This document shows positions 1 through 64,000 of a DNA stretch of 64,000 nucleotides, piece by piece. The position numbers and the translations under genes were made by a program. The stretch covers positions 1-64,000 of the forward strand of contig WFOS01000064.1 in NCBI GenBank assembly GCA_015487975.1. Direction: 5' to 3'. The stretch's first letter is position 1, and each line of letters begins with the position of its first letter. Source of the DNA: Ardenticatena sp. GTDB lineage: Bacteria > Chloroflexota > Anaerolineae > Ardenticatenales > Ardenticatenaceae. The notes under the pieces are model-generated. The model worked only from the letters and a program-made list of their open reading frames with translations, had not been told where the DNA came from and did not search any database.

Positions 1-1396
1 CAAACAGGCCGCTTGACGGCTTTTTGCGGCTCGTTTGTCCTTTGGTCAAGCGCTCGTCACCACCCTGCATCCCTCGGTGGCTCTGTTCTCTTTGTCTTCC
101 CCCCTCACCTTGTTCCGCTTTCATTTTGGAAAGTTGTCCAAAGTCCAATAACATATTGGCACAAATTATAAGTTTCGTGATTTTTACTCTGATCAATACT
201 TTCGATACGTTCTTCCATTTGAAGGAATCACTCGAGAACTATTTGCTCGTCAATTACCTTATCATCATTACGATGATGGGGTTGCTTGCGCTGAATTATG
301 TACTTCATATCAAGGCAAACCGTTCTTTGGAGAAGGTCGAGCCACTGGGATAAAGTGAACCATCCTTCCATTTCGTGTCGATACTTTCGGACGTCAACAA
401 CGCCACACGGAACCGTGGTCATTCAGTACCGACACGATTTGGTTTGAACGTCTGGTGGACACACAGCGCATTGTGGGGGGACAGATCTCTGGTCACACAG
501 GTGGCAAGACTGGCATATCGAGCTGGATGTGCATGCTCGCCCGCCTGACGATGTAGCACACGTTGCGCAACGAGGGTGCGTGGACAATCACGCCAGCGCC
601 CTGGGATCTCACGATCTGTTGCTGAGGGTATGTCATCTTCGTACCCCAATCGTTCGCGCCCGCCGATGATATGGAACGCGGGGCGAATACCGACGCTAGA
701 TACCTTTTGGAAGTTGACGCGGCTCCTGAACGTGGCAGTTTTCTTGGTATCACCAACCGTTGGTTGGTCACCTGGGAGACTGTGCCAAGAGCGCAACGCA
801 TCCAATCCAGTTTCTCCTTCGGCCCCCTCGAATACCTGTCGGATTGTACAGCGGCTCGAGGCCCCCTGAGCCAATGTTCGCACACGAGCCTTCTCGCAAC
901 TGAGTTATGAAGGAGCGCTGGCGACTTTCGGGAAACGTCCACAGGCGATTCCAGATGAAGTTGCTGGTGATTGCCATCCTGATCGAAAAGAACTTGCTCC
1001 ACACCAGCGCCAAGATTGCCAGCAAAACGAGCAAATTGAGCACGCTGAAGTCTACTCCCTATCCCTCAAACACAGGCCAACTCAACGAACCGCTCGACTT
1101 CTTTCCGGTTTTCCTGTGCCACGGGAATGCCCCTCAAGTGGACGTTGTCTGTCTGCATACGATTCGATACCTCTCGCACAAGCAATCGCTGTCATCCTAT
1201 TCACGCTCGCATGTGTGCATCGTTCGCCCCCGGTGAGATGGTTGCACTGTTCCACGTGCACGAGTTTCTCTGCTGGTAGCCCCCCAAGGGACATTTTGTC
1301 CTAACGGAATCAGGACGCCAGTCTCATGACAGCGGGAAAGACGGGCTGTACACTGTATCCAAGCGAGCAAAACACAAAAGTGAAAGGAGAGTAAGA

Positions 1397-1834
1397 ATGA
1401 TTTTCACGAAACGAAGTGTTTTCTTCGTTCTCGGCGTCCTGGCGGTTCTTATTTTGGGAGGGTGCAACACAGCCGCGAAGTCGGAGAACATCTCCATCGG
1501 CGACCGTGTCGTGGCTACCTACGGCACCTTTGACAACGTGCCCACCACGGAAAAAGAGGCCCTGGAGCAAGGCTGGATTGACGTTGACCCTGGCCAGTGC
1601 GTGCCCCAGATGGGACGACACTTCATCAAAATGGCGGGAGAACAGCCAAGTCCGCTGATTCTTCTCTTCGATCCTGACGGCCAGCTCATCGGCATAGAGC
1701 TGGAAAGCCTGACCGAACAGCCCGCGCCCCCATGGGAGCACCTGGAACAGGGGCATCCGGGCATGGAGTTCGAGCATTGGACCGTGCACTTTTGGTTCCG
1801 CGACCCTGCTGAGGCCTGTGCAGCAACCTCGTAA
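1397..1834 (+). CDS. putative lipoprotein
   Basis: ORF with N-terminal hydrophobic signal ending in lipobox-like LGGC (VLAVLILGGCNTA); no family recognised. Confidence 0.6.
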   Translation: MIFTKRSVFFVLGVLAVLILGGCNTAAKSENISIGDRVVATYGTFDNVPTTEKEALEQGWIDVDPGQCVPQMGRHFIKMAGEQPSPLILLFDPDGQLIGIELESLTEQPAPPWEHLEQGHPGMEFEHWTVHFWFRDPAEACAATS

Positions 1835-1855
1835 GCGCATAAAGGGAGAATTCTC

Positions 1856-2350
1856 ATGGATCTTACTGTGCTTCTAAGACTCATCCACATTTCTGCGGCC
1901 ATTTTCTGGGTAGGGACGACATTCTTTATGCTTTTCTTCCTGGAACCCGTCATCGAGCACACTGGGCAGGCTGGCAACCAAGTGATGCAGGTGTTGGCTA
2001 GCAACACGCGCTTTCCACAGGTCATCGCCCTTTCCGGCATTATCACCGTCTTGGCAGGGCTGGCGATGTACTGGCGCGTGTACGGCTTCGATATCACGAC
2101 GATGTTCGGTTCCAGATTCCCCCTCACATTGGGCGCGCTGGCGGGCTTCTTGGCGTTTTTCACGGGTTCCTACTTTCAGGGCCGCTCGGTCAAGCAATTG
2201 GTGGCCTTGGGCGCGACCATTGCAACCCAAAACAGCCCACCCACGCCAGAACAGATGGCGCAGATGCAGCAGCATCAGGCCCGCATTGCCCTGGGCACCC
2301 GCATAACGGCCGTTCTCATGGTGCTTGCGGTCATCGGCATGGTGGTATAG
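1856..2350 (+). CDS. small integral membrane protein, DUF2269/CopD-like
   Basis: MDLTVLLRLIHISAAIFWVGTTFFMLFFLEPV pattern with four hydrophobic segments. Confidence 0.55.
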   Translation: MDLTVLLRLIHISAAIFWVGTTFFMLFFLEPVIEHTGQAGNQVMQVLASNTRFPQVIALSGIITVLAGLAMYWRVYGFDITTMFGSRFPLTLGALAGFLAFFTGSYFQGRSVKQLVALGATIATQNSPPTPEQMAQMQQHQARIALGTRITAVLMVLAVIGMVV

Positions 2351-2419
2351 AGCACAGCGTGTGCGAAGTCACTGCACTGACCCATCAGCAGAACAAAATC
2401 CTCCAAAAAGGAGCACAAA

Positions 2420-3304
2420 ATGCGCGATAAACGAGTTCTGATCTTTGGCGCCACGGGCAACGTGGGCGGAGCAACCAGCCGAGAGATGGTGAAGCGGGGC
2501 TGGCAGGTGCGTGCGGTGACACGCACCCCGGAGAGCGAGAAGGCAAGCGCCCTGGCCGCGCTGGGTGTGGAGGTCGTCCAGGGCGACATGGACGACCCCG
2601 CTTCGCTGGAGCGGGTCTTCGACGGCTTCCGGCGGGTCCTCAGCGTTCAGAACTGGCAAGTGAGCGGGCCCGATGGCGAGGTGCGGCAGGGCAAACACGT
2701 GGCCGACGCGGCCCGGGCGGCCGCGGTCGAGCACCTGGTGTTCGCCTCGGCAGGCATCGGGGAAGACCACTCCGGCGTTCCCCACTTCGACAACAAGCGC
2801 GTCATCGAACGATACATGGCGTCGTTGGGAATTCCGTTCACCGTCGTTCGTCCTGTGCCTTTCATGGAGTTGATGACCGAAAAAGAGTTCTTCCCGCCGA
2901 TGGGCATCTGGGGCATCGCGCCGAAAATCATGGGCTGGGACACTCTCTTCCCCTGGGTCGCGGTGCGAGACATCGGCATCGCCAACGCTACCATCTTCGA
3001 AAATCCGGAGAAATGGACGGGCCGCGAGGTCATCCTGTGCGGTGATGTGAAAAGTCTGGGCGAAAGCCGGAAGACGTTTCAGACAATCACCGGAAAGAAA
3101 CCGTTTCGAGTGCCGCTGCCCCTGTGGCTCTTCCGCAAGATAGCGGGCGATGAACTCATCATTATGTTTCGGTGGATGAAGCGCTGGATTGCCGGCGTAG
3201 GGCCGCAGGGCCTTCGGGAATTGCAAGAGGCCTCGCGAGCGGTGTGCGCGGACATGCTGGACGTGGAGAGATGGCTGAGAATGAAACAGAAGGGGGCATC
3301 ATGA
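2420..3304 (+). CDS. NmrA-like NAD(P)-binding protein
   Basis: N-terminal Rossmann motif VLIFGATGNVGGATSREMVKRGWQVRAVTR. Confidence 0.8.
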   Translation: MRDKRVLIFGATGNVGGATSREMVKRGWQVRAVTRTPESEKASALAALGVEVVQGDMDDPASLERVFDGFRRVLSVQNWQVSGPDGEVRQGKHVADAARAAAVEHLVFASAGIGEDHSGVPHFDNKRVIERYMASLGIPFTVVRPVPFMELMTEKEFFPPMGIWGIAPKIMGWDTLFPWVAVRDIGIANATIFENPEKWTGREVILCGDVKSLGESRKTFQTITGKKPFRVPLPLWLFRKIAGDELIIMFRWMKRWIAGVGPQGLRELQEASRAVCADMLDVERWLRMKQKGAS

Positions 3305-3367
3305 CCATCTATTCATTTGGCCGCCCAGCCTGTTCCTTCTCATGGTTGTGAAAAAGTGAGGCCACCA

Positions 3368-4018
3368 ATGATACGCCACCAAGAGACAGCGACACTTGCC
3401 CGCTCAAGCCATATCATCCGTTCCGGTGCCATCGCGGGAGTGATCGCCGTGGTGGTGTTCACGGTCGCTCATCACCTGTTCACCAGCAACATCTGGTTCT
3501 CCCTCCCGCTGATGGCGCTAGTGGGCGCATCGTGCGGCATGTACCTGGGCTGGAGTTATACCCTGCTGACGCCTAGCGCCTCGCTGAGGCGTTGGTTGGC
3601 GTACAACCTGTTCTACGACGGCGCATTCTTGCTCCTGGCCCTGACGTCGGTTCTGATCTTCGAGCCCGTCATCACCATGGCGGCACTCATTGCTGACGGA
3701 CCTCCGCCCTCCGAACTCACGGCCCAGGCCTTGCCGCTTACCGCCTTCTTCACCGTGTTCACCGCGGCCGTGGAAACGCTTATTTTCGGCGCCCGCCGTT
3801 TGACGCAGGTCGGGGCGATGCTGCTCTCCACAGTGCTGCTTATGCTTTTCCTGGGCATGAACGTTGCCATTATTGGCCTGGTCGATATCTCGGCCGCGGG
3901 GTGGGCCGTGGTGGCCGAGTTTTTTGCCTACATCCTGCTCCTGAACGCCGTGTTCGCAGCCGTGTTTGCCCTGCTGGAACGACCAACCTTCGTCAGCCAA
4001 CGGGGAGCGAACCTATGA
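3368..4018 (+). CDS. multi-pass membrane protein of unknown function
   Basis: Hydrophobic segments; ATGA overlap with next gene. Confidence 0.6.
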   Translation: MIRHQETATLARSSHIIRSGAIAGVIAVVVFTVAHHLFTSNIWFSLPLMALVGASCGMYLGWSYTLLTPSASLRRWLAYNLFYDGAFLLLALTSVLIFEPVITMAALIADGPPPSELTAQALPLTAFFTVFTAAVETLIFGARRLTQVGAMLLSTVLLMLFLGMNVAIIGLVDISAAGWAVVAEFFAYILLLNAVFAAVFALLERPTFVSQRGANL

Positions 4019-5022
4019 CGACCGTTTTTCTCAATGCGCATAGCACCACTATCACGCGCGCCGAACGCATGGCCAACGGAAACTGGGAGGTAACCTCTCA
4101 CACCGCCCAGTACAAGGTCGCCTGCTTGACTCCAGACTCCACCCACCCGAACCGCGTGTATGCGGGAACCCACAACGGCATCCTTCGTTCTGATGACGAT
4201 GGGCGCACTTGGCGCCCTGTTGGGATGGCAGGACACATCGTCAAGTCCCTGGCCGTCAGCCCTCACCGTTCGGGCGTGCTCTACGCAGGCACGAAACCTC
4301 CGGCGGTCTTCAAGAGCGAGGACGGGGGCGTCCACTGGCGAGAATTGGAGGCCTTTCAACACATTCGGGACATTCAGGGTCGTCGCTTCTGGTGTTCCCC
4401 CGCTGAGCCGCCCGATTGGAGGGCTTACGTCATAGCGCTGGCGATCTCCCCAACGGAGCCACACGTTCTCATGGCTGGCATTGAATTTGGCGCGGTGGTG
4501 CGCAGCGAGGACGGCGGGCGCACCTGGTCGAACCACCGCAAGGGGGCCATTCGCGATTGCCACACCCTCACATTTCACGCCCGGAAGGGGAACTGGGTAT
4601 ACGAGGCTGGTGGCCGAGGGGCAGCCGTGTCGCGAGACGGCGGGCGCACGTGGGAACAGCCGCGCGAGGGCCTCGACCGGCGTTACGGTTGGGCCTGCGC
4701 GGCCGATCCGGAACGGCCTGAGGTCTGGTACGTCTCGGCCGGGCCCATTGGCTGGAAGAGGGTCCCCCAGGCGCACGTGGACGGTGCAGCCAACAGCTCC
4801 ATCTTTCGCAAGGCCGGCGGCGCGCCCTGGGAGAAGTTAGGCGGCGGGCTCCCTCAGCCCATGTCCTATCTGGCTTACTCCCTGATCACCGACCCCGCCG
4901 CGCCAGGCCATGTGTATGCCGGACTAAGCAACGGCGAAGTCTGGCACTCCACCAACTACGGCGACTCGTGGCAGCGTCTGCCCTTCAACCTCGGCCGTGT
5001 TTGGCGCATGGTTTTGATTTAG
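4015..5022 (+). CDS. BNR/Ycf48-like beta-propeller protein
   Basis: Repeated SxDGGRTW motifs (SDDDGRTW, SEDGGVHW, SEDGGRTW, SRDGGRTW); start at 4015 chosen over the longer ORF. Confidence 0.75.
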   Translation: MTTVFLNAHSTTITRAERMANGNWEVTSHTAQYKVACLTPDSTHPNRVYAGTHNGILRSDDDGRTWRPVGMAGHIVKSLAVSPHRSGVLYAGTKPPAVFKSEDGGVHWRELEAFQHIRDIQGRRFWCSPAEPPDWRAYVIALAISPTEPHVLMAGIEFGAVVRSEDGGRTWSNHRKGAIRDCHTLTFHARKGNWVYEAGGRGAAVSRDGGRTWEQPREGLDRRYGWACAADPERPEVWYVSAGPIGWKRVPQAHVDGAANSSIFRKAGGAPWEKLGGGLPQPMSYLAYSLITDPAAPGHVYAGLSNGEVWHSTNYGDSWQRLPFNLGRVWRMVLI

Positions 5023-5137
5023 AACAAGATGATCGTGAAGAGACGATGCGGTTGGCCAATCGAAATGGAAGTTGGTATTGGCTGGATTGCTACAACATGC
5101 GATTGTGCCCTGCGCCGATATGTGGGTATAATCAACC

Positions 5138-7219
5138 ATGGCGAATCAAGCGCGCTGGAATGAAAAAAGGGCCAGTTGGAACGACTGGCGCATACGAGGA
5201 TTCCCTCTCACCTGGGCCTCGATGGCCCTCGGCATCTTTGTGTTCCTCATTAGTTTTGTGGGGGTGGTGTTTCTCGTCCTCAACCGTGACGCGCCCAAGT
5301 CGGACCGCTGGGGCTTCTGGGGCTTTCAGTCGCTGATGGGGGTATCGACTGCCCTGAACGGTCTGCTCATTACACGGCGTCACCCCCGCCACCCTATCGG
5401 CTGGATGTTGCTCATCACGGGATTGGGCGCGGGCTTGACCGGTGTCAGCGAGGGACTTTCCATTTATGCTTTATACGTCCGGCCACACCTCCTGCCCGTC
5501 GGCATCCTCGTGGCCGGGCTCTTCAACTGGCTCTGGATTGTGTCCTACGCCTTGATGGCGATTTTCATCCCCTTGCTCTTTCCCGATGGGCACTTTCTCT
5601 CTCCGCGCTGGCGCATCGTGGCGTGGTTGGGTGTTGTGTGGACGCTGCTGGGTGCAGCGTGGATGATTCTCGCCCCCGGCCCTCTGCCCAACAACGGCGA
5701 CATCGAGAACCCCTTCGGCGTGGAAGCCCTGCGGGGCACGTTCGTCACTTCGTTCGATCCCCGTGTCGTCATTCCCCTGATAGGTATGTTCCTCATGCTC
5801 GTCGCCGCCAATTCGCTGATCGTGCGATACCGCCGCACCCAGGACGCCGTGACACGGCATCAGCTCAAATGGCTTGCCTTCGCGACTGTCCTTGTCTCCT
5901 TTGCGGGAATAGTGGGGCACTTCTCCGGGCCGTTGGCCAATATCGCCCTGGCTGTTCTGGCATTCTCGATGCCCGTCGCCGTCGCCGTTGCCATCCTGCG
6001 CTATCGGCTCTATGACATTGACCTTATCATCAACCGCACACTGGTCTACGGTGTCCTGGTGGCGTCGATCGTGGGGCTCTATGTCGTCACGGTAAGCGCC
6101 GTTAGCATGTTCGTCCAGAACCGCAGCAACTGGATTGCGGCGATGGTCGCGGCTGGGGTGGTCGGCATTGTCTTCCATCCTCTGCGTACCCGCTTGCAAC
6201 GGGGCGCCAACCAGATCTTGTATGGCCGTCGTGCCCATCCGCTGACTCTGCTCTCGGAAATGGGCGCACGCATGGAGGCGGCGGCCACGCCAGAGGCCAT
6301 GCTGAGCGCGATGGCGGAGACGGTGGCTCGGGAGTTGAAGCTGCCATACGTGGGGGTAGGGCTGGAAAGTGAGGACGGTCTGAGTATGGTCACTACCTAT
6401 GGCAAGCCGGACCATCAAGTGATGGCTTTCCCGTTGGTCTACCAGGGGGAGATCGTGGGGCAATTGTTGGCAGCCCCACGAGGGCGCGGGGAAACGTTCC
6501 ATGAAACGGACATAGCGCTCCTCGAAAATATCGCACGCCAAGCCGGCGCCGTCACCCATGCCGCGCGCCTTACAGCCGACTTGCGCCGCTCGAATCAGCG
6601 CCTGGTCACGGCCCGCGAAGAGGAACGCCGCCGCCTGCGGCGCGACCTGCACGATGGGCTTGGTCCGTATCTGGCCAGCTTCCCCTTGGCCCTCGATGCG
6701 GTGATTCGCCTCATGGAGAGCAACCCCCAAGCGGCTGTCCCCATTCTGCGGGAACTCCAGAAGCAATCCCAGAATGCGGTGCGGGAAATTCGACGCCTGG
6801 TGTACAATCTTCGCCCCCCCGCGCTGGACGACCTGGGGCTGCCCGGCGCTCTGCGGGAGAGCGCGGCGCGGTACAACCGAAGCGGCGTCCACATCACCTT
6901 CGACGCGCCCGATCCCTTGCCACCTTTGCCAGCGGCCGTGGAAGTGGCAGCCTTTCGCATCGTGCAGGAGGGTCTCACCAACGTCGTGCGCCATGCCCAC
7001 GCCCGCACCTGCCGCGTTGCCCTGAGACTGGAACGGGATTGCCTGTGCGTAACCATCGAGGACGATGGTCGCGGCCTTCCGCCCAATCTTCGGAAAGGCG
7101 TGGGGCTGCGTTCCATGCAAGAACGTGTGACGACGCTGGGAGGACACTTCAGCCTGGGGCGGAGCTCGGCTGGCGGTGCCCTCGTGGAAGCATGGTTGCC
7201 GATAGAGGAGACCTCATGA
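5138..7219 (+). CDS. membrane sensor histidine kinase, NarL/LuxR type
   Basis: Multiple TM segments, GAF-like region, HisKA_3 motif EEERRRLRRDLHDGLGP and HATPase motif; ATGA overlap with the response regulator. Confidence 0.9.
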   Translation: MANQARWNEKRASWNDWRIRGFPLTWASMALGIFVFLISFVGVVFLVLNRDAPKSDRWGFWGFQSLMGVSTALNGLLITRRHPRHPIGWMLLITGLGAGLTGVSEGLSIYALYVRPHLLPVGILVAGLFNWLWIVSYALMAIFIPLLFPDGHFLSPRWRIVAWLGVVWTLLGAAWMILAPGPLPNNGDIENPFGVEALRGTFVTSFDPRVVIPLIGMFLMLVAANSLIVRYRRTQDAVTRHQLKWLAFATVLVSFAGIVGHFSGPLANIALAVLAFSMPVAVAVAILRYRLYDIDLIINRTLVYGVLVASIVGLYVVTVSAVSMFVQNRSNWIAAMVAAGVVGIVFHPLRTRLQRGANQILYGRRAHPLTLLSEMGARMEAAATPEAMLSAMAETVARELKLPYVGVGLESEDGLSMVTTYGKPDHQVMAFPLVYQGEIVGQLLAAPRGRGETFHETDIALLENIARQAGAVTHAARLTADLRRSNQRLVTAREEERRRLRRDLHDGLGPYLASFPLALDAVIRLMESNPQAAVPILRELQKQSQNAVREIRRLVYNLRPPALDDLGLPGALRESAARYNRSGVHITFDAPDPLPPLPAAVEVAAFRIVQEGLTNVVRHAHARTCRVALRLERDCLCVTIEDDGRGLPPNLRKGVGLRSMQERVTTLGGHFSLGRSSAGGALVEAWLPIEETS

Positions 7220-7872
7220 GTTCACCTGACCTCATCCGCGTATTGATTGCCGACGATCACCCCGTGTTTCGGTTTGGCCTGCGGGCTCTGCTGCAAGGCG
7301 AGCCCGATGTAGAAGTGGTAGGCGAGGCGACCACTGGCCTCGAAGCCGTGAAAATGGCCCTGGAACGACAGCCCGACGTCGTGCTCATGGACTTGAACAT
7401 GCCCGAGCTCAACGGCATCGAAGCAACACGGCGCATTCGGAACGAAAACCCGAACATCACCGTGCTGGTGCTCACCATGTTCGACGACGACACAGTGTTT
7501 TCGGCCATGCGGGCCGGAGCCCGAGGCTACCTGTTGAAAGGGGCCGAAGGGGAAGAAACGCTGCGCGCTGTGCGGGCGGTCGCCAACGGTGAAGCCATCT
7601 TCAGCCCCACCATCGCCGACCGCATCATGCACTACTTCGCCCACGCGCCCTCGCACCCCTCCCTGGCCGCCTTTCCCGAACTCACAGAGCGGGAGCGGGA
7701 GGTGTTGACGCTCATCGCCCAAGGGCTGACCAACCAAGCCATCGCGGCCCGGCTGGTGCTCAGCGAGAAGACCGTGCGCAATCACGTCTCCAACATCTTC
7801 AGTAAACTTCAAGTGGCCGACCGAGCCGAGGCCATCATTCGGGCTAGAGACGCAGGGTTGGACAGGCCATGA
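7216..7872 (+). CDS. LuxR-family response regulator
   Basis: Receiver domain (IRVLIADDHPVFR, VLMDLNMPELNG) plus LuxR HTH (LTEREREVLTLIAQGLTNQAIAARLVLSEKTVRNHVSNI). Confidence 0.93.
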   Translation: MSSPDLIRVLIADDHPVFRFGLRALLQGEPDVEVVGEATTGLEAVKMALERQPDVVLMDLNMPELNGIEATRRIRNENPNITVLVLTMFDDDTVFSAMRAGARGYLLKGAEGEETLRAVRAVANGEAIFSPTIADRIMHYFAHAPSHPSLAAFPELTEREREVLTLIAQGLTNQAIAARLVLSEKTVRNHVSNIFSKLQVADRAEAIIRARDAGLDRP

Positions 7873-8104
7873 AGACTTCGTGAGTGTATCAAGTTGGGGA
7901 CCTACAGGAAGCCGAAAAGAGCGCTCAGCTTCGTAAAAATGGTCGAAAAAAGGTGAGACTGCCCGTAGTGAATTCGAGCCAACCTCGCGAAATCGGGTAC
8001 GATATCCCCTATCTCCTAAACAAGGCCACTCCCCTCTGCATTGTACGCCAAAACCCCATTGCCCAACTGGTCCAACTTCGTCGCGTCGGATGGACAACAG
8101 GCTA

Positions 8105-8133
8105 TTGACATGCCAGGCGAGATTTTGTATAGT
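8105..8133 (+). promoter_or_regulatory. sigma70-type promoter of amylase gene
   Basis: TTGACA (8105-8110), 17-bp spacer, TATAGT (8128-8133). Confidence 0.7.
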
Positions 8134-8148
8134 AGGCATACGCTTTTT

Positions 8149-8173
8149 GGGAACGTTCTCTGAGAACGTTCTC
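8149..8173 (+). promoter_or_regulatory. tandem operator-like palindromes GGGAACGTTCTC-T-GAGAACGTTCTC
   Basis: Two 12-mers centred on AACGTT just downstream of the -10; second is a perfect palindrome; motif recurs upstream of the other amylase gene. Confidence 0.6.
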
Positions 8174-8224
8174 GGCGAGCCGCTTCCACACGTACCGAGT
8201 CTCTACGAAAAGGGGGGATACCGA

Positions 8225-11158
8225 ATGACTCAATGGCTTTCTCGAACAATGCGTCTCTTGGTCCTATTGGTGGTGCTCGTCTTGAATCTGCCCACTACAC
8301 TTCGACCACCCCGCACGACCACTGCCGCACCACTCACTGCCGCAGCCGATTGCAACATCTGGTGGAACGAAGTCTTACACGACACATTCGACACGACCTA
8401 TCGAAACCCCATCGGCGCCGTGACGACGGGAACGACCGTCAAACTCCGCTTGCGTGTGGCACAAGGCGACATCACCGGTGCCCGTGTCCGCGTGTGGGAC
8501 GACCGTACCAATACCGAAACGTACTACGACATGGCGTGGGACGGCACTTACGATACGGACCCAACAACATATGACTGGTGGTATGTGGACATCCCCGTCG
8601 GTTCGACCCCCACGATCCTCTACTACTTTTTCGAAATCAACGACGCGCCCGGCTGGTGTACTGCCGACCAAGACTTCTATGTAGACGACGACCCAAAATT
8701 CTACGGTGGTGGATATGGACAAATGAGCGATGCCTACGACGATACGCGCTCCTTCCAAATCACCGTCTACGACCCCACCTTCACCGTCCCTTCCTGGATG
8801 CAACGCGGCGTCGTCTATCAAATTTTCCCCGATCGCTTCCGTGACGGCGACCCTACGAACAACCCACAGGCTGGGCGATTCTCGTATGGCCGCAGCAATG
8901 GTGCAATCGTGCGTTCCCAATTCAATGGCGCCAATCCCAGCGGCGATTGGAACTTCACCGTTTGCGATCCGCGTGGGACATACTCGCCTTCGTGCGTAGA
9001 TGCCGATGGGGGATATTACGGCGACAATTTCTACGGCGGCGATTTGCGCGGAATCATCCAGAAAATCGAAGATGGCTATTTCACCAACTTGGGTATCACC
9101 GTTCTCTACCTCAATCCCATCTTCCGCTCCCCATCCAACCACAAATACGACACTGCCGACTACATGACCATCGATCCCGATTTTGGGACGTTGGCGGACT
9201 TTCAAGAATTGGTGCAAACCGCCGAAGCACATGGCATCAAAATCATCCTGGATGGCGTCTTCAACCACACCTCATCGGACAGCAAGTACTTCGACCGATA
9301 TAGTCGCTATGACGCGAGCGGCAACCTTACAAGCCCCAACGGGCCTGGCACAGACGACAATAGTGGTGCATGCGAAAGCCCTTCCTCGCCCTACCGCGGT
9401 TGGTACTACATCCCCGACATTGGTACGCCTGGCAATCAGCCAAGCGACCGTTGCGATACCGATGATACCGATGATCCCGGCGGAGCATGGACGGCAACGT
9501 ATGAAGCGTGGTATGGCTATGGCTCGTTGCCCAAACTTCGAGCGAACAGTACCGATGTGCGGGCGCTCATTTGGTCGAATGGGACCAACAGTGTCGGCCC
9601 ATACTGGGTCAGCCAGGGGGCAGATGGCTGGCGTTTCGATGTCGGTGGTGATGTCGATCCCGGTGTGACCAACGACCCTACCAACGACTACTGGGAAGGC
9701 TTCCGCGCTGCTGTACGGGCTATCAATAGCGACACGCTGCTCCTGGGCGAAGAATGGGGTGACGCCTCCGCCTGGCTGCTCGGCAACGAGTGGGACAGCG
9801 TCATGAACTACCGCTTCCGCTCGGCGCTGCTCGGGTGGCTCATGACAGGGTGTAGTGGCAATGGCTGCACGAACGGGACGCAATTCGAAGACAACGATAG
9901 CAACATCGCGAGCAGCAGCGGGGCGATTACACAGCTTTCACCCTCACAATTCAATGCCCGCCTGCTCTCGATTTGGGAAGATTATCCCCCCATGGCGTTC
10001 AAAGCGATGATGAATTTGGAAGGCTCACACGACACGAACCGGATACGTTTCTTGTTGAAGAAAATCAACAACGACGACGACGCAACCGCTGTGCAGCGCA
10101 TGAAAGAGTGGTGGATTTTCAGCTTCACCTACCCGGGCGCGCCAACACTCTACTATGGCGATGAGATTGGGCTCACCCACGATGGCGTGTGGACAGGGAG
10201 CAAATGGGAAGACGATCCCTACAACCGCGTTCCCTTTCCTTGGGATGATGCCAGTGGGTCGAGCTATGCCTACGACACGACAGCACAAAACGCCGGCCTG
10301 CTCGACCATGCCCGCAAAATGGCCAGTATTCGCCACAGTTACCGCGCCTTGCAAGATGGCGATGTACACCACGCGCTGGTCCTCAACGATGCCAACAAAC
10401 TGTACGGCTTCGCCCGTACTATCTCGGTCAATGGGCAAACCCAAACGGCCCTCATCATCCTCAACCGCGACAACGCCACCCATACCACCACGATCACCGG
10501 GCTCGACAACGCCCCCTACAATCTGGCGGACGGTACGGTGCTGGTCGATGCACTCAACGGCGGTACGTATACGGTGAGCGGGGGAAGCCTCACCGTGGAT
10601 GTTCCCAGCAACTGGGGGCGTGTCTTGCTCGAACAAAACGAGATCGATACGCCACAACTCCCTGTCGGGCGTACAGAACTCACCAATAGTGTGAACATCA
10701 TCTTCCGCCCCGTCTTCACCGATACGACTGGTGGCTACGAACTCGTCACGGCGTATCACATCTACCGCAGTAACAGCGCATCGTTTACGCCTGGGCCATC
10801 GACACGTATTGCCACCGTTGTGCCAGATACGTTTGGCGGCTACCGACTCGCCTACAAAGCCAATCCAGCCATGACCGTTACATTCGATGGGACGGAGATC
10901 ACCGTCTACGACCCCGATGGCACCAGTAGCGATTACTACGCTCTTGGCGTCGAAAACGGCGCAGGCGTTCAAAATACATCCTCGACGTCGCCCACAGCCA
11001 TTCTCCTCGATGGGAACATGAGCGTCACGCAAATAGCAACGCGGGGAACGCGCACATTCTGGATAGCCATCTCCACCACCTTCATGCTTGGTGGTGTAAT
11101 GAGCATACGGGCTCGCCACCGCTCAGCCAGAGCCAGTATCCATCGAAAGAGGCTTTGA
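8225..11158 (+). CDS. secreted GH13 alpha-amylase / neopullulanase-type glycosidase with C-terminal TM
   Basis: Signal peptide; GH13 motifs VYQIFPDRFRDGD, ILDGVFNHTSSDS, GWRFDVGGDVD, LLGEEWGD, NLEGSHDTNR; C-terminal hydrophobic segment and basic tail. Confidence 0.9.
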   Translation: MTQWLSRTMRLLVLLVVLVLNLPTTLRPPRTTTAAPLTAAADCNIWWNEVLHDTFDTTYRNPIGAVTTGTTVKLRLRVAQGDITGARVRVWDDRTNTETYYDMAWDGTYDTDPTTYDWWYVDIPVGSTPTILYYFFEINDAPGWCTADQDFYVDDDPKFYGGGYGQMSDAYDDTRSFQITVYDPTFTVPSWMQRGVVYQIFPDRFRDGDPTNNPQAGRFSYGRSNGAIVRSQFNGANPSGDWNFTVCDPRGTYSPSCVDADGGYYGDNFYGGDLRGIIQKIEDGYFTNLGITVLYLNPIFRSPSNHKYDTADYMTIDPDFGTLADFQELVQTAEAHGIKIILDGVFNHTSSDSKYFDRYSRYDASGNLTSPNGPGTDDNSGACESPSSPYRGWYYIPDIGTPGNQPSDRCDTDDTDDPGGAWTATYEAWYGYGSLPKLRANSTDVRALIWSNGTNSVGPYWVSQGADGWRFDVGGDVDPGVTNDPTNDYWEGFRAAVRAINSDTLLLGEEWGDASAWLLGNEWDSVMNYRFRSALLGWLMTGCSGNGCTNGTQFEDNDSNIASSSGAITQLSPSQFNARLLSIWEDYPPMAFKAMMNLEGSHDTNRIRFLLKKINNDDDATAVQRMKEWWIFSFTYPGAPTLYYGDEIGLTHDGVWTGSKWEDDPYNRVPFPWDDASGSSYAYDTTAQNAGLLDHARKMASIRHSYRALQDGDVHHALVLNDANKLYGFARTISVNGQTQTALIILNRDNATHTTTITGLDNAPYNLADGTVLVDALNGGTYTVSGGSLTVDVPSNWGRVLLEQNEIDTPQLPVGRTELTNSVNIIFRPVFTDTTGGYELVTAYHIYRSNSASFTPGPSTRIATVVPDTFGGYRLAYKANPAMTVTFDGTEITVYDPDGTSSDYYALGVENGAGVQNTSSTSPTAILLDGNMSVTQIATRGTRTFWIAISTTFMLGGVMSIRARHRSARASIHRKRL

Positions 11159-11193
11159 GACGAGAACATCCAAACGCAGCCTACCAAAATACA

Positions 11194-11222
11194 ACCAGCC
11201 AGGGGTGTATCCCCTGGCTGGT
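11194..11222. terminator. convergent intergenic hairpin
   Basis: ACCAGCCAGGGG-TGTAT-CCCCTGGCTGGT, 12-bp stem between converging genes; no U tract. Confidence 0.5.
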
Positions 11223-11241
11223 GTGCTGCATGCTTTGCTGC

Positions 11242-12237
11242 TTACAATTCAGGTTGATACTGCAAAATATCAGGGCGTTCCAGCGCACGGCCAGCCCCAA
11301 TCGCCACACACGCCATGGCATTTTCAGCGACATAGCAAGGCACACCCGTTCGCTGCGTGAGCAAGCGATCGAGGTTGCGCAGGAGCGCTCCGCCCCCTGT
11401 CAACACAATACCACGATCGATGATATCGCTAATCAATTCGGGCGGCGTCTTTTCGAGCACATTTTTCACCACTCGGACGATCTCTTCCAGTGGCTCGGCG
11501 ATCGCTTCGGTTATCTCGTCCGATGAAACTTCGAGTGTTTTCGGCAAACCGGCAACCTGGTCACGCCCACGGATCTCCATCGTCAGTGGTTCATCGAGCG
11601 GCAACGCGCTCCCAATCTGGATTTTGAGCTGCTCCGCTGTCTGGTCACCGATGATGAGGTTGTACTTGCGGCGAATGTAGTTGACGATAGCCTCATCGAT
11701 CTTCACACCACCCACACGGACACTACTGCTGACGACAATCCCTTTCACAGAAATCACCGCTGCTTCACTCGTTCCACCACCAATATCCAGTACCATGTTG
11801 CCAGTGGGCGTGTCGATTGGTAACCCTGCACCCAACGCTGCTGCCACAGGCTCGTAAATCAGATGGGCCTCACTTGCGCCTGCTTTCAAAGCAGCATCGC
11901 GCACTGCGCGGCTCTCCACACTGGTAACCCCCACAGGAATGCTCACCACAACCTGTGGCTTGACGAACCGCCCCGACACCTTACCAATGAAGTATTCGAG
12001 CATCTTGCGCGTCACGGTGTAATCCGCAATGACACCGCCTTTGAGCGGGCGCACAACTTCGATGGTTTCAGGCGTACGCCCCAGCATTTGGCGGGCGCGT
12101 TCGCCAATCTCCACAATGTGCTGGTCTTTGATCCGAATGGCGACCACACTTGGTTCTTGGAGCACCACCCCGCGCCCCTTGACATAGACCAACACCGATA
12201 CCGTCCCCAGATCGATTCCTATCTGCCGTGCAAACAT
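11242..12237 (-). CDS. mreB: rod shape-determining protein MreB/Mbl
   Basis: [67 protein letters not shown]. Confidence 0.92.
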
Positions 12238-12369
12238 AGCTGCAACACCTTTCGCTTTCTACCGCACATGGCATCCAAGCAATACACGATAGGCTGTTTA
12301 CAAGCGGAAACGGGTGCCCGCCAGAGCGCAGGTGGGGCACCCGTTGCACGCCATACATCGAATGTATGT

Positions 12370-12828
12370 TCACTCTTCGTAGGTTTGTGGCACACCACGC
12401 TGTTGACGACGGCGGCGCACCACTTTCAAGCGCACCTGGTGGCGCATCAAGGCCAGGCGAATATCGGCCAAGCTTGGGCCTTCTCCGGGTGGGTTGCGCA
12501 ACAATTCCTCCGCCCGACGACGTGCGGCTTCGGCACGTTCGATGTCGATTTCGTCCACGTGCTCGGCCGTATCTGCCAGCACTACGACCTTATCGGGCAG
12601 CACTTCGGCAAATCCACCCCCAATCGCAAACGGCTCTTCGATACCACCAGCACGCCGAATGATCAATTCCCCCGGGCGCAAAGCCGTCAGTGTCGGTGTA
12701 TGGCGCGGCAATACGCCCATATCACCTTCCACACCCGGCAGCAACACCATTTCTACGTCGTCGGCCGAGTAGACCTTGCGCTCGATGGTTACGATGTCCA
12801 GGCTCATTTGAGCAGCCATATGCGTCAC
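12370..12828 (-). CDS. atpC: F1F0 ATP synthase subunit epsilon
   Basis: VYSADDVEMVLLPGVEGDMGVLPRHTPTLTALRPGEL; position after atpD; start uncertain. Confidence 0.93.
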   Translation of the reverse strand: MTHMAAQMSLDIVTIERKVYSADDVEMVLLPGVEGDMGVLPRHTPTLTALRPGELIIRRAGGIEEPFAIGGGFAEVLPDKVVVLADTAEHVDEIDIERAEAARRRAEELLRNPPGEGPSLADIRLALMRHQVRLKVVRRRRQQRGVPQTYEE

Positions 12829-12833
12829 CCCGC

Positions 12834-14273
<1,440 letters not shown>

Positions 14274-14311
14274 TCAGGTGTTTCCGGCGACTCAATCTTC
14301 GATTCGCCTTT

Positions 14312-15187
14312 TCAGGCTTCGGCCTCCTGCGCCTGACGAAGCGCCTCGGCACCACCAGCGATGTCCAGAATCTCGGCGGTAATCGAAGCCTGGCGTGCTT
14401 TGTTGTAGGTAAGCGTCAAATCATCCACCAGGGCTTCGGCGTTTTCCGTCGCGTTGCGCATGGCCACCATACGTGCCGAGTGCTCCGATGCCTGGGATTC
14501 AAGGACCGCCTGATAGACCAGTAACGAAACCTGCGACGGCAGCAATTCACTCAACACCGCCATTGGCGAAGGTTCGATCAGAAAGTCGGCAGGCAGTTTG
14601 GCATCGGCGATGGGTTCGATGGGCAACAATTGTCGCACCACCGGCACCTGCCGCATGGTATTCACGAAGTCCGCATAGCAAATGAAGACCTGATCGAACG
14701 TGCCATCCAGGAACGCATCGATGGCCGCACGCGCAATTGGCGTGACAGCCGTCACAGGCGGCGTATCGGGCGGCGCCGGGAAATCGGCGTAAATAGGTGG
14801 CCCATATTTGCGCATAAAATCGCGACCCTTGCGCCCCACCGTAATCAATTCGACTGGCGCTTCGGCTTCTTGAATGAAGCGGTTGGCCGCACGCAAGATG
14901 TTGGAAATCAAGGCACCTGCCAACCCGCGGTCGGGTGTGATGAGAACCAACCCAATCTTCTTGACAGGGCGCTGCACCATCAGCGGGTGTTGCGCCTCGC
15001 CACCAGCAGGTTGAGCAGCCAGATACCCCAACACTTCGCGCGACTTTTCCGCATAGGGGCGGGAGGCCAGCACACGGTCTTGGGCGCGGCGCATTTTGGA
15101 AGCCGAGACGGCTTCCATCGCGCGCGTCACTTGACCGATGTTCTTGACACTCCGAATTCGTCGCTTGATTTCACGTAACGTTGACAC
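14312..15187 (-). CDS. atpG: F1F0 ATP synthase subunit gamma
   Basis: MSTLREIKRRIRSVKNIGQVTRAMEAVSASKMRRAQ; C-terminal RMVAMRNATENAEALVDDLTLTYNKARQASITAEILDI. Confidence 0.97.
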   Translation of the reverse strand: MSTLREIKRRIRSVKNIGQVTRAMEAVSASKMRRAQDRVLASRPYAEKSREVLGYLAAQPAGGEAQHPLMVQRPVKKIGLVLITPDRGLAGALISNILRAANRFIQEAEAPVELITVGRKGRDFMRKYGPPIYADFPAPPDTPPVTAVTPIARAAIDAFLDGTFDQVFICYADFVNTMRQVPVVRQLLPIEPIADAKLPADFLIEPSPMAVLSELLPSQVSLLVYQAVLESQASEHSARMVAMRNATENAEALVDDLTLTYNKARQASITAEILDIAGGAEALRQAQEAEA

Positions 15188-15308
15188 GTACGCACTCCTT
15201 TGACATTACTGTGCAGCGTCTGTTCTCTCTATCATTCTTCCATCACTCAGCACGCTGCGACGTGGGAACGGCCGACCCCGCGATTGCCGAGGCCGGCCGT
15301 TGATTTCG

Positions 15309-16862
15309 TTAGGCGACCGGCGCCGTCTTCTTGAATTCTTCGATGGCGCGTTTGAGCATTTCCTCGGCTTCTGCGGTCAGATCGTTGGTTTCGTCGATAA
15401 TCCGCTGGAAGTCGGGGTAGTTGGCATCGAGGAAGCGGTAGAACTGCTGCTCCCATTCGGCCACCTTGTCTACCGGCACGTCATCGACATAACCATTCGT
15501 ACCGGCGTAAATGATCGCCACCTGGCGATAGAGCGGCACCGGCTGGTACTGCGGCTGCTTCAAGATTTCCTGCAAGCGGCGGCCACGCTCGATCTGCTGG
15601 CGAGTGGCTTCGTCCAGGTCGGACCCGAACTGGGCAAATGCCGCCAACTCGCGGAACTGCGCCATTTCCAGACGCAGCTTCCCGGCGACCTTCTTCATCG
15701 CCTTCGTCTGCGCTGCCGACCCCACACGGCTCACGGAGATACCGGCGTTGATGGCGGGGCGGATACCAGCGTAGAAGAGGTCGCTTTCCAGGTAAATCTG
15801 CCCGTCGGTAATCGAAATCACGTTCGTGGGCACGTAGGCCGACACGTCACCCAGCAACGTTTCGATGATGGGCAACGCCGTCATCGAACCGCCACCATAC
15901 TCATCGGCGAGCTTCGCCGAGCGTTCCAGCAGGCGACTGTGCAGGTAGAACACGTCACCCGGGTACGCTTCACGCCCTGGCGGACGGCGCATCAGCAACG
16001 ACACTTGGCGGTACGCCCAAGCGTGCTTGCTCAGGTCGTCGTAGACGATGAGCGCTTCGTTGACACGGCGCCCATTGATTTCGACACCGTTTTCCATCAC
16101 TTCTTCGCCCATCGCCGTACCAGCATAGGGCGCAATGTACTGCATCGCCGCCGGGTCCGACGCCGAGGCCACAACGACGATGGTGTACTCCATCGCGCCA
16201 TACTTTTCAAGCGTCGCCACCAGCTGGGCGATCGCCGACCGCTTCTGACCGATGGCCACATAGATACAAACCAGGTCTTTCCCCTTCTGGTTGATGATGG
16301 TATCGATCGCAATGGCCGTCTTCCCAGTCTGGCGGTCACCAATGATCAGCTCACGCTGGCCACGACCGATGGGAATCATCGAGTCGATGGCTTTGATACC
16401 GGTCTGCACGGGGGCATTCACCGACTGACGCACCACCACGTTGGGTGCGATACGTTCCACTGGGCGGAACTTCTCTGTGTTGATGGGCCCCTTCCCATCG
16501 ATGGGGCGCCCCAGAGCGTCCACCACACGGCCGAGCAATGCCTGCCCGACAGGAACGGAGATAATGCGCCCCGTTGTACGGACCTGGTCACCTTCTTCGA
16601 TTTTCAGATAATCACCAAGAATGATGATACCGACCGAGTCCTCTTCGAGGTTGAACGCCACACCGTAAATCGGCTCGGCGTGGTTGTCGGTGGGGGGAAA
16701 TTCGACCAGCTCCTGCGCCATCACCGCCGACAGACCACTGGCGCGGGCGATCCCGTCACCCACCTGCAACACCTCACCGACATTGACATCTTCGATTGGC
16801 GCCTCGAAGGACTCAATCTGTTGTTTCAGAAACTGCGTAATTTCTTCGACTTTCAAGGTCAT
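15309..16862 (-). CDS. atpA: F1F0 ATP synthase subunit alpha
   Basis: [39 protein letters not shown]. Confidence 0.97.
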
Positions 16863-16913
16863 TCGTATGTCCTCCTCGTGTCTGGCCCCTCGTTGATTGA
16901 GGCCGACGCGCTC

Positions 16914-17438
16914 TTATCCAACCAACCGTTCACGCAGTGCGTTGAGGCGCCCGGCCACAGTTGCATCGATGAGATGGTCACCGATACGGACGCGGACACC
17001 GCCCAAAACCGCGGGATCCACTTTGTACTCGAAGATGAGCCCCTCACCATACTGGGCGGTGAGTTTCTCTTCCAGCTTCGCCTTTTCTTCGGGAGACAGC
17101 TCGACAGCCGTTGTAATTTCGGCTGTGCGCACATGGGCTCCCGTCTGCTCCAGGATTTCGTCCAGCGTCGCCACGATTGCGTCGAGCAGGTTCAAGTCAT
17201 TGTTGCGCACCAGCAGGCGCACGAAGTTGGCGACTTCTGGCTTCAAATCCTTGGGCAGAACACCCGCGAGACGCTTCTCGCGTTCAGCGGGCGGCTTTCC
17301 AGCGTCTTCGAGTTCGGTGAGCAATTCCGGGTTTTCTTCCAGCAGGCGCCGCACCTTCTGAATACCGGTCAGCCAATCCTCGAGCGCGGTTTGCAAGATG
17401 GCCTGCGCGTAGATTTTGGCTGTTTTTTGTGCGCTCAC
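16914..17438 (-). CDS. atpH: F1F0 ATP synthase subunit delta
   Basis: Position between atpF and atpA; delta-type C-terminus LGGVRVRIGDHLIDATVAGRLNALRERL. Confidence 0.93.
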   Translation of the reverse strand: MSAQKTAKIYAQAILQTALEDWLTGIQKVRRLLEENPELLTELEDAGKPPAEREKRLAGVLPKDLKPEVANFVRLLVRNNDLNLLDAIVATLDEILEQTGAHVRTAEITTAVELSPEEKAKLEEKLTAQYGEGLIFEYKVDPAVLGGVRVRIGDHLIDATVAGRLNALRERLVG

Positions 17439-17929
17439 TTCAGATCACCTGCCTCTGCAATAAACTTCTCGACGAGTTCACGCTGCTTGGATTCGTCCAA
17501 CGCAGCACCAATGACTTTCTGCGCGATACTGAGCGAGAGCTGCGCAACTTCATCGCGCAACTGGGCCAGCATTTGCTGGCGTTCGTAAGCGATTTCCTCC
17601 TGCGCGCGCTTCTTCAACTGCTCGGCTTCCTGGCGCGCTTCCGCCAGAATTTCGTTGCGCTGGCGCTCGGCCGCTTCGCGTGCGCGCTCGATGATTTCTT
17701 GCGCTTCGCGGCGGGCTTTCGCCAGCTCTTCCTCGTATGCCTTCTGACTGGCAACGACTTCAGCACGCGCCTTCTCCGCAGCTTGCAAGCTTTCGCGGAT
17801 TTTTTCGCGGCGCTGGTCGAGCATATTCATGATCGGACGATAGAGGAACATGCGCAGCAAAACCAGCATGACGATGAAGTTCACAGTCTGCGCAATGAAG
17901 AAATTGAGATTGAGACCAAGGGCTTCCAA
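17435..17929 (-). CDS. atpF: F1F0 ATP synthase subunit b
   Basis: N-terminal TM then long Ala/Glu/Arg-rich coiled coil; operon position. Confidence 0.94.
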   Translation of the reverse strand: MEALGLNLNFFIAQTVNFIVMLVLLRMFLYRPIMNMLDQRREKIRESLQAAEKARAEVVASQKAYEEELAKARREAQEIIERAREAAERQRNEILAEARQEAEQLKKRAQEEIAYERQQMLAQLRDEVAQLSLSIAQKVIGAALDESKQRELVEKFIAEAGDLK

Positions 17930-18034
17930 TTTTGCCTCCTTACCTTAGCGTATTTGCCTGCGCGGTCGAAAGGGCGGGCAACCAATGCGTGCGCCACCCG
18001 CCCTGCATCTTCCGCAATTCAGGCCCCCTCGCGA

Positions 18035-18346
<312 letters not shown>

Positions 18347-19351
18347 TTAGTGATGTTCGTCGTGTGCTTCGACCGCCGATGCAAAGAAGACCAGCGTCAG
18401 CATGGCGAAGACGAACGCCTGAATGAACCCAACGAAAAGCTCAAGCCCAAAGAAGGGCACCGGCAAGAGCCACGGGACCAGGAAGGCCATGATGAAGAGC
18501 AAGACCTGCCCTGCAAAGATGTTCCCGAAGAGACGGAAGGCGAAGGAGATGATTTTCGCAACTTCCGAGACGGTTTCGATAAGCCCCACAATGAAGCCCA
18601 TGATACCGCCTTTGAAGTTGATGAACTTCGAGAAGTAGCTCATACCCAACGCCTGGATGCCGTAATACTGCACCAACACCATGGAAATGACAGCCAGCGC
18701 CAGCGTGAAGTTCAAGTCGGTGGCCGAAGCACGCAGGAACGGGATGAGCACACCATACTCACGACCATCTTCGGTCTTGGGCAAACCATGTTCTTCCTTG
18801 GCTTCTGCCTCGGCACCTCCTTCACCTTTTTCGGCTTCTTTTGCACCTTCTTCACCATAATGTTCGACAACCACTTCTTCGTTCGTTACGGTGTAGAAGG
18901 GGCCAATCTTTTCGACGATGTACCCTTTGCCGCCATGCGGTGCCTCGATGACGCCGACACTATCGACACCGGGCACCAACTCCCACCAGTTCGCCACAAT
19001 CACCAGCAGGAAAATCGTCATGATGATGGGGAACCATCGACGGGCACGATCACCGGCAATGTCTTCGGTAATGCTATAAAAGCCTTCGATCACCCATTCA
19101 GCAAAGTTTTGCAAACCATCGGGGATATCCTTCATGTTGCGCGTCGCCAACACGGCAAACAGAATGAGCGTGATGTCCGCCAGAATGGTGTGAATGAATG
19201 TGTTGGGGACGCGAAAGCCGAGGATAGGAACCCCTTCGGCGGGCAACTGAATACCCGGAAGCGGAACAGGGAAGTACATTTTGCTGATGACCATGGCACC
19301 CACAATGAGCACCAGGGCAACCAGCACTTTCGGATTCAGTAACCTTTTCAC
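18347..19351 (-). CDS. atpB: F1F0 ATP synthase subunit a
   Basis: Subunit-a motifs LRASATDLNFTLALAVISM and SFAFRLFGNIFAGQVLL; operon position. Confidence 0.94.
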   Translation of the reverse strand: MKRLLNPKVLVALVLIVGAMVISKMYFPVPLPGIQLPAEGVPILGFRVPNTFIHTILADITLILFAVLATRNMKDIPDGLQNFAEWVIEGFYSITEDIAGDRARRWFPIIMTIFLLVIVANWWELVPGVDSVGVIEAPHGGKGYIVEKIGPFYTVTNEEVVVEHYGEEGAKEAEKGEGGAEAEAKEEHGLPKTEDGREYGVLIPFLRASATDLNFTLALAVISMVLVQYYGIQALGMSYFSKFINFKGGIMGFIVGLIETVSEVAKIISFAFRLFGNIFAGQVLLFIMAFLVPWLLPVPFFGLELFVGFIQAFVFAMLTLVFFASAVEAHDEHH

Positions 19352-19432
19352 CGCTTTGTGTCCTCCTTCGTCGATCGCCTGAAATCAAGTCGTGGGGAAA
19401 CATGGCAGGGTGGGCCTGCCAAGACGGCGCGC

Positions 19433-19461
19433 ATTATAACATGCTCCCCTTTGCTTGGCAA
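19433..19461 (-). promoter_or_regulatory. promoter of atp operon
   Basis: Minus strand TTGCCA (19461-19456), 17 bp, TATAAT (19438-19433), upstream of atpB. Confidence 0.7.
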
Positions 19462-19543
19462 GTCCATTTTTTCACAAATGAAATTTTGCACAAATGCGCA
19501 GGCCTGTTTGCTGGAAAACGTGCCCACATGCGCTGTGCGGCTT

Positions 19544-20926
19544 CTACCCAACCCAGCGCAATCCTTTCGGGTAGTGATTTTTCAAGACCCGTCCCACTTG
19601 CTTCCCCCACCCTAATGCGTACCCGTCCACTGCTACTAGTGTCCAACCACGCTCACCGGAGCGCTCGATGGGCGCACCGCGTAAATAGGCCTCCGCCATC
19701 TCTTTGCTCAGAGACGCGACGCGCTGCACGTCCTCTGGTGAGAGATGCAATGCCAGGGCGTGCGCCGGCTCGAAACGTCCACGCCGCGCGACCCCTACGC
19801 GCAACCCAGCCCGCACCACAGAAACGTCACGCCACTCGCGTTCGGCCACAGGAAGCAGGTGCCACGCTTCACCAAACGCCGCCCACCCTTTCTCGGGTAG
19901 AGGAATGCGCATGGTTTCGCGCCAGAATGTGGCCACATCCCGACGCACACGCCCTGTCAATCGTCCATCAGCAAGGCGCCACGCCCAGGGGTCGCGCGCT
20001 CCTTGCCGGCGTAACAATGCCGCAAAATGCCCTTCCCCCAACGCGCGATGCGGCCAGAGCCGCACACACCGCTCCAATGGCAGTCCCTCCGCCAGTTCAG
20101 GCGCAACCCAATCGGGGCGACCAGGTGCACACCCCGGCCACGACGGCGGTTCGACCAGCTCGAAATCTGGATGTGTGCGCAGAAAATGGGCAATCACTGC
20201 TTCGTTTTCTTCGGGGGCAAAGGTACACGTGGCATAGACCAGTCGTCCACCGGGACGCACCAGACGCGCGGCATCGTCCAGCAAGTGGCGTTGGCGTAAG
20301 GCGCACCCCTGTACGTGGGTTTCGCGCCAATGGCTCGCCGCTGCTGGATTCTTACGAAACATGCCTTCCCCCGAACAGGGCGCATCCACGAGCACGGCAT
20401 CGAACCGCGCTTCCCACACGGCTGCCAGACGGGATGGATCTTCGTTGGTGATGAGGACATGGGGCGCCCCAAAGCGCTCGACATTTTCCACCAGCGCGGC
20501 TACACGCCCACGCACCACTTCGTTCGCCACCAAAAGCCCTTGCCCCTGCATCCGCGCCGCGATGAACGTCGCCTTGCCCCCTGGTGCCGCCGCAATATCG
20601 AGCACGGCTTCGCCCGGTTGCGGATCGAGCAGGGCGACCGGCAGCATCGCGCTGGGATCTTGCAGGTAGTAGCAGCCTGCCGCGTGGTAGGGGTGACGCC
20701 CTAAGGCCACCTCACTTTCGCGCACCACATAGCCTTCGGGCGCCCACGGCACTGGCGCAACCTGAATCGACAGCGCTGCCAGTACGGCTGCATCACATTT
20801 GAGCGTGTTCAGGCGCAGCCCCACCACAGGCTCGGTCTGCAAGGCATCGAAAAAGTCGGCCGCCTCGTTCCCCAACAAGCGTTGCATTCGCTCGGCAAAA
20901 GTAGACGGCCACACCAGTTCACCCAT
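19544..20926 (-). CDS. NOL1/NOP2/Sun-family RNA m5C methyltransferase (RsmF-like)
   Basis: DIAAAPGGKATFIAARM, VLVDAPCSGEGMFRKNP, LVYATCTFAPEENEAVI; start set at MGELVW with upstream GGGAG. Confidence 0.88.
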   Translation of the reverse strand: MGELVWPSTFAERMQRLLGNEAADFFDALQTEPVVGLRLNTLKCDAAVLAALSIQVAPVPWAPEGYVVRESEVALGRHPYHAAGCYYLQDPSAMLPVALLDPQPGEAVLDIAAAPGGKATFIAARMQGQGLLVANEVVRGRVAALVENVERFGAPHVLITNEDPSRLAAVWEARFDAVLVDAPCSGEGMFRKNPAAASHWRETHVQGCALRQRHLLDDAARLVRPGGRLVYATCTFAPEENEAVIAHFLRTHPDFELVEPPSWPGCAPGRPDWVAPELAEGLPLERCVRLWPHRALGEGHFAALLRRQGARDPWAWRLADGRLTGRVRRDVATFWRETMRIPLPEKGWAAFGEAWHLLPVAEREWRDVSVVRAGLRVGVARRGRFEPAHALALHLSPEDVQRVASLSKEMAEAYLRGAPIERSGERGWTLVAVDGYALGWGKQVGRVLKNHYPKGLRWVG

Positions 20927-21051
20927 CGGTACGCTCTCCCTTCCCTGTGGACTGACGACATACGATACCAGCATCTTCATCGCGTCTCCAAATCAACGGA
21001 GCCAACGGAGCCTTCCCACCACCCATCTGGGTAGTTTTGCCACGCAGGGGC

Positions 21052-21081
21052 TTGACAGACGGCGCTTCACCTGTCTATACT
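21052..21081 (+). promoter_or_regulatory. promoter of lysine operon leader
   Basis: TTGACA (21052-21057), 18-bp spacer, TATACT (21076-21081). Confidence 0.75.
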
Positions 21082-21131
21082 GATGCGCGGAAATCGAATT
21101 GTGGCATTCATCACAAACAGAATGGACTCTT

Positions 21132-21233
21132 ATGCGTTTCGTGTGTGTCGCCAAACAGCAGAAGAAAGCCAAAAAACCGGATACCTTCCGGTCTGGCTGC
21201 TTCTGCCTGTGTGCACAGGACGACACACGCTAA
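21132..21233 (+). CDS. putative lysine-rich leader peptide 1 (33 aa) MRFVCVAKQQKKAKKPDTFRSGCFCLCAQDDTR
   Basis: Five Lys codons in eight (AAA CAG CAG AAG AAA GCC AAA AAA, 21153-21176), followed by antiterminator and terminator hairpins; weak Shine-Dalgarno. Confidence 0.6.
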   Translation: MRFVCVAKQQKKAKKPDTFRSGCFCLCAQDDTR

Positions 21234-21261
21234 GCAGGATCCACGCAGCAAGCAACGCAAC

Positions 21262-21301
21262 GCGGCGGCCAGACCGAACAGGTGGCCGCCGCTTTCGTTT
21301 G
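21262..21301 (+). terminator. attenuator terminator 1 in lysW leader
   Basis: GCGGCGGCCA (21262-21271) / TGGCCGCCGC (21283-21292), then TTTCGTTTT. Confidence 0.7.
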
Positions 21302-21355
21302 CCTGAACCCTGAACCCAATCCAACAGACGCGAAATGCCATGTTGACCCAACCAA

Positions 21356-21445
21356 TGCCTTTCATCGACAAAAAGAAATGCAAGAAAGCCAAACCCTTCC
21401 CCCTGCGGAGGCCTGGTTGGGGCTGCATGCCGAGCGTCCCATAAA
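21356..21445 (+). CDS. putative lysine-rich leader peptide 2 (29 aa) MPFIDKKKCKKAKPFPLRRPGWGCMPSVP
   Basis: Six Lys codons in eight (AAA AAG AAA TGC AAG AAA GCC AAA, 21371-21394); possible in-frame upstream ATG at 21341; followed by perfect terminator. Confidence 0.6.
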
Positions 21446-21465
21446 CCGCACGATCATGCGTACCA

Positions 21466-21506
21466 AGCGCCAGGTCTCCGCAAAGACCTGGCGCTTTTGT
21501 TTGTTC
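21466..21506 (+). terminator. attenuator terminator 2 immediately upstream of lysW
   Basis: 13-bp perfect stem AAGCGCCAGGTCT / AGACCTGGCGCTT with 6-nt loop, then TTTTGTTTGTT. Confidence 0.85.
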
Positions 21507-21551
21507 TGCTTTGTCAACCAACCAAATCCCCAAAAAGAAGGAGGAAGCACC

Positions 21552-21734
21552 ATGACAACACGTGTTCACACAACCGAATGTCCGGAATGCGCTGCCGCTG
21601 TACCGCTGGCGGAAGCCGTTTTCCTGCACGAAATCGTGGTCTGCCCAGAATGTGGCGTGGAATTGGAAGTCGTCGCACTCGACCCACCCACACTCGACCT
21701 GGCGCCAGAAGTGGAAGAAGATTGGGGCGAATGA
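21552..21734 (+). CDS. lysW: lysine biosynthesis amino-group carrier protein LysW
   Basis: 60 aa acidic protein, CPEC...CPEC zinc motif, C-terminal EDWGE signature. Confidence 0.95.
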
Positions 21735-21739
21735 ACCAC

Positions 21740-21759
21740 CGGGGGCAAACGCGCCCCCG
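21740..21759 (+). other. lysW-lysX intercistronic hairpin
   Basis: CGGGGGC-AAACGC-GCCCCCG between lysW stop and lysX ribosome-binding site. Confidence 0.55.
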
Positions 21760-21780
21760 CTTTCAAAAAGGAGGAAGACC

Positions 21781-22677
21781 ATGAACCATCGCACACATCC
21801 CCATATCGGCATTTTGGTTGGGCGTATGCGGGTGGAAGAAAAATTGTTGGTGCAAGAAATCGAACGCCGTGGCCTGACCTACGAACTGATTTATGACAAC
21901 GAACTCATTCTCGACACAACGCAGGCCGAGGCCTGGCGCCGCTTCGATGTCATTCTGGAACGTTGCGTCAGCCACTCACGCGCTCTGACGGCGCTGGCAT
22001 TCTTCGAGATGATTGGCATCGCCACAGTGAACACACACGCCGTGGCCGAAATCTGCGGCGACAAGATTCGGACTTCGTTGGCGCTCGACCATGCCGGCGT
22101 ACCACAACCGCGCTGGCGCGTCGCCTTCACGCCCGAATCGGCCTTGCACGCCATCGAAGAGATGGGGTACCCCGTGGTGTTGAAGCCTGCAACCGGCTCG
22201 TGGGGGCGGTTGATGGCGCGTGTCAACGATCGCTACACCGCCGAAGCCATTTTGGAACATAAGCGCACGTTGGGCGGGGTGCAGCATTCGATTTTCTACA
22301 TCCAGGAGTACATCGAAAAGCCAGGGCGCGATATCCGCGCGTTCGTGGTGGGCGATGAGACAATCTGTGCCATCGAACGCCGTTCCGACCACTGGATTAC
22401 CAACACTGCTCGTGGCGGCACTGCCGCCAACTTCCCTGTGACGCCAGAGCTGAACGACCTCTGTGTGCGTGCCGCCCACGCGGTTGGTGGTGGCGTGGTC
22501 GCCATCGACGTGTTCGAGAGTGAGCGCGGCCTGCTGGTGAACGAAGTCAACTACACCATGGAGTTTCGTAACTCCATCGCGCCCACGGGGGTGAACATTC
22601 CCGCGCGGGTGATCGAGTACGTGGTCGATGTCGCACGTGAACCAACAGAAGCGCCACCAGTGGAGGTAGGTGTATGA
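21781..22677 (+). CDS. lysX: alpha-aminoadipate-LysW ligase LysX
   Basis: ATP-grasp protein, [35 protein letters not shown]; operon context with lysW. Confidence 0.93.
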
Positions 22678-23705
22678 CCATGCGAGCAGCCATCGTTGGC
22701 GCATCGGGCTACGTGGGCGGCGAACTGCTGCGCATTTTGCTGCACCATCCCCATGTGCAGGTCGTTGCCGCCACATCGGAACGCTTTGCCGGACGCTACG
22801 TCCATTCGGTGCATCCCAACCTGCGCGGCCGTACCACGCTGCAATTTTCGTCCGTTGCCGACCTGCCCGAAGCAGATGTGCTCTTCCTCTGCTTGCCACA
22901 TGGGCAAGCTGCCCGCCGCATGGACGAATTCGCCCGCCTCGCTTCCATCGTCGTGGATTGCTCTGCCGACTTCCGTTTGCGCGACCCCGAGTGGCATGCC
23001 CGCTGGTACGCTGCCGAAACCCGCGCCGATGCATGGCGGGCACGTTTCGTGTATGGCTTGCCCGAACTCACGCGCGACGAGCTGCGCGGTGCACGCTACA
23101 TCAGCGGCGTGGGGTGCAACGCCACCGCGGTCAATCTGGCGTTGTGGCCGCTGGCACGCGCCGGGGTGATCGAGCGCGTGGTGGCAGATGTGAAGGTTGG
23201 TTCGAGTGAAGCCGGCGCCCGCGCCACTGAAGCCTCGCATCATCCCGAGCGCGCGGGCGCGGTACGTTCGTTCGCGCCTGTGGGACACCGCCACCAGGCC
23301 GAAATCGTCCAGGCGTTGAACATCCCCCCCGATGCGCTCTTCTTCTCTGCCACGGCAGTGGAAATGGTGCGCGGCGTACTCGCGACCTGCCACGTCTTCT
23401 TGAATACCGACCTGACCGACCGCGACCTCTGGCGGCTGTACCGCAGTGCCTACGCCGACGAACCTTTCATCCGTCTGGTGAAGAGCCGCACCGGGCTTTA
23501 CCGCTACCCCGAACCCAAAATCGTGGCGGGCACGAACAATTGCGACGTGGGCTGGGCACTGGACGACCACGGCCGCCGTCTGGTCGTCATCAGTGCGCTC
23601 GACAATCTGATGAAGGGCGCAGCCGGAAGCGCCGTCCAATCGCTGAACGTGGCGTGCGGCTGGGACGAATGTGCCGGCCTGGATTTCGTAGGATTGCATC
23701 CATAA
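22674..23705 (+). CDS. lysY: LysW-gamma-L-alpha-aminoadipyl-6-phosphate reductase (ArgC-like)
   Basis: [43 protein letters not shown]. Confidence 0.93.
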
Positions 23706-23719
23706 GGGGGACGAGACCA

Positions 23720-24544
23720 ATGCATACGAACGGTTTATTGGTTGTCAAAGTTGGTGGTGGCGAAGGCAATCGCATCGAACCGGTGCTGGACGACCTTGCC
23801 GAGCTCTGGCACGCCGGACAACGCTGGGTGCTGGTCCATGGGGGCTCGGCACGCACGAACGACGTCGCAACCGCGCTGGGACATCCGCCCCAATTCATCA
23901 CCTCGCCATCCGGATTCACCAGCCGCCGCACCGACCGCCAGACGGCGCTCATCTTCACCATGGTGTACGCTGGTGAGATGAACAAGACCATCGTCGAAGG
24001 ATTGCAGGCTCGCGGCATCGATGCAGTTGGGCTCTCGGGTGCGGACGGGCGCTTGTTGGAAGGCGAACGGAAGAAGGCCATCCGCGCGGTGGTGAATGGC
24101 CGCCGCATGATCGTGCGCGACGACTACACCGGCACGATTCGGCGCGTGAACGGAACGCTACTCCGCCTTTTGCTGGATGCAGGCTACGCACCCGTAGTCT
24201 GCCCGCCTGCCATCAGCCACGAACATGAGCTCATCAACGTGGATGGCGACCGCGCCGCCGCCGCGCTGGCGGCTGCCCTGCACGCCCATACGCTGGTTTT
24301 GCTCACCGGTGCCCCAGGCTTGCTCCGCACCCCCGACGACCCGACATCGCGCATTGCGACTCTGCCCGCCGTCGCACTCGAAGAGGCCATGACAACCTAC
24401 GCGCAGGGGCGCATGCGCATCAAGCTGCTGGCTGCGCGAGAAGCCCTGGACGGGGGCGTTGCGCAGGTGGTGATTGCCACCAGCAACACCGAACACCCCG
24501 TGCAACAGGCACTAGCCGGCAACGGCACCATCATCAGCGTATGA
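23720..24544 (+). CDS. lysZ: LysW-aminoadipate kinase (ArgB-like)
   Basis: VVKVGGGEGN...LVHGGSARTND; amino-acid kinase fold; operon context. Confidence 0.92.
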   Translation: MHTNGLLVVKVGGGEGNRIEPVLDDLAELWHAGQRWVLVHGGSARTNDVATALGHPPQFITSPSGFTSRRTDRQTALIFTMVYAGEMNKTIVEGLQARGIDAVGLSGADGRLLEGERKKAIRAVVNGRRMIVRDDYTGTIRRVNGTLLRLLLDAGYAPVVCPPAISHEHELINVDGDRAAAALAAALHAHTLVLLTGAPGLLRTPDDPTSRIATLPAVALEEAMTTYAQGRMRIKLLAAREALDGGVAQVVIATSNTEHPVQQALAGNGTIISV

Positions 24545-24557
24545 AGAGGGGGAGACG

Positions 24558-25735
24558 ATGACGACGCAACTACCAGAAACACGCTCATTTCTCGATGTGG
24601 AAGAACGCTTTGGGAGTGGCGCTTACGCCTTGCGCGGCCTGACGCTGGTACGGGGCGAAGGAGCGCGTGTGTGGGACACCGAGGGGCGCGAGTACATCGA
24701 CTGCATCGCCGGGCATGGTGCTGCCATTCTGGGGCATGCCCACCCCGCTGTGCGCACAGCCCTCAGCGAACAAGCCGCACGCCTGATTGCCTGCCCTGGT
24801 ACATTCGCGAACGACGTGCGTGCTTCCCTGCTGGAACGTCTGCACCGTATCAGCGGTTTCGCCCGCTTCTTCCTCTGCAACAGCGGCGCCGAAGCCGTGG
24901 AAGGTGCGCTCAAAGCCGCCCGTCTGCTCACTGGGCGGAGAGGCATCGTCGCCATGCACCGCGCGTTTCACGGGCGCACCATGGGCGCCCTTTCGGCCAC
25001 TGCATCCCCCAAGTATCGCACCCCCTTCGAGCCGCTGGTGCCCAATGTCCGCCATATTCCCTTTGGCGATAGCGCCGCTGCCGAAGCCACCATCACCGAA
25101 GAGACCGCCGCCGTCATTCTGGAACCGATACAAGGCGAAGGGGGTATTCACCCCGCCGATCACGACTATCTGCACACCTTGCGCCAACTTTGCGATGCGC
25201 GTGGCGCGCTGCTCATTTTCGACGAAGTGCAAACCGGCTTCGGGCGGACGGGCACCTGGTTTGCCTTCCAACACGTTGGCGTGCGCCCCGACATCATCGC
25301 GCTGGCGAAGGGCATCGCCAATGGGGTGCCGCTGGGAGCCGTTGGCTTTGCCGCGCATCTGCCCCCATTGCCCGCCGGAAGCCACGGTTCCACATTCGGC
25401 GGCAACCCACTTTCGGCAGCGGCCGCGTTGGCGACACTCGATACGCTGGAACGCGAACAACTCCCCGAACGTGCCGCGCGGCTGGGGGCGTGGGCCCTGG
25501 ATGAATGGAGACGCTGCCTGAGCGGCCATCGCCTCGTGCGCGACGTGCGCGGCATGGGGCTGATGTTGGGTATCGATCTGCGCACACGTGTCACGCCGCT
25601 GCTCAAACGGTTGCAAGCGCGGGGAATTTTGGCGCTTCCCGCCGGTCCAACGGTGCTGCGTCTGCTTCCGCCGCTCATCATCGGCGAGGGAGCATGGGCA
25701 ACGGTCATCGAAACCGTGCTCGACGAGGTGCAACG

Positions 25736-25739
<4 letters not shown>
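24558..25739 (+). CDS. lysJ: LysW-gamma-L-lysine aminotransferase
   Basis: Class-III aminotransferase: FLCNSGAEAVEGALKAARL, LIFDEVQTGFGRTG, ALAKGIANGVPLGAV. Confidence 0.92.
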
Positions 25740-27987
<2,248 letters not shown>

Positions 27988-27988
27988 A

Positions 27989-29296
27989 ATGGGCGCGACG
28001 TTCGTGCAAAAAGTACTTGCCCGTGCCGCCGGGCGCGAACATGCCGAGGTCGGTGAGGTGCTGGACGTGCGCCCCGACCGCATTCTCAGCCATGACAACA
28101 CCGCGGCCATCATCGCCAAGTGGCGCACGCTCGGGCAATCGCGTCTGCCGAACCCCGAACGGCTTGCCATCACACTCGACCATGCCGCGCCGCCTCCCAC
28201 GGTGCGCCATGCGCAAAACCATGCCGTCATCCGCGCCTTCGTCGCCGAACATGGCATTCGCCACTTCTTCGAGGTCGGGCGCGGTATTTGCCACCAGGTT
28301 CTGAGCGAGGAAGCGCTTGTTCTGCCGGGGGACGTGATTTTGGGGGCCGATTCGCACACGGTGCATTTTGGGTGGCTGGGCGCATTCGGCGCCGGTGTGG
28401 GGCGCAGCGAAGTTGCCGCCCTTTGGGCGCTGGGGCGCATCTGGCTGCGTGTTCCCCCTACCATTCGCTTTGAGTTGCGGGGGCGGCTGGCACCCGACGT
28501 CAGCGCCAAAGACCTTGCGTTGCACATCATCGGGCGCTTCGGCGCGGATGGGGGGCTGTACCGCGCCGTCGAATTTGGCGGCGATGGGCTCGCCACGCTC
28601 TCGCTGGACGATCGCATGACACTCGCCAACATGATGGCGGAATTTGGTGTGAAAAACGCCTACCTGCCGCCTGACGAACAGGTGTTCGACTGGCTGGCCA
28701 ATCGACTGGCGCAACGTCAAGGCATCAGCCCTGCCGAAGCCTCCGAACGCATTGCCACCCGCGCCCTCTACCCCGACCCCCACGCGACCTACGAAGCCGT
28801 GCATGTCATCCACCTGGGTGATGTCGAGCCCCTGGTGGCGTGTCCGCACACGGTGGACAACGTGGTGCCCATTTCGCACGTCGCCGGGCGGCGCATTCAC
28901 ATGGCCTTCTTGGGTACCTGCACCAATGGTCGCCTGAGTGACCTAGCCACCGCAGCGCGCATTGTGCGTGGCAAACGCATCGCACCGGGTGTACGCTTCC
29001 TGGTCATTCCAGCCTCCTCCGAGGTCCTGCACGCTGCCCTGGAAGCGGGCTACATCGCCGACCTAGTTGCCGCCGGTGCGACGATTGGGACACCGGGGTG
29101 TGGGCCCTGTATGGGGAACCATCTCGGCGTGCTAGCCCCTGGCGAGGTCTGCATCAGCAGCGCCAACCGCAATTTCCGTGGGCGCATGGGCACCCCCGAC
29201 GCCGAGATTTACCTGGCAAGCCCGGCGGTGGTGGCAGCAAGTGCGCTGGCAGGCGTCATCACACGCCCAACCGATCAACTGACGGCCGAGCAATAG
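27989..29296 (+). CDS. lysT: homoaconitase large subunit
   Basis: [65 protein letters not shown]. Confidence 0.92.
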
Positions 29297-29346
29297 AACG
29301 ACCAGATCTCCGATCAGTTCACACATAGACCAACAAAGGAGGAACG

Positions 29347-29844
29347 ATGATCATCCGAGGCCGTGTCTGGAAATATGGTGACAACGTCAACACGGACGTC
29401 ATTTTCCCGGGGAAGTACACCTACACCATCCAAGACCCTGCCGAAATGGCACGCCACGCCCTCGAAGACCTGGATCCTTCGTTTGCAGCGAATGTGCAGC
29501 CGGGAGACATTGTCGTTGGCGGACGCAACTGGGGATGTGGCTCGAGCCGCGAGCAAGCCGTCACGGCGCTCAAAAAGGCAGGCGTGGGGGCAATCGTGGC
29601 TGTCTCGTTCGCCCGCATCTACTACCGCAACGCCATCAACAACGCATTACCGGCGATCATCTGCCCGGAGGCAGCCGAAGCATTGCAACATGGCGAGACG
29701 GCCGAGATCGATATGACGGCAGGGCGTATTCACTGTGCGGCAGGCATGTTTTCATTCCCACCACTCCCCGAAGCAGTTTTGGGAATTTTCGAGGCTGGCG
29801 GGTTGCTTGCGTATGTGCGCAAACAATTGGGGGAAGAAGCATGA
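29347..29844 (+). CDS. lysU: homoaconitase small subunit
   Basis: [30 protein letters not shown]. Confidence 0.93.
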
Positions 29845-29846
29845 AA

Positions 29847-29885
29847 AAAGACCTGGCAGGCACCCCACTGCCAGGTCTTTCCTTT
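29847..29885. terminator. bidirectional terminator between lysU and rex
   Basis: AAAGACCTGGCAG / CTGCCAGGTCTTT with flanking A and T runs. Confidence 0.85.
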
Positions 29886-29892
29886 GGGCGTC

Positions 29893-30555
29893 TCAGGCAG
29901 GCACTTCGGCTTCGTCCGGTTCAAGATAGTACGTCATACTTTGCAACGCGAGGACCGGATCGATGTATTCGACGCGCACCTCTTGCGGAACGCTCAACGT
30001 AATGGGGGCATAGTTCAAAATGGCACGCACCCCCCCTTCGATCAGACGGTTGGCAACATCCTGCGCTGCCTCAGCCGGAACGGCGATAATGCCAATGCGG
30101 ATACCCGCCTCGGCAATCCGCTCCGTCAACACATCCATACTTTCCACGACCAGCGAACCAATGCGCTGCCCAATTTTGTTCGGATCGGCATCGAAGACGG
30201 CTGCCACCTGAAACCCACGGTTGGCAAACCCTTTGTAATTCGCTAGCGCGTGCCCCAGGTCGCCAGCCCCAACAAGCGCCATAGGCCATACACGCTCCAC
30301 TTTCAGAATGCGCCGCAACTGGTCGCGCAGATATTCGACATCGTAGCCCGTGCCTTGCTTGCCGAATTCGCCGAAGTGCGAAAGGTCTTTGCGAATTTGT
30401 GCCGAGCTGATGCCCAAACGCTCACCCAACTCCTGAGACGAGGTGATGCGTTTTCCCTGGCGAGCCATCAAATCCAAAGCACGCAAGTAGACAGGCAAAC
30501 GGTGGATGACAATATCGGGGATCACCTTCTCGACTGAACCGTTCTTCTGAGTCAT
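29893..30555 (-). CDS. rex: redox-sensing transcriptional repressor Rex
   Basis: [48 protein letters not shown]. Confidence 0.95.
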
Positions 30556-30613
30556 TGACTTGCCTCGCATCGAAATATGAACATTGGCTTCATTTGTGAA
30601 AACATGCACGCGC

Positions 30614-30631
30614 TTGTGCAGTATAGCACAA
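30614..30631 (-). promoter_or_regulatory. Rex-box-like operator over the rex -10
   Basis: TTGTGC-AGTATA-GCACAA, 18-bp inverted repeat; minus-strand TATACT lies inside it. Confidence 0.65.
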
Positions 30632-30718
30632 ACGATATGCTAGAGCAATCATACAGTAACAACACAAGTATGTATTCACTTTCGTTTACGCTCATAGCGT
30701 ATCGAAGATTGCTTCGAT

Positions 30719-30746
30719 TTGCCCCATACAACGACCTGGTTATACT
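30719..30746 (+). promoter_or_regulatory. promoter of tRNA-Cys
   Basis: TTGCCC (30719-30724), 16 bp, TATACT (30741-30746). Confidence 0.55.
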
Positions 30747-30757
30747 TATGGGCGCAT

Positions 30758-30828
30758 GGCGACGTAGCCAAGGGGTAAGGCAGCGGTCTGCAAAACCGCG
30801 ATCGCCGGTTCGAATCCGGCCGTCGCCT
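30758..30828 (+). tRNA. tRNA-Cys(GCA)
   Basis: Cloverleaf GGCGACG ... GCGGT-CTGCAAA-ACCGC ... GCCGG-TTCGAAT-CCGGC-CGTCGCC-T; anticodon GCA. Confidence 0.96.
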
Positions 30829-30837
30829 CTGAATACG

Positions 30838-30874
30838 AAAACCGCCCACTTTCGTGTGGGCGGTTTTGCTTTTC
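30838..30874. terminator. bidirectional terminator
   Basis: AAAACCGCCCAC-TTTC-GTGTGGGCGGTTTT. Confidence 0.85.
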
Positions 30875-30880
30875 GACGTA

Positions 30881-32344
30881 TTAGCTGGTGTACCAGACAA
30901 TGCCATCACAGGGGGGAAGCATCACATCCAGATACCCATCCTGCAAGACGTTCACGCCACCTCCCCCGTAAATGCGTGTCAAGACCGTGTACGCGCCGCC
31001 ACATAACGCCCCGACTGGCACTGTCACACGCCGCGCCACATCGGCACGGTTGACCGCGACCAAAGCCGTTTCGTGCCCCTGGCAGCGTGCAAAAACGTAC
31101 ACGTCATCGTCGGCGTAGAGGTGATGGTATGCGCCTGTGCGCAAGGCGCTGTGCGATTTGCACATGCTTATCAGCTGCGTGTAGAAGTCGCGCAGGTCGC
31201 GGTTCCAGAGATGAGGGCGGTCCCACGGGAATGAAGCGCGTGCCGCACGGTCAGGACGTCCACCTTCCATGCCAATTTCGCTGCCGTAGTAGATGCAAGG
31301 CGCATTGGGGAAAGTGAATTGCAAAAGTGCCGCCAGTTTGACACGGCGCACATCTCCCCCTGCCACGGTCAACAAGCGGGCTGTATCGTGGCTATCGAGC
31401 AGGTTCAGCTGGGCGCACTGAATGTCCCACGGATACAGCGCCAGAAGATCGTCGATGCGGTCGGCATATTCGCCTGCGGTGATCGGTTCGTCCACGGGGG
31501 GACGGCGGTCGAACACAGCATCATGGTTCACATGCTCGCCAATCGCGTAGCGAATACCCCATGTAGCGTACAGGTAATTCATCACCGCATCGAACTGGTC
31601 GCCTTGCAACCATTCCTGCGCTTCGGTCCAAACCTCGCCCACGATATACGCTTCTGGATTGGCTGCCTTCACCACCTGGCGAAACCTCTGCCAGAACCCC
31701 GGTGTCTTGATTTCAAATGGCACATCGAGCCGCCACCCATCAGCACCTGCGTCAATCCAGTAGCGGGCAACATGATAGATGTAGGCCTGCACTTCGGGGT
31801 TGTCGTGGTTGAGCGTTGGCATGTGATGCAAATTCCACCATGCCCAGTAGTCGGGGGGGTGGCTGGTGTCATACGCATTTGGCGGCCACTTCAAAATGCG
31901 ATACCAGTCACGATACGGCGAGGCTTCGCCATTCTCCAAAATATCTGCGAATGGCAAGAAACTACGTGCCGTATGGTTGAAAACCCCATCGATGACGATG
32001 CGAATGCCTGCGCGATGGGCTTCATCCAGCAATGTGCGAAACGCCGTATTGCCCCCCAGCATGGGATCCACCTGCAGGTAATCATGCGTGTTGTAGCGAT
32101 GGTTGCTCGTCGAAGCAAAGATGGGGCAAAAATAGAGAGCCGTAATCCCCAAATCACACAGGTCATCCAGATGCTCCACAACACCGAGCAGGTCGCCCCC
32201 TTTGTAGCCATGTTCGGTAGGCGGTGTCTCCCACGGCTCGACATGTGCCGGTTTGGGCAGGCGCTCACTTCGTGCAAAGCGGTCGGGGAAAATCTGATAG
32301 AAGACAGCATGCTTGACCCAATCGGGGGTTTGAGCTGTCGTCAT
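30881..32344 (-). CDS. cytoplasmic GH13 alpha-amylase / neopullulanase-like
   Basis: VFYQIFPDRFARS; IVIDGVFNHTARS; GWRLDVPFEI; EVWTEA; LLDSHDTARL; no signal peptide. Confidence 0.9.
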   Translation of the reverse strand: MTTAQTPDWVKHAVFYQIFPDRFARSERLPKPAHVEPWETPPTEHGYKGGDLLGVVEHLDDLCDLGITALYFCPIFASTSNHRYNTHDYLQVDPMLGGNTAFRTLLDEAHRAGIRIVIDGVFNHTARSFLPFADILENGEASPYRDWYRILKWPPNAYDTSHPPDYWAWWNLHHMPTLNHDNPEVQAYIYHVARYWIDAGADGWRLDVPFEIKTPGFWQRFRQVVKAANPEAYIVGEVWTEAQEWLQGDQFDAVMNYLYATWGIRYAIGEHVNHDAVFDRRPPVDEPITAGEYADRIDDLLALYPWDIQCAQLNLLDSHDTARLLTVAGGDVRRVKLAALLQFTFPNAPCIYYGSEIGMEGGRPDRAARASFPWDRPHLWNRDLRDFYTQLISMCKSHSALRTGAYHHLYADDDVYVFARCQGHETALVAVNRADVARRVTVPVGALCGGAYTVLTRIYGGGGVNVLQDGYLDVMLPPCDGIVWYTS

Positions 32345-32385
32345 AGAAAACTCCTTCCTTTGTTTGCACGCTTTCCCAAAAAGAC

Positions 32386-32399
32386 AGGAACGTTCTCAG
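32386..32399 (-). promoter_or_regulatory. operator-like AGGAACGTTCTCAG upstream of amylase
   Basis: Contains GAACGTTCTC (32388-32397), identical to the core upstream of the 8225-11158 amylase. Confidence 0.55.
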
Positions 32400-32432
32400 C
32401 ATATCATGATCAATCGCCAGGTGACCCCGCAC

Positions 32433-32460
32433 TTGACAACATACGTCATTGTGATATAAT
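32433..32460 (+). promoter_or_regulatory. promoter of arsR-type regulator/ATPase operon
   Basis: TTGACA (32433-32438), 16 bp, TATAAT (32455-32460). Confidence 0.75.
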
Positions 32461-32469
32461 CCCAAACGC

Positions 32470-32485
32470 ATGAATGATTGCTCAT
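32470..32485 (+). promoter_or_regulatory. ArsR/SmtB-type operator
   Basis: Imperfect inverted repeat ATGAATGA/TTGCTCAT just downstream of the -10 and upstream of an ArsR-family gene. Confidence 0.6.
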
Positions 32486-32510
32486 TTGTTCACATTTTGG
32501 GAGTGTGAAA

Positions 32511-32837
32511 ATGATGGTTCAAACAATCCCAACCATCGACGAAACCACCGCCACCAACCTAGCAGCGCTCTTCAAAGCCCTTGCCGACCCAACGCGGGTG
32601 CGGCTGATTGCTTGTTTGTTGCACGGCGAGTGCTGTGTCCATGAACTCGCCGAGATCGTTGGCCCCAGCCAAAGCGCCGTTTCGCACCAGCTGCGGTTGC
32701 TGCGCACCATGCGGCTGGTCAACGCTCGGCGTGAGGGACGACACGTCTACTACAGCCTTGCTGACGATCACGTGGCAACCCTGCTCCAAATGGGGCTCGA
32801 ACATGTTCAAGAAATCCACGCAGAACAAGGAGAATGA
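32511..32837 (+). CDS. ArsR/SmtB-family metalloregulator
   Basis: LFKALADPTRVRLIACLLHGECCVHELAEIVGPSQSAVSHQLRLLRTMRLVNARREGRHVYYSL. Confidence 0.93.
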   Translation: MMVQTIPTIDETTATNLAALFKALADPTRVRLIACLLHGECCVHELAEIVGPSQSAVSHQLRLLRTMRLVNARREGRHVYYSLADDHVATLLQMGLEHVQEIHAEQGE

Positions 32838-35176
32838 CAATGGTCGAAAAACTCAAACTTCCATCGCGCGAGATTCTCCCCAACAATGCCGAATGTGCGC
32901 ATTGTGTCGACACCTTGACGGAAAGCTTGCGCAACGAGCAAGGGGTTGTCGAAGCCCATCGCGACGAATTGCATACCATTTGTGTGCATTACGACACCGA
33001 TGTCACCGACGCCGACACCCTCTTGCGTGCAGCACGTTTGCGCGGCGCCGACGTGCAAAGCCGCTACCGCCAAGCGCGTTTGCGTGTTGGCGGGCTCGAT
33101 TGTGGCAGCTGCGCCCAGACATTGGAAGAAAGTTTGCTCCGCCTGTCTGGCGTCGTCCAAGCACGTGCTTCCGTCGCAACAGGCGAACTCTTCCTGGAAT
33201 GGGATACCTCATCGGTCGATGAGGAAGAGATCGAGACGGTCTTGCGTGATCTCGGCCATATCGCAGAACAACCCACTTCGGAAGGTGACGAAGACGAAGC
33301 CGAAACCACATCATCGGCTTGGCGGCATCATGCGCCACTCCTTGGTGGCCTTCTTGCCTTCGGCGCAGGGATACTCTTTTCCCTTACCAACCTGGACCCG
33401 TGGCGGGCGGTCGCTTTCGGTCTGGCCATGCTCATCGCTGGGGCGCCCATCGCCCGACGCGGCATCAATGCCTTTCGGCGAAGTCGTCGGCTCACCATCG
33501 ATGCCCTAATGACCATTGCTGCCATTGGCGCGGCTATCTTGGGTGAATGGGGTGAAGGTGCTGCCGTTGTCGTGTTGTTTGCCGTTGGCGAATGGCTCGA
33601 GCATTTTGCCATGGAACGCGCACGCCGCTCTGTGCGCAGCCTGATGGAATTGGTCCCCGACACCGCCAACCGTCTCCTTCCCGACGGGCGTACCGAGACG
33701 GTTCCCGCAAGCGAGCTCCGCGTGGGTGATACGATTTTGGTACGCCCAGGCGAGCGCATTCCGGCGGATGGTGTGGTCGTCGACGGAGAATCATCCGTCA
33801 ATCAAGCGCCGGTGACGGGCGAAAGCATGCCGGTGCTCAAAACCGTAGGCGATCCCCTCTTTTCGGGTACCATCAATGGTGAAGGCGTGCTCGAAGTGCG
33901 TATCACACGCCCCGCCGACCAGAGCACGATTGCGCGTATCGTCGCCCTCGTACAAGAGGCGCAAACCCGAAAAGCTGCCAGCGAGCGCCTGGTAGATCGC
34001 TTTGCTGCACGCTACACGCCCGCCGTGGTCGTCGGCTCGATCATCTTGGCGTTCGCCTTGCTGGCGTTCGGGCTGCCCCCACGCGAGGCAATCTTGCGCG
34101 CGCTGGTCTTGCTCGTGATTGCGTGCCCGTGCGCCTTGGTCATCAGTACCCCGGTGAGCGTGCTGAGTGCCATTAGTGGGGCTGCACGCAATGGGCTGCT
34201 CATCAAAGGTGGATTGCCACTCGAAGCACTGGGCAGCGTGCGCGTCGTCGCTCTGGACAAAACCGGTACCCTCACCAAAGGCGAACCAAGCGTGACCGAC
34301 GTCGTTCCACTGATGGGCGACCGTGAAACGTTGCTCCGTACTGCGGCTGCCGTGGAAGCGCAGAGCGAACACCCCCTTGCCCGCGCCGTCGTTGCGGCTG
34401 CCGAGGCAGAAGGAATCGACTACCCACGTGCGCAAGATGTGCGCTCGCTCACTGGGCGAGGGATCATGGGCGTCGTCGAGGGCGAGCAGGTCCGCATCGG
34501 TACACGCGAACTGTTCGAGCAACTTCCCAATGACGTGGAAGAACGTCTGCGTGCATTGGAAAACGAAGCCAAAACGACCATGCTGGTTGCTCGTGGCGAG
34601 CGCTTGCTGGGAATCATCGCCGTAGCCGATACGATTCGCCCCGAAGCACGTGAAACCGTTGCCGCGCTGCACCGCTTGGGGATCGAGCGTGTGGTCCTGC
34701 TCACCGGCGACAACGAAACGACGGCACGCGCTGTGGCGGCACAAGTCGGTATCGACGATGTACGTGCGGGGCTCCTTCCCGAAGACAAATCAGGCGCCGT
34801 CATCGAATTGCAACAGGCGTATGGCGCCGTGGCCATGGTAGGGGATGGGATCAACGACGCCCCAGCGCTCGCTGCCGCCGATGTCGGGATTGCCATGGGC
34901 GCCGCCGGCACCGACCAGGCACTCGAAACGGCCGATGTGGCGCTGATGAGCGACGATTTGCGCAAGGTCGCGTATGCCTTGCGGCTGGGGCGCGCCGCAC
35001 GTCGTATCATCGCCGTCAACATTGCCTTCAGCATCGGCATCAAAGTGCTCTTCATGCTGCTCGCCATCCCTGGCTGGACGACCCTCTGGCTCGCCGTCCT
35101 CGCCGACAACGGTGCCAGCCTGCTCGTCACCGCCAATGGCTTGCGGCTCCGCCATATGCGCGACACAAGCGCCTAA
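32834..35176 (+). CDS. P1B-type heavy-metal (Zn/Cd/Pb-like) ATPase
   Basis: Two N-terminal HMA-like segments (ECAHC, DCGSC); VIACPCALVIST; ALDKTGTLTKGE; VGDGINDAPALA. Confidence 0.94.
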   Translation: MTMVEKLKLPSREILPNNAECAHCVDTLTESLRNEQGVVEAHRDELHTICVHYDTDVTDADTLLRAARLRGADVQSRYRQARLRVGGLDCGSCAQTLEESLLRLSGVVQARASVATGELFLEWDTSSVDEEEIETVLRDLGHIAEQPTSEGDEDEAETTSSAWRHHAPLLGGLLAFGAGILFSLTNLDPWRAVAFGLAMLIAGAPIARRGINAFRRSRRLTIDALMTIAAIGAAILGEWGEGAAVVVLFAVGEWLEHFAMERARRSVRSLMELVPDTANRLLPDGRTETVPASELRVGDTILVRPGERIPADGVVVDGESSVNQAPVTGESMPVLKTVGDPLFSGTINGEGVLEVRITRPADQSTIARIVALVQEAQTRKAASERLVDRFAARYTPAVVVGSIILAFALLAFGLPPREAILRALVLLVIACPCALVISTPVSVLSAISGAARNGLLIKGGLPLEALGSVRVVALDKTGTLTKGEPSVTDVVPLMGDRETLLRTAAAVEAQSEHPLARAVVAAAEAEGIDYPRAQDVRSLTGRGIMGVVEGEQVRIGTRELFEQLPNDVEERLRALENEAKTTMLVARGERLLGIIAVADTIRPEARETVAALHRLGIERVVLLTGDNETTARAVAAQVGIDDVRAGLLPEDKSGAVIELQQAYGAVAMVGDGINDAPALAAADVGIAMGAAGTDQALETADVALMSDDLRKVAYALRLGRAARRIIAVNIAFSIGIKVLFMLLAIPGWTTLWLAVLADNGASLLVTANGLRLRHMRDTSA

Positions 35177-35201
35177 ACAGCCACGCCGCCCCGCTTCCGA
35201 C

Positions 35202-35242
35202 AGCGGCCTGGTGGGTATGGAACCCACCAGGCCGCTTTTTGG
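35202..35242 (+). terminator. intrinsic terminator
   Basis: GCGGCCTGGTGGGT-ATGG-AACCCACCAGGCCGC then TTTTT. Confidence 0.88.
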
Positions 35243-35336
35243 CGGCCCTCGCCCCTATTTGACACTCGCTCCAACCTGTGGCACACCCTCACCAAGATGC
35301 TCGATGACAACAACCAACCTGAAAGAGGCGCACACC

Positions 35337-36407
35337 ATGCACCGCTTCATCAAACCCGACATCCTGGCGATGCAAGCATACACGCTCAAACCATACGCCT
35401 ATCGCCACAAGATGAACCAGAACGAAAATCCGTTCGGCTATCCCGAAGACCTCAAAGCCATCGTACTCGAGCGTGTTGCCCAAGCCGACTGGGCACGGTA
35501 CCCATCCTTCACCCTCGACGAATTGCGCGAAGCCCTTGCTGCCCACAGCGGGGTCAACCGTGAGATGGTGCTGGTGGGCAACGGCTCGAACGAGTTGATT
35601 TATGTCACATTGGCTGCGACAGTGCGCCCAAACGATCAGGTGGTCATTCCCGTGCCCACGTTCAGCGTCTACAAGCTGCTAGCACACATCTTTGGTGCGC
35701 ACATTCACGAGATTCCCATGCTGCCAGCGACGAATTTTGCGCTGCCGGCCGAAGCCGTCATCGAAACGGCACAGCAACACCAGGCGCGGGTGGTCGTCCT
35801 CTGCACGCCCAACAATCCCACGGGCACAGCATACGCCCCTGCCGATGTCGAACGCATCGTTGCCGAAAGTGGCGCCCTCGTTCTCATCGACGAAGCCTAC
35901 CACGAATTCACCGAGCAAGATTTCACGTATCTTCTCGAACGCTACGACAACGTCGTTCTGCTGCGCACATTCAGCAAAGCCATGGCGATGGGCGGGTTGC
36001 GTGTCGGGTATGCCATCACCAACGCCCACCTGGCACACGAGCTCCACAAAGCCCAACTGCCCTACTCGCTCAATCTGTTCAGCGAAACGGCGGCGCTGGT
36101 TGCCATCGAGCACTTTCAGAGCCACTTCGCCCCACTCATCGAACAGTTGAAAGCCGAGCGCGCGCGGCTCATTTCGGCACTCAATGCGTTGCCTGGCGTG
36201 CATGCCTATCCCAGCGCAGCCAATTTCGTGCTGGCACGCTTCGATCAGCCTGTGGAAGCCGTTTTCATGGGACTGCTCGATCTGGCGGGTATTCTCATTC
36301 GCGACGTGAGCACATACCCCTCGCTCGACGGGCATCTGCGTATCAGTCTGGGAACACCCGACGAAAACGATCTGCTGATTCGGACGTTAGCAACGCTCCT
36401 GACGTAG
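35337..36407 (+). CDS. hisC: histidinol-phosphate aminotransferase family protein
   Basis: MNQNENPFGYPEDLK; LCTPNNPTGTAY; LRTFSKAMAMGGLRVGYAI; start chosen after GAAAGAGG. Confidence 0.85.
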   Translation: MHRFIKPDILAMQAYTLKPYAYRHKMNQNENPFGYPEDLKAIVLERVAQADWARYPSFTLDELREALAAHSGVNREMVLVGNGSNELIYVTLAATVRPNDQVVIPVPTFSVYKLLAHIFGAHIHEIPMLPATNFALPAEAVIETAQQHQARVVVLCTPNNPTGTAYAPADVERIVAESGALVLIDEAYHEFTEQDFTYLLERYDNVVLLRTFSKAMAMGGLRVGYAITNAHLAHELHKAQLPYSLNLFSETAALVAIEHFQSHFAPLIEQLKAERARLISALNALPGVHAYPSAANFVLARFDQPVEAVFMGLLDLAGILIRDVSTYPSLDGHLRISLGTPDENDLLIRTLATLLT

Positions 36408-36447
36408 CTCGCGCTCAGATTGCCCCGCCCTCTTTGGTTTGCAATTT

Positions 36448-36476
36448 TTGACCAGGTACGCTCGGCTGGATATACT
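36448..36476 (+). promoter_or_regulatory. promoter upstream of surface-protein gene
   Basis: TTGACC (36448-36453), 17 bp, TATACT (36471-36476). Confidence 0.6.
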
Positions 36477-36528
36477 TGTATGTACCTCTTCGAGGAAACG
36501 TCAGGTGTGCAGATCATCATGTGTACAA

Positions 36529-36539
36529 GGGGGGGGGGG
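36529..36539 (+). repeat. homopolymeric G11 tract just upstream of ATG 36543
   Basis: acaaGGGGGGGGGGGtgcATG read directly. Confidence 0.9.
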
Positions 36540-36542
36540 TGC

Positions 36543-37586
36543 ATGCACGCTGTTCGCCTGCTTTTCGTCTTGGGTCTTCCTGTTTTGACGCTCTTGTTTC
36601 CGCTTTCCTTTCCATCCGCGCGTGCCCAAGGGGGCGTTACCGTTACCATCACCGACGAAGTGAGTGGGAACAATCATACCGGACGAAGCAACGCCGCTGC
36701 ACTCAACGATCAATGGTTCACGACCATCCAGAATGCTGGCTATACGTGCATCTACCAACTCACGTCGATTTTGGCAGACGGATACTTCACAAACAACGGC
36801 AATCCAGCCAACAATCCAATCGACGGGTCGATCGGTCCCATCGCAACCACGATCTCCAACCGTGATATGACGAACCTGAGTGATCCCAACCATCTTGGTG
36901 ACCTTGGTGGAGATGTGCTCATCGGCACTTCTCTTGGCAAATCGCTGCAAGACACCGCTCCTATGCCCGATCCTGATCCCGGTGGTGACGGTGGGACACG
37001 CGGGTGGTATCGTGTGAACAATGGAACGAATTGGGAATACTGGAACGAAAACAGCGGCAGCGCCACTAGCCGCAATGCCGTGCTCTTCGAGTTCCAGACC
37101 CCTGTTTCAGCATTCGGGCTCTTCGTCGGCGATTTGGAAACACGCACGGATGGAGGGGGGACACCCGCCTTGTTGCGCTACAAGGTGACCGGTGATACGG
37201 TGTACACGGTGACCATTCCCACGAGCACGACCGATCAGAGCATCTGTGATACAGGGGCGGCAGGCTGTGGCAACAAAACCACTCGTTGGATAGGCTTGCA
37301 CGCAGCGAGCGGGACGACATTCGATTGGGTGCTCTTGATCGTAGGGGACAATGGTCCTGGTGATGGATTGCGCGAACATCTGAGCTGGGTTGGGGCCACA
37401 GTGGCATTCGCCCCAGGCAGTGGCGGTTGCGCTGCCGGCAGTGGTGGTCCCACCGCCATCCAACTGACGGCATTTGCAGCAGCACCATCGACACAACGTA
37501 CACCATTTGCGCCGGCAATTGCTACGCTTCTTGGGGGCATGACCTTGGCCCTGTGGGGTCTTCGCAAATGGCCATCACGCCGATAA
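36543..37586 (+). CDS. exported protein with C-terminal sorting/TM signal, function unknown
   Basis: Signal peptide MHAVRLLFVLGLPVLTLLFPLSFPSARAQ; C-terminal hydrophobic segment followed by RKWPSRR. Confidence 0.7.
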   Translation: MHAVRLLFVLGLPVLTLLFPLSFPSARAQGGVTVTITDEVSGNNHTGRSNAAALNDQWFTTIQNAGYTCIYQLTSILADGYFTNNGNPANNPIDGSIGPIATTISNRDMTNLSDPNHLGDLGGDVLIGTSLGKSLQDTAPMPDPDPGGDGGTRGWYRVNNGTNWEYWNENSGSATSRNAVLFEFQTPVSAFGLFVGDLETRTDGGGTPALLRYKVTGDTVYTVTIPTSTTDQSICDTGAAGCGNKTTRWIGLHAASGTTFDWVLLIVGDNGPGDGLREHLSWVGATVAFAPGSGGCAAGSGGPTAIQLTAFAAAPSTQRTPFAPAIATLLGGMTLALWGLRKWPSRR

Positions 37587-37598
37587 TCCGCTCAACAC

Positions 37599-37630
37599 AA
37601 CACGGCTGGGAGCAACTTCCCAGCCGTGTT
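37599..37630. terminator. convergent terminator
   Basis: AACACGGCTGGGA-GCAACT-TCCCAGCCGTGTT perfect 13-bp stem. Confidence 0.75.
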
Positions 37631-37651
37631 CATTTGCTCTCCGAGCAGGAG

Positions 37652-38239
37652 TCAACGTGAGCGTGCTTCTAGCCACACCACGAGCGACCCCGCAAACGTA
37701 TGCTGTTTCACTATCTCGAACCCTGCCTGCTGCACCAATACCACCGTCTCGCGATTGAGATGGCAACTCCCATTCATCCCGTACCAGGCAGGTTCGAGCC
37801 AGTCGGTCAAGGCACGTGCCAGTGGATGTGTGCCACGCACATGTTCGAGCAGACGCAAACGCCCTCCTGGTTTCAGCACACGCCGTACCTCGTGCAGGCC
37901 TTGCATGGGATCGGGCACAGAGCAAAAGACCAGCGCCCCAACCACTGCATCGAATACCGCATCGGGGAAAGGGAGCGCTTGTACATCGCCCTGCACCAAC
38001 CGATGATTGGTGCGGCGGCGCGGGATGGCGTAGCGCAGCATCTCCCAGGTCACATCGAGCGCCACGACGTCGGTCTTCGGTGGGTAGTGCGGCAGGTTCA
38101 AGCCCGTCCCAACCCCCACATCGAGCACACGCCCATGCAAGTCGCTCACCAACTGGCGACGCCAAGCCCGCAATCGCCACGCCTCTACTGGCGCGAGAAA
38201 CCAATCGTACAGCGGCCCCAACTGCTCGAACATCCCCAT
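37652..38239 (-). CDS. class I SAM-dependent methyltransferase (UbiE-like)
   Basis: GRVLDVGVGTGLNLPHYP; QGDVQALPFPDAVFDAVVGALVFCSV. Confidence 0.88.
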   Translation of the reverse strand: MGMFEQLGPLYDWFLAPVEAWRLRAWRRQLVSDLHGRVLDVGVGTGLNLPHYPPKTDVVALDVTWEMLRYAIPRRRTNHRLVQGDVQALPFPDAVFDAVVGALVFCSVPDPMQGLHEVRRVLKPGGRLRLLEHVRGTHPLARALTDWLEPAWYGMNGSCHLNRETVVLVQQAGFEIVKQHTFAGSLVVWLEARSR

Positions 38240-39027
38240 CAGCGCACCCCGGCAAGCACGGCATCGAGCCGCTGGCGCAACGCAGGCAACGACTGCACAC
38301 CCACAATCCGATCGACCGGCCGCCCATTGCGGAAGATGATGAGCGTCGGGATCCCGCGGATTTGGAACTGCATGGGTGTGCGCGGGTTTTCATCCACGTT
38401 CAGTTTGCCCACTTTGACACGTCCGGCATATTCCCGCGCCAGGGTTTCGATGGCGGGTGCAATCATGTGGCATGGGCCACACCACTCCGCCCAGAAGTCC
38501 ACCAGCGCCACCCCCGACGAGACGAACTCGCCAAACGTCGCATCGGTGAGCGTGACGGGCTTGCCATTCCCCGCACCCGTTTGGGATCGAGGACGCGAAC
38601 GTGGTTGCCGTGGCGGCTGGGCCTGCTGCGCTGTTGGGCGCAGAGGCACACTGGCACCATGCAACGCTTGTGTTGGGACCGTTGTCCGCTCACCCACAAG
38701 GTAGGCCACCCATTCACGCAAAGTGGGTTCAGAAGGCGCCCCGTCCCCACGCTGGACGACACGTCCATCCTTGACCAACAAGAGCGTCGGCACATGACGT
38801 ACCTGCTCACGCTGCGCGGCCTTGGGGGCATCTTCCACATTCAGTTTGACCACGAGCAACTTGCCCGCATAGTCCCGCGCCAGCCGGTCGAGCAGAAGAT
38901 CGAGTTGCTCGCATGGCGGACAATCACGCCTCCAAAACACTGCGACAGCCGGCACTCCCGACTGGTACACCGCACGTTCGTATGTCATATCGTTGGCATG
39001 AATAGGTGCATCGAATAGGGCCATCAT
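38239..39027 (-). CDS. tandem thioredoxin-domain protein
   Basis: Two Trx folds: VFWRRDCPPCEQLD (CPPC) and VDFWAEWCGPCHMIAP (CGPC). Confidence 0.9.
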   Translation of the reverse strand: MMALFDAPIHANDMTYERAVYQSGVPAVAVFWRRDCPPCEQLDLLLDRLARDYAGKLLVVKLNVEDAPKAAQREQVRHVPTLLLVKDGRVVQRGDGAPSEPTLREWVAYLVGERTTVPTQALHGASVPLRPTAQQAQPPRQPRSRPRSQTGAGNGKPVTLTDATFGEFVSSGVALVDFWAEWCGPCHMIAPAIETLAREYAGRVKVGKLNVDENPRTPMQFQIRGIPTLIIFRNGRPVDRIVGVQSLPALRQRLDAVLAGVR

Positions 39028-39110
39028 GCTCCTCCTTATACTCTCTTCCAGTATCCATGACGGGGAGTGTAGCCGCCGCGTATTAGAATCGCATTGGCGC
39101 TTGGCTAGCT

Positions 39111-39647
39111 TTAGCGTATGCGCGACAATTGTTCTTCGATCATCTCCCTGGTAATCTGCCCCGTCCAGACCATGCGAATCGTACCATCCGTATCGACCAG
39201 CCACGAAGTCGGCAAGCCCAACAGACGATAGGCTTTTTCCACACTGGCATCCTTGCTGATGTAGGTCGGGTAGGTAATGGGCGGCTCGAATGTACGCAAA
39301 AATTGCTCTACGACTGCTGGCCCTTCCTCCACGTCGATGCCTATCACCAGCAGTCCCTCTTCGTACAGGGCTTGTAATTCGGGCATCTCCTTCTTGCAGG
39401 GTGGACACCATGTCGCCCAAAAGTTGATGAGACGAGGCTTCCCTGCCCCCAGCGTATCGAGCATCACGGCCTCACCGTCGAGCGTGTAGACGGTTGTCGC
39501 GGGCACCTTCGTGCCGACAAGCGGATGCCCAGTCCCATTTTGCGCCAAGACGGGGTCCTGGGGTGTGCTCGTTGGCACACGGCACGCTACAATCAACAAA
39601 GCAATCAATACGAACAACACAAAGGGCCATCGTTCGATCAGTCGCAT
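39111..39647 (-). CDS. TlpA/ResA-like membrane-anchored thiol-disulfide oxidoreductase
   Basis: N-terminal signal/lipobox-like IVAC; RLINFWATWCPPCKKEMPELQ. Confidence 0.9.
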   Translation of the reverse strand: MRLIERWPFVLFVLIALLIVACRVPTSTPQDPVLAQNGTGHPLVGTKVPATTVYTLDGEAVMLDTLGAGKPRLINFWATWCPPCKKEMPELQALYEEGLLVIGIDVEEGPAVVEQFLRTFEPPITYPTYISKDASVEKAYRLLGLPTSWLVDTDGTIRMVWTGQITREMIEEQLSRIR

Positions 39648-39709
39648 TGTCCACTTTGCTCCTTCATCGGTTGTTCTCCCCTCACACCCAGGGGGTGTAT
39701 TTGGTCCAT

Positions 39710-40330
39710 TCACATCATACCCAGCACATGCCAGAGGGCAATCGCCGCTGCGACTTCGACGTTGAGCGAGCGCTTGATACCCTGCATGGGAACATAGACC
39801 ACCTGATCACACAACGGAAACAGGTCGGGCCCTACACCGCTGACCTCATTGCCCACCACGAGCGCCAGGGGTTTGTCGGGTGGTGTCAAGCCACGCAGAG
39901 AGCAGGCTGTAGGGGGTTGTTCGAGCGCCCAAATGACCCACTCCTCTTGCCGCAACGCCTGCAACACCTTCGCCGTGTTGGGGGCATACGTCCAAGCGAC
40001 GCTCGTTTCTGCTCCGAGTGCGGTTTTGCGCACGTTGGCCTGTTTGGGCGTGGGGGTGATACCGCACAGGTAGAGATGCGCGACGCCCAGCCCATCGGCG
40101 GTACGAAAGAGCGCCCCCACGTTCCACGCTGAGCGCAGGTTGTCGAGCACGAGTGCCACGCGCCGCGGGGGAAGCGGCTCGGTTGGCGGCGGTGTGTGGG
40201 GAGTAGTATTCCACGCGGCCAAGCATGCGGTTGCCGCGCCACACCGCGGGCATGTTTCGCGGTGTGGTTGGCGTTCGTGCCAGGGATAGCGCAAGTTGCA
40301 GTTTGGGCAATGGCGAATTTCGGCTTGCAT
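39710..40330 (-). CDS. SpoU/TrmH-family RNA methyltransferase with N-terminal zinc ribbon
   Basis: CPNCNLRYP...CPRCGA; LDNLRSAWNVGALFRTADG; LVVGNEVSGV; VYVPMQGIKRSLNVEVAAAIALW. Confidence 0.9.
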   Translation of the reverse strand: MQAEIRHCPNCNLRYPWHERQPHRETCPRCGAATACLAAWNTTPHTPPPTEPLPPRRVALVLDNLRSAWNVGALFRTADGLGVAHLYLCGITPTPKQANVRKTALGAETSVAWTYAPNTAKVLQALRQEEWVIWALEQPPTACSLRGLTPPDKPLALVVGNEVSGVGPDLFPLCDQVVYVPMQGIKRSLNVEVAAAIALWHVLGMM

Positions 40331-40389
40331 GGGTGCCTCGATGTGTGTTTGTAAGTCAGTTGAGCATATGCAAGAGTGCGTAAACACAA

Positions 40390-40411
40390 AAAAGCCGCCC
40401 GCAGGCGGCTT
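40390..40411 (-). terminator. intrinsic terminator (minus strand)
   Basis: Minus strand AAGCCGCC-TGCG-GGCGGCTTTTTTG. Confidence 0.8.
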
Positions 40412-40434
40412 CGACGATGCGATGGGAGAATAGG

Positions 40435-40725
40435 TTAGAGACGCACCACCGCGTTTTGCGAACCAAAGGTGTTGGGCACAAAATCGTCCGCGGTGGGGTC
40501 GTCGTACCAGCGTTCACCATCGAGCAAAAAACGATACTCATACACACGCCCGCTCTCCAACGAGACAGTGGTCGAAAAACGACCATCTTTGCGGCGTATC
40601 AAGGCCACTGGTTGCCAGTCGTTGAAATCGGCAAGCAAGACGGCATGCGACGCGGCAGCATCAGCAGGGACTTCGAACGTCACGCGGCATTTCGCACCGG
40701 TCTTGGAGTATGTTTTTCGGGGCAT
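40435..40725 (-). CDS. stand-alone CBM48/glycogen-binding-like small protein
   Basis: VTFEVPADAAASHAVLLADFNDWQPVALIRRKDGRFSTTVSLESGRVYEYRFLLDGERWYDDPTADDFVPNTFGSQNAVV. Confidence 0.85.
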   Translation of the reverse strand: MPRKTYSKTGAKCRVTFEVPADAAASHAVLLADFNDWQPVALIRRKDGRFSTTVSLESGRVYEYRFLLDGERWYDDPTADDFVPNTFGSQNAVVRL

Positions 40726-40751
40726 ACGAACCTCCTTTGCATGTTGACAAC

Positions 40752-40795
40752 GAAAAACGGTGCAGCCCGTCGGTGGGCGGACTGCACCGTTGCGA
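40752..40795 (-). terminator. intrinsic terminator of liv operon
   Basis: Minus strand ACGGTGCAG...CTGCACCGTTTTTCG. Confidence 0.75.
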
Positions 40796-40840
40796 TGCGA
40801 AGTATAGGGCAAGTGACACGTCTGGCAATTTTGGCGATCG

Positions 40841-41575
40841 TTACTCCTCGCCCAAGTAGGCTTTGCGCACCATTTCGCTTGCCGCCAAATCCTTGGCAGC
40901 GCCTTCCAGTACGATCTGCCCAGTTTGCAGCACATAGCCGCGATGCGCCACTTCCAGCGCCATGAGCGCATTCTGCTCGACCAGCAAAATCGTTGTGCCC
41001 TGCTCGTTGATTTCCACAATCGTCTCGAAAATCGTTTCGACGAGCACAGGCGCCAACCCCATACTCGGCTCGTCGAGCAACAACAATTTGGGGCGCGCCA
41101 TGAGTGCTCGCCCAATAGCGAGCATCTGCTGTTCCCCCCCAGAAAGCGTGCCCCCCTGCTGATTGCGGCGCTCTTTCAAGCGCGGGAACAGCTCGAAAAC
41201 GCGCTCCAAATCCTCGGCAATCCCTTGGGGATCGTTGCGTGTGTAGGCTCCCATTTCTAGGTTTTCGAGCACTGTGAGGCGGGGAAAAATACGCCGTCCC
41301 TCGGGCGACTGCGCCACGCCCAACTTCACAATGTCGTACGCAGGCGTGCGTGAAATATCACGCCCTTCGAGAATGACCTGCCCTTCGCGTGGATGCAAAA
41401 TGCCGCTGATGGTGCGAATGGTGGTCGTTTTGCCTGCACCATTCGAGCCAATGAGCGTGACGATTTCGCCACGATCGACCGTGAGCGAAATACCTTTCAG
41501 CGCGTGAATCGCGCCGTAGTAGGAATGCACATTGCGCAATTCGAGCATATGCTCGCGAGTGCCATTGTGTGCCAT
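40841..41575 (-). CDS. livF: branched-chain amino acid ABC transporter ATP-binding protein LivF
   Basis: LIGSNGAGKTTTIRTI; LSGGEQQMLAIGRALMARPKLLLLDEPSMGLAP. Confidence 0.94.
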   Translation of the reverse strand: MAHNGTREHMLELRNVHSYYGAIHALKGISLTVDRGEIVTLIGSNGAGKTTTIRTISGILHPREGQVILEGRDISRTPAYDIVKLGVAQSPEGRRIFPRLTVLENLEMGAYTRNDPQGIAEDLERVFELFPRLKERRNQQGGTLSGGEQQMLAIGRALMARPKLLLLDEPSMGLAPVLVETIFETIVEINEQGTTILLVEQNALMALEVAHRGYVLQTGQIVLEGAAKDLAASEMVRKAYLGEE

Positions 41576-41584
41576 GTTGCCTCC

Positions 41585-42394
41585 TTAGCCTTCGCCCTCT
41601 TCGTCCGCGTGCGCCTGCGCAAAGGCTTCTGCGGCGCGCCGTCCTAAGTAGGCTTCGATCACGCGCGGGTTGCGTTGAATGTCACGGGGTGTCCCTTCGG
41701 CAATTTTCTTGCCGTAATCCAGCACCGTTACGCGGTCGGAAATGCCCATCACGACCTTCATGTCGTGCTCGATGAGCAAAATGCTCAGCCCCAAATCATC
41801 GCGCAATTGTTGGATGAAGCGAGTCATCTGCAACGTCTCGTTGGGGTTCATCCCCGCGGTTGGTTCGTCCAGCAGAAGCAATTTGGGCTCGGTGGCGAGT
41901 GCACGTGCAATTTCCAGGCGACGCTGGTCGCCGTAGGGCAGGTTGCGTGCGGCTTCGTTCGCACGGTCGAGCAACCCCACGTATTCGAGCAATTGCATGG
42001 CCTTGCGGTGCGCCCGCTTCTCTTCTTGCACCATGGATGGCAGGCGCAGAATCGCGTGGTACCAGGTTTGATGCATGCGACAGTTCATGCCCACCAGCAC
42101 ATTGTCGAGCGCGGACATGTTGGCAAACAGGCGAATGTTTTGAAACGTTCGGGCAATCCCCATCGCCGTCACCTGATTGGGGCGCTTGCCCGTGATATCC
42201 TTGCCATCGAAGAAGATACGCCCTTCGGTGGGGCGGTAAAACCCAGTAATCATGTTGAAGAAGGTGGTTTTGCCAGCGCCGTTCGGGCCGATCACGCTGG
42301 CAATCATGCCAGGTTCCATCTCGAAGTCTACACTGTCCACAGCGGTCAATCCGCCAAACCGTTTCGTGATGCCTCGTGCTTCCAAAAGCGCCAT
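41585..42394 (-). CDS. livG: branched-chain amino acid ABC transporter ATP-binding protein LivG
   Basis: VIGPNGAGKTTFFNMITGFYRPTEG; LPYGDQRRLEIARALATEPKLLLLDEPTAGMNP. Confidence 0.94.
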   Translation of the reverse strand: MALLEARGITKRFGGLTAVDSVDFEMEPGMIASVIGPNGAGKTTFFNMITGFYRPTEGRIFFDGKDITGKRPNQVTAMGIARTFQNIRLFANMSALDNVLVGMNCRMHQTWYHAILRLPSMVQEEKRAHRKAMQLLEYVGLLDRANEAARNLPYGDQRRLEIARALATEPKLLLLDEPTAGMNPNETLQMTRFIQQLRDDLGLSILLIEHDMKVVMGISDRVTVLDYGKKIAEGTPRDIQRNPRVIEAYLGRRAAEAFAQAHADEEGEG

Positions 42395-42426
42395 TGTTGC
42401 CTCTCCTCTTTGCGCGACGCCCACTC

Positions 42427-43566
42427 TCAGGCCTCAGCGCCCATTTCTTCCCATTCGTGTTCGTGTAGCTCGGCTTTGCGTGCCGCCGAGGGGAACAATC
42501 CTTCGGGGCGCCAGACCATGATGAGAATCAAGCCGACACCAAAAAGCACCCAACGCCATTCACGCAGGTCGATCGCCGTGAGCCACGACCAGCCGAGCGC
42601 CTTGGCAAGCGATGCCTGCCACTGTGGAATCCAAATCGCGATCAACACACGGTCGAGGATCGTGAGGAGCAAGCCCCCGACCAGCACACCATACACGTTC
42701 CCCATTCCGCTCAGAATGACGATGATGAGCAGGAAAATGGAGACCTGGAAGCGAAAGAGTTCGGGGAAAATGGCCTGAATCATGGAGGCGTAAATGGCAC
42801 CCGCAAACCCCGAAAACGATGCGCCCAGCGCAAATGCCAGCAGCTTGGTGCGAATGGGGTCCACCCCCATGGCGTCGGCGGCGATTTCGTCTTCGCGGAT
42901 CGCCATCCATGCTCGCCCCAGGCGCGAATTTTCGAGCCGCCGCTCGGCAATGATGACGAATACACCGAGAATGACAACGAGATACCACCAGTGCAGCGGG
43001 TCGAAGCCGAATTCAAAGCCGAAGAGACTCGGGCGACCAACTGGGTTCAGCCCTTGTGGCCCGTTGGTCAAGTTGAGATCTTTGACGAGGTAGATGCTGG
43101 TAAACGGAATGCGAATGGTCAGGTCATCGAGGTTGCGAATCACGGTGGGGACGATTTCCCCAAACGCCAGCGTGACGATAGCGAGATAGTCGCCCCGCAA
43201 GCGCAAGGTGGGGGCGCCGATGATCATGCCGCAAATCGCGGCCACCACCGCGCAAATCCAAATCACCACCCAGAACGACCATTCCAGCCCCAGGTTGGGC
43301 CAGGTGAAGATGCCCATGGTGTACGCCCCAATGGCGAAGAAGGCGGCGTACCCCAGGTCGAGCAAGCCTGCAAACCCAACCACAATGTTGAGTCCAAGCG
43401 CCAAAATGACGAAGATGAGCCCCGCCACGAGTGAGCCCAGCAATTCCAGCCCCAAGGCTCGGTCGATGAATGGGTAGGTCAAAAAGATGATGATGCCCAC
43501 AGCGCCAAGCAGCACCTGGCGTTGTCGTCGGTCTTCTGGAAGGAATGCCAAGAGTTTCTGCACCAT
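42427..43566 (-). CDS. livM: branched-chain amino acid ABC transporter permease LivM
   Basis: LGLNIVVGFAGLLDLGYAAFFAIGAYTMGIF. Confidence 0.93.
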   Translation of the reverse strand: MVQKLLAFLPEDRRQRQVLLGAVGIIIFLTYPFIDRALGLELLGSLVAGLIFVILALGLNIVVGFAGLLDLGYAAFFAIGAYTMGIFTWPNLGLEWSFWVVIWICAVVAAICGMIIGAPTLRLRGDYLAIVTLAFGEIVPTVIRNLDDLTIRIPFTSIYLVKDLNLTNGPQGLNPVGRPSLFGFEFGFDPLHWWYLVVILGVFVIIAERRLENSRLGRAWMAIREDEIAADAMGVDPIRTKLLAFALGASFSGFAGAIYASMIQAIFPELFRFQVSIFLLIIVILSGMGNVYGVLVGGLLLTILDRVLIAIWIPQWQASLAKALGWSWLTAIDLREWRWVLFGVGLILIMVWRPEGLFPSAARKAELHEHEWEEMGAEA

Positions 43567-43612
43567 AGGTCCCCCACACATACTCTGCGTCGCTGTTCAC
43601 CATTCCAACGGC

Positions 43613-44548
43613 TTACACTTTTTCCTGTGTGGCCTGTCCTAACAAGCCGGCCGGCCGGAACACAAGCACGAGAACCAAAATGGCAAAGACCACGGCGCGC
43701 GTCCATTCCGAAGGCAAGTAGAGGTCGCTCAGCGCCTTGAAGATACCGATGAAGTACCCCCCCAGCACGGCACCGGCGATGTTGCCAATACCACCCAGCA
43801 CGGCGGCTGTAAATGCCATCAAGCCAGCCTCGAAGCCCATCAGGTAGCGCCCAGTGTTGAGATAGAGGCCAAAGACCATCCCGGCGGCACCAGCAAGGGC
43901 GCCACCGATGAAGAAGGTGCTCATGATGACACGCTCGACATTGATGCCCATCATGGCGGCGGCTTCGCGGTCTTGGGCGGTCGCACGCATCGCCTTGCCC
44001 AATTTGGTACGCCGAACGAAGACCGAAAGCAAGATCATCAACGGAATCGTCACGATCAACAACATCAGGTCGGTTGTCGAAAAGCCAATGATCGTGTCGA
44101 TCCCCAACCACTCGCGCAAAATATCCACACGCGGCACATAGGGCGGATAGAAAATTTGGCTGGGCCCCTTCCAAATGGCAAAGAGGTTTTCCAACGCGAA
44201 AGACGCCCCAACAGCGGTAATCAGCGGCGCAAGGCGGGGCGCATTGCGCAAGGGGCGATAGGCCACGCGGTCGATGAAGACGTTCAATAGCCCCGCGGCG
44301 AGCATGGTCAACACCATAACGGGCCCCAAAATGGAGATGATTTGAGGCACCGAAAGCGGATATTCGAGGTTCAAAAATTGCAGCACAGTGAGCGAGAAGA
44401 GGAACCCAAAAGCGAAGATGTCGCCGTGGGCAAAGTTGATGAGCTCCAGAATACCGTAAACCATTGTGTACCCCAGCGCGATCAGCGCCAGATAGGAGCC
44501 AATCGTAATGCCAATGACCAGTTGGTTCACAAGCAGTTCGACGTTCAT
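43613..44548 (-). CDS. livH: branched-chain amino acid ABC transporter permease LivH
   Basis: MNVELLVNQLVIGITIGSYLALIALGYTMVYGILELINFAHGDIFAFG. Confidence 0.94.
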   Translation of the reverse strand: MNVELLVNQLVIGITIGSYLALIALGYTMVYGILELINFAHGDIFAFGFLFSLTVLQFLNLEYPLSVPQIISILGPVMVLTMLAAGLLNVFIDRVAYRPLRNAPRLAPLITAVGASFALENLFAIWKGPSQIFYPPYVPRVDILREWLGIDTIIGFSTTDLMLLIVTIPLMILLSVFVRRTKLGKAMRATAQDREAAAMMGINVERVIMSTFFIGGALAGAAGMVFGLYLNTGRYLMGFEAGLMAFTAAVLGGIGNIAGAVLGGYFIGIFKALSDLYLPSEWTRAVVFAILVLVLVFRPAGLLGQATQEKV

Positions 44549-44593
44549 GGTGTTCTTCCAACCCCCTCGATGCGATCCCCCAACGTGAAAAAA

Positions 44594-44626
44594 GGGTGTG
44601 GGCGCTCCGCAGAGCGCCCCACACCC
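44594..44626 (-). other. intercistronic stem-loop between livJ/K-like gene and livH
   Basis: GGGTGTGGGCGCTC-CGCA-GAGCGCCCCACACCC, about 14-bp stem with a one-base bulge. Confidence 0.7.
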
Positions 44627-44636
44627 GCTGTGGACA

Positions 44637-45959
44637 TCATGGACACGAATCGGCCATTTCAGGGCTGATGGCACCTTCGAACTTGAATTCGCCGTTTTCG
44701 ACGGAGTACGAAGCCATCTGCACCAGTGTTGTATCACCGTTTTCGTCGAACGAGAAGACGCCGGTGATGCCCTCGAAGTCCTTGGTGTTGCGCATGGCAT
44801 CCAGCACCGTGGCGCGGGTCACTTCGCCACCTGCCGCTGCGCGTTCGATGCTGTCGAGAATGACTTGCATCGCCTGATACGCATACGTGGACCAGGGGCT
44901 TGGCTCTTCGCCATACTCGGCGATGAAATCGTTGAAGAACTTCTTCCCGGATTCGGTTTCCAGCAAGTTGGGTGCCAAACCAGGGAAGGTGAGCAAAACG
45001 TTGCCATCCACCACTTGCGCACCGCCCGCCTGCTCAGCCAACGCGGGGTTCACCAAACCATCCGGGCCCATGAACTTGACGCCCTGATCGAAGAGCCCCA
45101 ACGTCGCCATCTGCTGGATGATTTGCGGGCCACCAGAGTCGATCACGAAGCCACCGTAGACGAGGTCGGGTTGCGCATCTTTCACCTTGGCAAGCAACGC
45201 ACGGAAGTCGATATCGGTGGACTCGACGCCATCGCGCCCCACGATTTCAAGACCAACTTTCTTGGCCTGTTGCTCGAAGGCATCGGCCACACCTTTCCCG
45301 TAGAGCTGGCGGTCGTCGAGGATGTACACTTTCTTGAAGCCGAGGCACTTCGCCCACGAAGCAGCCGAATAGCCTTGCAAGTCGTCAGTAGCGTTCGTGC
45401 GGAAGTAGGTCGGGCGGTTCCCAGCCGGGTAGTAGATGTCAGGTTCGCCTTCCGCCCACGGTTTCGTCAAGCCGGGGTAGGTGTTGGCGGGGGTAATCTG
45501 CGCAATGCCAGCTTTGTTGGTGATGGGGATGGAGACTTTGGCCGCACCCGAGTTGTAGGTTGCGAAGTAGACCATACAGAGCGGGTCATTGACGCACTTT
45601 TGGGCGTTTTCGGCTTCGATCGTGCCATCCCACGAACCGGTCGTCGGCGACGCGTCATCGAGGTTGACGATTTCAACGGTGTAACCGCCAGGGCCCTTGC
45701 CACCATTGGCATCGAGGTAATGCTTCAATGCCAAATCGGCGGCACGCTTCATGGATTGCCCTTCGGGCAGCATGGGACCTTGTAGCGGCCAGGACGTGTA
45801 GACACGCACGACTTTGCCTTCTGTGGTTGCGGCCTGTTCGCCACCGCTTTCGCCAGTACTTTCTTCACCACTCTGGCCGCCACCACAGGCAGCGAGTGCC
45901 ATCAGGACGATGAAGAGGGACAAGAGGGACAAGAGGGACAAGCGTTTCCGACTGTTCAT
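44637..45959 (-). CDS. branched-chain amino acid ABC transporter substrate-binding protein
   Basis: Lipoprotein signal LMALAACGGGQ; periplasmic ligand-binding fold; first gene of liv cluster. Confidence 0.92.
   Translation of the reverse strand: MNSRKRLSLLSLLSLFIVLMALAACGGGQSGEESTGESGGEQAATTEGKVVRVYTSWPLQGPMLPEGQSMKRAADLALKHYLDANGGKGPGGYTVEIVNLDDASPTTGSWDGTIEAENAQKCVNDPLCMVYFATYNSGAAKVSIPITNKAGIAQITPANTYPGLTKPWAEGEPDIYYPAGNRPTYFRTNATDDLQGYSAASWAKCLGFKKVYILDDRQLYGKGVADAFEQQAKKVGLEIVGRDGVESTDIDFRALLAKVKDAQPDLVYGGFVIDSGGPQIIQQMATLGLFDQGVKFMGPDGLVNPALAEQAGGAQVVDGNVLLTFPGLAPNLLETESGKKFFNDFIAEYGEEPSPWSTYAYQAMQVILDSIERAAAGGEVTRATVLDAMRNTKDFEGITGVFSFDENGDTTLVQMASYSVENGEFKFEGAISPEMADSCP
45914..45940 (-). 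repeat. 3x 9-bp tandem repeat AGAGGGACA in signal-peptide coding region
   Basis: Read directly; encodes repeated LSL units in LSLLSLLSLFIV. Confidence 0.85.
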
Positions 45960-46231
45960 GGCGTTTCTCCTCCATCTGCTTGATTCGGCACTGTGAACGA
46001 CGGGCACGACGTCACGACGGTGTGACAACGGGCACGCACACTTCTGGCGCTCTCACCCCCTTTCTACGGTTGCGAATCTGCTAGCAGGGACATTTGCGAG
46101 TATACGAAAGCGACTATCGCGTGTCAATCAATTGCGCATGCGTTTCTTGCTCGAAACGCAGAACGCCCGACGGAATTCATCCATCGGGCGCCGAGGGCCA
46201 ACCAATACCGCGGGCACGATACCGTGGCGTG

Positions 46232-47212
46232 TCACGTGGTACGGCACGTTTCCACTGCCGCACGGATGTTGCCAAAAGGCGTCGTGACGGGAAGCACGCA
46301 GCCCGCGCCAATCACCAAACCGCGCCCATCCACCTGGTCGTAGGCATCCTGCACTTCGGCCCGCACATGCTCGGCAGTTCCCAGCAGAAGCGTTTCCCAC
46401 TGGCGCAAGCCTCCCACCAATGCCCCCGAAAAGCGTGTGCGGGCTTCGGCCAATGATGGCGGTGTCTGGCGGTCGTGCCAGTTGATGGCCTGCACCGGGT
46501 AGGTCGCCAACAAATCCCACATGACGGCATCACCATGCGCATGCAACACATTGAACCAGCCATGCGAGGCAACAGCGAGCAAGCGACGGTCGAACGGTTC
46601 GCCAAAACGGCGGTACTCATCCTCACTGAGCAGGTGATAGCTGGCCGGTTGTACCGCCAGGAAGATGCCCGCCGCCCCCGTCGCCAGGGCGGCTTCGATG
46701 AAGTCTTCGTACACGCGTGTTACCATATCCAGCGCATGGAGCACACGGTCGGGGGACTGGCGCACGTCGGCGATGTACTCATTGCCGCGCAAATAGCGGA
46801 TGACCGTCAGTGGGCTGAAAATGGTAGCGATGAAGGGTGTATCGGGCGGAAGTGAACGCCCAATCATGTCCAGGGCACGCAATTGTTCGCCCAACATGCC
46901 CTTGCGCACGTCCAATACTTCGAGCGTTTCGTAGTCTTCGGGACGCTGGATGCGCCGTCGCACATAGGTACGCGTGCCTTCCTGGTTGCCTTCCCAGTGT
47001 GTTTCGACGCCCCAATCGAACGTGCAATAGTTGCTCGACGGGCTAACTTTCACGAAATCGAAATCCCATGTTTGCTGAAAATGCAACGTTGCCGCCGCCA
47101 GCGTATCGGCACGTTGGTCATCCACAGGAAAATGGCGCCAGAAAGCCACAGGCAAACGATCAGGGCGTTCACCAGCCACAACGGTTTCCAAACGAGTGCG
47201 CTTATCCATCAT
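46232..47212 (-). CDS. uroporphyrinogen decarboxylase (URO-D) superfamily protein
   Basis: ERPDRLPVAFWRHFP; FSPLTVIRYLRG; NVLHAHGDAVMWDLLATYPVQAINWHDRQTPPSLAEARTRF; not canonical HemE. Confidence 0.82.
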   Translation of the reverse strand: MMDKRTRLETVVAGERPDRLPVAFWRHFPVDDQRADTLAAATLHFQQTWDFDFVKVSPSSNYCTFDWGVETHWEGNQEGTRTYVRRRIQRPEDYETLEVLDVRKGMLGEQLRALDMIGRSLPPDTPFIATIFSPLTVIRYLRGNEYIADVRQSPDRVLHALDMVTRVYEDFIEAALATGAAGIFLAVQPASYHLLSEDEYRRFGEPFDRRLLAVASHGWFNVLHAHGDAVMWDLLATYPVQAINWHDRQTPPSLAEARTRFSGALVGGLRQWETLLLGTAEHVRAEVQDAYDQVDGRGLVIGAGCVLPVTTPFGNIRAAVETCRTT

Positions 47213-47215
47213 GGC

Positions 47216-47440
47216 TCACTGCGGATAGACTTGGTCGCCGTTTTCGTCATACAAGATGATCGCCAACGCGGGGCACGAATCGGCCACTTCCCACAACAAA
47301 GATTCATCGGCTTGCGCAGCTGCTTCCTCGTTGACCACTGCTTTGTTTTCAGCATCGAGGCTGAAAATGTGGGGGGCAATCAATGTGCATTCGGCTGCCC
47401 CAATACAAGCGGAACGATCGACTTTGACTCGGATTTTCAT
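47216..47440 (-). CDS. small [3Fe-4S]-type ferredoxin
   Basis: CIGAAECTLIAPHIFSLD...DSCPALAI; three cluster-type cysteines with the second Cys position substituted. Confidence 0.85.
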   Translation of the reverse strand: MKIRVKVDRSACIGAAECTLIAPHIFSLDAENKAVVNEEAAAQADESLLWEVADSCPALAIILYDENGDQVYPQ

Positions 47441-47587
47441 GGTTGACACTCCCTCGATGAGTTCGATTGGGTTGACGGCCATACAATGTCGCAAGTCTGG
47501 GCTTCGAGCAAATTGCCCTGCTTTGGGCTTTTGCATTTCACAGTATAATCGCCACCACAGCAAGTCGAAAAACGCATCTGAGAAACG

Positions 47588-47980
47588 ATGAACACGCCAT
47601 CTCTCACGCACAAACGCAGAGTGCCACCCCGTCTGCAACAAGCATGGCATGCCTTTACCGCAAACCGCCCAGCGTTCTACACCATTGGGCTGGCTGGCGT
47701 CATTCACCTTTTCCTGTGGGTGACAACCATTGTGGGCTATTTTCGCCTCCCACCTTCCATCCCCCTACACTTCGACGCTTTTGGGCAACCCGACCGCATC
47801 GAGCCGCGGGGGCAGATCTTCGTGCTTCCGCTGATTGCGCTCATGTTGCTGCTGGGAAATGGTGTTGGGGGCGTCATCGTTCAGCGCTGGGTGGATGATT
47901 TTGCTGCGTATCTGCTGTGGGGCGGCACCGTGGTGATTCAGGTACTCTTCTGGCTCGCCGTTTTTTCGCTCATCCTCTAA
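47588..47980 (+). CDS. small membrane protein, DUF1648-like
   Basis: Hydrophobic protein with RLPPSIPLHFDAFGQPDR motif. Confidence 0.6.
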   Translation: MNTPSLTHKRRVPPRLQQAWHAFTANRPAFYTIGLAGVIHLFLWVTTIVGYFRLPPSIPLHFDAFGQPDRIEPRGQIFVLPLIALMLLLGNGVGGVIVQRWVDDFAAYLLWGGTVVIQVLFWLAVFSLIL

Positions 47981-48000
47981 ACAACAGATGGAGGACACCG

Positions 48001-48435
48001 ATGCCTATCTATGTGCACGAAACCTCCTTCCGCGTCCGATACGCCGAAACCGACCAGATGGGAATCGTCCATCACACAGCCTATATCGTCTGGTTCGAGG
48101 AAGGGCGCAGCGATTTTCTTCGCGCGTACAACATCCCATATAGCCGCATGGAACGCGAAGGCCTCGTCCTGCCTGTGACGGAGTGCTATGCCCGCTATGT
48201 TGCCCCTGCTCGCTACGACGAGATCGTCACGGTACGCACGTGGATTCGCGAATTCAAGTCGCGCAAAATCGTGTTTGCGTACGAAGTACATGGCGAAAAT
48301 GGGCGCGTGTGCGCCGAGGGATACACGGCGCACATCTGTGTCGATCCACAAGGGCGCGTCCAGCGCTTTCCCAAAACCTTGCGCGAAGCCGCCCAACGTC
48401 CCCCACACGAGGTGAACCAGCATGAACGCGCGTGA
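48001..48435 (+). CDS. acyl-CoA thioesterase, YbgC/FadM-like hotdog fold
   Basis: FRVRYAETDQMGIVHHTAYIVWFEEGRSDFLRA. Confidence 0.92.
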   Translation: MPIYVHETSFRVRYAETDQMGIVHHTAYIVWFEEGRSDFLRAYNIPYSRMEREGLVLPVTECYARYVAPARYDEIVTVRTWIREFKSRKIVFAYEVHGENGRVCAEGYTAHICVDPQGRVQRFPKTLREAAQRPPHEVNQHERA

Positions 48436-49399
48436 ACGTGTTTGGGCAGCCCTGCAAGGCGAACCGACCGACCGACCTGCTTTCAGCCTGTGGCGCCATT
48501 TCCACGATGAAGATGCCACGCCCGAAGGGTTGGCGGCCGCCACGATCGAGTTTGCGATCCGCTGGGAAGTGGATATCGTGAAGCATACCCCTACCGGCAT
48601 GTATGCCGTCGAGGATTGGGGGCCCCCTATTCGCCGTTTCGACGACCCACACCGCGCGCCTGAACGCATTCGGCCCGCTTTTACCAGTCCCGATGGCTGG
48701 CACGATCTTCCCCCGCTCGATGTGCAGCAGGGCGCGCTGGGGCGCGAATTGCGCGGCCTGCAACTGGTGCGTGGCGGTTTGCCGCCCGACATTCCCATTC
48801 TGATGACGATTTTCAGTCCACTGACGATCGCCTACAAAATGGTGGGGGACTTTCTGTTCGAGCACCTGGCCCACGCTCCCGACGCCGTTCAAGCCGGGTT
48901 ACGCACCATTGCCGAAACCATGGCACGCTACACCGAAGCCTGCCTTGCGCATGGGGCAGATGGCGTCTTCTTTGCTACCCAACTGGCTAGCAGCACCATG
49001 CTGCCACGCGAGACATACGCGACGTTTGGCGAACCATTCGATCGCATCGTCCTCGACGCCTGCCACGCCGATACAATCCGTGTGCTCCATCTGCACGGAA
49101 CCAACATCTTTTTCGATCTGGCCACCACGTATCCTGTGCAAGGTATCTCATGGCACAATCACGAAACAGCGCCATCGCTTACAGAAGCCCGCCAGCAAAC
49201 CGATCGCGCTTTCGTTACGGGGTTGGATCGGCGCATCTTCCTGGAACCCGCCAGCGTGGTTGCTGCCCACGCCCGCGCCGCCCTGGACACCACACGCGGC
49301 CATCGACACATCTTGGCGCCATCCTGCGTCATTCCAACCCAAGTGCGCGACGACGCGCTGGCCGCCGTGGTGGATGTGGTGAAGACGTGGTGCGCTTAG
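48422..49399 (+). CDS. URO-D superfamily protein, paralog of 46232-47212
   Basis: EPTDRPAFSLWRHFHDED; FSPLTIAYKMVG; VLHLHGTNIFFDLATTYPVQGISWHNHETAPSLTEAR; co-linear with the other copy. Confidence 0.85.
   Translation: MNARERVWAALQGEPTDRPAFSLWRHFHDEDATPEGLAAATIEFAIRWEVDIVKHTPTGMYAVEDWGPPIRRFDDPHRAPERIRPAFTSPDGWHDLPPLDVQQGALGRELRGLQLVRGGLPPDIPILMTIFSPLTIAYKMVGDFLFEHLAHAPDAVQAGLRTIAETMARYTEACLAHGADGVFFATQLASSTMLPRETYATFGEPFDRIVLDACHADTIRVLHLHGTNIFFDLATTYPVQGISWHNHETAPSLTEARQQTDRAFVTGLDRRIFLEPASVVAAHARAALDTTRGHRHILAPSCVIPTQVRDDALAAVVDVVKTWCA
49312..49395 (+). repeat. 84-bp direct repeat, copy 1 (3' end of URO-D-like gene)
   Basis: 82/84 identical by eye to 50486-50569. Confidence 0.92.
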
Positions 49400-49405
49400 A
49401 AAAGC

Positions 49406-49560
49406 CTATCGAACTGTTGGGACAATCTCAATTGCGTATTCATCGAAGACTTTGCGCCCGATGCGGTTGATGCGCCCCAAGCGCTGGATACCCCGTGTGG
49501 GATTCCAGGGGATATCGTGGTTGATGACCGCACCGGCCCGGTTGAGACGCCTGCCGAGAT
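49406..49560 (-). pseudogene. C-terminal remnant of SF2/SNF2-type helicase
   Basis: Minus-strand LGRRLNRAGAVINHDIPWNPTRGIQRLGRINRIGRKVFDEYAIEIVPTVR*; helicase motif V/VI pattern, no N-terminus. Confidence 0.65.
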
Positions 49561-49569
49561 CTTACCGGT

Positions 49570-50133
49570 TCAGATTGGATTTTCCCTGTCCAGATACCAC
49601 CGTAAAGGGTTTTCCACGATATAGCGGCGGATGCGATTCAGGGATTGTTCGTTCCGGATGATATGTTCGTAATAATTTCGTTGCCACAGGCGTTTGTGGA
49701 ATGGGGGCCAACCATCGTTTTTTACGTGGCGAATATATTCATTTGTGGTCATCGTTTTGAACCATTGAACGATTTTCGGTAGGGGCGCACCTATGTATGC
49801 GCCCCTGTGTACGCCCCGTTTGCCAGCGTGGGCGTCCCGCGTGTCATTGGGGTGGGTATCTGCCGGGTGGATGATGATGATGCCGTGAATGTGGTTGGGC
49901 ATGACCACGAATGCATCGGTTTGGACGGTGGGGAATTTGCGATTCAATTCGTCCCACCACCGTTGCACCATCCGTCCGGCGTCGTTCACCCGCATTTCCC
50001 CACCCACCACCGCGCCGAACAAACAGGCCCGGTGTTGGGTACAAATGGTGACGAAATACGCCCCGGGTTGGGCGTAATCGTACCCCTTCAGGCGAATGCT
50101 GCGCCGATGGTGTTTTTCAGGGTCGTATGGCAT
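49570..50133 (-). mobile_element. REP-associated tyrosine transposase (RAYT / Y1 HUH)
   Basis: MPYDPEKHHRRSIRLKGYDYAQPGAYFVTICTQHR; HUH motif MPNHIHGIII; catalytic-Tyr region WQRNYYEHIIRNEQSLNRIRRYIVENPLRW. Confidence 0.9.
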
Positions 50134-50135
50134 GG

Positions 50136-50345
50136 TTATACGCTCCTTGTTTTGTTGATACGCTCCCAGGTCAGATGGCAGACGCGGTAGATCTCTTTGC
50201 GTTCCTTCTCGGTCAAACCAAGGGCATCGAAGACGATGTCCCAGCACCTTGCGCGTTGGGTTCCTGCTCGGCGATGGGCACGTCGGATTGGGAGGCGATG
50301 CCGCATTCGGTGAAGATTGACTTGATCCGAGCCACTTCGGTGGTA
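50136..50345 (-). pseudogene. frameshifted C-terminal remnant of restriction-modification-type adenine methylase
   Basis: EVARIKSIFTECGIASQSDVPIAEQEPNA / frameshift / WDIVFDALGLTEKERKEIYRVCHLTWERINKTRSV*; resembles Eco57I-type methylase C-termini from memory. Confidence 0.5.
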
Positions 50346-50485
50346 TGAGTATGGCATGCATTGTATCAAGTTCATATGCGTGGAGCAATAATTCGACAGC
50401 CTCCTACTACAATCGCATTTATAAGGGCATGGTCTCATCGAGGGGAAGATGGTATTGGCACTATCGGCGCCGATGGTGAGCGCTG

Positions 50486-50573
50486 CTTGGCGCCATCCTG
50501 CGTCATTCCAACCCAAGTGCGCGACGACGCGCTGGCCGCCGTGGTGAACGTGGTGAAGACGTGGTGCGCATAG
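50486..50573 (+). pseudogene. 84-bp direct repeat copy 2: orphan URO-D 3' end
   Basis: Encodes LAPSCVIPTQVRDDALAAVVNVVKTWCA*; retains the stop codon of the upstream gene. Confidence 0.88.
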
Positions 50574-50718
50574 AGGCAAGGCTATTTGCCCCAAACGGCG
50601 CTTTTCGATATAATGCCCAATTGCGAGGCTCGCCTTCGGGCGGGCTTGTTTGTGTCGAATTGTCGAAAAGCCACGTGTCGAAACACGCGAGAGAGCCAAA
50701 AAGGAGCAAGAAGCGGTT

Positions 50719-51030
50719 ATGGTACGCATTCGTCTGCGCCGCATGGGCGCCCGAAACCAACCGAGTTATCGCATTGTGGTGGCCGACCAGCGTTCGCCGC
50801 GCGACGGCCGCTTCATCGAAACGCTTGGCTACTACAACCCGCTAAGCGAACCCGAAACGGTCAAGTACGATAAGGCGCGCGCCGTCTACTGGTTGAGCCA
50901 GGGGGCGCAACCGTCCGAAGCGGTCGATCGCTGGTTCAAGAAAGATGGGATCTACGAAGCGTTGAAGCGCTACCGCGAAGGGACACCATTGGAAGAACTG
51001 TTCCCTACGGAAACAGAAGTCAATGCCTGA
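50719..51030 (+). CDS. rpsP: 30S ribosomal protein S16
   Basis: [41 protein letters not shown]. Confidence 0.97.
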
Positions 51031-51271
51031 TGCGGATATCGGCATGGAAGAACTGGTCGAATTCATCGCCAAAAATCTGGTAGACCATCCCGAAGACGTG
51101 CGCGTCACCAGCGAAAAACGTGGTCGCCGCGTGCGTATCACGCTCTCGGTCGCGCCCGACGACATGGGGCGTGTGATTGGCCGCCAGGGGCGCGTCGCTG
51201 AAGCGATCCGCAACGTGGTGCATGTAGTGGCACAAAAACGTGGGCTCTTTGTGGATGTGGACATTCGCTAA
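51023..51271 (+). CDS. khpA: KH-domain RNA-binding protein KhpA
   Basis: [24 protein letters not shown]; rpsP-khpA-rimM synteny. Confidence 0.93.
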
Positions 51272-51274
51272 GCC

Positions 51275-51787
51275 ATGGCGGATGATTTTCTGACATTGGG
51301 GCGAATCGTCGCACCTCACGGCATACGTGGCGAAGTCAAAGTTCGTATTCTGACAGACGATATCGAATTTGTCTTCGACCTCGAACAGGTCTACCTGGGG
51401 CGACAGACGCCACAACCGTATGCCGTGAAAGGGGTGCGCTTGCACAAAGGCATGTTGTTGTTCATGCTGGAAGGCGTCACCACCCGCAACGACGCCGAAG
51501 CCCTGCGCGGTGAGTATGTGGTCATCCCACGTGAGTGGGCACCGCCGCTGGGCGAAGACGAGTACTACGTGCACCAACTCATTGGCTTGCGTGCCATCAC
51601 AACCGAAGGGGAAGAGCTGGGGCGCGTGGTTGATGTGATGTTCACCAACGGTGCCAACGATGTCTATGTGGTGCGTGGTGAACGGTATGACGAGGTGTTG
51701 ATTCCTGCCATTCGCCAGGTGGTCAAGGAGATCAACCTGGAAAAAGGCGAAATGCTCATCGAAGTCATGGATGGGCTCTTGGATTGA
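51275..51787 (+). CDS. rimM: ribosome maturation factor RimM
   Basis: LTLGRIVAPHGIRGEVKVRILTD; YYVHQLIGL; VLIPAIRQVVKEINLEKGEMLIEVMDGLLD. Confidence 0.94.
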   Translation: MADDFLTLGRIVAPHGIRGEVKVRILTDDIEFVFDLEQVYLGRQTPQPYAVKGVRLHKGMLLFMLEGVTTRNDAEALRGEYVVIPREWAPPLGEDEYYVHQLIGLRAITTEGEELGRVVDVMFTNGANDVYVVRGERYDEVLIPAIRQVVKEINLEKGEMLIEVMDGLLD

Positions 51788-51837
51788 CAAACCAGAAGGC
51801 ACGAGGGGGCGTGCCTTTTTGCGGGGGACAAGGCGCA

Positions 51838-51880
51838 CGGAAAAATGCCACGGTGGCAACGCCGTGGCATTTTTCTTTTC
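51838..51880 (+). terminator. intrinsic terminator after rimM
   Basis: AAAAATGCCACGG-TGGCAACG-CCGTGGCATTTTTC; a second weaker hairpin AAGGCACG/CGTGCCTTTTT precedes it. Confidence 0.85.
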
Positions 51881-51945
51881 GTTTTGCCACTCTACAATGT
51901 TCGCACTTGATTTTCAAGAGGTGCCATAAAAAGAAAGGGGGGGCT

Positions 51946-54900
51946 ATGACGCAAAATCGCGCCCAACGCTATCTGGATGCACTGCGAACCCGTGTGCTTG
52001 TGTACGACGGTGCTATGGGCACTTCGCTGCAAAAAATGAACTTGACCGCCCAGGATTTTGGTGGTGCTACGTATGAGGGGTGCAACGACTATCTCGTCAT
52101 CACTCGCCCCGATGTTGTCGAACGTGTCCACCGCTCCTACCTGGACGTGGGCGCCGATGTCATCGAAACGGATACCTTCCGCTCGAACCGTATCACGCTC
52201 AAAGAATACACACTGCAAGACCGCGTCATCGACATCAACCGGGCTGCCGCCGCTCTGGCACGTCGCCTTGCCGATGAGTACAGCACCCACGAAAAACCCC
52301 GCTTCGTTGCCGGTTCGATCGGACCAAGTGGGATGCTCCCCTCGGCAAACGACCCTGTGCTCAGCAACATCACCTATGGCGAACTGGTGGACGTATTCCG
52401 CGAACAGGCAGTGGGGTTGTTGCTCGGTGGTGCCGATGTGCTCCTCATCGAGACCAGCCAGGATATTCTGGAAGTCAAAGCTGCCGTCGAAGGGCTGAAA
52501 CGCGCCATCCAGGAAACGGGCATCCGCGCTGCCATTCAGGCACAAGTCACACTGGACACCACAGGGCGCATGCTGCTCGGCACCGACATCAGCGCCGCGC
52601 TCACCATCCTGGAACCGCTTGGCATCGATGCCATCGGGCTGAACTGTTCCACAGGCCCCGACTACATGCGCGAACCGATCCGCTATCTCACAAGCCACAC
52701 CCATTTGCCCGTTTCAGCCATTCCGAATGCGGGCTTGCCCATCAACGTCGACGGCGAAGCCGTCTACCCCATGGAACCCGAACCCATGGCCGAAATGCTC
52801 TTGCAATTCGTGCAAGAATTTGGCTGCAACATCATCGGCGGCTGCTGCGGCACCACCCCCGAGCATATTCGCCTGCTGGTCGAAGGTGTGCAGGGCATCG
52901 ACCCGTGGACGCGTCGTCCCACCACCATCGACACAACGCCACGCGTTGCCAGTGCCATGCGTGCCACCGACATCAAGCAAATTCCAGCGCCCACATTGGT
53001 CGGCGAGCGTGTCAACAGTCAGGGAAGCCGTAAAGTCAAACGCCTGTTGCTGGAAGAGAACTACGACGCCCTGCTCGAAATCGCCCACGACCAGGTGGAA
53101 GGTGGGGCCCACATGCTCGATGTCTGCGTCGCGCTGACTGAGCGCACCGATGAAGCAGAGCAGATGCGGCGACTGGTGAAGTTGCTCAGCCAGAGCGTCG
53201 ATGTGCCGCTCATGATCGACTCCACCGAAGCCGAAGTGATTCGGGTGGCGCTTGAAACGTACCCTGGGCGTGCCATCGTCAATTCCATCAACATGGAAAA
53301 TGGCCGCCAACGTATCGAAGAGGTCTTGCCGCTTGTCGAACAACATGGCGCTGCTGTCGTCGCCCTGACCATCGACGAGGAAGGCATGGCACACACCGCC
53401 GAGCGTAAATTCGCCATTGCCAAGCGCATGTACGATATTGCCACGCAAGAATACGGCTTGCCGCCCGAAGCGCTGATTTTCGATGTGCTCACCTTCCCCA
53501 TCACGACAGGGCAACCGGAGCTGCGCCGCGCCGCCATCGAAACGTTAGAAGGGATCCGTCGTGTGAAAGCCGAGCTGCCTGGCGCGTTCACCCTCTTGGG
53601 GGTGAGCAATGTTTCGTTTGGGCTGAAACCGGCCGCACGCGCCGTCCTCAACAGTGTCTTTCTGCACCATGCCGTCGAAGCAGGGCTCGACATGGCAATC
53701 GTCAACCCCAAGCACATTACGCCCTACTTCGAGATTCCCGAAGAACAACGCACGCTCATGGATGATTTGATTTTCGATCGTCGGGATGATGCACTGGCGC
53801 GTGTGATCCAATTCTTCGAAGAAAACGAGGTAGCACTGGCCGGCGATGAACGCATCGACCCCACCGAGGGGATGAGCGTCGAAGAGAAGCTCTACTGGCA
53901 CATTGTCCATCGCAAAAAAGAGGGGGTGGAAGCGCTCGTGGACGAAGCCGTGCAGCACCATGACCCCGTATGGGTGCTGAACAATGTCATGCTGCCAGCG
54001 ATGAAAGAGGTGGGCGACAAATTCGGTGCGGGCGAGCTGATTTTGCCATTTGTGTTGCAAAGCGCCGAGGTGATGAAAAAAGCCGTCGCGCGGTTGGAAA
54101 CCTACCTGGAACGCAAAGAAGGCGCCAGCAAGGGGACGGTGGTACTGGCAACCGTCTTTGGCGATGTGCACGATATCGGCAAAAACCTGGTCGGCACGAT
54201 TTTGAGCAACAATGGCTACACCGTGGTAGACCTGGGCAAACAGGTGCCCGTCAACACCATCATCGACGCGGCCATCGAACACAACGCGGTGGCCATTGGG
54301 TTGAGTGCCTTGCTGGTGAGCACCAGCAAGCAAATGCCCATTTGTGTGCAGGAACTGCACAAGCGCGGGCTTTCTTTCCCTGTGCTGGTGGGTGGCGCCG
54401 CCATCAACCGCCGCTTTGGGTATCGCATCATGTTCATGGACGATGGGTCAGTGTACGAACCCGGGGTCTTCTACTGCAAGGATGCCTTCGAGGGGCTCGC
54501 TGTCGTTGACAAACTGACGGGCGACCCCGAAGAGCGGGCTGCTTTTGTCGCTGAGGTGAAAGCCAAAGCCCGCCGCACGCTCGAACGCAGCCCAACTACC
54601 ACGACACCTACGCCCGCTGAAACACCTGCCGAACGGTCTGTGCCCCCTGCGCCGAACATTCCCACGCCCCCCTTCTGGGGCACACGCCTGGTGGCGCGTG
54701 ACGAGATCGACGTTCGCGAGGTGGTGTCCTATTTCGACCTGGACACGCTTTATCGCCTGCACTGGGGTGGGCGTGGGAAACGTGGTGATGAGTGGGACGA
54801 ACTGGTGGCGACTGTTTTTGAACCAACCTTGCGCCGCCTGACGGATGAACTCATCGAAACGGAGTGGCTTTCGTTCGGAGCGCTGTATGGCTACTTCCCC

Positions 54901-55476
54901 GTCGCCGCCGATGGCAACACGCTCATCGTTTTCGATCCAGACGACCACGAACGCGAAGTCGCCCGCTTCACTTTCCCGCGCCAACCCGACCGTCAGCGGC
55001 TCTGCCTGGCGGACTATTTCGTCCCCGCGGACGAAGGACGTGACGTGGCCGCGCTGCAAGTGGTGACAGCGGGGCCCGAAGCCACGCAACGCATCGAAGC
55101 GTTACAAGCAGCGGACGACTATACCGAGGCGTACTTCATCAATGGATTTGCCGATCAGTTGGCAGAAGGACTTGCCGAATGGACACACCGCCGTATCCGG
55201 CGCGAGTTGGGGCTGGCGGAAGGGCGCGGCCTGCGCTACTCGTGGGGCTATCCCGCCTGCCCAGACCTGCAACAGCAAGTTGATGTCCTTCGTTTGCTGG
55301 GTGGTGACCGGCTAGGCGTGCGGCTTTCCAGCGGCTACCAACTGATTCCTGAACAAAGCACTGCCGCCATTGTGGTACACCACCCAGACGCCATCTATTT
55401 CTCGACAGGTGTGGAACGCCGCCAACAAGAAGAAGCCATTCGCGAGGTATTGGGTGAGTTGCGTTTGGATGAGTAA
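51946..55476 (+). CDS. metH: cobalamin-dependent methionine synthase
   Basis: YDGAMGTSLQKMNL; GCCGTTPEHI; pterin-binding region; B12 motif DVHDIGKNLVGTIL; C-terminal AdoMet-activation domain. Confidence 0.95.
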   Translation: MTQNRAQRYLDALRTRVLVYDGAMGTSLQKMNLTAQDFGGATYEGCNDYLVITRPDVVERVHRSYLDVGADVIETDTFRSNRITLKEYTLQDRVIDINRAAAALARRLADEYSTHEKPRFVAGSIGPSGMLPSANDPVLSNITYGELVDVFREQAVGLLLGGADVLLIETSQDILEVKAAVEGLKRAIQETGIRAAIQAQVTLDTTGRMLLGTDISAALTILEPLGIDAIGLNCSTGPDYMREPIRYLTSHTHLPVSAIPNAGLPINVDGEAVYPMEPEPMAEMLLQFVQEFGCNIIGGCCGTTPEHIRLLVEGVQGIDPWTRRPTTIDTTPRVASAMRATDIKQIPAPTLVGERVNSQGSRKVKRLLLEENYDALLEIAHDQVEGGAHMLDVCVALTERTDEAEQMRRLVKLLSQSVDVPLMIDSTEAEVIRVALETYPGRAIVNSINMENGRQRIEEVLPLVEQHGAAVVALTIDEEGMAHTAERKFAIAKRMYDIATQEYGLPPEALIFDVLTFPITTGQPELRRAAIETLEGIRRVKAELPGAFTLLGVSNVSFGLKPAARAVLNSVFLHHAVEAGLDMAIVNPKHITPYFEIPEEQRTLMDDLIFDRRDDALARVIQFFEENEVALAGDERIDPTEGMSVEEKLYWHIVHRKKEGVEALVDEAVQHHDPVWVLNNVMLPAMKEVGDKFGAGELILPFVLQSAEVMKKAVARLETYLERKEGASKGTVVLATVFGDVHDIGKNLVGTILSNNGYTVVDLGKQVPVNTIIDAAIEHNAVAIGLSALLVSTSKQMPICVQELHKRGLSFPVLVGGAAINRRFGYRIMFMDDGSVYEPGVFYCKDAFEGLAVVDKLTGDPEERAAFVAEVKAKARRTLERSPTTTTPTPAETPAERSVPPAPNIPTPPFWGTRLVARDEIDVREVVSYFDLDTLYRLHWGGRGKRGDEWDELVATVFEPTLRRLTDELIETEWLSFGALYGYFPVAADGNTLIVFDPDDHEREVARFTFPRQPDRQRLCLADYFVPADEGRDVAALQVVTAGPEATQRIEALQAADDYTEAYFINGFADQLAEGLAEWTHRRIRRELGLAEGRGLRYSWGYPACPDLQQQVDVLRLLGGDRLGVRLSSGYQLIPEQSTAAIVVHHPDAIYFSTGVERRQQEEAIREVLGELRLDE

Positions 55477-55552
55477 ACACGTCTGAAATGCATTACGAAA
55501 GGCGGGGAATCTTCCCCGCCTTCTCTTGCTTTTGGCGCCAATGATTTCACAT

Positions 55553-56983
55553 TCACGAACGTGCCGGTTTGGGCGCACGTTCGGCAGATGGCTCTTCGTC
55601 GATGGCTTTCTCTTCGGCCGATGAGGGGAGTGTCGCATGTTGCTGCTGTGGCGCCTCATCGAAATCTGGCAACAACGCTTCGAAATGGCGTAAAGCAGGT
55701 ACCATCAATCCAATCGCCACAACAGTCGCAGCACTCAATCCCGTGACGACAAAAAGCAATGCAATCCCCGCCGCTGAATCCGTCCCCACAAGAACCCGCA
55801 ATGTATCTGCTACTGGGCCAGCCCCTTGCTCGACAAAGGGCTGAAAAACCTTTTCAGCCAGCAGTGGCCCGATCACATACGCCGCTGCCACTGGTGCTTG
55901 AACGAACAAAAACTCGGCGCCAAATACACGCCCCTGCAGAGCAGGCGGTACTTTTCGTTGCAGCAGCGCACGGCGCACGGCGTACCCAATTGGCAACCAG
56001 AAGGCCGCAATGAAAGTGCTTACCAGCCACATGGGGAGCGAACGCCCTAGCCCGACGGTTGTATTCCCAAATAAGAAAGCAACGATGAGTGGCACATACG
56101 CCCAGAGAATCCGATTGCGTTTGGGACCGCCCCAACGGAGCATGAGCATGCCACCCAGCACATAGCCCAACGCATAGACCGACATCCCCGCAGCGTAGGC
56201 AAACTCGCTACCACCGCTTCGTGCGAGATAGTAGGCATTGAGAATCGAAAAACCCATGGCGTTGAAGAAGTTCGCACCCGCCAATACCAATGTCATCGCA
56301 CGCAACGGGGCGCTTTCCCAAATGTACTTGATGCCAAAGAGCAGTTCATCGCGAAAACGCTTCTGGAACGTCTGTTCCTTGCCAGGCACATCCGGAATGG
56401 CGATGAATGGCAATACGCCCACGGCAAAGAAGAAGGTGATGGCATCGAGTGTGAAAATGGTCAACAACCCAAATTTCGCCAGGACAGCCGCAGCGATGAA
56501 AGGCGCGATGATGCGTGCCGCCTGTTGCGACGTGTTCCGCAAGCCATTGAAACGTGCGTACTCCTCTTTGGGCAACATCAACGTCACGATGGTGGTAAAC
56601 GCTGGCATTTGAAAGCCCTCGAACAAGCTCAGCAACAACGTCGCCACATAGACATGTTCGAGGCGTAAATTTCCGGTGACGTACAACCCTACCAACATAA
56701 ATGTTACGACACCGGATGCACAGTCACTGAGTGCCATCACCCACTTGCGGTTCCAGCGATCGACGAGCGCCCCCCCGAGCAGCCCAAAGAAGAGCGACGG
56801 CAGCAACGCCATCAAAAGCAAGGTACCGAGAATGAGCGGACGCCCCGTCTCCTCCCACGCCCAATACACCACGCCAAAGCGCGTCAGGGAAGACCCAATG
56901 AGCGAGACGAATTGCCCAAACCAGAGGAGTAAGAAACCGCGGGTGCCTGTCAGTTGGGGCCATTTCCGTTGCGTGCTTGTCAT
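55553..56983 (-). CDS. MFS transporter (DHA3-like)
   Basis: LLWFGQFVSLIGSSLTRFGVVYWAWEETGRPLILGTLLLMALLPSLFFGLLGGALVDRWNRKW. Confidence 0.88.
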   Translation of the reverse strand: MTSTQRKWPQLTGTRGFLLLWFGQFVSLIGSSLTRFGVVYWAWEETGRPLILGTLLLMALLPSLFFGLLGGALVDRWNRKWVMALSDCASGVVTFMLVGLYVTGNLRLEHVYVATLLLSLFEGFQMPAFTTIVTLMLPKEEYARFNGLRNTSQQAARIIAPFIAAAVLAKFGLLTIFTLDAITFFFAVGVLPFIAIPDVPGKEQTFQKRFRDELLFGIKYIWESAPLRAMTLVLAGANFFNAMGFSILNAYYLARSGGSEFAYAAGMSVYALGYVLGGMLMLRWGGPKRNRILWAYVPLIVAFLFGNTTVGLGRSLPMWLVSTFIAAFWLPIGYAVRRALLQRKVPPALQGRVFGAEFLFVQAPVAAAYVIGPLLAEKVFQPFVEQGAGPVADTLRVLVGTDSAAGIALLFVVTGLSAATVVAIGLMVPALRHFEALLPDFDEAPQQQHATLPSSAEEKAIDEEPSAERAPKPARS

Positions 56984-57139
56984 CTCAGGTTCTGCTCCTC
57001 TTCAGTGGATAGATTCGGAGAACCGCCAGAATGTGGAGCGCACGAAAGACAATCGAACCAGCCAAGAAGACCGCACTTAGCGTATTGGTTTTTCCAAATA
57101 ACGCAAATACGTTTTGTCATCCCTCGCCATTTTTGCGCC

Positions 57140-57619
57140 TCACACAAAACGTACCACGGCTACCCACTTCACCTGACGCAACGCATCCTCACGTTCGCCC
57201 GGCACAATCAAACGCACAAGCCCATCGCGCCGAGAGAGCGGCACCCCATCACGGGCATATGCCAGCAAAACGGGGCCAATCGACGCCTGTGGTGCGGCTT
57301 CTTCGGCCGTGAGCCGTGTGCCAAAACCATCGGCGCTTACAATCTCTGCAACCTGCCACGGGACTGTAATGCCCAACGCCGCGCACAAGTCCGGAAGCGT
57401 GACCCCCGTAAACGTGAAAGGCCCTGAGGTGCCATGCCCCGTACTCACGATGAAACACTCTTCCGCTGTGGTTGCAGGCCAGGTACGGAGCATCTCCGGC
57501 GTCACATGGAATGAGCGCCCATCAGGCGCCACGACAACGAACGTGGGGTCGTCATGCGGCGGTTCGGGGTTTGGATCGTGCGCATGCGGGCGCAATGGGT
57601 CGTGCTGATGCGTGTCCAT
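57140..57619 (-). CDS. molybdopterin-binding-domain-like protein (sulfite oxidase fold, small)
   Basis: GPFTFTGVTLPDLCAALGI...SADGFGTRLTAEEA...LLAYARDGVPLSRRDGLVRLIVPGEREDALRQVKWVAVVRF. Confidence 0.7.
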   Translation of the reverse strand: MDTHQHDPLRPHAHDPNPEPPHDDPTFVVVAPDGRSFHVTPEMLRTWPATTAEECFIVSTGHGTSGPFTFTGVTLPDLCAALGITVPWQVAEIVSADGFGTRLTAEEAAPQASIGPVLLAYARDGVPLSRRDGLVRLIVPGEREDALRQVKWVAVVRFV

Positions 57620-57724
57620 CTCTCCTCCACATCAATCTGTGCCTGCGTTGACAGATGAGCATCGCGCTTCAATAATGCAACAAAGCCGCACACCAGCCAA
57701 ACCAACACGCATGGAGCAGAGACG

Positions 57725-58987
57725 ATGCGCTTTCGAACACCCACCCAGCGCCTGACCATCTACATTGGCGAAAGTGACCAGTGGAAAGGCCGCCCACTCT
57801 GGCAAGCCATTCTGCAACGCCTCCGCGAAGAAGGCGTTGCAGGGGCCACTGTCATTCGCGGCATGGCGGGGTTTGGAGCACACAGCCGAATTCACACCGT
57901 CTCGCTGGTGCGGCTCTCATCCGACCTTCCGATTATCATCGAAGTTGTGGATGAAGAAGCCCGTCTGCAACAGGTGCTTCCCGCGCTCTCAGCTATGGTG
58001 CGCGAAGGGCTGATCACGCTGGAACCAGTGAAGGTTGTCAAATATGCCCATCGTCGCCTGCCTGCTTTGGGGGCTGATGTGCGTGTGGCCGACATCATGA
58101 GCCGCAACGTTCAAACGGTGCATCCGACCACGCCTGCGCATGAGGTGGCGCGGCTGTTGCTACGCCATGCGTTTCGCGCTGTTCCCGTCGTGGATGAGGA
58201 AGGGCGTGTCGTAGGTATCATTTCCGACGGTGATGTGTTGCGGCGTGGGGAGTTCGCCATTTCAGCCGGGCAAACGGTGAGCGAAGCAACCATTCAGGCC
58301 GCCCTGGCTGACCTTGCCGCCTCCAACCGTACTGCGGCGGACCTGATGACCACACCTGTCGAGACGATTCAGACGACGGCGCCTGCTATCGAAGCGGCAA
58401 CGCGCATGGCACATCGGGGCTTGAAGCGGCTCCCGGTGGTGGATGAACAGGGGCGTTTGGTCGGCATGCTGAGCCGTATCGATATCCTGCGGGCGATGAC
58501 AGACACGCTTCCTGCCGAGAATCCCCCACCGGTGTTCATCCGCGCAACGGATCTGATCAGCAAGGCGATCACGCAAGATGTGCCACGCCTCCCGCCTGAG
58601 GCACCACTGAGCGATGTTGCAACTGCCATCGTCGGGAGTTCGGTACGGCAGGTGATTGTCGTCGATGAAGAAGAGCACCCATTAGGCGTGATTACCGACG
58701 GCACCCTGATTCGTTGGGCCGAACAACGCCAACATGGGGGGCTCGTGCGTGCGTTGCTCCGCTACTTCGTTCCGCAAGAAGCTTTGTCGCTCGATGATGC
58801 CACCACGGCACGCGACTTGATGCAGCCTGTGAAGACCATTCGCGCTGATACCCCCGTTGGCGATGTGCTCCACCGTATGGTGACCGAAGGGGTCAAGCGT
58901 GCCGTCGTCGAGGATGACGAGGGGCGCATGGTGGGGATTGCCGATCGCCAGCAACTGCTGCATGCGCTCTTGGGAACGAACGGCTGA
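57725..58987 (+). CDS. DUF190 domain fused to multiple CBS domains
   Basis: N-terminal RLTIYIGESDQWKGRPLWQAILQRLREEGVAGATVIRGMAGFG (DUF190); then CBS repeats VADIMSRNVQTVHP, AADLMTTPVETIQT, ISKAITQDVPRL, ARDLMQPVKTIRA. Confidence 0.88.
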   Translation: MRFRTPTQRLTIYIGESDQWKGRPLWQAILQRLREEGVAGATVIRGMAGFGAHSRIHTVSLVRLSSDLPIIIEVVDEEARLQQVLPALSAMVREGLITLEPVKVVKYAHRRLPALGADVRVADIMSRNVQTVHPTTPAHEVARLLLRHAFRAVPVVDEEGRVVGIISDGDVLRRGEFAISAGQTVSEATIQAALADLAASNRTAADLMTTPVETIQTTAPAIEAATRMAHRGLKRLPVVDEQGRLVGMLSRIDILRAMTDTLPAENPPPVFIRATDLISKAITQDVPRLPPEAPLSDVATAIVGSSVRQVIVVDEEEHPLGVITDGTLIRWAEQRQHGGLVRALLRYFVPQEALSLDDATTARDLMQPVKTIRADTPVGDVLHRMVTEGVKRAVVEDDEGRMVGIADRQQLLHALLGTNG

Positions 58988-59049
58988 CCACCAGAAACGT
59001 GGTCAGCCGTTTCCATCTGTCGCCCCCATACCACCACATGTCAGCCGCG

Positions 59050-60825
59050 CTATTCCTTCATCCGCCGGCCGCCTTCTTCTGTCGAGAAAATCCAGGCGGC
59101 AATCTCACCAATGTCGATGTGGTCATCGAACGCCCATGTCGCCGGGTCGAACATAGGGCGATCATAGCGCGAACTGGAATCGAAGTCGGGAGATGGGACC
59201 GCCGCCGCTTCATCCAGCAAGCGCTGCATACGCGCCACCCAACGCGCCATGTTCGCGACACGTAAATCCACCCACTCGCTTTCCGCCCACCGCTCGATCG
59301 TCTCGGGTGTCACCTGCCAGCGATACCGCTCCCAACGATGCTCGGGGCGGCGGCGGTTGGCTGCCAGCAAGGTGCGCCCGTCGGGCATGAGAATGGGAAT
59401 ACCAATCGAAAGAAGCGACTGGCGCAAACGTGCATCTTCGTGCACCAACGCACTCACCTCGTCGGAAAGCTCCTGCGGGTCGCTTGCAGCAACAGCCGAG
59501 ACCGTACCCCGCACCCGTTTGAGCATGTAGGCCTCGTAGAGCAATTTCGAGAGTTTCGGTGGCCCCAAAATCTCGAATGCGACGCTTTCCACACCATGCT
59601 TCGCTTCCAGGTGTCGCGCCAACGCAATCGCACGTTGCCGCAACACTCCTGCACGATACGAGGGCCCCAACACCGCGCCATCCAAAGCGTTGATGACATC
59701 ACGCCCCGTGTTGATGCCTTCCAATTCGCGTACTACCGTCACCGCAATATCTTCTGGCGTCACCGCTTCCATCTGCCCCAAGGCGGTCAGCGCTGTGTAT
59801 TCCGCGAGCGAGAAGTAGCCGTTTTCGCCTGTGTCGATGAACACAGATTCAAGCACGCCCTCCACTTCCCGCCCAACGGGAAGCGTTTCGAGCGCAAACT
59901 CCCGCCCCTCTTCGAGCCGAATCCCCTCGTTGGGGGGGCAATCGTACAACGGAAATGGGCGCCCGCGCTTCCGAATGGGACCATATCCAATCTGTTTCCA
60001 CGTAATCGCCGCGGTCGGCTTTACTTCTTTCACCACAGGGCCGCCTGGCGTGCGTGCCATGAGGAAGAGCAACAATGTGTGCGCTCCGGCCATCGCCGTC
60101 TTGCTCAGCAGAACACGCGATGGTTTCTCTTCACCATGCGTGTAGGGGATGTTCAACCCCATGCCCCCCGTACCACTCGTGCCGACTTTGATATACGCAC
60201 GTGTCCCAGCGCGATGCATCGCTTCGTGCAAAATTTGCACATGGCGCACCAGTTGCGGCACGTAAATGCTTGCCAGCAACCGTTCCACTGCATTCACATA
60301 TTCCCCATTCTGCTCGGCGGGCTTTTCTTTGCCCATCGTCCATAGCTGCGTCGCACGGTCGTAAATGTCCAACACTTCGGCCGCACTGGTGTAAATGTCC
60401 TGGTACGCCAGCGCCGTCGCGGTGTTGATACAATCGACGATCGCATCGGGGATGATGCCCGGTGCGTACTCACTCGTCCCCATGACGAGTTGCGCCAAAA
60501 ACGATTCCTGCAAAATCGTTTCGTTCATCTCGCCCAAGACATCTTCGAACACCCAATGACGATACGTGGGCGACGTCAACACTTCGCGGCGGGGCAGATC
60601 TTTCATGGCAGCACGCACAAACACATTGCCCCATGCAGGAATCAGTTCGACATCGCTTTCGGGGAATTCGTCACGTAGACGCTGGACAGCTTTGCGGGCT
60701 TCATCTTCGAGCAAAGAGCTGACAATGAGGCGCTTCGGACGACGTGGAATCAATTCGCGGCATACAGCCATCCCAACCAGACCGTAGCCCCCCAACACGA
60801 GAATTGTACGATCGCGAATCTCCAT
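59050..60825 (-). CDS. NAD-dependent epimerase/SDR-like protein
   Basis: ILVLGGYGLVGMAVCRELIPRRPKRLIVSS; KVGTSGTGGMGLNIPYTHGEEKPSRVLLSK. Confidence 0.72.
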   Translation of the reverse strand: MEIRDRTILVLGGYGLVGMAVCRELIPRRPKRLIVSSLLEDEARKAVQRLRDEFPESDVELIPAWGNVFVRAAMKDLPRREVLTSPTYRHWVFEDVLGEMNETILQESFLAQLVMGTSEYAPGIIPDAIVDCINTATALAYQDIYTSAAEVLDIYDRATQLWTMGKEKPAEQNGEYVNAVERLLASIYVPQLVRHVQILHEAMHRAGTRAYIKVGTSGTGGMGLNIPYTHGEEKPSRVLLSKTAMAGAHTLLLFLMARTPGGPVVKEVKPTAAITWKQIGYGPIRKRGRPFPLYDCPPNEGIRLEEGREFALETLPVGREVEGVLESVFIDTGENGYFSLAEYTALTALGQMEAVTPEDIAVTVVRELEGINTGRDVINALDGAVLGPSYRAGVLRQRAIALARHLEAKHGVESVAFEILGPPKLSKLLYEAYMLKRVRGTVSAVAASDPQELSDEVSALVHEDARLRQSLLSIGIPILMPDGRTLLAANRRRPEHRWERYRWQVTPETIERWAESEWVDLRVANMARWVARMQRLLDEAAAVPSPDFDSSSRYDRPMFDPATWAFDDHIDIGEIAAWIFSTEEGGRRMKE

Positions 60826-60912
60826 TGGTCGAGCCTCCTCTTCGAGGTATTGTTTGTCGAATGCGCCGCTAGTCTACCACATCTCTCGTCATGTGGTGAA
60901 GTCCCTTCCGAC

Positions 60913-63900
60913 TTAGAGGCGAAAAGTGGCATCGCCATAAAACAGATAACTTCCCCACGTGATATCCGACCAGCGGCGCTGTGCGAACACCATACGCCGC
61001 GCAGTATGCAACGCCTGCCCAAGTGTTTCGCCCTGCAACAGGTGCTCGTAGAAGGCGCGTGCCATGGTTTCGGCGTCGGTATCGCTCACGCGCCACGCTG
61101 TGGCAATCACGTTGCGGCTTCCCGTCGCGATGAATGCTGCTGCCAACCCGGCCGCTGTACGATGCGCCTGCCGCCACGTCAATGTGTCTGCTTGCCCGCT
61201 TTCGCACGCATTCAAAAAGACCACCGAGGGACGTGTCGGCAGCTGCACAATGTTTTGCGCGGTAATGCGCTCTTGCCCCGCCTGGTCCAGATAGAGAGCG
61301 CTCAATTCAGGGCGTTCAGGGTTGAAGAGAGCATGCCCTGCAAAATGCAAGACGTGGTAGCTCCCAATTTCTCCCAGCAGGTCCAGTGCACTTGTTCCTT
61401 CCCACAAACGCACATCGAGCCGCGGGTTCGTGGAAAGCAGCTCGTACAGATGCACACCTTCCGCCTGTGCCGCGGGTAAATCGCCCGTGGGGTTGGCCAC
61501 AATCAGGACACGTACCTTTCCTTCTGCAGGTGGCGGCAAAATCGTTCCTCCCAGTTTTTCGGTGATCAGACGCCGTGTGACAATCGAATGCAACAACAGT
61601 GGCGTGTCACCACGGGGGAAGAGTTCCCACGGAATTTGGGCGCTGAATGGGTCAAGCCGCAATGTGAGCACGGTTTCAGGCGGCAGGGTATCCAGCGCAG
61701 CACGCAACTCAGACGGCAACAGCTGGTCGCGAATTGTGCGCAGGCGTTTCAGCGTCGTTTCCTGAATATCCCCAGGGCTATGCGGCAAGAAACGCACGGC
61801 ATTCTCGATGGTTTGCAAAAACATTTCGATCTGTGAGGGGTCGAACGGCAATGTGTAGCGCGGCTCGCTTGCCAACGGTTCGGGCCCCGTGTAGGTCAAT
61901 TCCAACGCATTCCCATCGGGGTGCAAGAGAATGCTCAGGTATGCTTGCTTCCATGCCGGTCGTGCGGGTGATACCACCTGTGGCATGCCATCGTGACCAT
62001 AGAGGCGTGGCAACCAGCGTTTACGCATGGCATCTTTGGCGTCTTGCGGCGACAGCGTTTCGCGCGTTTCGACGATGATGGGCACCGGCGTATCCCCCCA
62101 TCCGTAGGTCAACGCCTGCCGCAAGGTGTCGTACTTTTCGGCATCGTACTCGACAATGTAGAGCGTTTTGAGTGACGCTTTTGCGCCAAACATTGCCAGC
62201 GTATCGAGCACGCCACGCACGAATTCGCGTGCAGCAATGCCCACAGGAAGCCCACCGCCCCCAGCGCCGTGGACGATGGTGGCAATCTCTTCCATCCCCA
62301 GCATATTGGCCGTCTGCGCGACCACACGCCCCACGGCCTGCACAATTTGCAGGCGTTGCTGTTCGGACACGGCAAACTCTTCCACCGTCCCTAACCCAAC
62401 CACCAAAACAAGATCGGCAGGCAAGCGCCCTAGGGTGGGCACGGGGAAAATGGTCGCACGCGCCCCCGTGAGGCTTCCCTGCTGCACCCACGCGGAAATA
62501 ATGCCACCCAGCTTGTCATCCACATAGCCCGTCGCGCCGCCCACAGCGGCCCCCTGCACATGGTTGACCACCAGGGCTGTTGTTGGAGCATCGGTAATCG
62601 AACCATGTGCCACCACCAGCGTGAGCGGTTCTACGCGCGTTCGAGAGGTGGTCGAGGTCGGCACCTCGGGGGGGCGTGTTTCTGTGTCGGTTGATGAGGG
62701 CGGCTCGGCAGGCTCACCAGGCGACGGAGTGTCGGTTGGCGTAAACGTGAGGCCACGTGTTGGGCGCCAGACAGGCGGCTGAACGCCAAGGTCGAAAGCA
62801 CGGCGCACCAGGGCAAAATGGTGCAGGAATTCGTCCCACAACGTCTCTCGGCTGAAATCCAGCCCGCCATAGAGATCCAGCAAAGCAGGGTCATCTAGGC
62901 CACGTTCGGGAAAGTAGATCGACAATCCGCTCACGGCGAGCGGTTCGGGGGCATTCCCCCCTCGGCGGAAGAGCGCTTCGTTGGCGAGCACCAGATTCCC
63001 CTGCGAATGGAGCATGTTGCGCACCTGCACCAGTGCCGAACGTGCAGCTGGCGGAAGGTGCGGCTGTTGCGCCAGCGCCGCGGCCAATGTGCCCATATCC
63101 ACATAGTCGGGGCGATTGCGGAAGCGGTGCGCCTGCCGCAACGCATCGAGCACTGCACGAAAGACCACGGCTTCATGGAAACGGGGCAACAACGCTTCGG
63201 CAAGCGCATTCCACGCCTCGACGAGTGCAGGCAATCCCGTTGTCAGAATGGCCGACTGCGTAATTTCATGCTGAAAACGGCTGTACACGCCCAGGTCGTA
63301 CGCCTGGACATACTCGCGCACAAGCGTGCGGGCCACACCCTCGGGGGATGCACCAGGCAACGCCTGCACCAGACGGTCATACGGCCAGCCATAGGCGGGT
63401 TCAAGTGCCTGCGACGCCATCACAATACGCGCTTGCTGCCGCACCTGATAGTGCACTTCGGCCATCGCCATCAGGCATGCATCGAACCCCAACACGTCGA
63501 ACACGGGGATTCCTGCCTCGTCCAGAGCTTGTTGCAATGCCCATTGCAATTCGCGGTTGTCCAGAAAATCCAGCGAGGAATCGTCATAGAGCAAACCGCG
63601 CTGCGTGGACGTTGTGGCGGCACTGCCCAGTTCGTCCAGCGTTGTGGCAAAAAGTGCCCGCCGAAAAGTGGGCACGTTGAAAACCGCACGGACAGCCGGC
63701 TCTTCACGGGCAACGTCTTCCAGCCGCGACCGAAAACGGGCATACACGTCGGTATCGTCCCATCCATTGCCATGATTCCACAACACCAGGGCATAGTGCC
63801 GCGCGGGGTACGTTTGCACTGCCCAGACGACAAAATCGCGCAGGGTCGCAGGGTCACCCGTGTTTGTTTCGGCGAGTGTTTGCACATGGTCGGCTGCCAA

Positions 63901-64000
63901 ATCGGGCGCTGGCGACAGGTGATATCGGTGCGTGCCCTGCTCGCGTGTGTCGAACTGCACCACCACATGCACACGCTGACGAGCATCAGGCGCCAGGCGG
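60913..64000 (-). CDS. clostripain (C11) peptidase - M17-N-like domain - CHAT protease fusion, truncated at window edge
   Basis: C11: YALVLWNHGNGWDD and VLGFDACLMAMAEVHYQ; middle GGATGYVDDKLGGII...VPTLGRLPADLVLVVGLG; CHAT: YHVLHFAGHALFNPE and VVFLNACESGQADT; frame open to the window end. Confidence 0.85.
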   Translation of the reverse strand, partial: RLAPDARQRVHVVVQFDTREQGTHRYHLSPAPDLAADHVQTLAETNTGDPATLRDFVVWAVQTYPARHYALVLWNHGNGWDDTDVYARFRSRLEDVAREEPAVRAVFNVPTFRRALFATTLDELGSAATTSTQRGLLYDDSSLDFLDNRELQWALQQALDEAGIPVFDVLGFDACLMAMAEVHYQVRQQARIVMASQALEPAYGWPYDRLVQALPGASPEGVARTLVREYVQAYDLGVYSRFQHEITQSAILTTGLPALVEAWNALAEALLPRFHEAVVFRAVLDALRQAHRFRNRPDYVDMGTLAAALAQQPHLPPAARSALVQVRNMLHSQGNLVLANEALFRRGGNAPEPLAVSGLSIYFPERGLDDPALLDLYGGLDFSRETLWDEFLHHFALVRRAFDLGVQPPVWRPTRGLTFTPTDTPSPGEPAEPPSSTDTETRPPEVPTSTTSRTRVEPLTLVVAHGSITDAPTTALVVNHVQGAAVGGATGYVDDKLGGIISAWVQQGSLTGARATIFPVPTLGRLPADLVLVVGLGTVEEFAVSEQQRLQIVQAVGRVVAQTANMLGMEEIATIVHGAGGGGLPVGIAAREFVRGVLDTLAMFGAKASLKTLYIVEYDAEKYDTLRQALTYGWGDTPVPIIVETRETLSPQDAKDAMRKRWLPRLYGHDGMPQVVSPARPAWKQAYLSILLHPDGNALELTYTGPEPLASEPRYTLPFDPSQIEMFLQTIENAVRFLPHSPGDIQETTLKRLRTIRDQLLPSELRAALDTLPPETVLTLRLDPFSAQIPWELFPRGDTPLLLHSIVTRRLITEKLGGTILPPPAEGKVRVLIVANPTGDLPAAQAEGVHLYELLSTNPRLDVRLWEGTSALDLLGEIGSYHVLHFAGHALFNPERPELSALYLDQAGQERITAQNIVQLPTRPSVVFLNACESGQADTLTWRQAHRTAAGLAAAFIATGSRNVIATAWRVSDTDAETMARAFYEHLLQGETLGQALHTARRMVFAQRRWSDITWGSYLFYGDATFRL

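Follow-up and report, generated by a model that had tools for sequence, protein, structure and literature searches.

Our question at this locus was why a single polypeptide of a bacterium of the Chloroflexota should carry two different caspase-like proteases with a further domain between them, and whether the two proteases work together. Cascades in which one caspase-like enzyme activates another were thought of as mainly animal, and a few bacterial cases are now known. The reading that we favor, with a probability of about 0.5, is that the fusion works in the cytosol as a switch made of two proteases on one chain. Beyond this one protein, the analysis shows two different clan CD proteases, peptidase C11 (clostripain) and CHAT, that are repeatedly paired in bacteria, sometimes on one chain together with a possible sensor.

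The fusion gene and its domains

At the edge of the window, by which we mean the whole stretch of 64,000 nucleotides that was analysed, a minus-strand open reading frame (60913-64000) is still open and runs past the end, leaving about 40 N-terminal residues outside. The original prediction had placed the N-terminus and the upstream gene beyond the window, and the flanking contig supplied both, the latter being a gene for an M29 aminopeptidase. The full gene occupies 60913-64119 on the minus strand and encodes 1068 aa, starting MSQADWTLMLYMAGDNG; the N-terminal start of the product is also recorded as MSQADWTLMLYMAG. A long open reading frame on the opposite strand (63007-63999, plus strand) was taken to be a shadow of the fusion gene and was set aside.

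The claim that two complete caspase-like proteases sit on one chain was borne out by Pfam, which finds C11 (PF03415, E 1.6e-41, best stretch 171-434, 143.5 bits against a curated cut-off of 25.8) and CHAT (PF12770, E 5e-37, residues 792-1063, 128.4 bits against a curated cut-off of 24), both with intact dyads. By Pfam and profile the C11 domain takes up residues 1-440, of which about 41-440 lie in the window (62800-64000; this and all following features of the fusion are on the minus strand). It is followed by a Pro/Ser/Thr-rich linker recognised from the sequence (residues 441-497, 62629-62799), where the full-length model has a pLDDT of about 33 over residues 460-490. Then come a macro-fold domain akin to the N-terminal domain of leucyl aminopeptidase (LAP), placed at residues ~498-708 (61996-62628) by Pfam, identity, model and Foldseek, a connector of low model confidence (residues 709-790, 61750-61995), and the CHAT protease domain (residues 791-1068, 60916-61749; Pfam and profile) with its catalytic His929 and Cys972. 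The full-length model reached a pTM of 0.46 and was confident within domains only, thus we make no statement on how the domains are arranged. For folding, the domains were aligned separately, since a combined alignment of fusions with C11, CHAT and LAP fragments misplaced the fragments.

The same three-domain layout recurs in two relatives, a congener (82% identity) and a member of the wider family (50% identity), so the gene is neither a chance open reading frame nor an assembly join. The fusion of C11, M17_N and CHAT is thus present in three genomes, all of one family, and no further fusion with M17_N was found among 400 genomes of the phylum when two candidates per genome were scored. With a reading frame that sets in right where the C11 fold has its first strand and carries no signal peptide, the protein should be cytosolic, in contrast to clostripain.

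Active sites of the two proteases

All the motifs quoted in the original prediction are present: WNHGNGW (His116) and GFDAC (Asp213 and Cys215) in the C11 half, HFAGHA (His925/His929) and LNACES (Cys972) in the CHAT half. In the C11 half the catalytic His116 (63772-63774) is invariant in 36/36 homologues, as are Asp213 of the S1 pocket and the catalytic Cys215 (63475-63483). On the CHAT side both His residues are invariant (the dyad His in 24/24 rows) and the Cys is kept in 23/24, the exception being a gap in a row from a contig end. Degenerate active sites are thereby excluded, with dyads kept in 36/36 C11 and 23/23 readable CHAT rows.

Two further features of the C11 half have predictive value. 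The S1 residue Asp213 predicts Arg or Lys at P1. In addition, Arg130 (63730-63732) lies 14 residues past the catalytic His and is R in 32/36 homologues and K in 1/36. In PmC11 the catalytic His is His133 and the processing site is Lys147, where cleavage activates the enzyme; Asp177 and Cys179 are, by homology, the counterparts of Asp213 and Cys215 (PMC4850288). The spacing of Arg130 and His116 equals that of Lys147 and His133, and the solved zymogen 6mzo, which the C11 profile matches at 4e-34, likewise has R at +14. Judged from this alignment, Arg130 is suitably placed for a putative self-processing of C11, which would cut after Lys/Arg in the loop that follows the His.

The CHAT profile matches the SAVED-CHAT structure 8tl0 at 9e-13. 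In the CHAT part there are also an NCBIfam match to Csx29 (0.0033), confined to this part, and, from PADLOC, weak matches to BovA only. Neither a SAVED domain nor a TPR region is among the Pfam matches of the fusion.

The middle domain

The middle region had been described as resembling the N-terminal domain of leucyl aminopeptidase, and this holds at the level of sequence: Pfam reports Peptidase_M17_N (E 5.4e-7, residues 522-602, above the curated cut-off), it is about 40% identical to the N-domains of LAPs from the class, and the sequence profile matches LAPs (7y1s at 4e-17, PepA at 1e-9) as well as TTHA0132 (2.5e-8). It is also a discrete domain, since a model of residues 490-800 gave a compact unit at ~498-708 with a pLDDT of about 90. 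Searched with Foldseek, this model found macro domains first (macroH2A, 1.1e-9, TMt 0.74), with TTHA0132 (TMt 0.83), designed hydrolases on the TTHA0132 scaffold and the N-domains of LAP and PepA among the further matches. The domain is thus LAP-N-like by sequence and macro-like by fold, and we find macro fold to be the more telling label. As to the earlier suggestion of ligand sensing, the modeled fold is of a kind able to bind ligands, and the domain may be a sensor. The Gly-rich loop HGAGGGGLPV aligns with GTGVGGLPV of TTHA0132, and the macro-domain motif GDIT, whose Asp we take to be the adenine contact, reads GSIT in the fusion. In view of the kept loop the domain may be regarded as a candidate ADP-ribose binder, with the Ser in place of this Asp a point against it.

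Two accounts of the aminopeptidase likeness were rejected. The M17 catalytic domain (PF00883) is absent from the Pfam matches of the fusion, which contain the N-domain alone, and without it a leucyl aminopeptidase activity is not expected. Nor has the genome lost its own LAP and reused the N-domain, as a complete M17 enzyme is encoded on another contig (C72).

A different possibility, which we consider somewhat doubtful, is that the middle domain serves as an oligomerisation or spacer module in place of the N-terminal region of a partner CHAT, with regulation passing through protein partners. Where C11 and CHAT are encoded by two neighboring genes, the N-terminal region of the CHAT protein is indeed different, with weak DUF7363-like matches where the fusion has its macro domain. 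However, the residues around both Gly-rich loops and the VVN motif are invariant in the three fusions and mostly retained in LAPs, and a pure spacer would not need them.

Coupling of C11 and CHAT in the class

We ran a profile of the fusion's cytosolic C11 subfamily against 199 genomes from the class. It found 30 places at E <=1e-116 and two near 1e-74; other loci scored 1e-46 and weaker, and these are presumably C11 enzymes of the secreted kind. Three places are cut by contig ends and were excluded, leaving 29 informative members. C11 and CHAT are fused or close in 23 of these 29: four are fusions (G000, G001, G004 and G510:C128), and in 19 the CHAT gene is a same-strand neighbor or lies within ~1 kb. 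The other six (G006, G013, G048:C50, G470, G512 and G567) have no CHAT neighbor, thus C11 can act alone. Genomes of the fusion's own family contain 2 to 10 CHAT genes (six genomes), so that chance alone would give such a neighbor about 1% of the time or less. The members should not be counted as independent, however, because many go back to a single locus.

As a control we looked at 80 C11 loci from many phyla, and only L047, L049 and L052 had a CHAT gene (E <=1e-3). The C11 of the subfamily in Nonomuraea (H1, L200) has no CHAT gene beside it, and the C11 genes on a Burkholderia glumae plasmid are distant relatives (27%). Taken together, the comparative evidence for C11 and CHAT acting together is strong.

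Reading these loci also gave observations on the architecture of the single proteins. Many stand-alone members of the C11 subfamily (L037-L040, L044, L161-L163, L169, L170, L172, L175 and L179) have at their N-terminus a short amphipathic helix with abundant Trp, Leu and Arg, usually followed by a Pro-rich linker; it possibly makes membrane contact and is absent from the fusion. One C11 (L036:7011-9728, plus strand) has a 455-residue N-terminal region with no Pfam match and no CHAT gene near it. In a Limisphaerales genome, C11 is fused behind a calcineurin-like phosphoesterase (L051:4237-9574, plus strand), and the next gene has a divergent CHAT match below the cut-off. In another protein, of 1269 aa (L045:2203-6012, plus strand), a CHAT domain with no C11 link shares the chain with a complete ClpB/ClpC-like double AAA+ unfoldase.

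Genomic settings

An M29 aminopeptidase gene is directly upstream of the fusion in all three genomes, 26-83 bp away, ending 32 bp before the fusion in the window's genome. Downstream, in the window's genome and in a sister genome but not in the third, the next gene is a co-directional SDR/epimerase-like one (59050-60825, minus strand, 591 aa), a weak family assignment at E 7e-5 to 0.07. No defence gene stands beside the fusion in the three genomes, no nuclease or STAND gene was recognised among the neighbors, and no Pepco gene was found in the fusion's own genome. A nuclease was rejected as a part of the fusion's system, there being no MBL gene beside it. Further along the window, a minus-strand frame at 49570-50388 carries a HIHGIIII motif, seen by eye, which we take to be typical of REP-associated transposases; it lies upstream of rpsP-like and rimM-like genes.

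Other C11-CHAT lineages have quite different surroundings. The largest has kept a stable chromosomal place beside mutS across several families, which points to vertical inheritance; mutS was checked with Pfam in two loci and recognised by its N-terminal sequence elsewhere. It lies downstream of the C11-CHAT pair in L039, L040, L042, L166, L167, L169, L170, L175, L176 and L179, and in L173 it is downstream of C11 alone. Elsewhere, L160 adjoins a TIR-nSTAND1-WD40 gene, and in L165 the CHAT protein bears an Ig-like domain as well as EAD7. At four loci a small Pepco gene adjoins the C11 gene; its name presumably reflects earlier sightings of it with peptidases. In L043 (Chloroflexota) and L052 (Lysobacterales) an MBL-fold gene lies near C11-CHAT and matches LmuA at ~1e-60, with further matches to Avs1a and RTasMBL. 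Such MBL nucleases are proenzymes, and trypsin-like or caspase-like proteases activate them (PMC12799240). In the Lysobacterales genome, a metagenome-assembled one, a single stretch (L052:1-8718) holds a patatin-like gene, an HU-like DNA-binding fusion, the MBL nuclease, C11 and CHAT, and looks like a mobile conflict cassette. Its spread in the class of that genome is 2/229 genomes, and the copy was therefore probably acquired. The fusion's own neighbors, M29 and the SDR-like gene, are not defence genes; it is other C11-CHAT lineages that supply the links to defence.

These settings bear on two further explanations. The main rival is intracellular protein turnover or peptide salvage, where C11 and CHAT would cut misfolded or imported proteins, the M29 enzyme would finish the peptides and the LAP-like domain would be a borrowed scaffold. 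The constant M29 neighbor, a middle domain whose nearest matches are the N-domains of LAPs from the class, and the stable chromosomal settings of the main C11-CHAT lineage all favor it. We nevertheless think it unlikely, as among the loci read M29 was recognised beside the fused lineage only, regulation is suggested both by the Arg in the C11 activation loop and by the partner CHATs, and other C11-CHAT lineages come with MBL nuclease, TIR-STAND or Pepco genes. If the fusion were a peptide-turnover enzyme after all, it would represent a new route by which an aminopeptidase domain is reused.

It also seems improbable that the fusion is a system dedicated to abortive infection against phages, with the proteases set free once the macro-like domain has bound a nucleotide signal such as ADP-ribose or a TIR product. 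PMC11229360 describes type III CRISPR systems whose CHAT proteases act in response to cyclic nucleotides. The idea is also in line with the macro fold found by structure search and a Gly-rich loop like that of TTHA0132, and with the TIR-nSTAND1-WD40 and MBL pro-nuclease genes that adjoin related C11-CHAT loci. Yet the fusion has no defence gene for a neighbor in any of its three genomes, and LAPs have the same fold with no known nucleotide sensing. The Ser found where macro domains have their adenine-contact Asp also argues against such a signal.

How often the pairing arose

We built a CHAT tree from 18 C11-linked domains and 21 without a C11 link. The C11-linked CHATs require three label changes, at least two of them forced, and a single clade for them was rejected (delta lnL 99, p-AU 7.6e-47). 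They fall into three sets: the mutS-linked main lineage, the fusion with L160, and L043, L052 and L165. The tree has long branches, with which at least two separate CHAT lineages as partners of C11 is the safe conclusion and three the likely one. The C11 tree and the CHAT tree give the same small groups. The G510 fusion lacks the macro domain and sits inside a two-gene group, therefore fusion occurred twice, once in the family of the window's genome and once in G510. With partners that do not form one clade and with separate fusions, the C11-CHAT pairing was made more than once. That the fusion is merely a neutral accident of adjacent protease genes with no functional coupling is very unlikely: its occurrence in one family, and once in another, would fit, but the CHAT partners are polyphyletic, two fusions are independent, and all catalytic residues are kept between fusions that are 50% identical.

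A proposed single-chain switch

Having become neighbors several separate times, C11 and CHAT suggest a joint protein-cutting switch. For the fusion, the grounds for such a switch lie in the sequence, in its domains, the intact dyads, the predicted Arg/Lys pocket, the putative activation-loop Arg and the repeated C11-CHAT coupling. The surroundings of other C11-CHAT lineages, with MBL nuclease, TIR-nSTAND1-WD40, EAD7 or Pepco, also count for it, as do the SAVED-CHAT cascade (PMC11229360) and the activation of MBL pro-nucleases by proteases (PMC12799240). We infer an order of activation, a signal or ligand, substrates and an outcome. The C11 half would be made as a zymogen with its active site closed by the loop that carries Arg130, and the C-terminal CHAT would be a second clan CD protease of the switch kind found in bacterial immune and stress systems. 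A change of state in some input, most likely the macro-like domain, would render CHAT active. Active CHAT, the most likely activator, would then cut the C11 activation loop, or the released C11 might cut itself. C11, with its Arg/Lys-specific pocket, could next cleave host proteins, and the co-operonic M29 aminopeptidase may trim the resulting peptides. The likely result would be dormancy, remodeling or death, of which dormancy and death are a guess.

Several findings count against the switch. The largest lineage has been passed on vertically next to mutS, which is not how a mobile defence system behaves, and the neighbors of the fusion are M29 and an SDR-like gene. Additionally, six C11 members have no CHAT, and the full model reaches the low pTM given above.

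A stricter version is a one-polypeptide cascade, where the macro-type domain recognises a nucleotide, ADP-ribose-like or other, and passes the signal to CHAT as initiator and then to the fused C11 as executioner. We would put little weight on this version in all its parts. If true, the fusion would belong to a class of C11-CHAT modules which bacteria put together several times, with some members feeding MBL nucleases. In either form C11-CHAT offers a compact, testable initiator-executioner model, and the MBL-linked lineages tie it to the recently described pro-nuclease systems.

Comparison with known systems

No description of clostripain together with a CHAT domain was found in the open-licence literature, and the fusion appears to be a combination of known parts without an earlier description that we could find. 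The evidence for novelty is weak, because the search was limited to open-licence papers.

Each of the parts can be compared with a known system. With PmC11 and clostripain the fusion shares the His/Cys dyad, the S1 Asp two residues before the Cys and a basic residue 14 past the His. Those are stand-alone enzymes, and clostripain is secreted, whereas the fusion should be cytosolic and has a further protease as well as a macro-like domain on its chain. The middle domain has the fold and the Gly-rich loops of the LAP N-domain and of macro domains (TTHA0132, macroH2A); unlike LAP, the fusion has no M17 catalytic domain. The nuclease-protease pairs and canu (PMC12799240) resemble L043 and L052, where an LmuA/Avs1a-type MBL nuclease is found close to C11-CHAT. 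In contrast, the protease described there is trypsin-like or MALT1-like, the main text of PMC12799240 makes no mention of C11 or clostripain, and no nuclease gene stands beside the fusion. Csx29 (TPR-CHAT) and separase share with it the protease domain alone, a clan CD fold of CHAT type by profile, but the fusion has no recognised TPR, and no CRISPR effector was recognised among the adjacent genes.

A further parallel is SAVED-CHAT of type III CRISPR. PMC11229360, citing Steens and coworkers (2024), describes a SAVED-CHAT protease that is activated by cA3 and works by way of a proteolytic cascade. A second caspase-like protease reportedly takes part in this cascade too. Like the fusion, SAVED-CHAT (8tl0) joins a CHAT protease to a possible ligand-binding domain; the fusion lacks SAVED and has a C11 as its other protease, carried on the one chain. 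By analogy, SAVED-CHAT may serve as a precedent for a CHAT protease that works within a cascade.
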